Part shown: positions 1 to 42,918 of the stretch, one piece after another
How positions within the stretch are numbered: the stretch's first letter is position 1
How the letters are laid out: each line of letters starts with the position of its first letter
Source: Candidatus Firestoneibacteriota bacterium
Lineage (GTDB): Bacteria; Oederibacteriota; D2-FULL-39-29
Direction of reading: 5' to 3'
DNA length: 42,918 nt
Assembly (NCBI GenBank): GCA_903928075.1
Contig: CAIYPD010000067.1
Location: 1 to 42,918, forward strand
The notes under the pieces: model-generated
Seen by the model: the letters and a program-made list of their open reading frames with translations, nothing else
Told to the model about the DNA's origin: nothing
Databases searched by the model: none
Program-made: the position numbers and the translations under genes

Positions 1-158
1 GATGTCAACTACCGTTGACATAGCGAGATAAGCAAAGCTTTTCTCGATAGGAAGGATATATAGATGTCAACTGTCGTTGACATAGCGAGATAAGCAAAGC
101 TTTTCTCGATAGGAAGGATATATAGATGTCAACTGTCGTTGACATAACGAGATAAGGT
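1..158 (+). repeat. 62-bp tandem repeat, 2.5 copies
   Basis: Two full 62-base units (1-62, 63-124) and a partial third (125-158) follow one another with only a few substitutions. Each unit holds two inverted repeats: ATGTCAAC-4 bases-GTTGACAT, and a hairpin CGAGA-T-AAGC-AAA-GCTT-T-TCTCG. A single, slightly altered copy recurs at about 6354-6414. The third unit changes directly into another repeat module (154-179). The array begins at the window edge, so its true length is unknown. Confidence 0.9.
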
Positions 159-179
159 CTAAAATCATTGAAGGATATT
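154..179 (+). repeat. Dispersed intergenic repeat, module B
   Basis: This is one copy of a roughly 26-base module with consensus AAGGTCTARAATCGTTGAAG followed by GATATT. Other copies lie at 6415-6440, 6455-6479, 8504-8529, 8617-8642, 8713-8737, 11392-11417, 11485-11510 and 17233-17258 on the plus strand and 13492-13517 on the minus strand. All are between genes. The stretch 190-240 just after this copy resembles the GGACTTTATGGACC-type runs seen reversed near 13.5 kb. Confidence 0.85.
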
Positions 180-267
180 TGAAAATATCAGATTGTATCT
201 TGACCGGACCTTAAGGACTTTACAGATTTATAGGCTTTATGGACGGGATTTGAAATTAGGAGGGAAT

Positions 268-1098
268 ATGTTAAAGTTAAAAGTTGCATATGCAATCTGG
301 CCCTGGGGTCTGAATAAGAAAGAAGAAATGGTGCAGGCATTAAAGGATATGAAAGAGGTTGGATTCTCCAAGTTTGAAAGTGTCCGGGATGCGATTGATG
401 TTTTCAAAGGCAATGCTGACGAGTTTAAGGCTGTAACCGACGAATACAATGTCCATCCGGTAAGTTTCTATTTTCACCAAACCGGGGATATTAAGGAAGA
501 TGTCGGGCAGGTCAGGACCAAGATAGATTTCTTAAGGAAGAACGGTGTTAAGAGAATGAGCGTGCAAGCGCCCGGATTACCGGGCGGCGGTGCGACCCCT
601 TTGCAACTGAAGCTCGTGCTTAAAACCGTAGAAGAGATGTCAAAGATAACAAAGGAATACGGAGTTATTCCCTGTATTCACCCTCATGCAAATACGATGA
701 TAATGTACGAGAAAGAGATAGACTTTATAATGCAGAATACAGACCCGGAGTATGTTTCTTTCGGTCCGGATACCGCGCATCTTGTACTCGGGAAGTGTGA
801 TCCGGTGGAGATATTTCAAAGGTATGCGAAAAGAATAAGATTCGGGCACATTAAAGATGTAAAGAAGAATGAAAAACGGAAAGAAATAGACGCCGGGAGC
901 AAAGGTTTTGAGATCTACTCTGATTTCCTTGAACTCGGGGAAGGGACAGTTGATTTTAAAGGGGTTATGAAAGTCCTTGAAAGCGTCAACTATGATGGTT
1001 ATATGTGCGTTGAACTTGACAAGTCGCGCTTTACTAACAAAGAGAGTGCGAAGATGAGCTTAAAATATCTTAAGGATAATTATTGTATTGAGTCATAA
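268..1098 (+). CDS. Sugar isomerase/epimerase, IolE-like TIM barrel
   Basis: This 276-residue protein looks like the xylose-isomerase-like TIM-barrel family (AP endonuclease 2 fold). The segment HPHANTMIMYEKEID, followed by a GPDTAHLVLGKCDP block, a GHIKDV strand and a final VELD, follows the order of likely metal and substrate residues in inosose dehydratase (IolE) and its relatives. ATG 268 was chosen because AGGAGGG lies just upstream; an upstream in-frame start at 193 would read into the repeats. It precedes two polyol-type dehydrogenases, so a role in sugar or polyol breakdown is inferred. The exact substrate cannot be read; it could be an epimerase rather than a dehydratase. Confidence 0.8.
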   Translation: MLKLKVAYAIWPWGLNKKEEMVQALKDMKEVGFSKFESVRDAIDVFKGNADEFKAVTDEYNVHPVSFYFHQTGDIKEDVGQVRTKIDFLRKNGVKRMSVQAPGLPGGGATPLQLKLVLKTVEEMSKITKEYGVIPCIHPHANTMIMYEKEIDFIMQNTDPEYVSFGPDTAHLVLGKCDPVEIFQRYAKRIRFGHIKDVKKNEKRKEIDAGSKGFEIYSDFLELGEGTVDFKGVMKVLESVNYDGYMCVELDKSRFTNKESAKMSLKYLKDNYCIES

Positions 1099-1129
1099 GA
1101 TAGAGGCTTAGAGGGTTGGAAGACCGGAT

Positions 1130-1152
1130 GGGCAGTGAAAAATAAACTGCCC
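1130..1152 (+). other. Intergenic hairpin GGGCAGT/ACTGCCC
   Basis: A perfect 7-bp stem, GGGCAGT and ACTGCCC, encloses a 9-base A/T-rich loop between the isomerase and the dehydrogenase gene. No T-run follows, so it does not look like a standard terminator. It may be an RNA-processing or stability element, or a partial terminator inside the operon. Confidence 0.5.
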
Positions 1153-1192
1153 TTGGCAGCCAGATGAGAGCGCGAAAGGAAGAACATTAAAT

Positions 1193-2440
1193 ATGATATT
1201 AGATTATTTCGGGACAAAAAATCCGGATAACTTTCTGCTGCCGGCAAAAGGGAAAATGAAAAAATTCGTTGTCTTTGGAGCAGGAAACATAGGCCGGGGT
1301 TTTTTTGCCCAATTGTTTTTTGAGGCCGGCTACGAAACGGTTTTCGTAGATATTAACGAGACCATCGTAAACGAACTGAATAAACGCAGAGGTTTTACCA
1401 TAAAAATTGTCGGTGCAAAAGAAAGAGAAATTTCCGTAAAGAATGTCCGTGCGATAAACGGCCGGGATCTGGCTGCTGTTGCGGACGAATTACTGAATGC
1501 CGATCTTGCGGCTACCGCTGTAGGTGTAAATGTTTTGAACAATATCTGTCCGGCTCTGGCTGCGGGGATAAAATTAAGAGCCGACCTTGGCGTAACCCTG
1601 CCTTTAAATATAATTGTCGGTGAGAATATGATAAATGCCGGTGCGTTTGTTAAGCAGAAGGTTAAAACTAAACTCGGGCCTAAATATGACGATTATATCG
1701 AAGAGTTTGCGGGTTTTGTTGAAACTGTTCTAGGGCGGATGATTCCGGTGATGCCTGAAGCCTTAAGGAGCCGGGATCCTCTGTATATTATGGTGGAGGA
1801 ATTTTGTACTCTGCCGATAGCAAAACACAGTTTTAAAGGGAAAGTGCCGGACATTCAAAACCTCCTGCCTGCTGAACAGTTTTTATCTTTTGAAGAAAGA
1901 AAACTATATATTCACAATCTTGGCCATTCGGTCTGCGCATATCTCGGGTTTTTAAAAAAATATGAATTTATCCGGGAGGCGGTTGAAGACAAGGAAATTA
2001 AAAAATATGTTAAAGGCGCAATGCTGGAAACGGGGAGAGCAATAATAAAAAAACACAATCTTCCGGAAAAAGAAGTTCTGGATTATATCGACGATCTACT
2101 CGAAAGATTTGCCAATAAGAGCCTGGGAGATACGGTTGCCCGGGTCGGCCGTGATCCGGTCAGAAAACTCGGCCCAGAGGACCGCTTTGCCGGTTCAGCC
2201 CGCCTGGTTGCGGAATTTGGCTTTAAACCGGAAAATATTTCTTACGGCATGGCGGCAAGCTTATTTTTTAATCCACCCGATGATGAGGCCGCCGCAAAAA
2301 TTCAAAAGATTTTAAAAGATAAGGGTCCGGGGGGAGTCCTTAAAGAAATAACAGGCTTGGAACCCGGAAATGAATTGTATAATAAAGTTATTGAAAAATA
2401 TAATATACTAAAAGCTAAATACTCTAAGGGGGAAGCATGA
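1193..2440 (+). CDS. Mannitol-1-phosphate 5-dehydrogenase-like protein
   Basis: The 415-residue protein is a polyol-specific long-chain dehydrogenase of the mannitol-1-phosphate 5-dehydrogenase type, which interconverts mannitol-1-phosphate and fructose-6-phosphate with NAD. The Rossmann motif GAGNIGRGFF sits at residues 29-38, followed by an acidic strand end (VFVDI). A second block NIIVGENMINAG fits the family's middle region, and the helical C-terminal half follows. The start at 1193 has AAGGAAG ten bases upstream; ATG 1256, which would match the usual N-terminus better, has a purine-rich site only three bases away, so the 21-residue extension is uncertain. Its stop overlaps the next start as ATGA. 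The actual sugar phosphate could differ from mannitol. Confidence 0.82.
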   Translation: MILDYFGTKNPDNFLLPAKGKMKKFVVFGAGNIGRGFFAQLFFEAGYETVFVDINETIVNELNKRRGFTIKIVGAKEREISVKNVRAINGRDLAAVADELLNADLAATAVGVNVLNNICPALAAGIKLRADLGVTLPLNIIVGENMINAGAFVKQKVKTKLGPKYDDYIEEFAGFVETVLGRMIPVMPEALRSRDPLYIMVEEFCTLPIAKHSFKGKVPDIQNLLPAEQFLSFEERKLYIHNLGHSVCAYLGFLKKYEFIREAVEDKEIKKYVKGAMLETGRAIIKKHNLPEKEVLDYIDDLLERFANKSLGDTVARVGRDPVRKLGPEDRFAGSARLVAEFGFKPENISYGMAASLFFNPPDDEAAAKIQKILKDKGPGGVLKEITGLEPGNELYNKVIEKYNILKAKYSKGEA

Positions 2441-3483
2441 AAGCTGCCGTATATGAAGGCATTGAGAAGCTTGTTGTTAAAGAAATGGCCGTACCTGTTT
2501 GTACTGAGGATAGTATTATTATCCGGGTGCGCGCTTGCGCTATTTGTGGAACAGATATCCGTACTTTTCATTACGGGAAGGTTAATGTTAAACCGCCTCA
2601 AATTATCGGGCATGAAATGTCAGGGGAAGTGGCAGAAACCGGTTCAAAAGTAAAAGGCTTTAAAAGAGGTGATCGGCTGGCGGTGGCGGCTATTGTCTCC
2701 TGCGGTTCCTGTTATTACTGTAAGAAAGATTTACCCAATCTTTGCGGTAAATTCAAAGCTCTCGGCTACGAACTTCCGGGAGGTTTTGCCGAATATATGG
2801 CGGTGCCAAAAGAGATGCTTTATGACGGGAGCGTAAATAAACTTCCTGATAATGTTACTTTTGATGAGGCCGCTATAGTTGAGCCTTTTGCCTGTGCTCT
2901 AAACGGGCAGGAACTATCCCGGGTCAGCAAAGGCGATGTGGTTGTGATAGTCGGTGCCGGACCGATAGGCCTCATGCACATTTCAATTGCCCGGGCAAAA
3001 AAAGCGGGGAAAGTAATACTTGCTGAGATGTCCGAACAGCGTCTGGAAATGGCAAAAAGCTTTTGTCCCGACATTTGTGTAAATCCGGGCAAAGAAGATC
3101 TGGTTAAGCGAGTTATGGATGAAACAGACCAAAGGGGTGCGGATGTAGTGATTGTTGCAGCTCCTTCGGGCAAAGCTCAGGAAGAGGCGTTAAAATATGC
3201 AGCCTTTAGAGGCAGAATTAATTTTTTTGGCGGGTTACCTAAAGATAAATCCTTCGTAAATCTTGATGCAAACATAATTCACTACCGTGAGTTGTTTATA
3301 AACGGCACCTCCGGTTCACTGCCCCGGCATAATATGGAGGCTTTAAAGTTGTTTTCACTCGGGGAACCGGCGGGTATAAACGCGAAAAAATTTATTACCC
3401 ACAGGTATCCGCTGGACAGAATATTGGAAGGGATAAAGACAGTGGAGTCCGGTCTCGGACTTAAGGTCGTCATAAATCCGTAA
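2437..3483 (+). CDS. Zinc alcohol dehydrogenase, sorbitol-dehydrogenase-like
   Basis: This is a 348-residue medium-chain, zinc-dependent dehydrogenase. The catalytic zinc region CAICGTD, then GHEMSGEV, is followed by the structural zinc cysteines in CGSCYYCKKDLPNLC and the NAD-binding VGAGPIGLMHI motif around residue 170. Members oxidise polyols (sorbitol, xylitol, L-arabinitol, galactitol) to ketoses or act on L-threonine; the substrate cannot be told from sequence alone. The 4-bp ATGA overlap with the previous gene shows translational coupling, supporting a joint role in polyol or sugar use. Confidence 0.85.
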   Translation: MKAAVYEGIEKLVVKEMAVPVCTEDSIIIRVRACAICGTDIRTFHYGKVNVKPPQIIGHEMSGEVAETGSKVKGFKRGDRLAVAAIVSCGSCYYCKKDLPNLCGKFKALGYELPGGFAEYMAVPKEMLYDGSVNKLPDNVTFDEAAIVEPFACALNGQELSRVSKGDVVVIVGAGPIGLMHISIARAKKAGKVILAEMSEQRLEMAKSFCPDICVNPGKEDLVKRVMDETDQRGADVVIVAAPSGKAQEEALKYAAFRGRINFFGGLPKDKSFVNLDANIIHYRELFINGTSGSLPRHNMEALKLFSLGEPAGINAKKFITHRYPLDRILEGIKTVESGLGLKVVINP

Positions 3484-3665
3484 AAGACACTACTCAATGT
3501 AAAAGAGCGTCTTCCGGTTAGATTTTATCTAAAATTTCTAAGTATTTTGTTTGTGCCGGGACAAAGACAGTGAAAAAGAAACTCTTCTAAATGTTGAAAG
3601 TTCGAAATAAACAGTAATAACCGTTTGTTTTGCCTGTTTTTCCGCTTAATTCTCCGCCAAACTGA
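3484..3665 (+). other. Intergenic stretch after the polyol operon
   Basis: No gene or dispersed repeat module is visible. A small A/T-rich hairpin, TTAGAT-TTT-ATCTAA at 3518-3532, is followed by AATTTCT and could be a weak terminator. The downstream part carries the xseA promoter. Confidence 0.4.
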
Positions 3666-3694
3666 TTGAAAAAATCAACCATAAGTGATATTAT
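3666..3694 (+). promoter_or_regulatory. xseA promoter, predicted leaderless
   Basis: TTGAAA (3666-3671) and TATTAT (3689-3694) are separated by exactly 17 bases. The ATG of xseA starts 6 bases after the -10 box, about where transcription should begin, and no Shine-Dalgarno sequence is present. A leaderless mRNA is inferred. Confidence 0.7.
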
Positions 3695-3700
3695 CATTCT

Positions 3701-4957
3701 ATGCAGACACCAAAGATCTTAACGGTCAGTGAAATAACAAAACAAATAAAAGGCCTTATTCAGCAATTTGAAGGTGTCTGGATAGAAGGTGAAGTCTCAA
3801 ATTTTGTACCGCACTCCTCCGGGCATATGTATTTTTCATTGAAAGATGAGAAGAGCGTTATCCGGGCGGCTTTTTTTAAGAATGCCAATCAGCACTTAAA
3901 ATTTAAGATACAAGACGGCATGAAAGTTGTTGTGCACGGGAATGTTGACCTCTATGAAAAGAGCGGCCAGTATCAGGTAATAGTCGATAATATGGAGCCC
4001 AAAGGTCTGGGTATGCTGCAGCTGCGTTTTGAACAGTTGAAGGAACAATTAAAAAAAGAAGGGCTCTTTGACCAGGCAAGAAAAAGAAAACTTCCGATAC
4101 TGCCAAAAAAGATAGGTGTTATAACCTCTCCGACCGGGGCGGTGATAAGAGATATTTTAAATGTCCTCCAGAGGAGGTTCCCTAATATACATGTTGTTCT
4201 TAATCCGGTAAAAGTGCAGGGCGACGGCGCGGCAGAAGAAGTAGCGGAAGCCATAAAATATATGAATGAAGACGGTAGTTTTGACGTTTTGATAGTAGGG
4301 CGGGGAGGGGGTTCGCTTGAAGACCTCTGGGCTTTTAATGAAGAAGTTGTCGCCCGGGCGATATTTTCGTCAAAAATTCCTGTGGTCTCGGCGGTCGGGC
4401 ATGAAATTGATTTTACCATAGCTGATTTTGTCGCGGACCTTAGAGCCCCTACGCCTTCAGCTGCGGCAGAGCTGGTGATTGCGAATAAAACTGATCTGAT
4501 AGAAAAAATAAGAGCTTACGAAGTCAGGCTGACAAATGATCTTACTAATAAATATCAAACCTACAAAGAGAAACTCGACTGGATCAGAAAATCAGGTCTG
4601 GCTATGGGATTAAAGAGGACGCTTGAGATCTTCAAGGAGAGGATTTCAAATGCAGCAAAGAGCCCTGCTTTTCTCCGGCCGAAAGAAAAAATCTCCCAGT
4701 TAAAGCAGGAAGTTGACGAATACGAATCAAAATTAGCGATAACTATAGGGCATTTTCTGGAAAATCGGCGCAATGAGATTAAGGTTTTGCAGGGCAAAGT
4801 GGAAAGTTTAAATCCGCTGAAAATACTTGAAAGGGGCTATAGTGTTACGCTTAAACTTCCGGAAAAGAAAATTATTAAAAGTGCCTCGGAACTTAAAAAG
4901 AACGATGAAATAGAAGTTAAGTTTGCAAATGGCACAATAAACGCTATGATAAAATAG
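3701..4957 (+). CDS. xseA: Exodeoxyribonuclease VII large subunit
   Basis: XseA is the catalytic subunit of exonuclease VII, which degrades single-stranded DNA to oligonucleotides with XseB and takes part in repair and recombination. The N-terminal OB-fold (GVWIEGEVSNF, HMYFSLKD) occupies roughly residues 1-100. The nuclease core carries GRGGGSLEDLWAFNEE near residue 205 and AVGHEIDFTIADFVADLRAP near 230, both hallmark motifs. A long helical section with coiled-coil character precedes a conserved C-terminal segment (LKILERGYSVTLK). Length (418 residues) is normal for the family. The start is taken at 3701, immediately downstream of a -10 box. xseB follows after 67 bases, the usual gene order. 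Confidence 0.97.
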   Translation: MQTPKILTVSEITKQIKGLIQQFEGVWIEGEVSNFVPHSSGHMYFSLKDEKSVIRAAFFKNANQHLKFKIQDGMKVVVHGNVDLYEKSGQYQVIVDNMEPKGLGMLQLRFEQLKEQLKKEGLFDQARKRKLPILPKKIGVITSPTGAVIRDILNVLQRRFPNIHVVLNPVKVQGDGAAEEVAEAIKYMNEDGSFDVLIVGRGGGSLEDLWAFNEEVVARAIFSSKIPVVSAVGHEIDFTIADFVADLRAPTPSAAAELVIANKTDLIEKIRAYEVRLTNDLTNKYQTYKEKLDWIRKSGLAMGLKRTLEIFKERISNAAKSPAFLRPKEKISQLKQEVDEYESKLAITIGHFLENRRNEIKVLQGKVESLNPLKILERGYSVTLKLPEKKIIKSASELKKNDEIEVKFANGTINAMIK

Positions 4958-5024
4958 ATTTCAAAACACAACACTTAGTAAATAGGAAGACGCATAAGAG
5001 CGATTGTGTTCAAGGAGAAACTTT

Positions 5025-5279
5025 ATGTCTGACAAAGAAATGAAATTTGAAGTTGCGCTTACAAAATTAGAAGAGATAGTTGACAAGCTTGAAAGCGGAG
5101 ATATAGGTCTTGATGACTCCCTTAAACATTATGAAGATGGGATGAAACTTTTGAAATTTTGTACCGCTAAACTGGATGAAGTAGAGAAAAAGATAGAAAT
5201 ACTGGTTAAGGACAAGGGCGGGAAAGTAACCGGAACGAAAACTTTTAAAAATGACGAGGATTCGGATAAGTTGTTATAA
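5025..5279 (+). CDS. xseB: Exodeoxyribonuclease VII small subunit
   Basis: XseB binds the helical arm of XseA to make active exonuclease VII. The 84-residue product has the expected all-helical pattern with KFEVALTKLEEIVDKLESGD and the SLKHYEDGMKLLKFC segment of the family. ATG 5025 is preferred because CAAGGAGA lies at the right distance; an in-frame ATG at 5004 has no such site. It follows xseA and precedes ispA, as in many bacteria. Confidence 0.95.
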   Translation: MSDKEMKFEVALTKLEEIVDKLESGDIGLDDSLKHYEDGMKLLKFCTAKLDEVEKKIEILVKDKGGKVTGTKTFKNDEDSDKLL

Positions 5280-5405
5280 GGAAGGACCAAGTGACAGGAT
5301 CCAGGGGACAAAAAGAGAGCAAAAGGCCTAAATCTTGCCGTCTTGTTGTCTTATCTGCTAAGCAGCCCGCCTCAGGAGGGTTGTAATCTTCTAAAAAGGA
5401 TGAGT

Positions 5406-6296
5406 ATGGATTTTAAAAGTTATTTAAAAAATAGATGTCTACTTGTTGATAAAGCTCTGGACAAATTGATGCCTCCGAGTGAAGAATATCCCTCGGTTAT
5501 TAATCAGGCAATGAGATATTCTGTTTTTGCCGGCGGTAAAAGAATAAGGCCTTTACTTGTTATAATGACTGCCGAAACTCTCGGGTATAAAGCAGAACGG
5601 GTTATGCCGACTGCCTGCGCTCTGGAACTTATACATACTTACTCGCTTATTCATGATGACCTGCCCTGCATGGATGATGATGACTTCAGAAGAGGGCAAC
5701 CTACAAACCACAAAGTGTTTGGGGAAAATATGGCGGTACTCGGCGGGGACGGACTTTTAACTTTGGCTTTTGAATTGATAGCCGGTAACGGCGGAGTCAA
5801 GGGTGTCAGGCAAAAAAATGTGCTTAAGTCCCTGCAGCTAATAGCTGAGGGGGCGGGTACGCACGGCATGGTCGGCGGGCAGGTTGTTGATATTATCTCT
5901 GAGAATAAAAAAATAAGCGAACCGGTTCTCCAGTATATCCATACGCATAAAACAGGCGCGCTTATACGGGCATCCATACTGTCCGGCGCGCTGCTCTGTG
6001 ACGCTTCAAAAAAGGAATATTTGGCTTTAAAAAGTTACGGGGAACATATCGGTCTTGTTTTTCAGATAGTCGATGATATTCTGAATGTGATCGGGGATGA
6101 AAAAAAACTGGGAAAAGCGGTAGGCACGGACGCGGTAAGAAAGAAGGTTACTTATCCCGCTCTTTACGGTCTGGAGCAGTCCAGAGCCGAGGTAAAGCTT
6201 CTTTGTGAGAAAGCAAAACTGGCACTTAAGGTTTTTGGTAAAAAAGCCCCCGCTTTAAACGCACTTGTAGATTATTTAGAGAAAAGGGAAGCGTAA
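5406..6296 (+). CDS. ispA: Polyprenyl (farnesyl/geranylgeranyl) diphosphate synthase
   Basis: A short-chain trans-prenyl transferase that condenses isopentenyl diphosphate with allylic diphosphates. The first aspartate-rich motif DDLPCMDDDDFRRG is at about residues 84-97, with the insertion and residues upstream (HTYSLIH) typical of bacterial farnesyl/geranylgeranyl synthases; the second, VDDILNVIGDE, comes near residue 215. GGKRIRP near residue 43 binds isopentenyl diphosphate. ATG 5406 has AAGGA five bases away; ATG 5400 is the alternative. The neighbours xseB and dxs match the widely conserved order. The product length (C15 versus C20) cannot be fixed by eye. Confidence 0.93.
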   Translation: MDFKSYLKNRCLLVDKALDKLMPPSEEYPSVINQAMRYSVFAGGKRIRPLLVIMTAETLGYKAERVMPTACALELIHTYSLIHDDLPCMDDDDFRRGQPTNHKVFGENMAVLGGDGLLTLAFELIAGNGGVKGVRQKNVLKSLQLIAEGAGTHGMVGGQVVDIISENKKISEPVLQYIHTHKTGALIRASILSGALLCDASKKEYLALKSYGEHIGLVFQIVDDILNVIGDEKKLGKAVGTDAVRKKVTYPALYGLEQSRAEVKLLCEKAKLALKVFGKKAPALNALVDYLEKREA

Positions 6297-6614
6297 AGAA
6301 AAAGTCAAAGTGAAACCGCGTTTATAAAGTTTGTAAGGTTCATAAGGTTCGTAAGCAAAGCTTTTCTCGATAGGAATGATATATCGATGTCAACTTCCGT
6401 TGACATAGCGAGATAAGGTCAAAAATCGTTGAAGGATATTGTTAAAGGTCCATGAAGGTCTAGAATTGTTGAAGGATATCGTTTGTTAATATGACTTTCA
6501 AAAATGTAAGGTAAAGATATTTAGTCAACCGCCTATGCTTTGTGGCGGAAGTGTCCACCTTTGGTGGGATTTCGCAAATGACGGAGAATCTTGTACAAGG
6601 AGAACGATACATAA
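6297..6614 (+). repeat. Repeat-filled gap between ispA and dxs
   Basis: This 318-base gap is a mosaic: GTAAGGTTCATAAGG-type runs (6330-6355), one copy of the 62-bp hairpin unit (6354-6414) with CAACTTCCGTTG in the palindrome, two module B copies (6415-6440, 6455-6479), a TTCAAAAATGTAAG block also seen near 17.3 kb, an inverted CCGCC/GGCGG pair, and the GTGTCCACC block (6551-6590). The last bases hold the dxs ribosome site AAGGAG. No gene is visible. Confidence 0.85.
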
Positions 6615-8459
6615 ATGGCGATAATTGACAGGGTTAATTACCCGGAAGACATTAAAAAGATGAGTATTGTCGAATTACAGGAGTTGGCTGAAGATATCCG
6701 TAATTTGATAATTTCTGTTGTTTCAAAAACCGGCGGACACCTTGCCTCCAATCTCGGAGTGACGGAGCTTACCATAGCGCTGCACTATGTATTTAACAGC
6801 CCGGTAGACAAAATTGTCTGGGATGTCGGTCATCAGTCCTATGTTCACAAACTTTTGACCGGAAGAAAAGACAGATTCTCGACGCTCCGGCAGTTTGGCG
6901 GCCTTTCAGGCTTTCCCAAGCGCGCGGAAAGCAAGTATGATGCGTTTGATACCGGCCATAGCGGCACTTCAATTTCTGCGGCTCTGGGTATGGCGGTAGC
7001 CAGAGATCTGAAGAAAGAAGATTTTAAAGTCATTGCGGTCACAGGAGATGCCAGTTTATCCAATGGTATGTCTCTGGAAGCAATCAATAACGCCGGGCAT
7101 CTTAAAAAAGACCTGGTGGTAATATTAAATGACAACGAGATGTCCATAGCCCCGAATGTCGGAGCTATATCTGCACACCTTAATAGAATAATCACGGGCG
7201 AATTCTATAATAAAACAAAAGAAAGAGCCAAGAATTTTATTTCAAAAAGAGAAATCTTCGGTTTGCCGGTTATGAGAATAGCGAAGGTCATAGAAGAGGG
7301 TTTAAAGGGTATTATTTCTCACGGGATAATGTTTGAAGAGCTGGGTTTTAAATATGTCGGGCCTATCGACGGGCACGATCTGAAACAATTGATTGAAACT
7401 TTTCAGAGCATAAAGCGCTTTAAGGAACCGGTAATGGTGCATGTTGTCACTAAGAAGGGGAAAGGCTACAAACATGCCGAAGATAATCCTTCCTCCTTCC
7501 ACGGTACTCCGGCCTTTGAAATTGAAAGCGGTGAAGTTAATTCCAAAAAAGTAATGACTTTTACCGGGGTCTTTAGCCGTACGATACTAAAAATTGCCGC
7601 TAAAGACAAAAAAGTTGTGGCCATTACGGCTGCCATGCCCTCCGGAACCGGACTGGATAAATTCCAGGAAAGATATCCTGCGAGATTTTTTGATGTCGGG
7701 ATTGCCGAAGAACACGCGGTAACCTTTGCGGGAGGCCTGGCTGCGGGCGGATTAAAGCCGGTGGTGGCAATTTACTCGACTTTTCTTCAACGAGCGTACG
7801 ATTCTATCATTCACGATATTGCCATGCCCGCTTACCCGGTGGTTTTTGCGATAGACCGTTCGGGCATAGTCGGAGATGACGGCGAAACCCATCAGGGAGT
7901 ATTTGATATTTCTTTTTTAAGTCATGTGCCGAATTTTGTCATCATGTCGCCTGCGGATGAGGCGGAATTTAAAGAAATGCTTGAACTAGCTTTTAAACTG
8001 AAAAGACCGGTAGCGCTCCGGTATCCCCGGGGTGAAGTTACTGCTTCTAGAATAGGCGGGGGAAAAGTAATTTATAACCGTTCGGCGGTTGTAAGAAACG
8101 GCAAACACACCTGCATTCTTTCGGTAGGGACCATGCTGGTGGAGGCCATAAAAGCGGCCGACGAACTGAAAAAAGAAGGCATAGAGACAGGGATAGTAAA
8201 TGCCCGGTTTATAAAACCGCTTGATACTGTTATGCTCAAGACTCTAGCCCGTAAATATAAAAAAATAGTTATTGTGGAAGAAAATCTGAGTGCCGGCGGT
8301 TTTGGCAGTTTAGTTCTGGACTATTACGATAAAAATTCTATAAAAATTGAGCTGGTCAGACTCGGTTTGCCTGATAAATTTATTGAGCACGGCAGCAGAA
8401 AGATACTGCTTGAAAAATACGGAATTTCAAAGGAAAGGATAGTAAAAGAATGTTTGTAA
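6615..8459 (+). CDS. dxs: 1-deoxy-D-xylulose-5-phosphate synthase
   Basis: DXS joins pyruvate and glyceraldehyde-3-phosphate with thiamine diphosphate, the first step of the methylerythritol-phosphate isoprenoid pathway. HLASNLGVTELTIALHYVFN (42-61) and WDVGHQSYVHKLLTGR (69-84) are classic. The cofactor motif reads GDASLSNGMSLEAIN at residue 144, with A where GDG is more usual. The pyrimidine domain holds GIAEEHAVTFAGG and IDRSGIVGDDGETHQG, and the C-terminal transketolase domain follows. The length of 614 is near the usual 620-640. ATG 6615 has AAGGAG about 12 bases upstream. It supplies precursors used by the adjacent ispA product. Confidence 0.97.
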   Translation: MAIIDRVNYPEDIKKMSIVELQELAEDIRNLIISVVSKTGGHLASNLGVTELTIALHYVFNSPVDKIVWDVGHQSYVHKLLTGRKDRFSTLRQFGGLSGFPKRAESKYDAFDTGHSGTSISAALGMAVARDLKKEDFKVIAVTGDASLSNGMSLEAINNAGHLKKDLVVILNDNEMSIAPNVGAISAHLNRIITGEFYNKTKERAKNFISKREIFGLPVMRIAKVIEEGLKGIISHGIMFEELGFKYVGPIDGHDLKQLIETFQSIKRFKEPVMVHVVTKKGKGYKHAEDNPSSFHGTPAFEIESGEVNSKKVMTFTGVFSRTILKIAAKDKKVVAITAAMPSGTGLDKFQERYPARFFDVGIAEEHAVTFAGGLAAGGLKPVVAIYSTFLQRAYDSIIHDIAMPAYPVVFAIDRSGIVGDDGETHQGVFDISFLSHVPNFVIMSPADEAEFKEMLELAFKLKRPVALRYPRGEVTASRIGGGKVIYNRSAVVRNGKHTCILSVGTMLVEAIKAADELKKEGIETGIVNARFIKPLDTVMLKTLARKYKKIVIVEENLSAGGFGSLVLDYYDKNSIKIELVRLGLPDKFIEHGSRKILLEKYGISKERIVKECL

Positions 8460-8820
8460 GGTTGATAAGTGTTTATAAGGTTTGTAAAGTTTGTAAGGTT
8501 TGTAAGGTCTGGAATCGTTGAAAGATATTGATTTGTCTTATAAGTGGAATCAAAGGGATTTGCAATCTGTGTCCACCTTCGGTGAGATCTCGCCAAGGGC
8601 GGAGAATCTTTTTAAAAAGGTCTGGAATCGCTGAAGGATATTAATTGGTTTTAGTCTCTGTATCTGTGCCATCTGTTTTTATCTGTGACATCAGCTGCGC
8701 TTTCAGCAGCATAAGGTCTAGAATCGTTGAAGGATATAAAAAAATACTGCGAGCCGTTCTTTGGCGAGACAGTCCGCCAAGCTTAAGGGCGGAAGTGTAA
8801 TCATTTCAAGGAGTTGAATT
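8460..8820 (+). repeat. Repeat-filled gap between dxs and nadK
   Basis: The 361-base gap contains GTTTATAAGGTTTGTAAGG-type runs (8465-8503), module B at 8504-8529, 8617-8642 and 8713-8737, the GTCCACCTTCGGTGAGATCT block at 8569-8608, and a TCTGTGCCATCTGTTTTTAT block with a GCTGC/GCAGC hairpin at 8648-8712. An inverted CCGCC/GGCGG pair lies near 8770-8792. The nadK ribosome site AAGGAG ends the gap. No gene is visible, although tlyA often sits at this place in other bacteria. Confidence 0.85.
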
Positions 8821-9660
8821 ATGAAGACGGTATATTTAAAAGTTAATGAGACTAAACCTGACATAAGAAAGAAAACACTTTCCCTGGTTAAGTGGTTACA
8901 AAAAGCCGGTGTGACTGTCCTGCTGGATGCCTCTTCGGCAAAACTGCTGGGGAGGAAGACTTCAAAAATACAAAGAAGCGCGATAGACCTTTATATTGCT
9001 TTTGGCGGGGACGGTACACTTCTTTCCCTTGTCCGGCAGGCCGGGCCTACGGATGTGCCTTTTGTCGGGATAAATGCAGGCCGGCTTGGTTTTCTTGCGG
9101 ATATAAAATTGGAGAAGATGCGGCAGGCCCTGGCGAAAATAATTAAAGGCAGATATGATATTGATAACCGCATGGCGCTTGAATCAGAAGTGGAGGTTTA
9201 CGGGGGCAAAATAAAAAAACTAAGATCCCTTAATGATATTGTTGTTTCAGGTATCCGGGGCCGGCTAATTACCCTTGATGTGCATGTTAATGAAGAGTAC
9301 CTGAATACCTATAGGGCGGACGGCATAATAATTTCGACACCTACAGGCTCGACGGCCTATTCACTTTCCGCAGGCGGGCCTATTGTTAATCCAAAACTCA
9401 GCGGAATTATTATAACACCGGTCTGCCCGCATACAATGTCTAACCGGCCGATAATTTTGCCGCCGGACAGCATTCTCAAGGTCTTTGTCAGCGGGAAAGG
9501 CCAAAAAGAAGTAAAGATTATAGCCGACGGCCAGGTCGAGTGTTTAATGGGGAACAGGAATATGCTGGTTGTGCAAAAAGCCATAAAACCGGTGAAATTG
9601 ATTAGTCCCGGCAGAAACAGTTTTTACGGCATTTTGAGAGAAAAACTAAACTGGAGATAA
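8821..9660 (+). CDS. nadK: NAD kinase
   Basis: NadK phosphorylates NAD to NADP using ATP or polyphosphate. The signature GGDGT lies at residues 62-66, followed by GINAGRLGFLADI. The conserved block STPTGSTAYSLSAGGPIV near residue 175 and the NRPIILPPDS segment complete the family pattern. The length of 279 is normal. A strong CAAGGAG site precedes ATG 8821. recN follows after three bases, so the two are co-transcribed, an arrangement common in bacteria. Confidence 0.96.
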   Translation: MKTVYLKVNETKPDIRKKTLSLVKWLQKAGVTVLLDASSAKLLGRKTSKIQRSAIDLYIAFGGDGTLLSLVRQAGPTDVPFVGINAGRLGFLADIKLEKMRQALAKIIKGRYDIDNRMALESEVEVYGGKIKKLRSLNDIVVSGIRGRLITLDVHVNEEYLNTYRADGIIISTPTGSTAYSLSAGGPIVNPKLSGIIITPVCPHTMSNRPIILPPDSILKVFVSGKGQKEVKIIADGQVECLMGNRNMLVVQKAIKPVKLISPGRNSFYGILREKLNWR

Positions 9661-9663
9661 CGG

Positions 9664-11358
9664 ATGGCACTTAAGGAATTAAGAATAAAGAATTTTGCCA
9701 TAATCGAACAAGCGGCTATTGAGTTTGATTCCGGCTTTAATGTGATTACCGGCGAGACCGGCGCGGGAAAATCGATAATAATTAACTCGTTAAATGCCGC
9801 GCTCGGAGAGAGAAGTTCTTCTGAACTTATAAAAACAGGAAGAGAGACGGCCGAGGTAGAAGTATTTTTTGAAAGTATCAACGCGGAAGTAAAAGGCCGT
9901 TTAAAGGAAGCTGGGTTGGAAGAAACTGACGACCTGATAATTAAAAGAGAACTAAGCCGGAACGGTAAAGGCCGCTGCTATATAAACAACAGCCTGGTTA
10001 CCGTTAATACTTTAAAAATTATCTCCGAGTATCTTGCCGATATTCACGGACAGCATGAACATCAGGCGCTGCTTAACACGAAAAATCAGATGGAGCTCCT
10101 GGATACTTTCGGTAAACTCCGGCCGGAAAGAGAACAATACTCGTTACTTTACGGCAATCTTTCCGGGCTGGCGGAAAAACGCGCCCGGCTGATGATGAGT
10201 GAGCAGGAAAAACAGCGCCGGTTGGATATGCTTGAATATGCTATAAGAGAGATAGAAGCGGCTAAACTTACTCCCGGGGAAGATGAAGAGCTGGATACAT
10301 TAAGAAATATCCTGGTTAACTCCGAGAAAATAGCCGAAAATGTAAACGAAGTCTATACCAAGATTTACGGAGACGAGAATAACATTTCTGCTCTGGCTTC
10401 TTTGGAAAATGCTCAAAAGAAACTTGAACAGCTTGCGCTGATAGATCCTGCCCTTTTAACAACTCTTGAATCTATAAAAACCGTTGTTATTGAGCTCAGG
10501 GAAGCCGCGGAGACGGTCTCGGCCTATAAAGAAAAAATGGATTTTGATCCCAAGCGTCTTGAGAGTGTTGAGGACCGGCGGGAGCTTTTGCTTAAGCTTA
10601 AAAAGAAGTACGGAGCCTCGGTCGCCGAAATTCTTGTTTTTTATGAAAAACAGAGAACCGAACTTAAAACAATAACTCAAAATGATGAAGAAATTGTAAA
10701 AATAGAAGAAGAACTAAATAAACTTAAAGTGCTGGCCTGTAAGAAAGCCGGGGCGCTTTCCGACGGCAGAAAAAAAGCGGCGCTGGAGCTGGAGAGGAAA
10801 GTAGTGGCGGAACTGGCGGATCTGGGTATGAAAAAGACAAAATTTAAAGCTGAGTTCTCACGCGAGGAAAATGAAAACGGAGAAATGGAGCAGGGCGGGA
10901 AAAAATATCTATTGACCCGGGAGGGTGTTGATCGCGTACAATTCCTTCTATCTTCGAATATAGGGGAAGAGCCGAAATCTTTGAATAAAATTGCTTCAGG
11001 CGGGGAGATGTCCAGGATTATGCTTGCCCTTAAGGTGATTATAGGGAAAGAGGATAAAGTCGGAACTCTTGTTTTTGATGAGATCGATACCGGGATAGGG
11101 GGCAATATGGGTAATGTTGCCGGGGAGAAGATGGCTAATGCCGCAAGAACACGGCAGGTTATCTGTATCACTCACTTACCTCAGATAGCCGCACAGGCAA
11201 AGCGGCATATCTATATTGAAAAGGATGTTAAAGCAGGTAAAACCCTCATAAATATTGAAAAACTTGATAAAGAAACAAGGATAAGGGAAGTAGCCCGAAT
11301 GCTGGGCGGAGCAGATAATAAGGCGGCGCTTGTGCATGCGAAGGAATTGTTGAAATAA
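9664..11358 (+). CDS. recN: DNA repair protein RecN
   Basis: RecN is an SMC-like ATPase acting in double-strand-break repair. The Walker A motif GETGAGKS is at residues 30-37; a long central coiled-coil region (about 150-370, rich in E, K and L) separates it from the ABC signature ASGGEMSRIMLAL at 444 and Walker B LVFDEIDTGIGG at 469. Length 564 fits the family. Its start lies three bases after the nadK stop, with GGAG inside the end of nadK. No LexA-type box was recognised. Confidence 0.97.
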   Translation: MALKELRIKNFAIIEQAAIEFDSGFNVITGETGAGKSIIINSLNAALGERSSSELIKTGRETAEVEVFFESINAEVKGRLKEAGLEETDDLIIKRELSRNGKGRCYINNSLVTVNTLKIISEYLADIHGQHEHQALLNTKNQMELLDTFGKLRPEREQYSLLYGNLSGLAEKRARLMMSEQEKQRRLDMLEYAIREIEAAKLTPGEDEELDTLRNILVNSEKIAENVNEVYTKIYGDENNISALASLENAQKKLEQLALIDPALLTTLESIKTVVIELREAAETVSAYKEKMDFDPKRLESVEDRRELLLKLKKKYGASVAEILVFYEKQRTELKTITQNDEEIVKIEEELNKLKVLACKKAGALSDGRKKAALELERKVVAELADLGMKKTKFKAEFSREENENGEMEQGGKKYLLTREGVDRVQFLLSSNIGEEPKSLNKIASGGEMSRIMLALKVIIGKEDKVGTLVFDEIDTGIGGNMGNVAGEKMANAARTRQVICITHLPQIAAQAKRHIYIEKDVKAGKTLINIEKLDKETRIREVARMLGGADNKAALVHAKELLK

Positions 11359-11588
11359 GGGCAACAGTCCATAAAGGTCTATAAAGTCCATAAGGTCTAA
11401 AGTCGTTGAGGGATATTTATTGTAGTCTATGTATCTGTGTCATCTATTTTTTATCTGTGACATCAGCTGCGCTTTCAGCAGCATAAAGTCTAAAATCATT
11501 GTGAGATATTTATGTAAGGGATAGGCTTTAACTTCTCCCTTCTCTCCATAAATAGTAGGGTGAAGGAAACTGATTAAAAGGAGATATT
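11359..11588 (+). repeat. Repeat-filled gap between recN and the desulfurase gene
   Basis: The gap starts with CCATAAAGGTCTATAAAGTCC runs, continues with module B (11392-11417), the TCTGTGTCATCTA block plus GCTGCGCTTTCAGCAGC hairpin (11421-11484), and a second, more diverged module B (11485-11510). The module order differs from that in front of nadK. The last bases contain AAAAGGAGA, the ribosome site for the next gene. Confidence 0.85.
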
Positions 11589-12791
11589 ATGAAACGGATT
11601 TATTTGGATTATTCTGCAACTACACCGGTGCACCCGGAGGTAGTTAAGGCTATGCTTCCCTATTTTACGGAACAATTTGGGAATGCTTCCACTATTTACT
11701 CCTTTGGAAGGGAAGCCAGGAAGGCCGTAGAAGAAGCGAGAGAAGTCTTCGCGAAAATGATCGGAGCCGACCAGGCTGAAGTAATTTTTACCAGCGGCGG
11801 TACGGAAGCAGATAATCATGCCCTAAAAGGTGTTGCTCGTGCAAATAGGGAAAAGGGCAATCATATAATTACCTGCAAGATAGAGCATCACGCAGTTCTT
11901 GCTCCGTGCCATTTTCTGGAAAAGGAGGGCTTTAAAGTCACTTACCTGCCTGTCGATAAGGACGGCTTGCTTCAACTTGAGGATTTAAAAAAAGCAATTA
12001 CAGCCAAAACTATATTAATTTCCGTTATGACGGCGAATAACGAAATCGGGGTAGTCCAGCCGGTTGCGGAAATTGGGAAAATTGCCAGGGGAAATAATGT
12101 CTATTTCCATACCGATGCGGTTCAGGCTTTTGGCTCGCTGCCGATAGATGTGGAAAAAATGAATATTGATCTGCTTTCTGTTTCCTCGCACAAACTTTAC
12201 GGGCCTAAAGGGATTGGAGCTCTTTATATAAAAAAAGGGACAAAAATTGAGAACCTGATTCATGGCGGAGAACAGGAAAAGAGAAGACGGCCCGGGACAG
12301 AAAATGTTGCCGGTATCGCCGGCTTTGGCCGGGCCTGCGAAATCGCAAATAAAGAAATGAAGACGGAAGCTGTAAGAATCACGGCTCTACGCGAAAAACT
12401 TATTAAGGGGCTTTTTAAAGCGGTTCCGGAGGTGATTTTAAACGGTCACGCCGAAAAAAGGCTGCCGAATAATGTAAATATTTTCGTGAAATACATTGAA
12501 GGAGAATCTATGATTCTCAATCTGGATCTGGAGGGGATCTGTGCCTCCACCGGTTCGGCTTGTACTTCCGGTTCCCTTGAACCTTCGCATGTCTTAACGG
12601 CTCTGGGTGTACCGGTAGAACAGTCACACGGCTCTATCCGGTTCTCCCTCGGTAAGTTTACAACAGAAGAAGAAATTGAGGCGGTGCTTAAAAAGTTCCC
12701 TGAGATTGTTAAACGGTTAAGGAGTCTTTCTCCTCTTTATAAGCAGGGAAAGACGGGAGAGTGCTGTAAAAATGGGACAGCCTGCAGATAA
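11589..12791 (+). CDS. Cysteine desulfurase, NifS/IscS family
   Basis: This pyridoxal-phosphate enzyme takes sulfur from cysteine, giving alanine and a persulfide for iron-sulfur clusters or thio-modification of RNA. The N-terminus MKRIYLDYSATTPVHPEV and the TSGGTEADNHALKG block are typical. The cofactor lysine is in SSHKLYGPKG (K202), and the active cysteine in CASTGSACTSGS (C325) sits in the longer, IscS-like loop. Length 400 is normal. A C-terminal CCKNGTACR tail adds three cysteines. No IscU or MnmA gene follows; the next gene overlaps by 20 bases. The choice between a cluster-assembly and a tRNA-thiolation role is open. Confidence 0.93.
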   Translation: MKRIYLDYSATTPVHPEVVKAMLPYFTEQFGNASTIYSFGREARKAVEEAREVFAKMIGADQAEVIFTSGGTEADNHALKGVARANREKGNHIITCKIEHHAVLAPCHFLEKEGFKVTYLPVDKDGLLQLEDLKKAITAKTILISVMTANNEIGVVQPVAEIGKIARGNNVYFHTDAVQAFGSLPIDVEKMNIDLLSVSSHKLYGPKGIGALYIKKGTKIENLIHGGEQEKRRRPGTENVAGIAGFGRACEIANKEMKTEAVRITALREKLIKGLFKAVPEVILNGHAEKRLPNNVNIFVKYIEGESMILNLDLEGICASTGSACTSGSLEPSHVLTALGVPVEQSHGSIRFSLGKFTTEEEIEAVLKKFPEIVKRLRSLSPLYKQGKTGECCKNGTACR

Positions 12792-13317
12792 GAAAAACAA
12801 ACTTGTGAGTGAGTTTGAAATATCACTTGTGCTTGATACCTACGATGATATTTTCTCGGATTTTGATCCCCGACCCTATGATCACCGGGTACTTTCCTTT
12901 GACTTCTTGTTGGAAGCCAAAAGGGCGGCAAGAGAAAAAGTAACAGGATTGTCTCTAATGTTCATGATCCCGTCTGCAGTCAGGGACAGCAAAAAGGAAC
13001 AACTGATTGTAAAGCGGCTCCACTCGCATTTCGAAAAGCACGCCCGGCTTTTTAAGGAAGAAAAAAAAGCCACTTACTGGAAGGGCGTTGGTATTACTTT
13101 ATTGGGTTTTTTTCTCGCAGCCTGCGCTGCCGGGGTGAGTTTTCATTATAAAGATTCTATGATCTCCGCAGTAGCCCTGGTTATACTCGAGCCCGCAGGC
13201 TGGTTTTCTATCTGGAATGGGCTGGATATGGTTTTCCATGGAGTAAATTCCCAAAAAAGTGAGAGTGAGTTTTACCGCAAAATGGCTTCAGCAGAGATAG
13301 TTTTTAACGGGTACTAA
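12772..13317 (+). CDS. Uncharacterised two-helix membrane protein
   Basis: I do not recognise this 181-residue protein beyond a hypothetical family. A soluble N-terminal part (about 1-100) has a striking FDPRPYDHRVLSFDFLLEA segment rich in D, P and R. Two hydrophobic stretches follow, about residues 104-122 (GVGITLLGFFLAACAAGVSF) and 127-150, then a short polar tail. The gene begins 20 bases inside the desulfurase gene, with GGGAGAG upstream of ATG 12772, so the two are probably translated together. A link to sulfur or iron-sulfur metabolism is only inferred from that overlap. Confidence 0.75.
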   Translation: MGQPADKKNKLVSEFEISLVLDTYDDIFSDFDPRPYDHRVLSFDFLLEAKRAAREKVTGLSLMFMIPSAVRDSKKEQLIVKRLHSHFEKHARLFKEEKKATYWKGVGITLLGFFLAACAAGVSFHYKDSMISAVALVILEPAGWFSIWNGLDMVFHGVNSQKSESEFYRKMASAEIVFNGY

Positions 13318-13604
13318 AAAGCACAGTGGGGAAAGTGAGAAATAATAATCTGACCATCCGCTACGGACTTTACGGAACTTCGGTTAAGCAGGAACAAGGC
13401 ACAAAAGATGACGTTTGGATGGTTGGAGGCTTAGAGGTTTGGCAAGAGATAATTAGACAAAACGACAAGTTTAAATTTTTGCACCTAAATAAATATTCTG
13501 CAATGATTTTAGACTTTATGGACCTTACAAACATTATAAACCTTTATCGACCTTTTGGACTTTACAGACTTTTAGACCGTTCCGGTCGACCTTGCTTTTA
13601 TTAT
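13318..13604 (-). repeat. Reverse-oriented repeat mosaic upstream of csp
   Basis: On the minus strand this stretch carries the same modules as the plus-strand gaps: GTAAAGTCCAAAAGGTCGAT-type runs (about 13530-13590) and module B at 13492-13517. A TTGGAGGCTTAGAGGTTTGG segment near 13422-13442 resembles 1104-1120. A possible reading frame from 13326 to 13619 is largely translated repeat and is not called. Confidence 0.75.
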
Positions 13605-13632
13605 TTGACAAAAATATAATTGTTATGATAAT
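13605..13632 (+). promoter_or_regulatory. csp promoter
   Basis: TTGACA (13605-13610) and GATAAT (13627-13632) are 16 bases apart. Transcription would begin near 13640, leaving an untranslated leader of about 65 bases, a length that suits a temperature-responsive cold-shock mRNA. Confidence 0.7.
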
Positions 13633-13703
13633 ATTTAGATACAAGGAACAAGAAATCCGGACTTCAGGAGAAACGGGTTTAATTTTCAAGGAGGGCGAAC
13701 AAA

Positions 13704-13907
13704 ATGGAAGTTAAAGGAAAGGTTAAATGGTTCAATGAAGCAAAAGGGTATGGTTTCATCGAGCAGGAAGGTGGGGGCGATGTTTTTGCGCACTATTCTG
13801 CGATACAGGGTGACGGTTTTAAAACACTGGCGGCAGGTCAGGAAGTAAAATTTGAAGTTACCCAGGGCGCAAAAGGACCTCAAGCGGTCAATATAGTCAA
13901 AATATAA
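13704..13907 (+). CDS. Cold-shock domain protein
   Basis: This 67-residue single-domain protein of the CspA family binds single-stranded RNA and DNA as an RNA chaperone. The start [20 protein letters not shown] contains the RNP1 motif (KGYGFIE), and DVFAHYSAI is RNP2. The C-terminal [10 protein letters not shown] matches the family. AAGGAGG precedes ATG 13704. It has its own promoter and terminator, so it is a single-gene transcript. RNP1 has YGFIE where many members have FGFIT. Confidence 0.97.
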
Positions 13908-13942
13908 TACAGCAGGCATTTTTGCCGGGCTTGGAATATTCT

Positions 13943-13978
13943 GACCACCTAGAATCCCCGTGATTTGGGTGGTCTTTT
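13943..13978 (+). terminator. Rho-independent terminator after csp
   Basis: GACCACC (13943-13949) and GGTGGTC (13968-13974) form a 7-bp stem followed at once by TTTT. It lies 35 bases after the csp stop codon. Confidence 0.75.
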
Positions 13979-13996
13979 GCTTACTAGGCGGAAAAA

Positions 13997-14377
13997 TTGA
14001 AGGTAAAAGGTATAGGGATTGACATCTTTGAGAAAAAAAGAATGAAAGCCGCGCTTTCAAGGAAAACCTCCGGAAAAATTTTGCAAAAAATATTTTCTGC
14101 TTCTGAAATTGCCGCCTTTAAACGGTCTCCCGGAAAGGAAATGTTTTTTTCTGAGTCTTTTGCCCTGAAAGAGGCGGTTATAAAGGCTTTTGGTGCGGGT
14201 TGGACCGCCTACACCCGTTTCCCTGAGGTTCGGGTTAAGTTGCTGGGAAAAAAAATAAAAATAGTACTCGCGGGGGAAATAAGAGAAATTGCAAAAAAGA
14301 AGAGTGTTAAAAAGATTGTCTGTGATTATTCGGTTTCACCCCGCCATATAGTGGCCGTGGCTGTTTTAGTCGGCTAG
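13997..14377 (+). CDS. acpS: Holo-[acyl-carrier-protein] synthase
   Basis: AcpS moves 4'-phosphopantetheine from CoA to the acyl carrier protein. The N-terminal GIGIDI (Asp9) and the ESFALKEAVIKAFG helix (Glu59) carry the magnesium-binding acids. The C-terminal CDYSVSPRHIVAVAVL corresponds to the family's SxSHxxxxA region, with P and R altering the usual S-H pattern. The start is a TTG with AGGCGG five bases upstream; no better start is visible. Its end overlaps the convergent glmM gene by 12 bases. The 126-residue length is normal. Confidence 0.9.
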   Translation: MKVKGIGIDIFEKKRMKAALSRKTSGKILQKIFSASEIAAFKRSPGKEMFFSESFALKEAVIKAFGAGWTAYTRFPEVRVKLLGKKIKIVLAGEIREIAKKKSVKKIVCDYSVSPRHIVAVAVLVG

Positions 14378-15742
14378 TTTCTTTAGTATTCCAGTCATTA
14401 TTTTCTTAATATTTTGTGCTATGTCTTCCGATTTCTTCAGGCTGTCTGATTCTGCAAAAATTCTGAAAATTGGTTCGGTATTTGAAGGTCTGACGCTTAT
14501 ACGCGTTTTATCGCCCGTGATGGTAATTCCGTCTATGGTTTCAACTTTTTCATTTGAATAGAATTTTTTAATCTCGGTCATTACTGTTTTGACATTTTTG
14601 GGATTGCAGGAGATTTTTTCCTTTACTATGTAATATGCAGGGAGTGCGGCCGCAAGTTCTGTAATAGTTTTATTGTTTTCCGCCATATTTTGAAGGGTGA
14701 GGGATATACCGGCAAGAGAATCTCTGACCGGATGTATTTGCGGCCACATAACGCCGCCGTTGCCTTCACCGCCGATAAGCGCTTTTTCCGCTATCATGCG
14801 CTCGGCAACATGGACTTCTCCTACCTTGGTTCTTACCAGCCTGGCCTTGTGCTTTTTTGCGATATCGTCCAGGGCCATAGAAGTGGACATATTGACCACA
14901 ACAGTCGCATTGTTAGTGTTTTTTAGCAGATAATCTGCCGCCAGAGCCACTGAATACTCCTCGCCGATATAACGACCGTTTGAATCGATGATGGCAAGCC
15001 GGTCGGCATCAGGATCCTGGGCAAAGCCCGCATCCGAGCCGGTGGTTTTTACTTTTTTGCATAGTTCCTGCAAGTTGGCGGATATGGGCTCAGGGTTGTG
15101 GGGAAAGAGGCCGTCGGGTTTGCAATTTATCGGAATAACTTGACAACCAAGTTCTTTTAGAAGCAGCTGGGTAATTAGCGAACCGGCCCCGTTGCAACTG
15201 TCCAGCGTAACTTTAAATCTTTTTTTGCGGATAAGTTTTACATCTATATTTGCGAGTATCTTTTTAAGGTGCTTTTCTGCGCCGGAACTGTCTTCCCGCT
15301 CCGTACGCAGTCCGTCCCAGCGGGCCTGCTTGAAAACTCCGTTATTATATATTTCAAGAAGCCGCAGGCCTTCTTTTTCGTTAAGAAACAACCCGCCGGT
15401 TTTTAGAAATTTCAAAGCATTCCATTCGACGGGATTATGAGAACCGGTAATAATTACTGCGCCGGCGGCTTTAAACTCTTTGGCCATCAGGGAGCAGGTG
15501 GGGGTAGTAACAATACCAAGGTCTATAACTTCGCAGCCGGCGGCGGTGAGGCTGCCGAGTATTAAATGTTTGATCATAGGCCCGGAAACACGCGTGTCCC
15601 TTCCGACGACTACCCGGCCGGAGTTCATATAGGTCCCGAAGGCCGCTCCGAAACAGCTGATAACTTCCGGAGTGAGGGTTTCACCCACTATTCCTCTTAT
15701 TCCTGAGACTCCCACCATTAATGATGATTTTTTAGAAATCAT
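14366..15742 (-). CDS. glmM: Phosphoglucosamine mutase / phosphomannomutase
   Basis: An alpha-D-phosphohexomutase. The phosphoserine loop ITGSHNP puts the catalytic serine at residue 101; the magnesium loop DPDADR is at 243-248, the sugar-binding GEGNGG at 325-330, and the phosphate-binding RPSNTEP at 418-424. The N-terminal VSGIRGIVGE matches bacterial and archaeal GlmM-type enzymes, which convert glucosamine-6-phosphate to glucosamine-1-phosphate. Phosphomannomutase activity cannot be excluded. AAGGAG precedes the ATG. It lies 56 bases downstream of yvcK on the same strand, and YvcK (GlmR) is known to act on amino-sugar synthesis, which favours the GlmM reading. Confidence 0.88.
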   Translation of the reverse strand: MISKKSSLMVGVSGIRGIVGETLTPEVISCFGAAFGTYMNSGRVVVGRDTRVSGPMIKHLILGSLTAAGCEVIDLGIVTTPTCSLMAKEFKAAGAVIITGSHNPVEWNALKFLKTGGLFLNEKEGLRLLEIYNNGVFKQARWDGLRTEREDSSGAEKHLKKILANIDVKLIRKKRFKVTLDSCNGAGSLITQLLLKELGCQVIPINCKPDGLFPHNPEPISANLQELCKKVKTTGSDAGFAQDPDADRLAIIDSNGRYIGEEYSVALAADYLLKNTNNATVVVNMSTSMALDDIAKKHKARLVRTKVGEVHVAERMIAEKALIGGEGNGGVMWPQIHPVRDSLAGISLTLQNMAENNKTITELAAALPAYYIVKEKISCNPKNVKTVMTEIKKFYSNEKVETIDGITITGDKTRISVRPSNTEPIFRIFAESDSLKKSEDIAQNIKKIMTGILKKLAD

Positions 15743-15798
15743 GAATTCTCCTTAAAAGTAGTTTTGTATTTTTGGGGCGGCTTTACGGCAAATCCCTG

Positions 15799-17094
15799 CT
15801 ATAAGGTGAGCCGGAGAACTATTTTTGACAGTTGTTCGGCATTGTGCCTGATAAGATGGCCGTCAACTATCTGCACAAGATTATCGCTTATTATTTTAAT
15901 ATCGTACTCCTTCATTTTTTGCAGATCAATTTCAACGGGGAAAGATTTTTCTTCGGCATATTTCCGCATAATCCGCCCGGAAATCTCCTGATTGTTAGCA
16001 ATAACATGGGTTATTAGCGCCGGGTATTCCGTATGCCTGTTAATGGCGTTTATATGGTCGCTTAAACGGTAATCCCGCGTCTCCCCCGGCTGGGTCATTA
16101 TATTGCAGACATAGATAACTCTGGCTCCTGAATTATAGATGGCATCAGCTATTTCTTTAATTAAAAGATTTGGAATTATACTCGTATAAAGCGATCCGGG
16201 ACCAAGGACTATGACTTTAGCCCGTTTAATTGCGTTAATAGCATTCGCGGAGGGCTGAGGATTCGCCGGAACTATGTAAACTTTATCTATTGCACTTTTA
16301 CTGTGAGAGATGTTGTACTGACCTTTGATAAACATTTTATTTTTAAGTCTTGCTTCAAGAACTATCTTTTCCAGGGAGACGGGCACCACGCTTCCCCGTA
16401 TTGCCAGTATATTCCCGGATTCTGCTACGCCTTTTTCGAAACTTCCGTTTACACCGGTGAGCGCAGCTATAAAAAGATTTCCAAAGCTGTGGCCGTCAAG
16501 ATCTTTGTTTTTTGAGGTGAACCTGTATTGAAATACCTTCCCGAGCATGCCTGAAGAATCCGCCAGCGCCACCATGCAGTTACGGATATCGCCTGGGGGT
16601 AGAATCTTCATCTGTTTTCTTAGTTTGCCCGAGGAGCCGCCGTCGTCGGCGACGGTAACAACCGCCGTAAGATTGCTCGTATAAAGCTTTAAACCCCGTA
16701 AAAGAGTTGAAAGCCCGGTCCCGCCCCCGATTGTGACAATGCGAGGACCTCTCTTTAACTTGAGTTCATCAAAGGAAGCCTTTATGATATCCACTTTAGC
16801 GGGATAAAGGGCGTTAATAGCTTTTACGAAAAAATTGAAGCCCAAATATACTCCGATCCCGCCCAGTAATATCGCTATTATATCAATGGTTACGAGCCTG
16901 GTGGAGGAAGTAATAAGGTCCCGGAGCGGGTTAAAATATTTCTCTACATTTAAAAGTTTTATGCTGACGCCCTTGAAGGCTTTACCCATTACTCCGGAAA
17001 CCCCGGAAAAAAAGACAAGGGCAGCGAGAATAAAAAGGAAAATCCATCTTTTCAGACGGACCCCCGGATAAAGAAACTTGATAACTTGTTTCAT
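15799..17094 (-). CDS. yvcK: YvcK/CofD-like gluconeogenesis factor with membrane anchor
   Basis: YvcK (GlmR) binds UDP-sugars and, in Bacillus, supports growth on gluconeogenic carbon and stimulates glucosamine-6-phosphate synthesis. The CofD-like domain starts with TIGGGTGLSTLLRGLK (about 121-136), then VTVADDGGSSGKLR, PPGDIRNCMVALAD, HSFGNLFIAALTG and LGPGSLYTSIIPNL. Two N-terminal hydrophobic stretches (about 17-36 and 70-92) anchor it in the membrane, unlike the soluble Bacillus form. The start at 17094 is chosen because a longer in-frame reading to 17316 passes through repeat DNA, and because a promoter places the mRNA start at this ATG. It is followed by glmM. Confidence 0.92.
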   Translation of the reverse strand: MKQVIKFLYPGVRLKRWIFLFILAALVFFSGVSGVMGKAFKGVSIKLLNVEKYFNPLRDLITSSTRLVTIDIIAILLGGIGVYLGFNFFVKAINALYPAKVDIIKASFDELKLKRGPRIVTIGGGTGLSTLLRGLKLYTSNLTAVVTVADDGGSSGKLRKQMKILPPGDIRNCMVALADSSGMLGKVFQYRFTSKNKDLDGHSFGNLFIAALTGVNGSFEKGVAESGNILAIRGSVVPVSLEKIVLEARLKNKMFIKGQYNISHSKSAIDKVYIVPANPQPSANAINAIKRAKVIVLGPGSLYTSIIPNLLIKEIADAIYNSGARVIYVCNIMTQPGETRDYRLSDHINAINRHTEYPALITHVIANNQEISGRIMRKYAEEKSFPVEIDLQKMKEYDIKIISDNLVQIVDGHLIRHNAEQLSKIVLRLTL

Positions 17095-17100
17095 AAAGGG

Positions 17101-17129
17101 ATTGTAGCATTTAAAAAAGGCAGATACAA
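17101..17129 (-). promoter_or_regulatory. yvcK promoter, predicted leaderless
   Basis: On the minus strand TTGTAT (17129-17124) and TACAAT (17106-17101) are separated by 17 bases. Six bases separate the -10 box from the ATG at 17094. No Shine-Dalgarno sequence is present. Confidence 0.65.
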
Positions 17130-17139
17130 GTCGGAAAGA

Positions 17140-17400
17140 CGGTCCGTAAGGGTCTGTAAAGGTCGACAAGGGTTTATAAGGTTTGTAAGGCTGTAAGGTC
17201 TGTAAAGGTCCGCAAAGGTCTATAAAGTCCATAAGGTCTAAAATCGTTGAAGGATATTTATTTGTTTTCTTCTCTGCATCTGTGTCATCTGTTTTTATCT
17301 GTGTATCTGCCTTCAAAAATGTAAATATTTTGGTATTTGAGCATCCGCCTGGGCGGAAGCTGTGCTTTTAGCAGCGTAAGGTATGTAAAGTCCATAAAAG
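17140..17400 (+). repeat. Repeat mosaic between yvcK and the ligase gene
   Basis: From left to right: multiple GGTCTGTAAAGGTC-type runs (17140-17232), module B (17233-17258), the ATCTGTGTCATCTGTTTTTA block (17262-17310), the TTCAAAAATGTAAATATTTT block, a perfect TCCGCCTGGGCGGA palindrome near 17345, and a CTGTGCTTTTAGCAGC remnant. The two divergent promoters flank it, so it sits outside both transcripts. Confidence 0.85.
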
Positions 17401-17457
17401 TATCATCTGTAATTGCTGTGCTTGCTTTTTCTATTTTCCTGTTTTTCTTTGCTGCAC

Positions 17458-17486
17458 TTGCTTTCTTTTAGCAAAGATAGTATTAT
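17458..17486 (+). promoter_or_regulatory. Ligase-gene promoter, predicted leaderless
   Basis: TTGCTT (17458-17463) and TATTAT (17481-17486) are 17 bases apart. The ATG at 17493 begins 6 bases after the -10 box, and there is no Shine-Dalgarno site. Confidence 0.65.
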
Positions 17487-17492
17487 ATAAGC

Positions 17493-19205
17493 ATGAATCT
17501 ATTACTTATTTGCACGGTAATCTTCTTCGGACCCTTAATTTTTCTGCGTTATTGCAAGGATGCATTTTCTGCGCCTAAAAATATGTTTGTTTTTTTTATT
17601 TTAAGCATTATTTTCCTTTTTACGGCTTTTAAATATTTTTTTGACAGGCTGAAAGTGAGCAGCACGCCGGTTGTTTTTTTTCTGGTTTTTACCGGTTTTG
17701 CTTATATTTCCGTCTTCTACTCTTCAAATGTAATGATTTCTTTCCGCTGGGCGCTGGAGATGACCTTATACTTGGGTTTGTTTACCGCAGTTGTAAACGC
17801 GGCTGCCGGGAAAATAAATATTTTAACGGGCATTCTTAATGTGGCTCTTTCTTCAGGATTTCTTGTCGCAGTTATCGGTGTCTTTCAATATTTTAAGCTG
17901 GACCTGGTCTTTAAAGTTTCAAACTTCACCGGCCGGATTTCCTCCACCCTGGGTAATGCAAATTTTCTTGCCGGTTACCTAATTCTCCTTATTCCTGTTT
18001 CTATGGCGCTCTTTTTTGTTATCAAGAGGCCGTTTTATAAGATAATTTATGCTTTAAACACCGTGGTGCTGCTTACGGCCCTGTTTTTTACGCAGACCCT
18101 GAATGCCTGGATAGGCCTCGCCCTGGGCGGTTTTGTTTTTATCGGGTTATTTGCGGTATATATTCCAAAGTATAGGAAAGTTCTTCTGGTTTTTTCTCTT
18201 CTTTTGCTAACGGTGGCCGGAACGCTCTTTTTCTTTTTTAAACCTGAGGAGGCTCTGGGAAAAATTGAAAAAATCGGGCAGTTGGAAACTTTTGCCGAAC
18301 GCGGCCGCTGGCTGATGTGGCGCAGTGCCGTTGAGATGCTAAAAGAAAAGCCGCTTACCGGATTCGGGGCAGGGACTTTTCGCCTGCATTTTACCCGGGT
18401 TGAAGCAAAACTGCTGGGCAGACCGGAATTTGAAGGATATGCTCATATTATAACCAAGGACGCGCACAATGATTATTTACAGATAGGAGCGGAACTGGGT
18501 CTGCCCGGCTTACTGCTTCTTCTATTTTTTATCCTTTCCGTTATTATCGGCGCTCTGAAAACTATTTCAAAAAGTAACGGTGAAATTCAAATAATCAATA
18601 TTGGTCTGATCTGTTCTTTGCTGGCTTTTATGGTGCACATGTTCTTTAATTTTCCGTTTAAACTTTCTCCGACCGCGACCTTGTTTTTTGTTTATCTCGG
18701 CCTCCTGGCTTCAACTAATTTCTTTGAGGAAAAAAAACTTACCCGGAGGGAACTCCGTCCGGTGCTTCTTTCCGCCTGTCTACTGGTATTTTTGATATCC
18801 GTTCCGCTGCAGTTTTGCGCGTTTTGGGCAAATTATAAACTGGGGCGGGGAATCGAAGCCGGTGGTGCGGTGAGACAGTACGGGGAGGGGTTAATCCAGG
18901 CCCGGGATTCTTTGCTCTATAGCGACCTATCCGGCAGCACGGTGGATCTAAGAACCCATTTTTATCTGGGGGAGCTGCATTACAAATTAAGGGACTATAT
19001 AAGCGCCGAAAATGAATTTCGTAATGAGGTGGTCCTTAATCCTTATTATCCTGATGCAAGTTATAACCTGGGTCTTATTCAAGAAATGAACGGAAAAAAT
19101 GAGGAAGCCCTTAAAAGCTACGGTAACGCGCTCTCTATGGATAAAAATTTTTCGGGTCTCCGGGAAAAAATAGAGAATATTAAAAAAAGGCTCAAAGTAA
19201 AATAA
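17493..19205 (+). CDS. O-antigen ligase-like membrane protein with TPR tail
   Basis: This 570-residue protein is rich in hydrophobic segments (roughly ten to twelve between residues 1 and 450) and has the Wzy_C/O-antigen ligase region: ERGRWLMWRSAVEMLKEKP, then GFGAGTFRLHF and AHNDYLQIGAELGLPGLL in the long periplasmic loop. The C-terminal 100 residues form tetratricopeptide-type helices (AENEFRNEVVLNPYYPDASY, then ALKSYGNALSMD). Relatives join or polymerise glycans at the outer face of the inner membrane. Neither donor nor acceptor can be read. It starts a plus-strand series that runs on into sugar genes 48 bases downstream. Confidence 0.88.
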   Translation: MNLLLICTVIFFGPLIFLRYCKDAFSAPKNMFVFFILSIIFLFTAFKYFFDRLKVSSTPVVFFLVFTGFAYISVFYSSNVMISFRWALEMTLYLGLFTAVVNAAAGKINILTGILNVALSSGFLVAVIGVFQYFKLDLVFKVSNFTGRISSTLGNANFLAGYLILLIPVSMALFFVIKRPFYKIIYALNTVVLLTALFFTQTLNAWIGLALGGFVFIGLFAVYIPKYRKVLLVFSLLLLTVAGTLFFFFKPEEALGKIEKIGQLETFAERGRWLMWRSAVEMLKEKPLTGFGAGTFRLHFTRVEAKLLGRPEFEGYAHIITKDAHNDYLQIGAELGLPGLLLLLFFILSVIIGALKTISKSNGEIQIINIGLICSLLAFMVHMFFNFPFKLSPTATLFFVYLGLLASTNFFEEKKLTRRELRPVLLSACLLVFLISVPLQFCAFWANYKLGRGIEAGGAVRQYGEGLIQARDSLLYSDLSGSTVDLRTHFYLGELHYKLRDYISAENEFRNEVVLNPYYPDASYNLGLIQEMNGKNEEALKSYGNALSMDKNFSGLREKIENIKKRLKVK

Positions 19206-19253
19206 TATTTCTGGTAATATATATCAGTGAAACAGACAGCAAAGGAGGGGGCG

Positions 19254-20198
19254 ATGAAACTACAGAACTATGAAGTAAAGAATGAAAAAATAAAAAAAGC
19301 TTTTCTTCTACTCAAGAAAAATAATCCCGGGAAATTTAAAAAGAAGCTGAATCTTTCGTGGAGTAACTGGGGTTTTGGACTGGAGAGTTTGACAGAATCG
19401 GCAAAAAGACTTCGCAGACACAGTGTTCCTTTTATAGAACTCCACGGGAACCATTATGGTGAAGACCTGGGTTATAAAGCGGAGGAGACCCAAAAGATGC
19501 TTAAAGATAATAATATCAAGGTCTCGGGGATTTGCGGGATGTTTTCTGCGGACAATGATCTTTCGAGCAACCGTCCCCTTTTAAGGCAGAACGCCGTGGA
19601 TTACCTTAAAAGAGAACTGGATTTTGCGGTAAAAGTAGAGGCAAAGTATATCCTTGTGGTTCCCGGTGCTGTCGGCAGGCCCGCCAAGTATGATGACTCG
19701 GAATTTGAAAGAAGCGTGGAGACCCTAAGAATAGTCGCCGGGCTTTTTCAAAAAAGCAAGGTCAGGGCGGCAATTGAACCTATTCGCGCCGCTGAAGTAA
19801 GTTTTATCCACACGATTGCGGACGCCAAAAGTTATATTGAATCCGTTGCTCATCCCGGAGTAAGGCATATAAACGGGGATGTTTATCATATGCAAAGCGG
19901 GGAAACCCACATAGGTGAAGCATTGCTTGCGGCCGGAGAAATGCTCACAAACTTGCATATGGCGGACAGCAACAGATGTGCTCTTTCGGATGGAGCACTT
20001 GATTTGGATACTATAATAAGAGCGCTTTACCTTATTGGTTTTAATAACGACAGTTGTTTTGTCACCCCGGAGCCCCTGGGACCGGGCGGGGATCCTTATC
20101 CGGCTATGAACGGGAAGCCTGACTTGAAAACTCTCGAAATGCTGGTCAAAAAAACTGCGGAATATTTTAAGGAAAGAGAAGCGGAGTTGCTAAGATAG
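19254..20198 (+). CDS. Sugar epimerase, D-tagatose 3-epimerase-like TIM barrel
   Basis: A 314-residue xylose-isomerase-like TIM-barrel protein. The likely metal ligands appear in the order Glu (AAIEPIRAAE), Asp and His (NGDVYHMQ), His (NLHMADSNR) and Glu (VTPEPLGPG), the tetrad of D-tagatose/L-ribulose 3-epimerases. ATG 19254 is chosen for its strong AAAGGAGGGGG site; a GTG at 19227 lies six bases after a TAATAT box but lacks a convincing -35. It precedes ribulokinase and ribulose-phosphate epimerase genes, so it may feed L-ribulose to them. Similar folds include hydroxypyruvate isomerase and IolE, so the reaction is unproven. Confidence 0.78.
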   Translation: MKLQNYEVKNEKIKKAFLLLKKNNPGKFKKKLNLSWSNWGFGLESLTESAKRLRRHSVPFIELHGNHYGEDLGYKAEETQKMLKDNNIKVSGICGMFSADNDLSSNRPLLRQNAVDYLKRELDFAVKVEAKYILVVPGAVGRPAKYDDSEFERSVETLRIVAGLFQKSKVRAAIEPIRAAEVSFIHTIADAKSYIESVAHPGVRHINGDVYHMQSGETHIGEALLAAGEMLTNLHMADSNRCALSDGALDLDTIIRALYLIGFNNDSCFVTPEPLGPGGDPYPAMNGKPDLKTLEMLVKKTAEYFKEREAELLR

Positions 20199-20294
20199 GT
20201 TTGTAAAGTTTGTAAGGTACATAAGGTTTATAAGGAATAGCAAAGTTGAGCGGGTCGTACTTCTTTGCGGATAAAATATTTATGGAGAAAATAT

Positions 20295-21977
20295 ATGAAA
20301 AAGAAATATTCTATAGGTGTCGATTACGGCACAAATTCTGTCCGGGCGCTGGTAATAGATATTACTAACGGGCAGGAACTAGGCGTGCAGACTTATAATT
20401 ATCCGGGCGGGGAAGAAGGTATAATTCTTGACAGTAAAAACCCGCATGTAGCCAGACAGAGCCCCGACGATTATCTTGCCGGTCTGGAAGCCTCGGTTCT
20501 GGGTGCGCTAAAAAAAGCGGAGCGCATAAAGAATTTTAGGCGGGAAGAGGTTATCGGCATAGGAGTGGATACCACGGGCAGTACGCCGATTCCGGTAACG
20601 AAAGAAGGTACGCCTCTTTCTTTTCTTCCTGAATTCAGATCTAATATTAATGCGCTGGCCTGGCTTTGGAAGGATCATACTGCAATGGAAGAAGCCGCGG
20701 AAATTACCTTGCTTGCTAAAAAACTTAAAAAACCTTATCTTGGAAAATGCGGCGGGACTTATTCGTCAGAGTGGTTCTTCTCTAAAATACTGCATTGTTT
20801 AAGGACAGACCCGAAAGTTTTTGCCGCCGCGTTCAGCTGGGTGGAATTATGCGATTATATCCCTGCTGTTTTAACGGGCAATACCGACCCTATTACTCTC
20901 AAGCGGTCTGTCTGCGCGGCCGGGCATAAGGCTATGTTTAATCTTTCCTGGGGAGGTTTGCCCTCTAAAGAGTTTTTAAAAAAACTTGACCCGCAACTTG
21001 CAAAACTAAGAGACCGGCTCTATGATGAAGCCTTTCCGGCGGGCGTGAAAATGGGCAGACTTTCACCGCGCTGGGCCGAAATATTCGGGCTTTCGACGGA
21101 AGTGGCGGTCAGTGTAGGGGCTTTTGATGCGCATATGGGGGCTGTAGGCGCCGGTATAAAACCGGGCAGACTTGTAAAAATAATCGGAACCTCGACCTGC
21201 GATACTATCGTTGCTGCAAAAGCTTCAAAACTTAAGGATGTAAAAGGCATTTGTGGCATAGTCAACGGTTCTATCCTCCCGGGTTACTACGGATTGGAGG
21301 CCGGGCAGTCTGCTGTGGGCGACATTTTCAACTGGTTTGTAGAATTTATGGGAGACAAATCCCTGCATGAGATTTACACGAAGGCAGCGGAAAAACTAAA
21401 TCCCGGAGAAACCGGTCTTATGGCTCTCGACTGGAACAACGGCAACAGGACCGTGCTGGTGGACCCCAAACTTACCGGGCTTCTTCTGGGTATGACTCTA
21501 CACACGAAGCCGTATGAGATTTACAAGGCACTTATAGAAGCCACTGCTTTTGGCGCAAAAGTTATTATTGACAGGTTTGAAGAATATGGCGTGAAGGTCT
21601 TAGAAGTGGTAAATTGCGGCGGAATAGCAAAAAAGAATCCCCTGCTTATGCAGATCTACGCCGATATCTTAAACCGGCCGATGAAACTGAGCCGGTCTGC
21701 GGAAACCTGCGCTCTGGGTGCCGCGCTCTTTGGCTCGGTGGCCGCCGGTGCGGTTAACGGCGGGTATGACCGTACAGAGACTGCGCAAAAAAATATAACC
21801 GGGCTTAAAGCTCTGGTTTACCTGCCTAATTTGAAAAATGCCGTGGTTTATGCCCGGCTCTTTAAAATATATAAACAATTGCATGACGGCTTTGGAACAA
21901 AGAATTGCAGTAAAATGAATACGGTGATGAAGGAATTGCTTGAAATTAAACAGCAAGCAACGCAGGCCAAGTGCTAG
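20295..21977 (+). CDS. araB: Ribulokinase, FGGY family
   Basis: AraB phosphorylates L-ribulose to L-ribulose-5-phosphate. The N-terminal ATP site VDYGTNSVRALVID is at about residues 9-22. Family-typical blocks include TYSSEWFFSKILH, SVGAFDAHMGAVGAG and KIIGTSTCDTIVA, then GYYGLEAGQSAVGDIFNWFV and, near the C-terminus, NCGGIAKKNPLLMQIYADIL. The length of 560 residues fits araB (about 560). ATG 20295 has GGAGA upstream. It lies between a 3-epimerase-like gene and araD. Broader ribulokinases also accept ribitol, arabitol or D-ribulose, so the natural substrate is inferred from araD. Confidence 0.9.
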   Translation: MKKKYSIGVDYGTNSVRALVIDITNGQELGVQTYNYPGGEEGIILDSKNPHVARQSPDDYLAGLEASVLGALKKAERIKNFRREEVIGIGVDTTGSTPIPVTKEGTPLSFLPEFRSNINALAWLWKDHTAMEEAAEITLLAKKLKKPYLGKCGGTYSSEWFFSKILHCLRTDPKVFAAAFSWVELCDYIPAVLTGNTDPITLKRSVCAAGHKAMFNLSWGGLPSKEFLKKLDPQLAKLRDRLYDEAFPAGVKMGRLSPRWAEIFGLSTEVAVSVGAFDAHMGAVGAGIKPGRLVKIIGTSTCDTIVAAKASKLKDVKGICGIVNGSILPGYYGLEAGQSAVGDIFNWFVEFMGDKSLHEIYTKAAEKLNPGETGLMALDWNNGNRTVLVDPKLTGLLLGMTLHTKPYEIYKALIEATAFGAKVIIDRFEEYGVKVLEVVNCGGIAKKNPLLMQIYADILNRPMKLSRSAETCALGAALFGSVAAGAVNGGYDRTETAQKNITGLKALVYLPNLKNAVVYARLFKIYKQLHDGFGTKNCSKMNTVMKELLEIKQQATQAKC

Positions 21978-22033
21978 GCTACAAAGAGTAATAGAAGTTC
22001 TAAAAACCTTTAGACTAAAAAAACGGAGGTCTC

Positions 22034-22693
22034 ATGCTGGAAGAGTTAAAAAAAGAAATATGCGGACTTAATGCTGCGCTCAAAAATAACGGTCTTGTGG
22101 CAATGACCAGCGGAAATGTTTCAGGGAGAGACAGAAAGCAGCCTGATTACATTGTGATCAAGCCCAGTGGCGTAAGCTATGAGGCTCTGAAGCCAAAAGA
22201 TATGGTGGTTGTTGATATGCGCGGCCGGGTCAAGGAAGGAAGCTATAAGCCTTCAGTGGACACTATCTCCCATCTTGTGGTTTACCGGGCAAGAAAAGAT
22301 ATTTTCGGAATCGTGCACACGCATTCAAATTTTGCGACGAGTTTTGCCCTTTTGGGAAAACCGCTGCCGGTTTATATGACGGCGCATGCCGATGAGTTTG
22401 GCGCGGCGATACCGGTTACCAGATATGCCTCGCCGCTGCCATTTGAAGATGTCGGAAACGCGATTATTGAAACGCTGGGGAAGAAAAATCTTCCCGGGGT
22501 ACTTCTTAGAAATCACGGGGTTTTTACCTTCGGGGAAAATCCAAAAAGCGCCCTGAAGGCCGCTGTAATGATAGAAGATATTGCCAAAACCTGCTGGCTT
22601 GCAATGCAAAACGGTAAAATAAAGCGTCTGCCGGAAAAAGAGATTAAAAAGTGGTATTATCGCTACCACGAAATTTATGGTCAGAAAAAGTGA
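22034..22693 (+). CDS. araD: L-ribulose-5-phosphate 4-epimerase
   Basis: This 219-residue class II aldolase-like zinc enzyme converts L-ribulose-5-phosphate to D-xylulose-5-phosphate for the pentose phosphate pathway. MTSGNVSGRD, IKPSGVSYE and DMVVVDMRGRVKEG build the phosphate and metal site, VHTHSNFATSFA supplies zinc histidines and LLRNHGVFTFG the third. ACGGAGGT precedes the ATG. The relation to fuculose aldolase is close, but the araB neighbour supports AraD. An arabinose isomerase gene is not in the window. Confidence 0.88.
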   Translation: MLEELKKEICGLNAALKNNGLVAMTSGNVSGRDRKQPDYIVIKPSGVSYEALKPKDMVVVDMRGRVKEGSYKPSVDTISHLVVYRARKDIFGIVHTHSNFATSFALLGKPLPVYMTAHADEFGAAIPVTRYASPLPFEDVGNAIIETLGKKNLPGVLLRNHGVFTFGENPKSALKAAVMIEDIAKTCWLAMQNGKIKRLPEKEIKKWYYRYHEIYGQKK

Positions 22694-22710
22694 AAATATT
22701 CGGTATGGAG

Positions 22711-22739
22711 TTGACAAAAGAAAAATTTTGTGATAGAGT
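22711..22739 (+). promoter_or_regulatory. Promoter before short transcript
   Basis: TTGACA (22711-22716) and TAGAGT (22734-22739) are 17 bases apart, starting 18 bases after the araD stop. Transcription would start near 22746 and meet a strong terminator about 60 bases later. Confidence 0.65.
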
Positions 22740-22745
22740 ATTGAT

Positions 22746-22810
22746 TGTAAAGAGTAAGAAATTAGACGAGGGCGTCTATGCAAAGTGTGCCGGCATAGAG
22801 GCCTTTTTTT
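22746..22810 (+). ncRNA. Possible short RNA or attenuated leader
   Basis: A roughly 65-base RNA would run from the promoter at 22711-22739 to the terminator ending at 22810. It could be a free small RNA, or the prematurely ended leader of the glutamate synthase operon, whose first gene starts at 22956. A tiny frame (ATG CAA AGT GTG CCG GCA TAG at 22778) lies inside the terminator stem and overlaps its loop. No known riboswitch pattern was recognised. Confidence 0.4.
22771..22810 (+). terminator. Strong Rho-independent terminator upstream of glutamate synthase
   Basis: GGCGTCTATGC (22771-22781) pairs with GCATAGAGGCC (22793-22803) over 11 positions with one mismatch, and seven T residues follow (22804-22810). 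Confidence 0.85.
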
Positions 22811-22834
22811 ATTGGAAAAAATAAGATAGAAGAA

Positions 22835-22955
22835 CGGATGAACAGAAGTACGGAAGTACGGAAGTACAGCAAGAGCAAAGTAAATATTTACCTGTGTCCA
22901 CCTTCGGTGAGATCTCGCCAGGGGCGGAGAATCGTTTTTTATGAAAGGAGAGTTA
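22835..22955 (+). repeat. Short tandem GGAAGTAC and GTCCACC repeat block
   Basis: ACGGAAGTACGGAAGTAC is repeated at 22850-22868. The block CTGTGTCCACCTTCGGTGAG to GGAGAATC (about 22892-22933) matches those at 6551-6590 and 8569-8608. An ATGAAAGGAG segment supplies the ribosome site for the next gene. Confidence 0.8.
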
Positions 22956-24068
22956 ATGGTAATACATATTGATGAGAGGATTCATAAGGTTCCCTCCGCT
23001 TGCGGGGTTACGGGAATAATGAACACCAAGGGCGTCCGAATGAGCGGGAATGATATTACATCTTCAATCTGTAATATGATGTTCCGTGGTAACGGTCTGG
23101 GTAGCGGCTATGCGGCTTACGGCATATATCCTGAGTATAAAGATTATTTCTGTTTTCATATAATGTACGGTAAAGAAAGTTCAAAAGAGGCCGCCGAGAC
23201 TTATATCAATAATAATTTCAGCGTGAAATACGCCGAACCAATACCGCATAAATATGTTAAGACCTTAAAGCATGTCCCTATATTGCACAGGTATTTCTTA
23301 ACTCCAAGAGAAGACCGGATGCCCGTAAAGCCGTCTAACGCCGTAGAGAAAGAGGCGATGGATCAGGATTATGTGCTGGAGCGGGTAATGTTCATAAATA
23401 AAAACATCGGTGATGCTTTTATATTCTCTTCGGGAAAAGACATGGGCGCGTTTAAAGGGGTCGGGTATCCCGATGAGATTTCCGAATTTTACAAGATACC
23501 GGAATATAAGGGCTATCTTTGGACTGCGCATAACAGGTTCCCGACTAACTCGGTGGCCTGGTGGGGCGGTGCGCATCCCTTCGGGATCCTGGACTGGACG
23601 GTTGTTCATAACGGGGAAATTTCTTCCTACGGCATAAATAGAAGATATCTGGAAAATTTCGGTTACTATTGCACGCTCTCAACGGACACCGAAGTAATCT
23701 CCTATCTCTTTGACCTTTTAGTCAGAAAACACGGCCTTTCTTTTGAAGATGCGAGTAATGTCCTGGCGGCGCCTTTCTGGTCGCAGATAGAAAGGGAAGA
23801 TCCGGTTAAAAAGGACTATTACACTAAATTAAGAATGATCTACGGGCCGGCCCTGCTTAACGGACCTTTTGCCATTATCGTGGCGAAAAATAAAACCATG
23901 ATAGGTTTAAATGACCGGACAAAACTCCGGCCTCTGGTTGCCGGGAGAAAGGGCGATAATGTTTATATTGCCACCGAAGAAGCGGCGATCAGGTGCGTTA
24001 ACTGGGAACTGGATGAAATCTGGATGCCTAATTCCGGTGAGCCGGTTATCGTTGAATTAAAGGATTAG
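22956..24068 (+). CDS. Glutamate synthase glutamine amidotransferase subunit (class II)
   Basis: This 370-residue stand-alone Ntn-type amidotransferase releases ammonia from glutamine for the FMN subunit encoded next. The likely nucleophile is Cys16 in [10 protein letters not shown], implying removal of a 15-residue leader. [20 protein letters not shown] and [20 protein letters not shown] match the glutamine-binding core of the family; [14 protein letters not shown] follows. ATG 22956 is chosen because GGAG lies six bases upstream; ATG 22941 lacks a site. It is the first gene of a five-gene operon in which the domains of large-subunit glutamate synthase are separate proteins, as in archaea. 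Confidence 0.88.
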
Positions 24069-24117
24069 TTTTACAAAAACTTCAGCTCAATGCGTAAATC
24101 AGAGGAACGGGAAAAAA

Positions 24118-25611
24118 ATGGCAAAGTCAAAGTTCAGGACAGAGTTTAAGATAAAAAGAGACCCGGAAAAATGCATTAATTGTCAGGCTTGTGTCCGGAT
24201 GTGCAGTAATGACACGCATGAATATGACCCGGAAACCGAAACAATAATGTCTTATGACGAGAAATGTGTGGGTTGTCACTTCTGTGAAGATATGTGTCCG
24301 ACCGGGGCCCTGGTTATTGACCGGGAAATGCCCAAGATAAAAGAGAACGCGCACTGGGCCTCCCAGGATGTTTATGGAATTATTAAACAGGCTGAAACCG
24401 GAGGAATACTTCTTACCGGTATGGGCAGCGATAAAAAATACAAGGAATATTTTGACCACATACTGCTGAATGCTTCACAGGTTACCAACCCTTCTATTGA
24501 TCCGCTCAGGGAACCTATGGAGCTTAAGACCTTTTTGGGAAAAAAACCGGATATTTATGTGAAAGACCAGAAACCTTTTCCCCAACTGGTCCTTGAAGCA
24601 CCTATTATGTTCTCGGCTATGAGTTACGGTTCTATTTCCTTGAACGCACAAAAATCACTCGCCATGGCGGCTTCCAGATTCGGTACTTACTGGAACACCG
24701 GCGAGGGCGGGCTGCATGAAGACCTTAAACCTTACAAGGACCGGGTTATTGTCCAGGTGGCTTCCGGCAGATTTGGCGTGGATGTTGATTATCTTGAGTC
24801 CGCGGCTGCTATCGAAATAAAAATCGGGCAGGGTGCAAAACCGGGCATCGGTGGTCATCTTCCCGGGGAAAAAGTTGATGAAGAAGTCAGCAAGACCCGG
24901 CGTATTCCTATGGGTTCGGACGCCATTTCCCCGGCTCCGCACCATGACATTTATTCCATTGAGGATCTTAAACAGTTGGTCTACGCTTTGAAGGAAGCGA
25001 CCCGGTATAAAAAACCTGTTGGAGTCAAAATTGCGGCCGTGCATAATGTCGCGCCCATCGCTTCGGGCCTGGTACGCGCCGGCGCAGATTTTGTGGTGAT
25101 AGACGGGATAAGGGGCGGGACCGGTGCAGCTCCTGCGGTCATTCGTGATAATGTCGGCTTGCCTATTGAACTTGCCATTGCGGTAGTCGACCAGCGGTTA
25201 AGGGAAGAAGGCATAAGAAATCAGGCCTCGCTTATAGCGGCCGGCGGTTTTAGAAATTCCGGAGATATAATTAAAGCAATTGCGCTGGGGGCGGACGCGG
25301 TTTATATAGGTAGTTCTGCTCTGATTTCTCTCGGTTGTCATCTTTGCCAGAAGTGTTATACAGGTAAATGTAACTGGGGTATTGCTACGCAGGACCCGTA
25401 CTTGAAGAAGAGGTTAAATCCTGAAGTGGGTTCTGAAAGGGCCTATAATCTTCTTAGGGCCTGGTCGCTTGAGATAAAAGAGATGCTGGGCGGTATGGGT
25501 ATTAACGCCATAGAATCTTTAAGGGGCAACAGAGGACAGTTGCGGGGAGTTGATCTTTCGGCGCTGGAACTTGAATTGCTGGGTTTAAAGCATGCCGGGG
25601 AGTCCTGGTAA
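24118..25611 (+). CDS. Glutamate synthase FMN subunit with ferredoxin domain
   Basis: The 497-residue protein makes glutamate from 2-oxoglutarate and ammonia. Residues 15-70 hold two [4Fe-4S] motifs (CINCQACVRMC and CVGCHFCEDMCP). The FMN TIM barrel carries NTGEGGLHEDLKPY, QVASGRFGVD, KIGQGAKPGIGGHLPGEK and DGIRGGTGAAP, all typical of glutamate synthase. CHLCQKCYTGKC near residue 405 likely holds the [3Fe-4S] cluster. A ferredoxin fused to the front is the archaeal-type arrangement. The related N-methylglutamate synthase family lacks this ferredoxin part, so normal glutamate synthase is favoured. Confidence 0.92.
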   Translation: MAKSKFRTEFKIKRDPEKCINCQACVRMCSNDTHEYDPETETIMSYDEKCVGCHFCEDMCPTGALVIDREMPKIKENAHWASQDVYGIIKQAETGGILLTGMGSDKKYKEYFDHILLNASQVTNPSIDPLREPMELKTFLGKKPDIYVKDQKPFPQLVLEAPIMFSAMSYGSISLNAQKSLAMAASRFGTYWNTGEGGLHEDLKPYKDRVIVQVASGRFGVDVDYLESAAAIEIKIGQGAKPGIGGHLPGEKVDEEVSKTRRIPMGSDAISPAPHHDIYSIEDLKQLVYALKEATRYKKPVGVKIAAVHNVAPIASGLVRAGADFVVIDGIRGGTGAAPAVIRDNVGLPIELAIAVVDQRLREEGIRNQASLIAAGGFRNSGDIIKAIALGADAVYIGSSALISLGCHLCQKCYTGKCNWGIATQDPYLKKRLNPEVGSERAYNLLRAWSLEIKEMLGGMGINAIESLRGNRGQLRGVDLSALELELLGLKHAGESW

Positions 25612-25710
25612 GGATAAGTACAAAGTACAAGGTACGAAGTACTAAGTGTAAGGATAAGTCAAGGTACGAAGTATGAAGCTAAGCGATAAATTCTAAACAA
25701 GGAAGCGCTT
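25612..25710 (+). repeat. GTACAAAGTAC-type simple repeat
   Basis: Between the FMN-subunit and ferredoxin genes lies a run of slightly varied AAGTACAA/GGTACGAAGTAC units (about 25617-25675). Similar runs occur at 28200-28236 and 22845-22868. The ferredoxin ribosome site AAGGAAG ends it. Confidence 0.75.
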
Positions 25711-26151
25711 ATGAAAAAAATTGTGATTAGGGAAGAGTATTGTCTGGGGTGCCGGCTTTGTGAGGTGCATTGCGCCACGGCCCACTCAAAGTCCAAAAAC
25801 ATTATTAAAACCTTTAAGTCTGCGCAAGGCCGGCCTTTATCCGCACTGGTCTTTGAGGAGCAGGGTTATACTACCTTTGCGCTTCAGTGCCGGCACTGTA
25901 AAGACGCGCCCTGTATCGAGTCCTGCCTGACCTCGGCCATGTACAAAGATAAGCATGGTACAGTGCTTCATGATACGGAAAAATGTGTCGGGTGCTGGAT
26001 GTGTATTATGGCCTGTCCTTTCGGCGTCATTAAACCAGATTTAAAAGAAAAGAAAGTCGGGTCCAAATGTGATTTTTGTACCGGCAGGGAAAAACCGGCC
26101 TGTGTCGAACACTGCCCGAATCATGCCATAATTTTAAAGGAGTACCGATGA
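25711..26151 (+). CDS. Four-cluster ferredoxin, electron carrier for glutamate synthase
   Basis: This 146-residue polyferredoxin resembles the HycB/CooF family. Four cysteine groups are visible: CLGCRLCEVHC (about 9-19), CRHCKDAPCIESC, CVGCWMCIMACPFG and CDFCTGREKPACVEHCP. Sixteen cysteines would bind four [4Fe-4S] clusters. It probably moves electrons between the following NAD(P)H:FAD oxidoreductase and the FMN subunit. The next gene starts within its stop (ATGA), indicating tight coupling. Confidence 0.88.
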   Translation: MKKIVIREEYCLGCRLCEVHCATAHSKSKNIIKTFKSAQGRPLSALVFEEQGYTTFALQCRHCKDAPCIESCLTSAMYKDKHGTVLHDTEKCVGCWMCIMACPFGVIKPDLKEKKVGSKCDFCTGREKPACVEHCPNHAIILKEYR

Positions 26152-27422
26152 GACATCTTATAATTGGCTACTCGGTAGCCGCGATAAGCGCGATAAAAAG
26201 TATCCGGGAGTTTGACAAAGCCTCCGAAATAGTGGTGCTTACGGATGAAACCTCGGTTTACTCCCGGCCTTTGATTTCTTACTTCCTTGCCGGGCAGGTT
26301 ATGAAAAATAAGTTGAGTTTTATTCCCAAAGATTTTGAAGAGGAAATGAAAATAACGGTAAGATGGAACACGGCCGCAAAGAAAATAGATTCCAAAAAAA
26401 AGACGGTATTGACTGCCGATAATGAAATAATTAAATATGACCGCCTGCTTATCTGTACCGGCGGGGTGCCCATAAAACTTCCGATAGACGGGTATTTTGA
26501 AGATATATCCGGGATTTTCACATTTGTGAAACTTGGCGAAGTAGAAAAACTTATAAAGTACATAGAGAAAAATAAGATCAAAGAATGCGTGATTCTTGGT
26601 GCGGGGCTTATCGGCATGAAAGCGGCTGAAGGGCTGCTGGCCCGTAAAATTAAGATAAGGATTGTGGAAATGGCGGACCGGCTTCTCGCTAACACTTTTG
26701 ATAAAACTGCCTCGGCCCTGCTTGAGGAAAAATTAAAAGAGTCCGGTTCTGAGTTTTTAAAAGAAACAACGATAAAAAAGATAATTTCCAAAGCTAAAAA
26801 ACTGGAAGCACTGGAACTTTCCAGCGGTAAAACAATTAAAACCAGACTGCTTATAATGGCTGTAGGAGTTCGGCCGAATATTGAACTTTGCAAAGGCACA
26901 GGAGTGGCAGTAAACCGGGGGATAGTTGTAAACACAAAGATGGAAACTAATATTCCCGGGGTCTATGCCGCAGGCGATGTGGCGGAAGGGCGCGAATTTT
27001 TATCGGGTGAGAACGCGGTCATAGCCATCTGGCCGGTTGCGGCCAGGCAGGGCGGAGTAGCAGGCGCAAATATGGCAGGCAAGATTACGGAATATGACGG
27101 GATGTTTCCGATGAACTCGGTGACTATTCTTGGCGTACCGTCGATATCCTTCGGCTTAACAAATCCTAAGACCGCGGACTATCAAATCTTATTGTCGAGT
27201 GAGGGTGGAAGGTATAAAAAAATAGTTATTAAGGAAGACCGCATCGTTGGCGTGGTACTTGTCAATGCCATCGAGCGCGCGGGTATTTTCGGGCTTCTTA
27301 TTAAACAAAAACTTGATGTCTCGGCGTTAAAGAAACAACTCTTGCTGGACGATTTTGGCTTTCTGGTCCTGCCAAGAGATTTCAGAAAACATTTTGTCAC
27401 CGGGGAAGGTACAGAAGTATGA
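26148..27422 (+). CDS. FAD-dependent NAD(P)H oxidoreductase
   Basis: A 424-residue flavoprotein of the pyridine-nucleotide-disulfide reductase fold. The N-terminal FAD site reads MRHLIIGYSVAAISAIKS; the NAD(P) site VILGAGLIGMKAAEGL is near residue 150; GVYAAGDVAEGREF near 270 closes the FAD domain. No redox disulfide is seen, so it is like rubredoxin or nitrite reductase-type enzymes. With the adjacent ferredoxin it likely feeds electrons into glutamate synthase, replacing the usual GltD. ATGA overlaps join it to both neighbours. AAAGGAG precedes the start. Confidence 0.88.
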   Translation: MRHLIIGYSVAAISAIKSIREFDKASEIVVLTDETSVYSRPLISYFLAGQVMKNKLSFIPKDFEEEMKITVRWNTAAKKIDSKKKTVLTADNEIIKYDRLLICTGGVPIKLPIDGYFEDISGIFTFVKLGEVEKLIKYIEKNKIKECVILGAGLIGMKAAEGLLARKIKIRIVEMADRLLANTFDKTASALLEEKLKESGSEFLKETTIKKIISKAKKLEALELSSGKTIKTRLLIMAVGVRPNIELCKGTGVAVNRGIVVNTKMETNIPGVYAAGDVAEGREFLSGENAVIAIWPVAARQGGVAGANMAGKITEYDGMFPMNSVTILGVPSISFGLTNPKTADYQILLSSEGGRYKKIVIKEDRIVGVVLVNAIERAGIFGLLIKQKLDVSALKKQLLLDDFGFLVLPRDFRKHFVTGEGTEV

Positions 27423-28162
27423 ATAAAATCTATATTGATGCGAAAGGAAAGGACTTCAAAGAGTTGAATGAACTTATCCATGAAAAACTCGACCAGGCCG
27501 GCGAGATAGTTCTTAATAATGTCTGCGGTCAAAGGTATATCGGTGCGGGTATAAAAAAACAGGTAAAAATAACCATAAACGGTTATCCCGGCGGTGATCT
27601 GGCAGCCTTTATGGACGGACCGGATATTGAAATAAACGGTAACGCTCAGGATGCCATCGGCAACACTATGAACTCCGGTTCAATTATTGTTAACGGCAAT
27701 GCCGGAGATATCGTCGGCTATGGCATGCGCGGCGGAAAGGTTTTCATTAAGGGCAATGTCGGCTATAGAGTGGGCATACATATGAAGGAGTATCAGGGTA
27801 TGTTTCCGGTTATTGTCGCCGGCGGGGAGGCCAAGGATTTCCTCGGAGAATATATGGCGGGCGGGTTGCTCATAATACTGGGGCTTAATTCCAAAGGCCT
27901 ACCGGTCAGGGATTTTGTGGGGACAGGCATGCATGCGGGCCGGATTTTCCTAAGAACGGATAGAATAGACCCCCGGCTGCTAGGCAAGGAAGTAAAAGCC
28001 GGGAAACTGGAAGATGAGGACAAAAAACTGCTGGAAAAATATGTAGGTGAGTTCTGCTCCGTTTTCGGTATGGAAAAGGAAAAAAACAGCATACTTAGCA
28101 GTCAGTTCCTGAAACTTTCGCCATTTTCGCTCAGACCCTACGGAAGACTCTACGCGTACTAA
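27419..28162 (+). CDS. Glutamate synthase GXGXG-domain subunit
   Basis: The 247-residue product is a right-handed beta-helix of the GXGXG family, the structural domain found at the C-terminus of large-subunit glutamate synthase. Repeating turns are seen in INGYPGGDLAAFMDG, NGNAQDAIGNTMNSG, VNGNAGDIVGYGMRGG and KGNVGYRVGIHMKEYQG. The C-terminus (about 215-247) has an unusual SPFSLRPYGRLYAY tail. It completes the split enzyme encoded from 22956 and begins in the stop of the oxidoreductase gene. Confidence 0.9.
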   Translation: MNKIYIDAKGKDFKELNELIHEKLDQAGEIVLNNVCGQRYIGAGIKKQVKITINGYPGGDLAAFMDGPDIEINGNAQDAIGNTMNSGSIIVNGNAGDIVGYGMRGGKVFIKGNVGYRVGIHMKEYQGMFPVIVAGGEAKDFLGEYMAGGLLIILGLNSKGLPVRDFVGTGMHAGRIFLRTDRIDPRLLGKEVKAGKLEDEDKKLLEKYVGEFCSVFGMEKEKNSILSSQFLKLSPFSLRPYGRLYAY

Positions 28163-28259
28163 GCAGAGGGTTAGAAGGTCTGAGGGTCGTAAGGGCGGAA
28201 AAAAGTACAATGTACGAAGTACAAAGTACAAAGTTAAAACAAAACTCCGGTCTTGTCTT
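28163..28259 (+). repeat. Convergent gap with GTAC-type repeat
   Basis: The 97 bases between the convergent GXGXG and aroB genes contain GAGGGTTAGAAGGTCTGAGG and GTACAATGTACGAAGTAC-type runs. No T-run terminator for either strand is obvious. Confidence 0.6.
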
Positions 28260-29366
28260 CTATCGTCTTTCTGATAGTACCTTTCGTATCATGCTCTCCG
28301 GGATATTTTCTGTTACTACTACCCTGCCTATACCGGCCGGAAGTACAAAACGGTTTACGCCGGAAATAAATTTTTTGTCGCGGCGCATGGAAGCGAGAAT
28401 CTTGTTTTCCGGAATGCCTTTTACCGAGACCGGGAGTCCCGCGGCAAAAATCAGGCTTTCTATCCGCCCGGCGTCCTTTGCCTGTATTAAACCGAGTTTG
28501 ACCGCTAATTTGGCAGCCAGCACCATTCCGATGCCGACGGCTTCTCCATGGTTAAATTTCCTGTAATTTGTGGCCGCTTCTAGCGCATGCCCGAGCGTAT
28601 GGCCGTAATTAAGAATTATTCTGATGTCCTTGTCGTCCCTTTCGTCAGCCGATGTTATCTTTGCTTTAATCTTGATGCAAATCGGGATAATTTTATTTAA
28701 GAGCAGGGATTTGCGTTTTAAGAGACCGCTAATATTATTTTCCAGAAAAGAAAAGAGATTTTTATCCTTAATCACCCCGTACTTTATTGTTTCCGCCAGC
28801 CCGCAGCGCAATTCCCGAAGAGGAAGAGTTTTTATTACTAGGGTATCCATATAGACCAGCCGCGGTTGCCAGAAAGCCCCAATCAGGTTCTTTGCCTTTC
28901 TAAAATTGAAACCGGTTTTTCCGCCGAGGCCGCAGTCAACCAGACCGAGGAGCGTTGTCGGGATCTGAATGTAATTAATACCCCGCCTGTAGGAGGCGGC
29001 GACGAAACCGCCCAGATCACCTACGACTCCGCCGCCCAGAGTTAGTATTACTATTTTTTTCTGCTGGTTACGATCAAAATCATAAAGAGCGTTTAAAATA
29101 CGGAGGAAGGTGCCGGAATTTTTCCGTTCTTCTCCGGCCGGCAGGATTATTTTCCCCGTGTCTGCGAAGCCGGCTTTTTTAAGCGAAGAGACTATTATTT
29201 TCAGATAGAGACGAGCGACATTATTATCTGTTATGATAAAAACCGAGGTCCCGCAGTTCAAGGCCTTGAGCGCTTTGCCCAGATTCCCAAGAATATTGTT
29301 GCCGATAATTATGTTGTAACTTCTGTCAGTGCCGGTGGTAAGTCTGACCGGTATTTTTCTTATCAT
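28260..29366 (-). CDS. aroB: 3-dehydroquinate synthase
   Basis: AroB closes DAHP to 3-dehydroquinate, the second step of the shikimate pathway. The NAD site GGGVVGDLGGFVAAS is at 111-125; IPTTLLGLVDCGLGGKTGFN follows, where VDCGLGGKTG replaces the more usual VDSSVGGKTG. Zinc ligands are in AETIKYGVI (Glu), NYGHTLGHALE (His) and NHGEAVGIGM (His). The 368-residue length is normal. It begins in the stop codon of the upstream protease gene (ATGA), so it is read from the porV-type promoter. Confidence 0.95.
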   Translation of the reverse strand: MIRKIPVRLTTGTDRSYNIIIGNNILGNLGKALKALNCGTSVFIITDNNVARLYLKIIVSSLKKAGFADTGKIILPAGEERKNSGTFLRILNALYDFDRNQQKKIVILTLGGGVVGDLGGFVAASYRRGINYIQIPTTLLGLVDCGLGGKTGFNFRKAKNLIGAFWQPRLVYMDTLVIKTLPLRELRCGLAETIKYGVIKDKNLFSFLENNISGLLKRKSLLLNKIIPICIKIKAKITSADERDDKDIRIILNYGHTLGHALEAATNYRKFNHGEAVGIGMVLAAKLAVKLGLIQAKDAGRIESLIFAAGLPVSVKGIPENKILASMRRDKKFISGVNRFVLPAGIGRVVVTENIPESMIRKVLSERR

Positions 29367-30604
29367 TTTTTCTCCGTGGTTCCTCTAAAATCAAAATCCA
29401 GTGCCATTTGGATGCGTTTAAGCATAGGCGGGTGAGAAGCGAACCAGAAGGTCAGAAAATCGTTCGTATATAAATAGGATTTGTTGTCTTTTGCCAGACG
29501 CACCATGCTGGAGATAAAAACTTCTCTTTTTCCCGTGGACGCAAGCTCGTAGGTATCCGCGGTTACCTCCATTTTTCTGCTGATAAAACTGTCCAGAGGG
29601 GCAGTGAAAAAAGTATAAATAGTCAGGATAAAAGATAAAAGCGGCAGACCCTCAAAATTCGAAACTAACAGGTTTCCCGCAAACAAAGGGAAGGTCAGGG
29701 CTACCAGCCAGGCAATAATAAAAGAACCGAAGAAACCCAGGGCTATGCCTTTTAAGACATGATGGTGTTTCCAGTGCCCGGCTTCATGCGCCACAACCGA
29801 GGCGACTTCTTCCGGACTGTTATTTTTTACCAGCGTGTCAAAGATGTAGATGGACTTTTCCGGTCCGAATCCCGTAAAGAAAGCATTGGTGTGTTTGGAG
29901 TATTTTGATTCGTTGATCTGAAATAATTTCTTCAGTTTTATACCGGATTTTTCCGCAACCTCAAATATCGGCGCGGTATACTCGCCTTGCTCAAAATTGC
30001 TTTTTTTATAGAATAAAGGGAGAAAGATATAAGGATAGAGAAAAGTAAAAATTAGTTCAAAGGCCAGCAGAACCAAAGGAATGAACCAGACCCAGTTAGC
30101 GCCTGTTTTTCGAAAGGTTAAATAAGCTGCTGAGATCAATATTATGTTTAAAAAGGCGCTTACGGAAAATTGTTTCAGTGTGTAGATAATCCAGTCTTTA
30201 ACCGTCATATTGGAGAACCCGAACTTATGTTCCAGAGCAAAAGAAAAGTAGTACTGAAAAGGGAGGTTAAGCAGAAATTCCAGTATAAAATAAGAGAGAA
30301 TGAAAATGGCGCCTTGAATTGTAAGATAGCCGAAGGAAAAGGGGTGCAGCACGTTTAAAAGATAGACGGAAAAACCGCTAAAGAAGAAGACCGGCGGAAA
30401 AACGAAAGAAATAATTTTTCTGGCAACTGAAGCTCTGAAGCCACGATCATGGTATTCTTTTGCTTTTTCAAGGTCTTCTTTGGAAAAATATTTGAGTGCA
30501 AGGCTTTCTTTTTCCGGTGTTTTGCCGCCTTTTCTGTCAAGTAGTGTGAAAATAATCCGGAGAACCACATAGAGTACGGTTAAACTTATAAAGAAAAATT
30601 TCAT
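29363..30604 (-). CDS. M48 (Ste24/HtpX-like) membrane zinc protease
   Basis: An integral-membrane metalloprotease of the M48 family, 413 residues, the length of CAAX-type Ste24 enzymes. Hydrophobic N-terminal segments (1-22, 64-88, 96-118, 140-162, 172-192) match the M48 N domain. The zinc motif HEAGH is at 273-277, with the third ligand in MEVTAD (Glu346), and WFASHPPMLKRI near 385 is conserved. Such proteins act in membrane protein quality control or precursor cleavage. The gene lies 27 bases after the porV-type gene and overlaps aroB by 4 bases. Confidence 0.93.
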   Translation of the reverse strand: MKFFFISLTVLYVVLRIIFTLLDRKGGKTPEKESLALKYFSKEDLEKAKEYHDRGFRASVARKIISFVFPPVFFFSGFSVYLLNVLHPFSFGYLTIQGAIFILSYFILEFLLNLPFQYYFSFALEHKFGFSNMTVKDWIIYTLKQFSVSAFLNIILISAAYLTFRKTGANWVWFIPLVLLAFELIFTFLYPYIFLPLFYKKSNFEQGEYTAPIFEVAEKSGIKLKKLFQINESKYSKHTNAFFTGFGPEKSIYIFDTLVKNNSPEEVASVVAHEAGHWKHHHVLKGIALGFFGSFIIAWLVALTFPLFAGNLLVSNFEGLPLLSFILTIYTFFTAPLDSFISRKMEVTADTYELASTGKREVFISSMVRLAKDNKSYLYTNDFLTFWFASHPPMLKRIQMALDFDFRGTTEKK

Positions 30605-30631
30605 CTAAGCCATCCGCCTTTTAAGAAAAAT

Positions 30632-31642
30632 TTATTTTTTGTTGAGGACGGGTGAACTCCTAATCCCAAGGTTGCCTTTATTCCCGCTGTTTCCGGTTTT
30701 CCTGTTGTCTGCCTCGAGGAATAGAATTACCGAGAGCCTGTGGGTGTCCCCCAGATTGCCGGAAGAGGCGTAGGCGTAATCGATTTCATAGCCGAAGACT
30801 CCTTCCAGTAAACCTTTGTAGCCCAAACCAGCCGTGAAATTTCCTATGTCATAACCGATTTTGTAGCCCAGGCGGAAAGCAATTTCTTTTTGGTACCAGA
30901 ATTCGGCGCCAATATTTTCCGTAAGTTTTCCGGTATCAAAAGGAAAATAGGCCGTAACGGCAACGGTGAGATCCTCGGGATCTATAAGTTTGAACTTGTC
31001 CGAAACTCCGCCTCTTGCCGTGAGCGGTAAATTGTCGCCGCTTATTTGCATCCCCAGGTTGGAGAGGGCAGCGCCAAAAAGAAGATTATCGTCCAGCATT
31101 TTAAGACTTACTAGCGCTCCCAGGTCTGCCGCGAAAGCAGAGGCACTGGAGGTGTCAATTGTTTGCAGCGCGTATTTAACCGTAGCGCCGAGTTGAATAT
31201 CTTTACTTAATAAATAACCCGCGCTAACCGCAAAAGCCAGGTCAGAAGGCGTGAAGGAATCTGTAACTGTTCCGATGGAACCGCTCGGGGTTTCGGAAAT
31301 TTTTGCTATGGCACCGTAATTCATATATATGATGTGCGCTCCGAGGACAAGTTGTTTTGAAAACGGGTAAGAGAAAGCAGCGTAGTCATAAGTAGAAGAA
31401 TCCCAATAAAGCATATGGGTTAAAGATAATTCCATGGAATACATATTTGCCAGGCCTGCCGGATTCCAGTAGGAGGCGTCAGCACCCTCGGCGACGGCAA
31501 CGAAGGTTTCGCCCATGCCTGCGGCTCTTGCTGAAGGCGCAATCCTTAGAAAAGGTAGTGCGCTGGAGGCCGCCGGCAACTTTTCAGTGAAGGCGGCAAG
31601 AAGAAGAAAACCCGCGAGAAAAAAATACAAAATCTTTGACAT
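30632..31642 (-). CDS. PorV/PorQ-family outer-membrane barrel protein
   Basis: A 336-residue predicted outer-membrane protein. Residues 1-28 form a signal peptide (charged start, then FFLAGFLLLAAF, cleavage near AASSA). SARAAGMGETFVAVAEGADA and SYWNPAGLANM are the signature of the PorV/PorQ (UPF0164) family, followed by alternating beta strands (LGAHIIYMNYGAI, FRLGYKIGYDIG). The last 20 residues are polar and repetitive in N and G. It implies an outer membrane. Members serve in type IX secretion in Bacteroidota, but this family is much wider, so no secretion role is claimed. AAAGGGG precedes the ATG. Confidence 0.9.
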   Translation of the reverse strand: MSKILYFFLAGFLLLAAFTEKLPAASSALPFLRIAPSARAAGMGETFVAVAEGADASYWNPAGLANMYSMELSLTHMLYWDSSTYDYAAFSYPFSKQLVLGAHIIYMNYGAIAKISETPSGSIGTVTDSFTPSDLAFAVSAGYLLSKDIQLGATVKYALQTIDTSSASAFAADLGALVSLKMLDDNLLFGAALSNLGMQISGDNLPLTARGGVSDKFKLIDPEDLTVAVTAYFPFDTGKLTENIGAEFWYQKEIAFRLGYKIGYDIGNFTAGLGYKGLLEGVFGYEIDYAYASSGNLGDTHRLSVILFLEADNRKTGNSGNKGNLGIRSSPVLNKK

Positions 31643-31714
31643 AGTCGACCCCTTTGTACGAAAAAATAAAACCAGAAAGCCGGTATTTTCTACCCTCTGA
31701 TAGTTTACTGTTTA

Positions 31715-31744
31715 AATATACCATAATTCGCAGTTATGTGTCTA
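31715..31744 (-). promoter_or_regulatory. Promoter of the porV-M48-aroB operon
   Basis: On the minus strand TAGACA (31744-31739) and TATATT (31720-31715) are 18 bases apart, predicting a leader of about 65 bases before the ATG at 31642. Both boxes match consensus in five of six positions. Confidence 0.6.
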
Positions 31745-31916
31745 TATTTCTGTGGAATAATCGAAATTGCTGAAAATTAAAGACTACTTGCGTTTTGTGT
31801 AACTGTAGCCCTAAACGAAGAATACTGTGGCGAGGTATCTTTGAGTAATTTTTATTTGTGTAATCAATTCTAAAATCTGGTAGAATATATCAAAATATAT
31901 GTTTTAGGGAGTGCCT
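31745..31916 (+). promoter_or_regulatory. Upstream region of the AsmA operon
   Basis: A TAGAAT box at 31881-31886 is a fair -10, but the only -35 candidate, TTGTGT at 31856, is 19 bases away. AGGGAG at 31906-31911 is the ribosome site. No repeat modules are seen here. Confidence 0.35.
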
Positions 31917-34514
31917 TTGAAGAAAACCTTTAAAATACTTGGGCTTGTTGCCGGCAGCGCGGCAGCACTGGTTTTAATTCTCGCTCTTGTAATTTCTTTT
32001 CTGATTCCCTGGGATAAAGTAAAAGATAAGCTGGTGGAAAAGGCTTCGCAGGAACTAAAAAGGGAAGTAAAAATAGAAAGCCTGTCCTTTGGTTTATTTA
32101 AAGGCATAGAACTTAAAGGTTTTTCTGTGTGCAACAGCGCCGGGTTTTCCGCAGGGAATTTTATTTCCGCGGAGTCCGCAGTTTTGAAATATGATTTTTG
32201 GGCACTTTTCAGAAAACAGGTAAAACTTACTAAAATTGAACTCGTAAAACCCTACATTCTTATAGAAAAAGGGAGGAAGGAGAAATACAATTTTTCCGAC
32301 CTGCTGGAAAATAATGCAAAAATTCCCGGAACAGCTGCGGTAGTACCGGGTAAAAGTACAGAGCTGCCGCTTGAATTCTCCATTTCACAATTCGCCCTTA
32401 TTGACGGAACCGTAAAATACAGCGACAAAAGCGGCTCGACCGTTTCTGTAATCGAGGTAAATAAAATTTTTATTTCGGTCTCCGGTCTTTCCCTGGAATC
32501 TGTGAAGCCTTTTTATGTAAAAGCTTCCGCAGGTATAATCTACAACAATGTACCGCTGGACCTGGCTTTTGACGGGACTATGGAATTGAAGTATAAGGAA
32601 CAGTTGTTTAAAGCTACAAGACTCTTTTTCCGGATACCCGGGGCCGGTATAGACCTTATCGCAAATCTTGAACTCGAAAAATTCCTTGAAAATCCGAAGT
32701 TCAGGCTTGATGCGGATGTTCAGCTTAACGGCGAAAAAATGCTTAAACTTGCGGGGGCACTGGCAGCTAAAGAACAAAAGGCGCTTTTAAATCAGTTCGC
32801 CCTGACCGGGAATGCTTCTTTGAAGTTTATACTCGCAGGAAATATGGTAAAGACACCAAAAGCGTATGAACTTAAGGCCTCGGGCTCGGGATCGGCGGAT
32901 GTTACAGGAATGGGGATAAAATACAGTACTAATTTTGCCAAGCCGGCAAAACATAACTTTACGCTGGATTATAAATTGGAGATAGCCGGAGAAAAAGTCA
33001 ACCTGGACGCCGGGGTGAAGCTGAAGGATTCTCAATTTGCAGCCCGGATTGAAGTTGTTGGTTTTGAGGCGCCTTTAATTACCGCTAAATTAGACGGGGA
33101 GGCCGGTATTGCCGAGATTTATACTTTTTTGCCCGTTATGGAAGGTTTTGAGGCGTCGGGAAAAGTAAAGCTTGCCGGAAATCTAAAGGTTCCGGTTAAG
33201 AAAGATTACTTTGTAGATTACAAGGGGATTGTTATTGCTATCAAGGGGCAGATCTTTGATTTTGGAACCAAAAATAGCAGTTTTAATTATGGAATCTCAA
33301 AACTAAATGCCGTTCTGAGTTTAACAGAAAAGAGAATGGAACTTACGGACTTAACATTTTTAAGCGGTACCTCGCCTTTTAACGGGACACTTTCTGCAGC
33401 CAATTTCAATCTCGAAACTATGACCGAATGGAAAACAAAATTTACCGGCGAGGTGAAATTTTCGTTAGCCTGCCGCAAATTCCTGATAGACGAGCTAATG
33501 GACGCAATGCCCGAGAAAAAAGCGGGTGCGATTTTCGGCAAGGAAAAAACTGCCACAGGCACAACGGGCGGGAAGGTTGAGCCCAATCCCGGCTTTACCG
33601 ACGGGGAACTGGCGGAATATATAAACTATATAAATCCGGGGCTCCGCGTTGACGGCAAAGCTCTTCTTAACGAGGTTGTTTACAAAAAAGTTAAACTCTC
33701 CGAGGTTTCGTCGGCTGTTAAACTGGCGGATAGAAATGTTTTTCTGGACAGCGGGCTGACTGCTTACAACGGCACCCTTAAAAGTGTTGTAAAAATTGAC
33801 CTTAATACTAGGGGGCTCGGATATGAACTTAAAGCCGATGCCGCCGGCATTGAGTCAGGAAGTTTTATAAACGGATTGATAGACTCCTTTTTGAAACCTG
33901 ATGCAGGCGGGGAATTAAAGGATAAAATTTACGGTAGTGCCCTTGGTAGTTTGGAGCTGAAAGGTGCCGGGGCGAATAAGAAGTCGTTTAAAAAGAACCT
34001 TACGGCAAAACTCTCCTACAAGATGATTAATGGTAAGCTTAAGAATTGGAAGATCCTGGGAGATGCTCTGGCGGCTCTGAAACTGAACCGTACCGAGGAA
34101 ATTAATTTCCGGGAATTTACCGGGAAGGTCAGCGCGGCGAACCAGAAAGCGGTCATAGAGGAGTTCAGGATTATTTGTGATGATATGCGTTACTCTATTG
34201 CCGGCGAAGTGAATTATGACCGGGATCTGGAGAGCACTTTGAATTTAAAATTCTTAAATGACCTCGCACCCAATGCGGCAAAACAGATGGGAGATCTCGG
34301 CCGGTACGGCTCCGATGAAAACGGCTGGTTTCCGGTGGATTTTATCCTGACCGGCACCCTTCTTAGCCCGAACCTGCCCGCACCAATTTTAGAACGCTCA
34401 CAAAGAAACCTGGAAAATAAACTAAAAAAGAAGGCCGAAGAGGAATTGAAAAACAAAACCGAAGACCTGAAAGAAAAGGGTATGAATCTACTTAAGGGGC
34501 TTTTTGGAAAGTGA
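31917..34514 (+). CDS. AsmA-family envelope protein
   Basis: A large (about 865-residue) inner-membrane-anchored protein. One transmembrane helix (about 8-30, LGLVAGSAAALVLILALVIS) is followed by the AsmA-type N-terminal block (VKIESLSFGLFKGIELKG, then KIELVKPYILIEKG). Beta-rich segments of the AsmA/chorein-like fold fill the rest, and the C-terminus is a K/E-rich amphipathic helix. AsmA-family proteins bridge the periplasm and move lipids to the outer membrane. The TTG at 31917 is preferred because AGGGAG is at the right distance; GTG 31911 overlaps that site. It heads a PAP2-DUF5693-csaB operon. Confidence 0.85.
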   Translation: MKKTFKILGLVAGSAAALVLILALVISFLIPWDKVKDKLVEKASQELKREVKIESLSFGLFKGIELKGFSVCNSAGFSAGNFISAESAVLKYDFWALFRKQVKLTKIELVKPYILIEKGRKEKYNFSDLLENNAKIPGTAAVVPGKSTELPLEFSISQFALIDGTVKYSDKSGSTVSVIEVNKIFISVSGLSLESVKPFYVKASAGIIYNNVPLDLAFDGTMELKYKEQLFKATRLFFRIPGAGIDLIANLELEKFLENPKFRLDADVQLNGEKMLKLAGALAAKEQKALLNQFALTGNASLKFILAGNMVKTPKAYELKASGSGSADVTGMGIKYSTNFAKPAKHNFTLDYKLEIAGEKVNLDAGVKLKDSQFAARIEVVGFEAPLITAKLDGEAGIAEIYTFLPVMEGFEASGKVKLAGNLKVPVKKDYFVDYKGIVIAIKGQIFDFGTKNSSFNYGISKLNAVLSLTEKRMELTDLTFLSGTSPFNGTLSAANFNLETMTEWKTKFTGEVKFSLACRKFLIDELMDAMPEKKAGAIFGKEKTATGTTGGKVEPNPGFTDGELAEYINYINPGLRVDGKALLNEVVYKKVKLSEVSSAVKLADRNVFLDSGLTAYNGTLKSVVKIDLNTRGLGYELKADAAGIESGSFINGLIDSFLKPDAGGELKDKIYGSALGSLELKGAGANKKSFKKNLTAKLSYKMINGKLKNWKILGDALAALKLNRTEEINFREFTGKVSAANQKAVIEEFRIICDDMRYSIAGEVNYDRDLESTLNLKFLNDLAPNAAKQMGDLGRYGSDENGWFPVDFILTGTLLSPNLPAPILERSQRNLENKLKKKAEEELKNKTEDLKEKGMNLLKGLFGK

Positions 34515-34521
34515 GAAAATA

Positions 34522-35133
34522 ATGGAAGAGTTAATAAAAAATATTCTGGGATGGGATATACGCGCCTTTTATTTTTTGAATAAAAGTCTGATGAACCCGG
34601 TTTTTGATGTTATTATGCCGGTAATTACCAATGAAGCCATCATCCTCGTGCCGGTAATCTTAGTCGCTTTATATTTTCTAATTAAAGGCAGCAAACGGAC
34701 CCGGATAGCTATTATCTGTATGATAGTGGCTGTTTTGCTAGCGGACGCCGTTGCCTACCGGCTGATTAAACCATATTTCGGAAGGCTTAGACCCTGCGAT
34801 GTTCTTCCGGGGGTGCACATTCTGGCTCAAGCCGGTAAATACTCGTTTCCTTCCAATCATGCCGCCAATATGATGGCGCTTTCCGTGATTACCCTTTTCT
34901 TTTACCGCAGGTACGGGTGGTTGATTTTCAGCATCGCTTTAATTGTCGGCTATTCCCGCATTTATGTCGGAGTGCATTATCCGCTGGATGTGCTTTCTGG
35001 TTTTGTCCTGGGCGGGGTTACGGCTTTACTTGTGCTCCTGGTCTATAATGGTATCGAATTGCAAAAAAGTTCAAAAAAAGAAGCGCCGGAAAACGAAAGT
35101 AAAAAACAAAAAAAGAAAAAGGGGGCTCTTTGA
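34522..35133 (+). CDS. PAP2-family membrane phosphatase
   Basis: A 203-residue lipid phosphatase with about five membrane helices. All three catalytic motifs are present: KPYFGRLRP (Lys83 to Arg90), PSNH (110-113, with N in place of G) and SRIYVGVHYPLD (145-156, His152, Asp156). BcrC-type members recycle undecaprenyl pyrophosphate to the monophosphate lipid carrier. A K-rich tail (about 180-203) follows. It lies eight bases after the AsmA gene and four before the next. A role in undecaprenyl recycling for the envelope polymer is inferred. Confidence 0.88.
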   Translation: MEELIKNILGWDIRAFYFLNKSLMNPVFDVIMPVITNEAIILVPVILVALYFLIKGSKRTRIAIICMIVAVLLADAVAYRLIKPYFGRLRPCDVLPGVHILAQAGKYSFPSNHAANMMALSVITLFFYRRYGWLIFSIALIVGYSRIYVGVHYPLDVLSGFVLGGVTALLVLLVYNGIELQKSSKKEAPENESKKQKKKKGAL

Positions 35134-35137
35134 CCCG

Positions 35138-36454
35138 ATGAAGAGTTTCAGGTTTGTTTTATTCCTGCTAGTTTCCGCTTTACTTCTGCTTCTATGCGTT
35201 TCTTTTGTTCAACTAAAAAAAAGGTATGCTCTGGAAAAGTACAAAGTTACCTGCCTTGCAGTCAGTCTTAAAGATTACAAAGAGGGAGGCACAGCAGTTT
35301 ATTATGTTCTGACTTTTGAAGAGGCGCTTGCTCTTGAAAACCAAAAAATAGCAGGGATACCACTGGTCGAAATAAAAAAAGGCGAGGATGTCAGGAAAAT
35401 AAAAAATAAAAAAGCCGTGCTTTTTTTTAAGAACAATGTAATCGGTGAGCCGGCGGTGGTGCGCGAGGAGAATTTTCGCGTAGCCTCTATGGAATTTGAA
35501 AAGCCCTCAGGCTTTGAACTAATCCCGGTGGACCGAATCCTGACCCTGCATTCCATTTTGGACAAGGACCTTCAAAATTATAATGAAGAGGAGACCATTA
35601 AAAGATATGTTCGGGCGGTGCTGGAAAGAAAAATAAACATTCTTTATCTTAAGAATCCCGCATATCTGGAAAAACTTGCAATGGCCCTTCCCAAGCGCGG
35701 GATGATATTAGCGGTTGAAGGGAATAATCCGTATCAACTAAAAGGTATAGGTTTCATAAAAAATGTAGCGGTTAAAAAATCTATGGCTTTTATTTTAGCT
35801 CTGTTTCTGCCTCTTTTTGGTTTTTTTTCGGCGCTAAGACTTAAGAATGTTTCGGCCCAGTTTGCGCTTATTAGTGCTTTTTCTCTGGCCGCCGCGTTTA
35901 TAATCGCCGCACTTTTATCGGAAACTGTTTTCATGCTGAAAATTGAGCAGTTCGCGGGAGTTAAGGCGGCCTTGCTTTTACCTCCGCTTGCGGTGTTTTT
36001 CATTCTGGCCCGGGATAATAAAAAACTTTTTACGGGCAAAGTGTTTATTTTACTCTCGGCCGCGGGACTTTCACTTCTGGTTCTTCTGGTGGTGGCAAGA
36101 AGCGGTAATTATTCCCTGCCGCTTTTTCCTTATGAAAAAGAATTAAGAGACTGGTTTGAGAAGGTCTTCTATGCCCGGCCGCGGTTCAAAGAATATTTGG
36201 TGGGTCATCCGGCTTTACTTCTTGGCCTTTATATTTATAACCGCGCGCGCTCTGTGGCTAATAGACAAGCGGAGCTGGTACCGGCCGTATTTTTACTGGC
36301 ACTCGGGATGCTGGGCCAAACTTCGTTGATCAATACTTTTTGCCACGCCCACTCTGATCTGGGCTTGTCCTTGCTCCGGACGGTTTTTGGACTTTTTATA
36401 GGAATTTTACTGGGAGGAATGCTTATATTATGCAGGAAAATCGCAAAAAAGTAG
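35138..36454 (+). CDS. DUF5693-like polytopic membrane protein
   Basis: This 438-residue protein has an N-terminal membrane helix (about 4-22), a soluble extracytoplasmic domain (about 25-215) and a C-terminal set of eight or so hydrophobic segments. The end, TSLINTFCHAHSDLGLSLLR, matches what I recall of the DUF5693 family, whose gene often lies next to csaB in Firmicutes. The function is unknown; transport or processing of the pyruvylated polymer is a guess from the neighbour. ATG 35138 begins four bases after the PAP2 stop. Its end overlaps csaB by 25 bases. Confidence 0.75.
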   Translation: MKSFRFVLFLLVSALLLLLCVSFVQLKKRYALEKYKVTCLAVSLKDYKEGGTAVYYVLTFEEALALENQKIAGIPLVEIKKGEDVRKIKNKKAVLFFKNNVIGEPAVVREENFRVASMEFEKPSGFELIPVDRILTLHSILDKDLQNYNEEETIKRYVRAVLERKINILYLKNPAYLEKLAMALPKRGMILAVEGNNPYQLKGIGFIKNVAVKKSMAFILALFLPLFGFFSALRLKNVSAQFALISAFSLAAAFIIAALLSETVFMLKIEQFAGVKAALLLPPLAVFFILARDNKKLFTGKVFILLSAAGLSLLVLLVVARSGNYSLPLFPYEKELRDWFEKVFYARPRFKEYLVGHPALLLGLYIYNRARSVANRQAELVPAVFLLALGMLGQTSLINTFCHAHSDLGLSLLRTVFGLFIGILLGGMLILCRKIAKK

Positions 36455-37434
36455 TCATCTTCGGGTATTTTGGTTTTAAAAACAGGGGTGATGAGCTGAT
36501 ACTCTTATCTCTGGTGGCCAACCTGAAAGAACACGCTGAACTAACGGTGCTTTCCAAGAGGCCGAAAGAAACTGCTGAGGAACTTGGGGTTGCGGCCAAA
36601 AACCGCTGGAATCCTTTTGCGGTTCTTCTCTCTATATTAAATTCTGATATTTTGCTCGGGGGCGGCGGCGGTTTATTCCAGAATAAAACCAGCACCCGGA
36701 GCCTTTATTATTATCTGTCACTGGTTGTAATGGCAAAAATATTTATGAAAAGGGTGGTCCTTTTTTCGCAGGGGATAGGACCGGTTACCGGAAAATGGCC
36801 GCTATATTTTACGCGGTTGGTTTTAAATCTTGCAGATGTCCTTACCGTCCGCGACCCGGGCTCTTACGAAGAACTAAAAAAAATCGGGTTAAATAAAAAG
36901 ACGGTAATCTCTGCGGACGCAGTTTTTGGCCTGGATTTTTCGCCTTACATTAAAGAGAAGAAAACGGGGGCCCGGGTGGGGGTAACGCTCCGGCGCTTTA
37001 AAAATTACGGCTCGTATGTGGACGGCATCCGGGAGATTGAGGAACAGTTGAAAGACAGAGAAAATTTAAATTTTATTTTTTATCCTTTTCATCTTCCGGA
37101 AGATAATGTTATCGGAGGCGAGATACGGATAAAATCCCGGCTTACGGACCTGCTTGAAGAGTTTTCAAATCTTGACCTGGTTGTGGGCGCCAGATATCAC
37201 AGCCTGCTCCTGGCTTACGCTCTTAATAAACCTTTTATAGGGATAAATGTTGACACAAAAATAAAGTATTTCTGTGAAAGCAGCGGTATGCCTTGCCTGG
37301 AACTGAATGAAAATACATTCAAAAACAATCTGAAAAGTAGTATAATCAATCTGATAGATAAAAAACCGGAGTTTGACCCAAAGGAAGCCGGACGCAAGGT
37401 AAAGGAATCTTTTTCCCTCATTTTTGAGGATTGA
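36430..37434 (+). CDS. csaB: Polysaccharide pyruvyl transferase
   Basis: CsaB adds a pyruvate ketal from phosphoenolpyruvate to wall-linked polysaccharide, creating the ligand for SLH domains. The protein (334 residues) starts VVIFGYFGFKNRGDELILL, contains DILLGGGGGLFQNKTSTRS (about 74-92), FSQGIGPVTG, VLTVRDPGSYEELKKIG, and late VVGARYHSLLLAYALNKPFI, all hallmarks of the family. GGAGGA precedes the ATG. It sits after the DUF5693 gene, its usual neighbour. Its stop lies at the edge of a MITE-like inverted-repeat element. No SLH-domain protein gene is in the window. Confidence 0.92.
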   Translation: MQENRKKVVIFGYFGFKNRGDELILLSLVANLKEHAELTVLSKRPKETAEELGVAAKNRWNPFAVLLSILNSDILLGGGGGLFQNKTSTRSLYYYLSLVVMAKIFMKRVVLFSQGIGPVTGKWPLYFTRLVLNLADVLTVRDPGSYEELKKIGLNKKTVISADAVFGLDFSPYIKEKKTGARVGVTLRRFKNYGSYVDGIREIEEQLKDRENLNFIFYPFHLPEDNVIGGEIRIKSRLTDLLEEFSNLDLVVGARYHSLLLAYALNKPFIGINVDTKIKYFCESSGMPCLELNENTFKNNLKSSIINLIDKKPEFDPKEAGRKVKESFSLIFED

Positions 37435-37564
37435 CAGGCTGCTAAAAAACTAAAATAATGGACATTAAGTAGTCTGTTCCCCCGTCATTTGATCACAAAT
37501 GGCGGGTAAAATTATCAGAATTGCAGCTGAAAAAGTCTTAAAAAGAGTTTTTCAGCAACTGCCA
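37432..37564. mobile_element. Possible MITE-like element with imperfect terminal inverted repeats
   Basis: The left end reads TGACAGGCTGCTAAAAAACT (37432-37451) and the right end, on the other strand, TGGCAGTTGCTGAAAAACT (37564-37546), a match in most positions. Inside is a strong hairpin with an 11-bp stem (CCCGTCATTTG, 4-base loop, CAAATGGCGGG; 37481-37506) and a 9-bp stem near the right end (37526-37556). No transposase or target duplication is visible. The csaB stop codon TGA is the first three bases of the left end. Confidence 0.5.
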
Positions 37565-37587
37565 AAAATTAATTTAAAAGGAAAGCG

Positions 37588-38196
37588 ATGCTCTTAAAAG
37601 CTCTTCTGGCTCTGACTCTGGCGTTGACTGCGGCGCCTGCCGCGGAATACATAGATAGCCTGACAGGAAAGAATGAAACGGGTGTTTTTGCCGGGTGGGA
37701 AACCCTTTCCGGGAACTGGAAACAGACCGAGAGTTTTCTTGCGGGGAGTTCAAGCGGCGGTGATGGGTTGCTTCTATATAAGAAGAAAGTATTTACGGAC
37801 TTTATACTGGAATGCAAAGTAAGAGTGGAGAGCCGGGAAGGCAGTCTGGTTTTTCGCGCCGTTGACAGGCAGAATCTCTATATTCTCGTTTTTAATCCCA
37901 AGGTAAATCCGGAGGATCAGGGAAGTATTCTTCTTATACGCCGGGTCAAGGGACGGGAAACCTATTTTGCAGGCAGTGAGCAATACATACGATTGAAAGA
38001 GTGGGTGACGCTCAAAGTTGCCTGTGAAGGGAAAAAAATTGAGATTTATGTTAACGGTAATTTGACCGTTTCCGTTGAAGACCCCAATTTTGAGTCCGGT
38101 TTCGTGGGCCTCCGTGTTTTCGGGGATTTTTTTTATGGTTGTAACGCCGGCTTTAAGGATTTTTTGGTCAAAGCCGCAGAGGAAAAGAAAAAATAA
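37588..38196 (+). CDS. Secreted DUF1080/LamG-like beta-sandwich protein
   Basis: A 202-residue protein with signal peptide (1-19, LLKALLALTLALTAAPAAE). The mature part resembles the concanavalin-A-like fold of DUF1080 proteins: GTWETLSGNWK-like start (AGWETLSGNWKQTE), FTDFILECKVRVESREGSLVF, and KKIEIYVNGNLTVSVEDPNF then GFVGLRVFG. Such domains bind or act on carbohydrate. No catalytic residue can be named. AAAAGGAAAG precedes the ATG. It is followed after one base by a small membrane protein gene, suggesting a unit. Confidence 0.75.
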   Translation: MLLKALLALTLALTAAPAAEYIDSLTGKNETGVFAGWETLSGNWKQTESFLAGSSSGGDGLLLYKKKVFTDFILECKVRVESREGSLVFRAVDRQNLYILVFNPKVNPEDQGSILLIRRVKGRETYFAGSEQYIRLKEWVTLKVACEGKKIEIYVNGNLTVSVEDPNFESGFVGLRVFGDFFYGCNAGFKDFLVKAAEEKKK

Positions 38197-38197
38197 T

Positions 38198-38503
38198 ATG
38201 CGTAGTTTTGTGAGTTTTGGCGGAGGCGGCTCGGGTTCTTTTATCGGAAAGCTTATGCTGGTCGTTCTTGTTTTACTGGGTCTGGTTATTTTGTTTTTCT
38301 TCTTTTTTGCTTTACTGGCAGTTTTAGTCATAAGCCTACCTGTGGGTCTGGTCGTATATGTTCTTAAAAGAGTTTTTTTCCCGAGGCAGAAACAGCAGGA
38401 AGAACCGAAGATGCAAGCGCCGGAAAAAACGAGGGATACCGAAATAATAGATGTGACGGATTTTGAAACAGTTGAAGAAGACAAAAGAAAACTTAAAGCT
38501 TAG
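38198..38503 (+). CDS. Small single-helix membrane protein, glycine-rich start
   Basis: An unrecognised 101-residue protein. FGGGGSGSFIGK opens it, then a very hydrophobic segment (about 19-50: LMLVVLVLLGLVILFFFFFA and beyond) and an acidic and lysine-rich tail with two TEIIDVTDFETVE-type stretches. It begins one base after the previous stop and is followed after 7 bases by the next gene. Probably a membrane-anchored scaffold or regulator; no function is claimed. Confidence 0.6.
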   Translation: MRSFVSFGGGGSGSFIGKLMLVVLVLLGLVILFFFFFALLAVLVISLPVGLVVYVLKRVFFPRQKQQEEPKMQAPEKTRDTEIIDVTDFETVEEDKRKLKA

Positions 38504-38510
38504 GAGACTT

Positions 38511-39401
38511 ATGCGAAAAGCAATTATATGCGCCCTGCTTGTTTTCACCGCAGTAAACGGTTTTGCTCAGGATATGGCGGATAAACTTACCGCCAGCGAG
38601 GAACTGGAAAACATTAATTATAAAAACAACCTGTTAGACTCTTTTTCGGTAACCGGCACGGGGATAGTAACGGCCAAACCTGACAATGTGTTTGTTCAGC
38701 TTTCTATCAGTTCGATACCGGGCACCAATATGGCGTCTTTAGGCCGGGACCTGGATCAAAAGTTGGATTTTCTCATTCGCAGTCTCTGCCGGGATTTTAA
38801 ACTAAAAAAGGAGAATTTTAAAGTAAGCGTCTCCGGGATACAGATGCAGGAGTCCACTTCAAAAATAAAAACTGCCTCGTCTAAATATGATGATGAGGGC
38901 AAATTGATACCTGAAAAGAGCTACACAAGTTCAATGAAAAAAACTATCGTAATAAATGACCTGGGCGCAAAAACTCCCCAGGATTTGCTTGCTCTCATTG
39001 ATGCCGGGGTAAAATACGGCGCCGTGGCTATTGCCGCCAATGCCGCCGGGGAGGAAACAGCCACAAGCAGTATAACCGAAATAGGTTCGAACAAAGCCAA
39101 AATGGCCCTGACCAAAGGCGGGTCGGCGGCGAAAATTACCCCTGACATAAAAGATGCTGCTAACCAGCTTATAAATTACCATTTCAACGAGGAGACTCTC
39201 AAAAAACTTATGAAGCAGGCAAAGGACAATGCCCTTAAAGAGATAAGAGAGAAATTCAGCAGGCTTAAGGAAAAGATGAAACTAAATGAGGCTGATTTTG
39301 ATTTTAATTTGAAAGAGGATTATAACGCTGCCAGCACCGAAGACGGGGAGATTTCTATTAAGGCCGATATTTCGTTGAATTACGCCCGGCCGAAAAAATA
39401 G
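38511..39401 (+). CDS. SIMPL/DUF541-domain periplasmic protein
   Basis: A 296-residue exported protein: signal peptide (1-20, AIICALLVFTAVNGFAQ), then the SIMPL (DUF541) fold with SFSVTGTGIVTAKPDNVFVQ, typical of the family start, and the usual second half (KTIVINDLGAKTPQDLLALI, MKQAKDNALKEIREK). Members are often envelope stress-related, with unclear biochemistry. AGGAG is eight bases upstream. It is part of the run from 37588. Confidence 0.8.
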   Translation: MRKAIICALLVFTAVNGFAQDMADKLTASEELENINYKNNLLDSFSVTGTGIVTAKPDNVFVQLSISSIPGTNMASLGRDLDQKLDFLIRSLCRDFKLKKENFKVSVSGIQMQESTSKIKTASSKYDDEGKLIPEKSYTSSMKKTIVINDLGAKTPQDLLALIDAGVKYGAVAIAANAAGEETATSSITEIGSNKAKMALTKGGSAAKITPDIKDAANQLINYHFNEETLKKLMKQAKDNALKEIREKFSRLKEKMKLNEADFDFNLKEDYNAASTEDGEISIKADISLNYARPKK

Positions 39402-39424
39402 GCCGGGAGTTAGGAGCAAAAGTT

Positions 39425-40090
39425 ATGAAGAAAAAGCAGATAGATGATTTTACGATGGAGGATAACTGGCGGATTTTCCGTATCATGGCGGAGTTCGTCG
39501 AAGGTTTTGAGGAAATGGCAAAAGTTACCCCGGCTGTTTCTATCTTCGGGGCCGCCCGGGAAAAACCCGGCGAAAAATATTACAAGATAGCGTCAGAAAT
39601 AGGCGCAAAACTGGTTAGGAAGGGATTCTCTGTAATAACAGGGGGTGGGCCGGGTATGATGGAGGCGGGAAACAAAGGTGCTTTTGAATCCGGCGGTAAA
39701 TCCATAGGGCTTAATATAGAACTGCCGCATGAACAAAAACCTAATCCGTACCTGACCAAAACCATGAACTTTAGATATTTTTTTGCCAGAAAAGTTATGT
39801 TTGTTAAATACGCTACGGCTTTTATAATAATGCCGGGCGGTTTTGGAACCATAGACGAACTTTTTGAGTCCATCACTCTGATTCAGACAAAAAAAATAAA
39901 CGAGTTTCCGGTTATATTGGTCGGGACCGAATACTGGCAGGGGCTTTTGGACTGGCTTAAGAAAGAGATGCTGGGCAGAGGCTATATTGATGCCTCCGAC
40001 CTGGATCTTTTTCTTACCGCGGATACGGCGGATGAAGCTGTGGCACATGTAGTCAAATACTGCAAGGTAGGGATACACTGTAAGAAATAA
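39425..40090 (+). CDS. LOG-family protein (lysine decarboxylase-like Rossmann fold)
   Basis: A 221-residue cytoplasmic protein of the LOG family. VSIFGAAREKPGEKYYKIAS, GGGPGMMEAGNKGAF and MPGGFGTIDELFE are the defining motifs, the last two being the nucleotide-binding and active-site loops. LOG proteins release cytokinin-like bases from nucleotides or hydrolyse purine nucleotides; in bacteria the role is often pyrimidine/purine 5'-nucleotide N-glycosidase. TAGGAGC precedes the ATG. No terminator is obvious after it. Confidence 0.9.
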   Translation: MKKKQIDDFTMEDNWRIFRIMAEFVEGFEEMAKVTPAVSIFGAAREKPGEKYYKIASEIGAKLVRKGFSVITGGGPGMMEAGNKGAFESGGKSIGLNIELPHEQKPNPYLTKTMNFRYFFARKVMFVKYATAFIIMPGGFGTIDELFESITLIQTKKINEFPVILVGTEYWQGLLDWLKKEMLGRGYIDASDLDLFLTADTADEAVAHVVKYCKVGIHCKK

Positions 40091-40248
40091 TTGTGGATGA
40101 CTGATTACAAATAAACGAATATTTGGAAAAACTACTAATTATAATCTGATTGCGAGAGTAAATTTGTCCTGTCTAAATATTGTATAGCTTTCCAGGTAGA
40201 AAAATATTAAATGGTTTTTATTTCGATGGCTGCCGGATAGGGTGTTTA
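40091..40248 (+). promoter_or_regulatory. Upstream region of DUF2723-TPR gene
   Basis: A perfect TATAAT at 40140-40145 is a -10 candidate, but no -35 lies at the right spacing. If used, the leader would be near 100 bases. AGGG at 40239-40242 would be the ribosome site for the GTG at 40249. No dispersed repeats are visible here. Confidence 0.35.
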
Positions 40249-42699
40249 GTGAAACGATTTTTTGGATGTTTCATATTTATAATTACGCTTGCAATTTATG
40301 CCGAAACCTCTTGTCCTACTGTTTATGTGGGGGATGGAGGGGAACTTATCTCTGCAGCGTATCTTATGGGTATACCACACTCGCCGGGATACCCATTGTT
40401 TTGTATCCTTGGCCAACTCTTTACCTGGCTTCCGCTCGGTTCTATAGCTTTCCGTGTTAATCTTGTCGCGGCATTCTTCGCCGCTTTGGCTATACTCCTG
40501 CTCTTTAATCTTTTAAAGAAAATATTATCAGGTTCAAACTTATTTGCTCTTATTTTTGCTGCTCTTTTTGCTTTTACAGAGGCCTTCTGGTCCCAGGCAA
40601 CTCACGCCAAAGGAGCACTCTATATATTAAATGTTTTTTTTCTCGCACTTATCTCCTGGATACTGGTCATTTGGTATTATAAAAGGAAGAATAACTACAT
40701 TTATCTTGCATCGTTCTTTTTTGGCCTGGCATTAACTAATCACTACACGGCGCTGGCCTTCTTTCCGGGGTTTTTCCTGTTCATATTCTTTTCCGATAGG
40801 ACGCGGTTTAAGGATATAAAGCTTATTACGGTTTCATTATTTTTGTTCTTATCAGGGCTCCTGGTTTATTTTTATCTTCCGATAAGAGCAGCCGAATATC
40901 CTCTCATGAATTCCAATAACCCGGCGGATCTTAAAGGCATGCTGGATCATATACTGAGGCTCCAGTATGGTTCGCTCTCTAAAAACAGTGAGACTTTCCG
41001 GTTGTTTTTTTCTCAGGCATTGACCATATTTTCCCAGCTGAATAAGCAATTTACTGTGCTCATTATTCTTCTAGCCTCGTTCGGCATCTATTATTGTAAA
41101 CAAAAACTAAAACCGTTATTTTATCTTAGCTTAACTGTATTTTTATTTGTGATAGCAGGTATTGTGATAGTCATAAACACTGAAATGACCCCTGTTTCTT
41201 TTGCTGTCAATAATCTCTTCTTTATACCTGCATATTTTATGCTTTTAATCTGGGCTTTTTTTGGTATCCATATGTTCAAGGACCGGTTTAAAAGCAGATC
41301 TGCATCCTTTATCGCTCTGATGATTGTTTTGCTATTTGTATCCTTCTTTTTAAAGTTGAATTTCAAAAAAAATGACAAAAGCGGTAACTATCTGGCATAT
41401 TCATACGGGGTAAATACTTTAAGGTCCTGTGAAACCGGCGGTATTATCTTCGCAAATGAAGACACACCTCTTTATCAACTGGCCTACCTCCAGTTTGTGG
41501 AAAAAGCCCGGCCGGATGTTATTGTTTGCGATGAGAACGGTATGGCGTACAGGACGCTTCTTACTACGCACGATAAGGGTATTGTATATAAAAACTTTCT
41601 TAATCAGAGGGTAGAGTTGTACCTTGAATCAGTTCTAAGGACTAACAGTCCTATCTACCATACAATAGAGAGCGGAATCTTTTCTTATAAGCGCTTTACA
41701 AAAGTTCCCTCCGGTATTCTCTATAGGGTACTGCGGGCTAACGAAGCGGGAAAAGGTGACGGGCGTATTTTTTCTTTTAAGGATACCGAAAAACCGGATG
41801 GAGTGAATTATGATATTTTTAACAGGGATATGCTCGCGCGCTACCGTATTTTTAAGGCAGATTACCTTTTTTATATCGCGAAAAAAGAAGAGGCAATTTT
41901 AGAACTTGTATCCGCAGATTCTCTTTCTTATGACATGGACTGGGTTCAGCATGAAATCGGCACCGTTTACGCCAGGTACGGTTATTCCAAAGAATATCTT
42001 TTACAGATGGAAAAAGCGTTGGCACTGCACCTGACCTCTTTTGAGAGAAGAAATAATCTTGGGAATGCTTACATGGGAGCGGGCCGGCTTGATGAAGCTG
42101 TGAAAGAATTTGATGCAGCAACAAGGAATGCGCCGGAAATAGCCGGTCCTTTTCACAATAAAGGTATGGCACTGAACGCACTTGGCAGAAGGGAGGAAGC
42201 TAAAAAATCATTTGAAAAAGCGGCAATGCTCGGACAGGCCGAAAGCTGGCAAGCTTTGCTCGGTATGTACCTGCAGGATAATGAGCTTGATAACGCTAAT
42301 ATGCTGCTCAAGAAGATGATGAGAGCCAATCCGCAAAATATTGATTTCTATGTAAATGTTGGCGTGGCCTATGAAAAACAGGGAAAAACTGCGGAGGCGG
42401 AAAAAATATACAGAGATGTCCTGGCGGTCAAACCGGAAGCTTCGCATGCAAGGATAAATCTCGGAAATATTTATATGAGCAAGGGTCAGGCGAAAGAAGC
42501 TGCGGGAGAATACGAAACTGCCATAAAATGTTCACCGGGTTTTGTGGATGCCTACTATAATCTTGGGATAGCTTACCTGAAACTAAACAGGTTTGACGAA
42601 GCAAAGCATTCCTGGCAGAAGGTACTGGAGCTAAACCCCGGTCATGCAGGAGCAAAAGAAGCGCTTATATATATTAGAGTTTTATCCACCGCTCATTGA
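40249..42699 (+). CDS. DUF2723 membrane protein fused to TPR repeats
   Basis: An 816-residue polytopic protein. The first helix leads to a TVYVGDGGELISAAYLMGIP block and HSPGYPLFCILGQL, the hallmark of DUF2723 proteins, which resemble protein O-mannosyltransferases. About ten membrane segments run to residue 380. A soluble part follows (380-600), then about six tetratricopeptide repeats (e.g. EKALALHLTSFERRNNLGNA, NLGIAYLKLNRFDEAKHSW). GTG 40249 is preferred over TTG 40180 because it begins at the conserved first helix. Sugar transfer at the outer face of the inner membrane is inferred. Confidence 0.88.
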   Translation: MKRFFGCFIFIITLAIYAETSCPTVYVGDGGELISAAYLMGIPHSPGYPLFCILGQLFTWLPLGSIAFRVNLVAAFFAALAILLLFNLLKKILSGSNLFALIFAALFAFTEAFWSQATHAKGALYILNVFFLALISWILVIWYYKRKNNYIYLASFFFGLALTNHYTALAFFPGFFLFIFFSDRTRFKDIKLITVSLFLFLSGLLVYFYLPIRAAEYPLMNSNNPADLKGMLDHILRLQYGSLSKNSETFRLFFSQALTIFSQLNKQFTVLIILLASFGIYYCKQKLKPLFYLSLTVFLFVIAGIVIVINTEMTPVSFAVNNLFFIPAYFMLLIWAFFGIHMFKDRFKSRSASFIALMIVLLFVSFFLKLNFKKNDKSGNYLAYSYGVNTLRSCETGGIIFANEDTPLYQLAYLQFVEKARPDVIVCDENGMAYRTLLTTHDKGIVYKNFLNQRVELYLESVLRTNSPIYHTIESGIFSYKRFTKVPSGILYRVLRANEAGKGDGRIFSFKDTEKPDGVNYDIFNRDMLARYRIFKADYLFYIAKKEEAILELVSADSLSYDMDWVQHEIGTVYARYGYSKEYLLQMEKALALHLTSFERRNNLGNAYMGAGRLDEAVKEFDAATRNAPEIAGPFHNKGMALNALGRREEAKKSFEKAAMLGQAESWQALLGMYLQDNELDNANMLLKKMMRANPQNIDFYVNVGVAYEKQGKTAEAEKIYRDVLAVKPEASHARINLGNIYMSKGQAKEAAGEYETAIKCSPGFVDAYYNLGIAYLKLNRFDEAKHSWQKVLELNPGHAGAKEALIYIRVLSTAH

Positions 42700-42850
42700 A
42701 CAGTCCAAAAACTTTGTTGCAATTTTTTTTCCGTTAAGTTGTTTTGTTATCTTTTATGGCAGGAAATTGGCTGAGTCCGGTGATGTTACCTTATCCTGTA
42801 TCCGTCATATCAAAAAATAAATAGAGCATGCAAAATAGCTAAAAGTGTTG
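42700..42850 (+). other. Intergenic stretch near the right edge
   Basis: No gene, known RNA or dispersed repeat is recognised. A run of eight T residues (42722-42731 region) follows no clear hairpin. Confidence 0.4.
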
Positions 42851-42856
42851 TATAAT
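42851..42856 (+). promoter_or_regulatory. -10 box of the last gene
   Basis: A perfect TATAAT lies 43 bases before the GTG at 42900. No good -35 is visible at 16-18 bases upstream. Transcription would start near 42863 and give a leader of about 37 bases carrying AAGGAGG. Confidence 0.5.
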
Positions 42857-42899
42857 AAGGCTAATAGAGGGTTTTAAGCAGTAAAAAGGAGGACACCAA

Positions 42900-42918
42900 G
42901 TGGGTGAAGCCAAAAAAC
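42900..42918 (+). CDS. Start of a gene cut by the window edge
   Basis: GTG 42900 is preceded by a strong AAGGAGG site (42886-42892) seven bases away. It encodes MGEAKK and then leaves the window. The product cannot be identified. Confidence 0.6.

Follow-up and report, generated by a model that had tools for sequence, protein, structure and literature searches.

Intergenic repeats of modular build have been described in a few cultured lineages, but have rarely been observed as they arise. BOX elements of Streptococcus pneumoniae join boxA, boxB and boxC in a fixed order with variable copies of the middle module, and are enriched between convergent genes; for at least one of the repeat families treated in the same paper, easily comparable empty sites were reported to be lacking (PMC3049150). 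REP sequences and the BIME arrays that they form are tied to RAYT transposases, each of whose genes reportedly lies between two inverted REP copies (PMC2817692), and a role as orientation-dependent RNase sites has been reported for ERIC and Correia elements (PMC3049150). Here we describe a composite, layered intergenic repeat system that is probably restricted to one Firestonebacteria-like family, in which a hairpin unit probably behaves as a non-autonomous, TAAG-targeted mini-element and a second, directional set of modules appears to grow by duplication.

The DNA analyzed (the window) is contig C67, 42,918 nt long, of a 2.72-Mb genome (G000) assembled in 148 contigs at 98% completeness, whose Dxs protein shares 83% identity with that of Candidatus Firestonebacteria AM-2014_bin-3360 (locus L031). 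We scanned 1.33 Mb of G000 for repeats (45 contigs, some picked for holding repeats, and thus a repeat-enriched sample), read parts of two relatives (G001, from the same genus as the window, and G004, from the same family) and searched 44-45 whole genomes of the phylum to map distribution. Genes were called as mechanical open reading frames (ORFs) with a codon-usage filter, and kinship among genomes follows taxonomy labels and one protein.

When 14-mers were counted de novo across the 1.33 Mb, only five clusters reached 25 copies or more, and all of them correspond to modules picked out by an earlier sequence-only reading of the window: module B (RTAAGGTCTAAAATCGTTGAAGGATATT), both halves of a 62-bp unit that we call H, and two blocks named G (GTCCACC) and U (ATCTGTG). 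Scans with position-weight matrices, at thresholds tolerating about two matches in an equal-length Markov control, matched B 127 times, H 53, G 81, U 118, a short hairpin module (S) 31 and a degenerate 9-bp run of GTTTRTAAG (T) 184 times. Whole-genome searches of G000 found 46 copies of H (covariance model), 124 of B (at most three mismatches), 30 of G (at most one mismatch) and 14 of U (at most three mismatches), and reversed-pattern controls for B, G and U gave zero matches. The expectation that these modules would recur beyond the window is thus borne out, and every module named in that reading was recovered in its place: ten copies of B, nine on the plus strand and one on the minus strand, three ATCTGTG blocks (8648, 11421 and 17262), three GTCCACC blocks (6551, 8569 and 22894) and the 62-bp unit at 1-158 and 6351-6417. 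Two of its generalizations hold in part: the modules are overwhelmingly intergenic, as had been proposed, but 8 of 127 B and 7 of 53 H (H1) matches fall inside ORFs of at least 150 aa, some of them by chance; and modules occupy most gaps over 200 bases in the window, but only 102 of 251 gaps of at least 200 bp in the contigs examined, some of which had been selected for their repeats.

Within the window, the modules lie on the plus strand at all but one locus. The contig opens inside an H array of 62-bp period, in which two complete tandem copies, matched by both the covariance model and the position-weight scan, follow an incomplete one truncated at the contig end (1-156), and a B module matched by the position-weight scan comes next (151-179). 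The end of another contig (G000:C91:42157-42261) and window 1-105 have 105 nt in common at 100%, both ends lying inside H arrays, so the two contigs may be chromosomal neighbors; the repeat system accounts for contig breaks in G000. Downstream of an ispA-like gene, a T run begins 29 nt past the stop codon (6326-6357) and leads into an H copy supported by the covariance-model match and by covariation (6351-6417; inner stem ATGTCAAC/GTTGACAT, outer stem TCTCG/CGAGA), two B modules (6412-6440 and 6452-6480, together 6412-6480) and a GC-rich palindromic G block of the form GTCCACC...GGTG (6551-6590). After dxs, whose stop codon TAA (8457-8459) lies inside the first TTTGTAAGG unit of a T run (8449-8508), there follow B (8501-8529), G (8567-8613), B (8614-8642), the tandem-like ATCTGTG block U (8657-8687), the S hairpin GCTGC...GCAGC (8690-8710), which has compensatory GCCGC...GCGGC variants elsewhere, and a final B (8710-8738) joined to S at ATAAGGTC. 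Further cassettes are T-B-U-S-B after recN (11374-11510), T-B on the minus strand (13492-13572) and T-B-U, a GC-rich hairpin, S and T (17169-17400); a T run stands alone from the upstream stop codon on at 20196-20242, and a G block alone at 22887-22938. The minus-strand T run is overlapped by a sub-threshold Rfam match to the cspA thermoregulator (13522-13978, E 0.00029) that lies over a cold-shock-like gene. Another dispersed class of intergenic repeat, short-period runs of the GAAGTACGAAGTAC type, occurs at 25616-25690 and 28203-28237, with 16 places in the part of G000 read.

The modules had been described as a shuffled vocabulary joined in different orders, a view that the transition counts contradict. 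Among neighbors, defined as modules within 160 bp of each other, 151 pairs lie on the same strand and 15 on opposite strands, and transitions run one way: H to B 24:1, B to U 33:4, U to S 24:0 and S to B 21:3. The vocabulary therefore has a syntax, T-H-T-B-U-S-B, with pieces absent or repeated in places, and tandem arrays with 62-bp and 67-bp periods are present. The proposal that modules join at fixed edges, by contrast, stands: joints fall at TAAG or TAAGG, those of B at TAAGG or TAAAG, and of the 127 B cores, 108 follow TAAGGT or TAAAGT.

Measured between its joints, H spans 62 bp, and it forms a hairpin whose stems vary in a compensatory manner. It comprises an AAGC-AAA-GCTT head, the outer stem, a conserved 5' internal loop (GATAGGAAGGATATATAG) and an inner hairpin of 8 bp, and its ends (TAAGCAAAGC and CGAGATAAG) are not inverted repeats. 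In an alignment of 39 distinct copies from five genomes (two rows of which carry one base differing from the source, outside the paired columns), the stems are paired in 92.9% of cells and hold 19 compensatory cells, where shuffled alignments give 3.2 +/- 1.5 (0 of 500 reached this value), while sliding the stems lowered pairing to 25-55%. Compensated inner stems include GCCAA/TTGGC and CTGTCA/TGACAG, and the outer stem is likewise compensated in G000 copies that pair CTTG with CAAG; S shows the same behavior, with GCTGC/GCAGC in 14 copies and GCCGC/GCGGC in 6. Such covariation fits RNA and single-stranded DNA alike and cannot tell them apart. An Rfam search of the modules returned only sub-threshold, unrelated matches, and we rejected a known structured RNA family as their identity. 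Two short H copies of 47-48 nt in G004 (L254:11868 and L259:3611) lack exactly the inner hairpin, whereas their head, loop and outer stem are retained. A sister family that shares the head and layout of H but is rare occurs at G000:C118:23345-23700 and in G001 (locus L240, near 18833); in it, a tandem repeat of about 160 bp links a GTCATTGCGAGGAATCGACCG repeat with an element resembling H, whose outer stem is TTTTG/CAAAA and inner hairpin CTTCAATAGCC/GGCTATGAAG.

Comparison of orthologous gaps shows sites with and without these sequences. The ispA-dxs gap measures 1 bp in L031 and 318 bp in the window, the dxs-nadK gap 2 bp and 361 bp, and the gap at serA about 25 bp in G001 and 270 bp in G000. 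At two loci the difference is a single unit: on C7, the array GTTTATAAAGTTT|ATAAGGTTTGTAAAG of G001 (L242) is split in G000 by exactly 62 bp, an H copy, and on C24, beside tkt, GTTTGTAAGGTTT|TTAAAGTCTAAGATCG of G001 is split by 63 bp, the H copy there being one base longer. At both, G001, a congener of G000, keeps the orthologous T-B array without H. Because two T-B arrays miss exactly one H and three cassettes are absent from the tight operons of relatives, we interpret the cassettes as insertions. TAAG stands on both sides of H at these 62- and 63-bp differences, and other H copies are flanked by GAAG or TATG. The direction of the H change, gain or loss, we infer from the nested taxonomic ranges described below; the two H-only pairs could instead be losses in G001, and the 4-bp TAAG homology is also compatible with recombination-driven insertion or deletion.

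The ranges of the modules are nested, with T order-wide, H and G family-wide, and B and U mainly confined to one genus. Both families of the order have T runs (G000-G008). Counts in the family's five genomes are 46, 5, 29, 1 and 43 for H by covariance model and 30, 2, 16, 0 and 20 for G, whereas sister-family genomes each have at most one marginal H match. B numbers 124 and 22 copies in the window's genus, then 9, 0 and 6 in the rest of the family, and the strict U pattern is found in G000 only, with a variant carrying an indel in G001. In 36 further genomes of the phylum the covariance model found no H, and all the other modules are missing there as well. Plasmid and phage collections held no match to the modules, and a plasmid or phage origin was rejected.

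Together, the nested ranges and the filled and empty pairs show a layering of tandem run, then hairpin insertion, then directional module duplication. The first, order-wide layer is the degenerate GTTTRTAAG run, mostly beginning at or just past a stop codon. The second is H, a 58-bp hairpin element plus a TAAG joint, together the 62-bp unit, which in our reading inserts as a discrete unit at TAAG or TAAR within T runs, a transposase acting in trans being its probable mover. The third, found mainly in one genus, is directional B-U-S-B, which may grow into B(USB)n through tandem duplication at its TAAGG joints. We would expect cassettes in operons to be co-transcribed as intercistronic RNA with stable hairpins, because they leave both the stop codon upstream and the ribosome-binding site downstream intact; if they influence mRNA processing or stability at all, this would be a secondary effect.

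The foremost alternative, which we consider unlikely, is that the cassettes are selected regulatory or mRNA-processing elements: RNase sites, stabilizers, or TAAGG Shine-Dalgarno-like runs for ribosome restart. Such a role would suit the maintenance of stems by compensatory change, the RNase sites reported for ERIC and Correia elements (PMC3049150), and the placement of the modules, the first of which starts a median of 14 nt past the upstream stop codon (quartiles 3 and 29; 77 gaps in G000), the stop codon lying within the T run in several gaps, as at dxs (8457). This closeness to the gene edge is expected anyway, since insertion falls in tight operon gaps. Strand bias in G000 also speaks for selection, with H between co-directional genes sense in 33 cases and antisense in 2, B in unique co-directional gaps 54:12 and T 68:25; G001 gives 13:2 for B and 16:7 for T. 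In the held-out genome G004, however, H is oriented 8:8, and we rejected a general orientation lock; the bias is therefore no rule of the insertion reaction, and the strand lock is a property of G000's lineage. Where the neighborhood opposes the flanking genes, modules follow the flanking genes in 3 of 3 cases, and replication and transcription are only partly separable as causes of the G000 bias. The absence of entire cassettes from relatives' orthologous operons, and the unrelated housekeeping genes that flank them, also argue against selected elements.

Still less probable is that H is a REP-like element mobilized by the genome's own RAYT transposases. G000 has four RAYT-type Y1_Tnp genes (C89:1357-1944, C112:16124-16696, C96:12426-13115 and C114:27922-28611; loci L084-L087), Y1_Tnp occurs in 8 of 9 relatives tested, the one without it (G003) has a single H, and H combines a hairpin with a short joint that resembles a target. 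Each of the four genes, however, has its own, different flanking palindromes (GTGACAGTCAC..., GGGGACAGCGAC, GGGACAGCGCC), which are also dispersed in the genome, and no H, B or S lies within 4 kb of them; sister-family genomes, moreover, contain Y1_Tnp yet at most one marginal H. Since RAYT genes here lack flanking H copies, H does not show the association described for REP sequences, and we rejected RAYT as its partner on these palindromes. The sequence-only reading had looked to a REP-associated transposase or reverse transcriptase alongside the modules; its view of a composite and mobile or recombinogenic family survives as composite and at least partly mobile, given the 62-63-bp H units and the cassettes absent in relatives, and its REP-type enzyme link does not. 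The reverse transcriptase domain RVT_1 (PF00078) had no match in G000 and one in the nine genomes tested, and we rejected a reverse transcriptase or group II intron origin. No multi-copy transposase ORF was present in the half of G000 read, where a fragmented assembly could lose long IS copies, and a multi-copy IS was likewise rejected as partner. Least likely of all is an origin of the whole set without mobility, by replication slippage and unequal recombination among TAAGG-rich tandem repeats, which the 9-bp T run, the 62- and 67-bp arrays and the TAAG or TAAGG at every joint would suit, but which is weakened because slippage cannot disperse a unit and H occupies 46 dispersed sites, some outside T runs, as the same 62-bp unit with covarying stems.

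Returning to H as an inserting mini-element, we raise the tentative possibility, which we would not yet favor, that the system makes its own landing pad, the T run growing at stop codons and supplying TAAG targets for a tetranucleotide-specific enzyme. If so, a structured element would spread through operon spacers in the transcribed sense while leaving neighboring genes unharmed, in a repeat-in-repeat niche. We anticipate that this family will offer a tractable case for finding the enzyme behind the spread of such small hairpins and for learning how inserts of 300 bp between coupled genes are tolerated in operons.

Among known systems, MITEs, Correia/NEMIS and ERIC elements resemble H as small non-coding units inserted between genes and structured once transcribed. 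H, unlike a MITE, has no terminal inverted repeat and no matching transposon in the half of the genome read, and on these two grounds we rejected a standard MITE; its TAAG flanks are imperfect and partly belong to the element. REP/BIME arrays with RAYT (PMC2817692) share with our modules a palindromic, dispersed and intergenic character, compensatory stems, mosaic arrays and RAYT genes in the genome. BIME units alternate in orientation, whereas modules here agree in strand (the 151:15 above), for which reason a BIME identity was rejected; the GTAG foot of REP is absent, and the RAYT genes of G000 carry palindromes other than H. BOX comes closest, being like the modules short, intergenic, hairpin-forming, ordered with variable middle copies, limited to related species and presumed non-autonomous (PMC3049150), and T-H-T-B-U-S-B with repeated B-U-S has a BOX-type ordered architecture, the likeness drawn here being one of architecture alone. 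In contrast to BOX, the modules lie between co-directional genes, after the stop codon, and have joints at TAAG or TAAGG, and H, unlike the repeat family for which comparable empty sites were lacking (PMC3049150), has an observed single-unit empty site. The best reading of these comparisons is that the system is a lineage-restricted member of the modular intergenic-repeat kind, like BOX and REP in kind.

Follow-up and report, generated by a model that had tools for sequence, protein, structure and literature searches.

The window, our name for the whole 42,918-nucleotide stretch of Candidatus Firestoneibacteriota DNA that was analysed, carries a csaB operon from a pathway that probably makes a wall-bound, pyruvylated polymer in an uncultured LPS-type diderm, where the polymer would be used without SLH-domain proteins. 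CsaB is widely taken as a marker for SLH proteins, and SLH is, to our knowledge, the only domain that grips pyruvate-tagged wall polymer. The marker rule fails here in a coherent lineage: the gene set spanning ManNAc transfer through wall ligation was kept and co-inherited, and the SLH receptor is gone. The genome from which the window was taken (2.72 Mb in 148 contigs) is 98% complete.

The preliminary description had placed a four-gene operon, AsmA-PAP2-DUF5693-csaB, at 31917-37434. The operon was confirmed at these coordinates, with all genes on the + strand and tightly packed. The features, together with the neighbouring barrel gene, are:

30632..31642, - strand, PorV/UPF0164-family outer-membrane barrel (NCBIfam PorV_fam, 172 bits; cut-off 90)
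31911/31917..34514, + strand, AsmA/DUF748-family protein (Pfam DUF748, 79.6 bits, cut-off 50; AsmA, 52.7 bits, cut-off 30)
34522..35133, + strand, PAP2-family phosphatase (Pfam PAP2, 78.2 bits)
35138..36454, + strand, DUF5693 membrane protein, 438 aa (Pfam PF18949, 192 bits)
36430..37434, + strand, CsaB polysaccharide pyruvyl transferase, 334 aa (TIGR03609, 248.1 bits; equivalog cut-off 213.1)

The AsmA and PAP2 genes are separated by 7 bp and the PAP2 and DUF5693 genes by 4 bp, and the DUF5693 and CsaB reading frames overlap by 25 bp. The AsmA gene starts either at GTG 31911, giving 867 aa, or at TTG 31917, which has the better ribosome site (AGGGAG ~5 bases upstream). Its product also matches GspN and TIGR03545 more weakly. 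The protein has an N-terminal membrane anchor followed by a long periplasmic repeat and, judged from its sequence, is of the bridge-like lipid-transfer type. It shares the anchor and the AsmA/DUF748 match with the AsmA-like bridge proteins (AsmA, TamB, YhdP, DUF748) but differs from them in lying within a csaB operon. The connection between AsmA lipid transport and csaB that had been proposed is a real gene linkage, but one seen only in the window's order. The models nearest to the PAP2 protein in NCBIfam are undecaprenyl-diphosphatases, with scores under their cut-offs; it is probably an undecaprenyl-pyrophosphate phosphatase that recycles the carrier lipid. The PorV-family barrel gene is divergent from the operon and occupies the same site beside it in both families of the order.

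The gene order is conserved in relatives, as the preliminary description had asked to be checked. Each of the nine genomes of the order has PAP2-DUF5693-CsaB, and eight have AsmA as well. The PAP2 identity rests on the profile in the window and in locus L063 of a Candidatus Firestonebacteria MAG, and on position and length in the other genomes of the order, all nine having a gene of PAP2 size at that position. Across the phylum, DUF5693 and CsaB are adjacent in 14/14 DUF5693-bearing genomes, a count that includes the fragmented genome G017, where DUF5693 is split across two contig ends. The pair is present in Paenibacillus too (L122).

CsaB passes the equivalog cut-off and is the sole pyruvyl transferase in the window's genome. 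Residues Y14, F16, R148, R207, R306, H308 and K328 of the Paenibacillus alvei CsaB active site were functionally tested or modelled (PMC10435577), and they align with Y13, F16, R141, R188, R255, H257 and K277 of the window protein. All seven are invariant or nearly so in an alignment of 92 sequences. With every checked active-site residue kept, the protein is, as far as its sequence tells, a genuine CsaB, which we infer transfers a pyruvate ketal to the ManNAc of a lipid-linked precursor.

In the published pathway, a lipid-linked disaccharide made by TagO/TagA is pyruvylated by CsaB, and an LCP ligase is part of the model (PMC6030368). We compared the 14 CsaB-bearing and 31 CsaB-lacking genomes in a sample of 45 from the phylum. 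DUF5693 was present in 14/14 versus 0/31 (Fisher p=6e-12), the LCP polymer-to-peptidoglycan ligase in 14/14 versus 2/31 (p=7e-10) and WecG/TagA in 13/14 versus 5/31 (p=1e-6); these p-values are uncorrected for ancestry and thus overstate independence. The lone CsaB-bearing genome without WecG (G007) is 86% complete. In the window's genome, the WecG/TagA ManNAc transferase lies at G000:C53:1845-2342 (179 bits) and the LCP ligase at G000:C148:6681-7133 (120 bits). Both are encoded outside the operon, and the pathway was thus pieced together from co-occurrence. Each has a conserved setting in the order. The WecG block holds GalU, an LPG-synthase-TM protein, an epimerase, a SIS/PGI-like protein, MetK and a SahH-like protein (GalU, MetK and SahH were named from their sequence, not by profile search). 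LCP sits in a nadD-yqeK-LCP cluster (nadD and yqeK named by eye) adjoining an S49 peptidase and a large MA-peptidase/PD40 protein.

The Paenibacillus alvei/Bacillus SCWP pyruvylation system (TagO, TagA, CsaB, LCP, SLH proteins) has the CsaB active-site residues, WecG/TagA and LCP in common with the window's genome. It differs in its SLH proteins, which the window's genome lacks, and in its host, which here is an LPS-type diderm. Moreover, csaB is partnered there by tagA/tagO, whereas here it lies beside AsmA and PAP2.

The preliminary description had predicted that SLH-domain porins or lipoproteins grip the CsaB-made polymer and thereby tether the outer membrane. CsaB and an outer membrane are indeed both present, and most CsaB-bearing genomes elsewhere do have SLH proteins: the same search was positive in 42/45 genomes carrying a CsaB relative (42/44 for other phyla alone), the three negatives being a Firestonebacteria MAG and two Elusimicrobia. 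Nevertheless, the window's genome gave no SLH domain at E<=0.001, nor even at E<=10, and none was found in the 14 CsaB-bearing genomes of the phylum, including the nine of the order. A genome without any SLH protein is the outcome that the preliminary description had named as refuting; with none in a genome of this completeness, the prediction was rejected, and we regard such a tether as extremely improbable. The domain was found once among the 45 phylum genomes, in G021, which has no CsaB. This hit (G021:C100:2556-2669, L061) is a single domain in a TPR protein and was rejected as evidence for a tether.

In a tree of 92 CsaB domains, the SLH-less CsaBs fell on one side of a split with support 95/85. 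That side comprised nine domains from the window's order, five from families f4/f5 of the phylum and two from Elusimicrobia; the other held 76 domains, and every genome tested among them had SLH. Because the SLH-less CsaBs share one supported side and each tested genome opposite has the domain, its absence is a property of the lineage and not an assembly gap.

That the cell has two membranes was borne out by the PorV-family barrel, by BamA, which every genome of the order has (9/9), by LptF/G and TamB in the window's own genome, and by LpxC, LpxD and OmpH in one genome of the same order. The described outer-membrane tethers are Pal, OmpA, Braun's lipoprotein and OmpM, of which Pal is limited to Gracilicutes, OmpM to diderm Terrabacteria and Braun's lipoprotein to a subset of Proteobacteria (PMC10628300). 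Our tether search covered SLH, OmpA/Pal and YkuD. Within this search, the loss of Pal- and Braun-type tethers suspected earlier was seen: seven of the nine genomes of the order, the window's genome among them, have no OmpA/Pal C-terminal domain, and YkuD L,D-transpeptidase was absent from the window's genome and present in just one of the nine. OmpA/Pal domains occur in 38/45 phylum genomes, and all seven negatives belong to the window's order; three of these, the window's genome among them, are 94-98% complete. Within one genus, the number of OmpA-domain proteins varies from 8 down to 0 (G008, G009 vs G010), which suggests that OmpA/Pal was lost more than once within the order. Since the searched tethers are missing in most of its genomes, how this Gram-negative envelope holds together becomes a direct question. 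A literature search for Firestonebacteria together with the outer membrane returned only single passing mentions of the phylum.

OmpM/SlpA proteins, which combine an SLH domain with a barrel, are the outer-membrane tethers of Thermus, Deinococcus and Negativicutes. The window's genome resembles these systems as a diderm with CsaB and without Pal; having no SLH domain anywhere, it is not a member of them.

The DUF5693 protein was modelled with AlphaFold2 at pLDDT 86.7 (window protein) and 88.3 (a full-length homologue). The models show three parts: a single anchor helix, an alpha/beta domain in the periplasm, and a membrane module of several helices. The window's copy is ~200 residues shorter, within the periplasmic domain. 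Across 30 sequences from several phyla, R164, R321, G323, E333, R337, R347, P348, R349, K351, H403 and R414 are invariant, and the invariant Arg, Glu, Lys and His residues sit in the membrane module. Comparison with solved structures, by sequence or by fold, gave no significant relative: by fold, the window protein matched at best with E 0.13 and the homologue with E 0.009 at a low TM-score, the homologue's hits being mostly TIM-barrel enzymes. Our literature search found no mention of DUF5693. The polymerisation, export or ligation step of the polymer has been called an open question (PMC6030368). The invariant charged residues of the membrane module and the strict pairing with CsaB make DUF5693 a candidate for this missing step, as flippase, polymerase or ligase.

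We favour a route in which WecG/TagA, encoded outside the operon, would place ManNAc on an undecaprenyl-linked precursor, to which CsaB, on the cytoplasmic side, would then add a pyruvate ketal taken from PEP. The lipid-linked product may next be exported, polymerised or handed on by DUF5693, the LCP enzyme would join the polymer to peptidoglycan, and PAP2 would recycle the carrier lipid. The acidic polymer might be used through an undescribed receptor, possibly an outer-membrane tether protein, or through its charge and control of wall hydrolases. CsaB could instead act in the manner of WcaK on an LPS, capsule or exopolysaccharide glycan, with no wall polymer made. Pyruvate is found on Gram-negative LPS and capsules (PMC6801904), and LPS genes are present here. 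We consider this unlikely, given that the protein reaches the CsaB equivalog score and just 19.5 bits against the WcaK model (cut-off 399), that it is strictly co-inherited with the LCP wall ligase, and that an O-antigen or capsule cluster is absent beside csaB.

For a wall polymer made by this route, two uses were weighed. It may serve cell division or peptidoglycan remodelling, by placing or restraining hydrolases, and not anchoring. Outside the window's order, the DUF5693-CsaB pair adjoins YceG and FtsX/M23/CtpA cell-division genes. The order in f4/f5 is YceG-DUF5693-CsaB-FtsE-FtsX-M23-CtpA, clearest in L050 and L052: YceG lies upstream and FtsX and the EnvC-like M23 protein downstream in these families (L050, L052, L056, L057), with FtsE and CtpA also in L050 and L052. 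In two Elusimicrobia (L085, L092), DUF5693, CsaB, FtsX and M23 are consecutive or nearly so. These neighbours of SLH-less pairs hint at a role in division. The window's order, however, has no such neighbourhood, its partners being AsmA and PAP2, and we hold the idea only tentatively.

Equally tentative is the use of the polymer as an outer-membrane anchor, with an outer-membrane protein gripping it through a non-SLH domain yet to be described. The absence of OmpA/Pal and YkuD from most of the order, despite BamA and LPS genes, leaves room for such a tether, and CsaB, DUF5693 and LCP occur in every OmpA-less genome of the phylum. One possible outer-membrane partner of the polymer is the MA-peptidase/PD40 protein beside LCP, which has a barrel-like C-terminus with a weak Omp85 match in several genomes. 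Against this, 12-19 OmpA domains accompany the same pathway in f4/f5, so replacing Pal is not the polymer's sole purpose. In the fullest version of the anchor, this Firestonebacteria order, having lost the searched tethers (SLH, OmpA/Pal, YkuD), would use an undescribed receptor domain to hold the outer membrane to a pyruvylated wall polymer attached by LCP, and DUF5693 would be a novel membrane enzyme in the pathway; this version must be considered doubtful.

Several minor observations concern the genes themselves. The LCP-neighbouring protein is 926-964 aa across the order (e.g. L185:2553-5387, + strand) and combines an HExxH MA-peptidase with PD40 beta-propeller repeats. CsaB is fused to WecG/TagA in Candidatus Aquicultor (L130:7977-9743), which links the ManNAc-transfer and pyruvylation steps, while a Clostridiales bacterium has CsaB fused to a GT4 glycosyltransferase (L096:5076-7310); several Clostridia/Oscillospiraceae have CsaB reading frames of similar length to these fusions. 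Directly 3' of csaB in the window, at 37588-38196 (+ strand), lies a gene for a secreted protein of the 3-keto-disaccharide-hydrolase fold, and ~200-aa reading frames at the matching site in G007 and G010 are candidate homologues.
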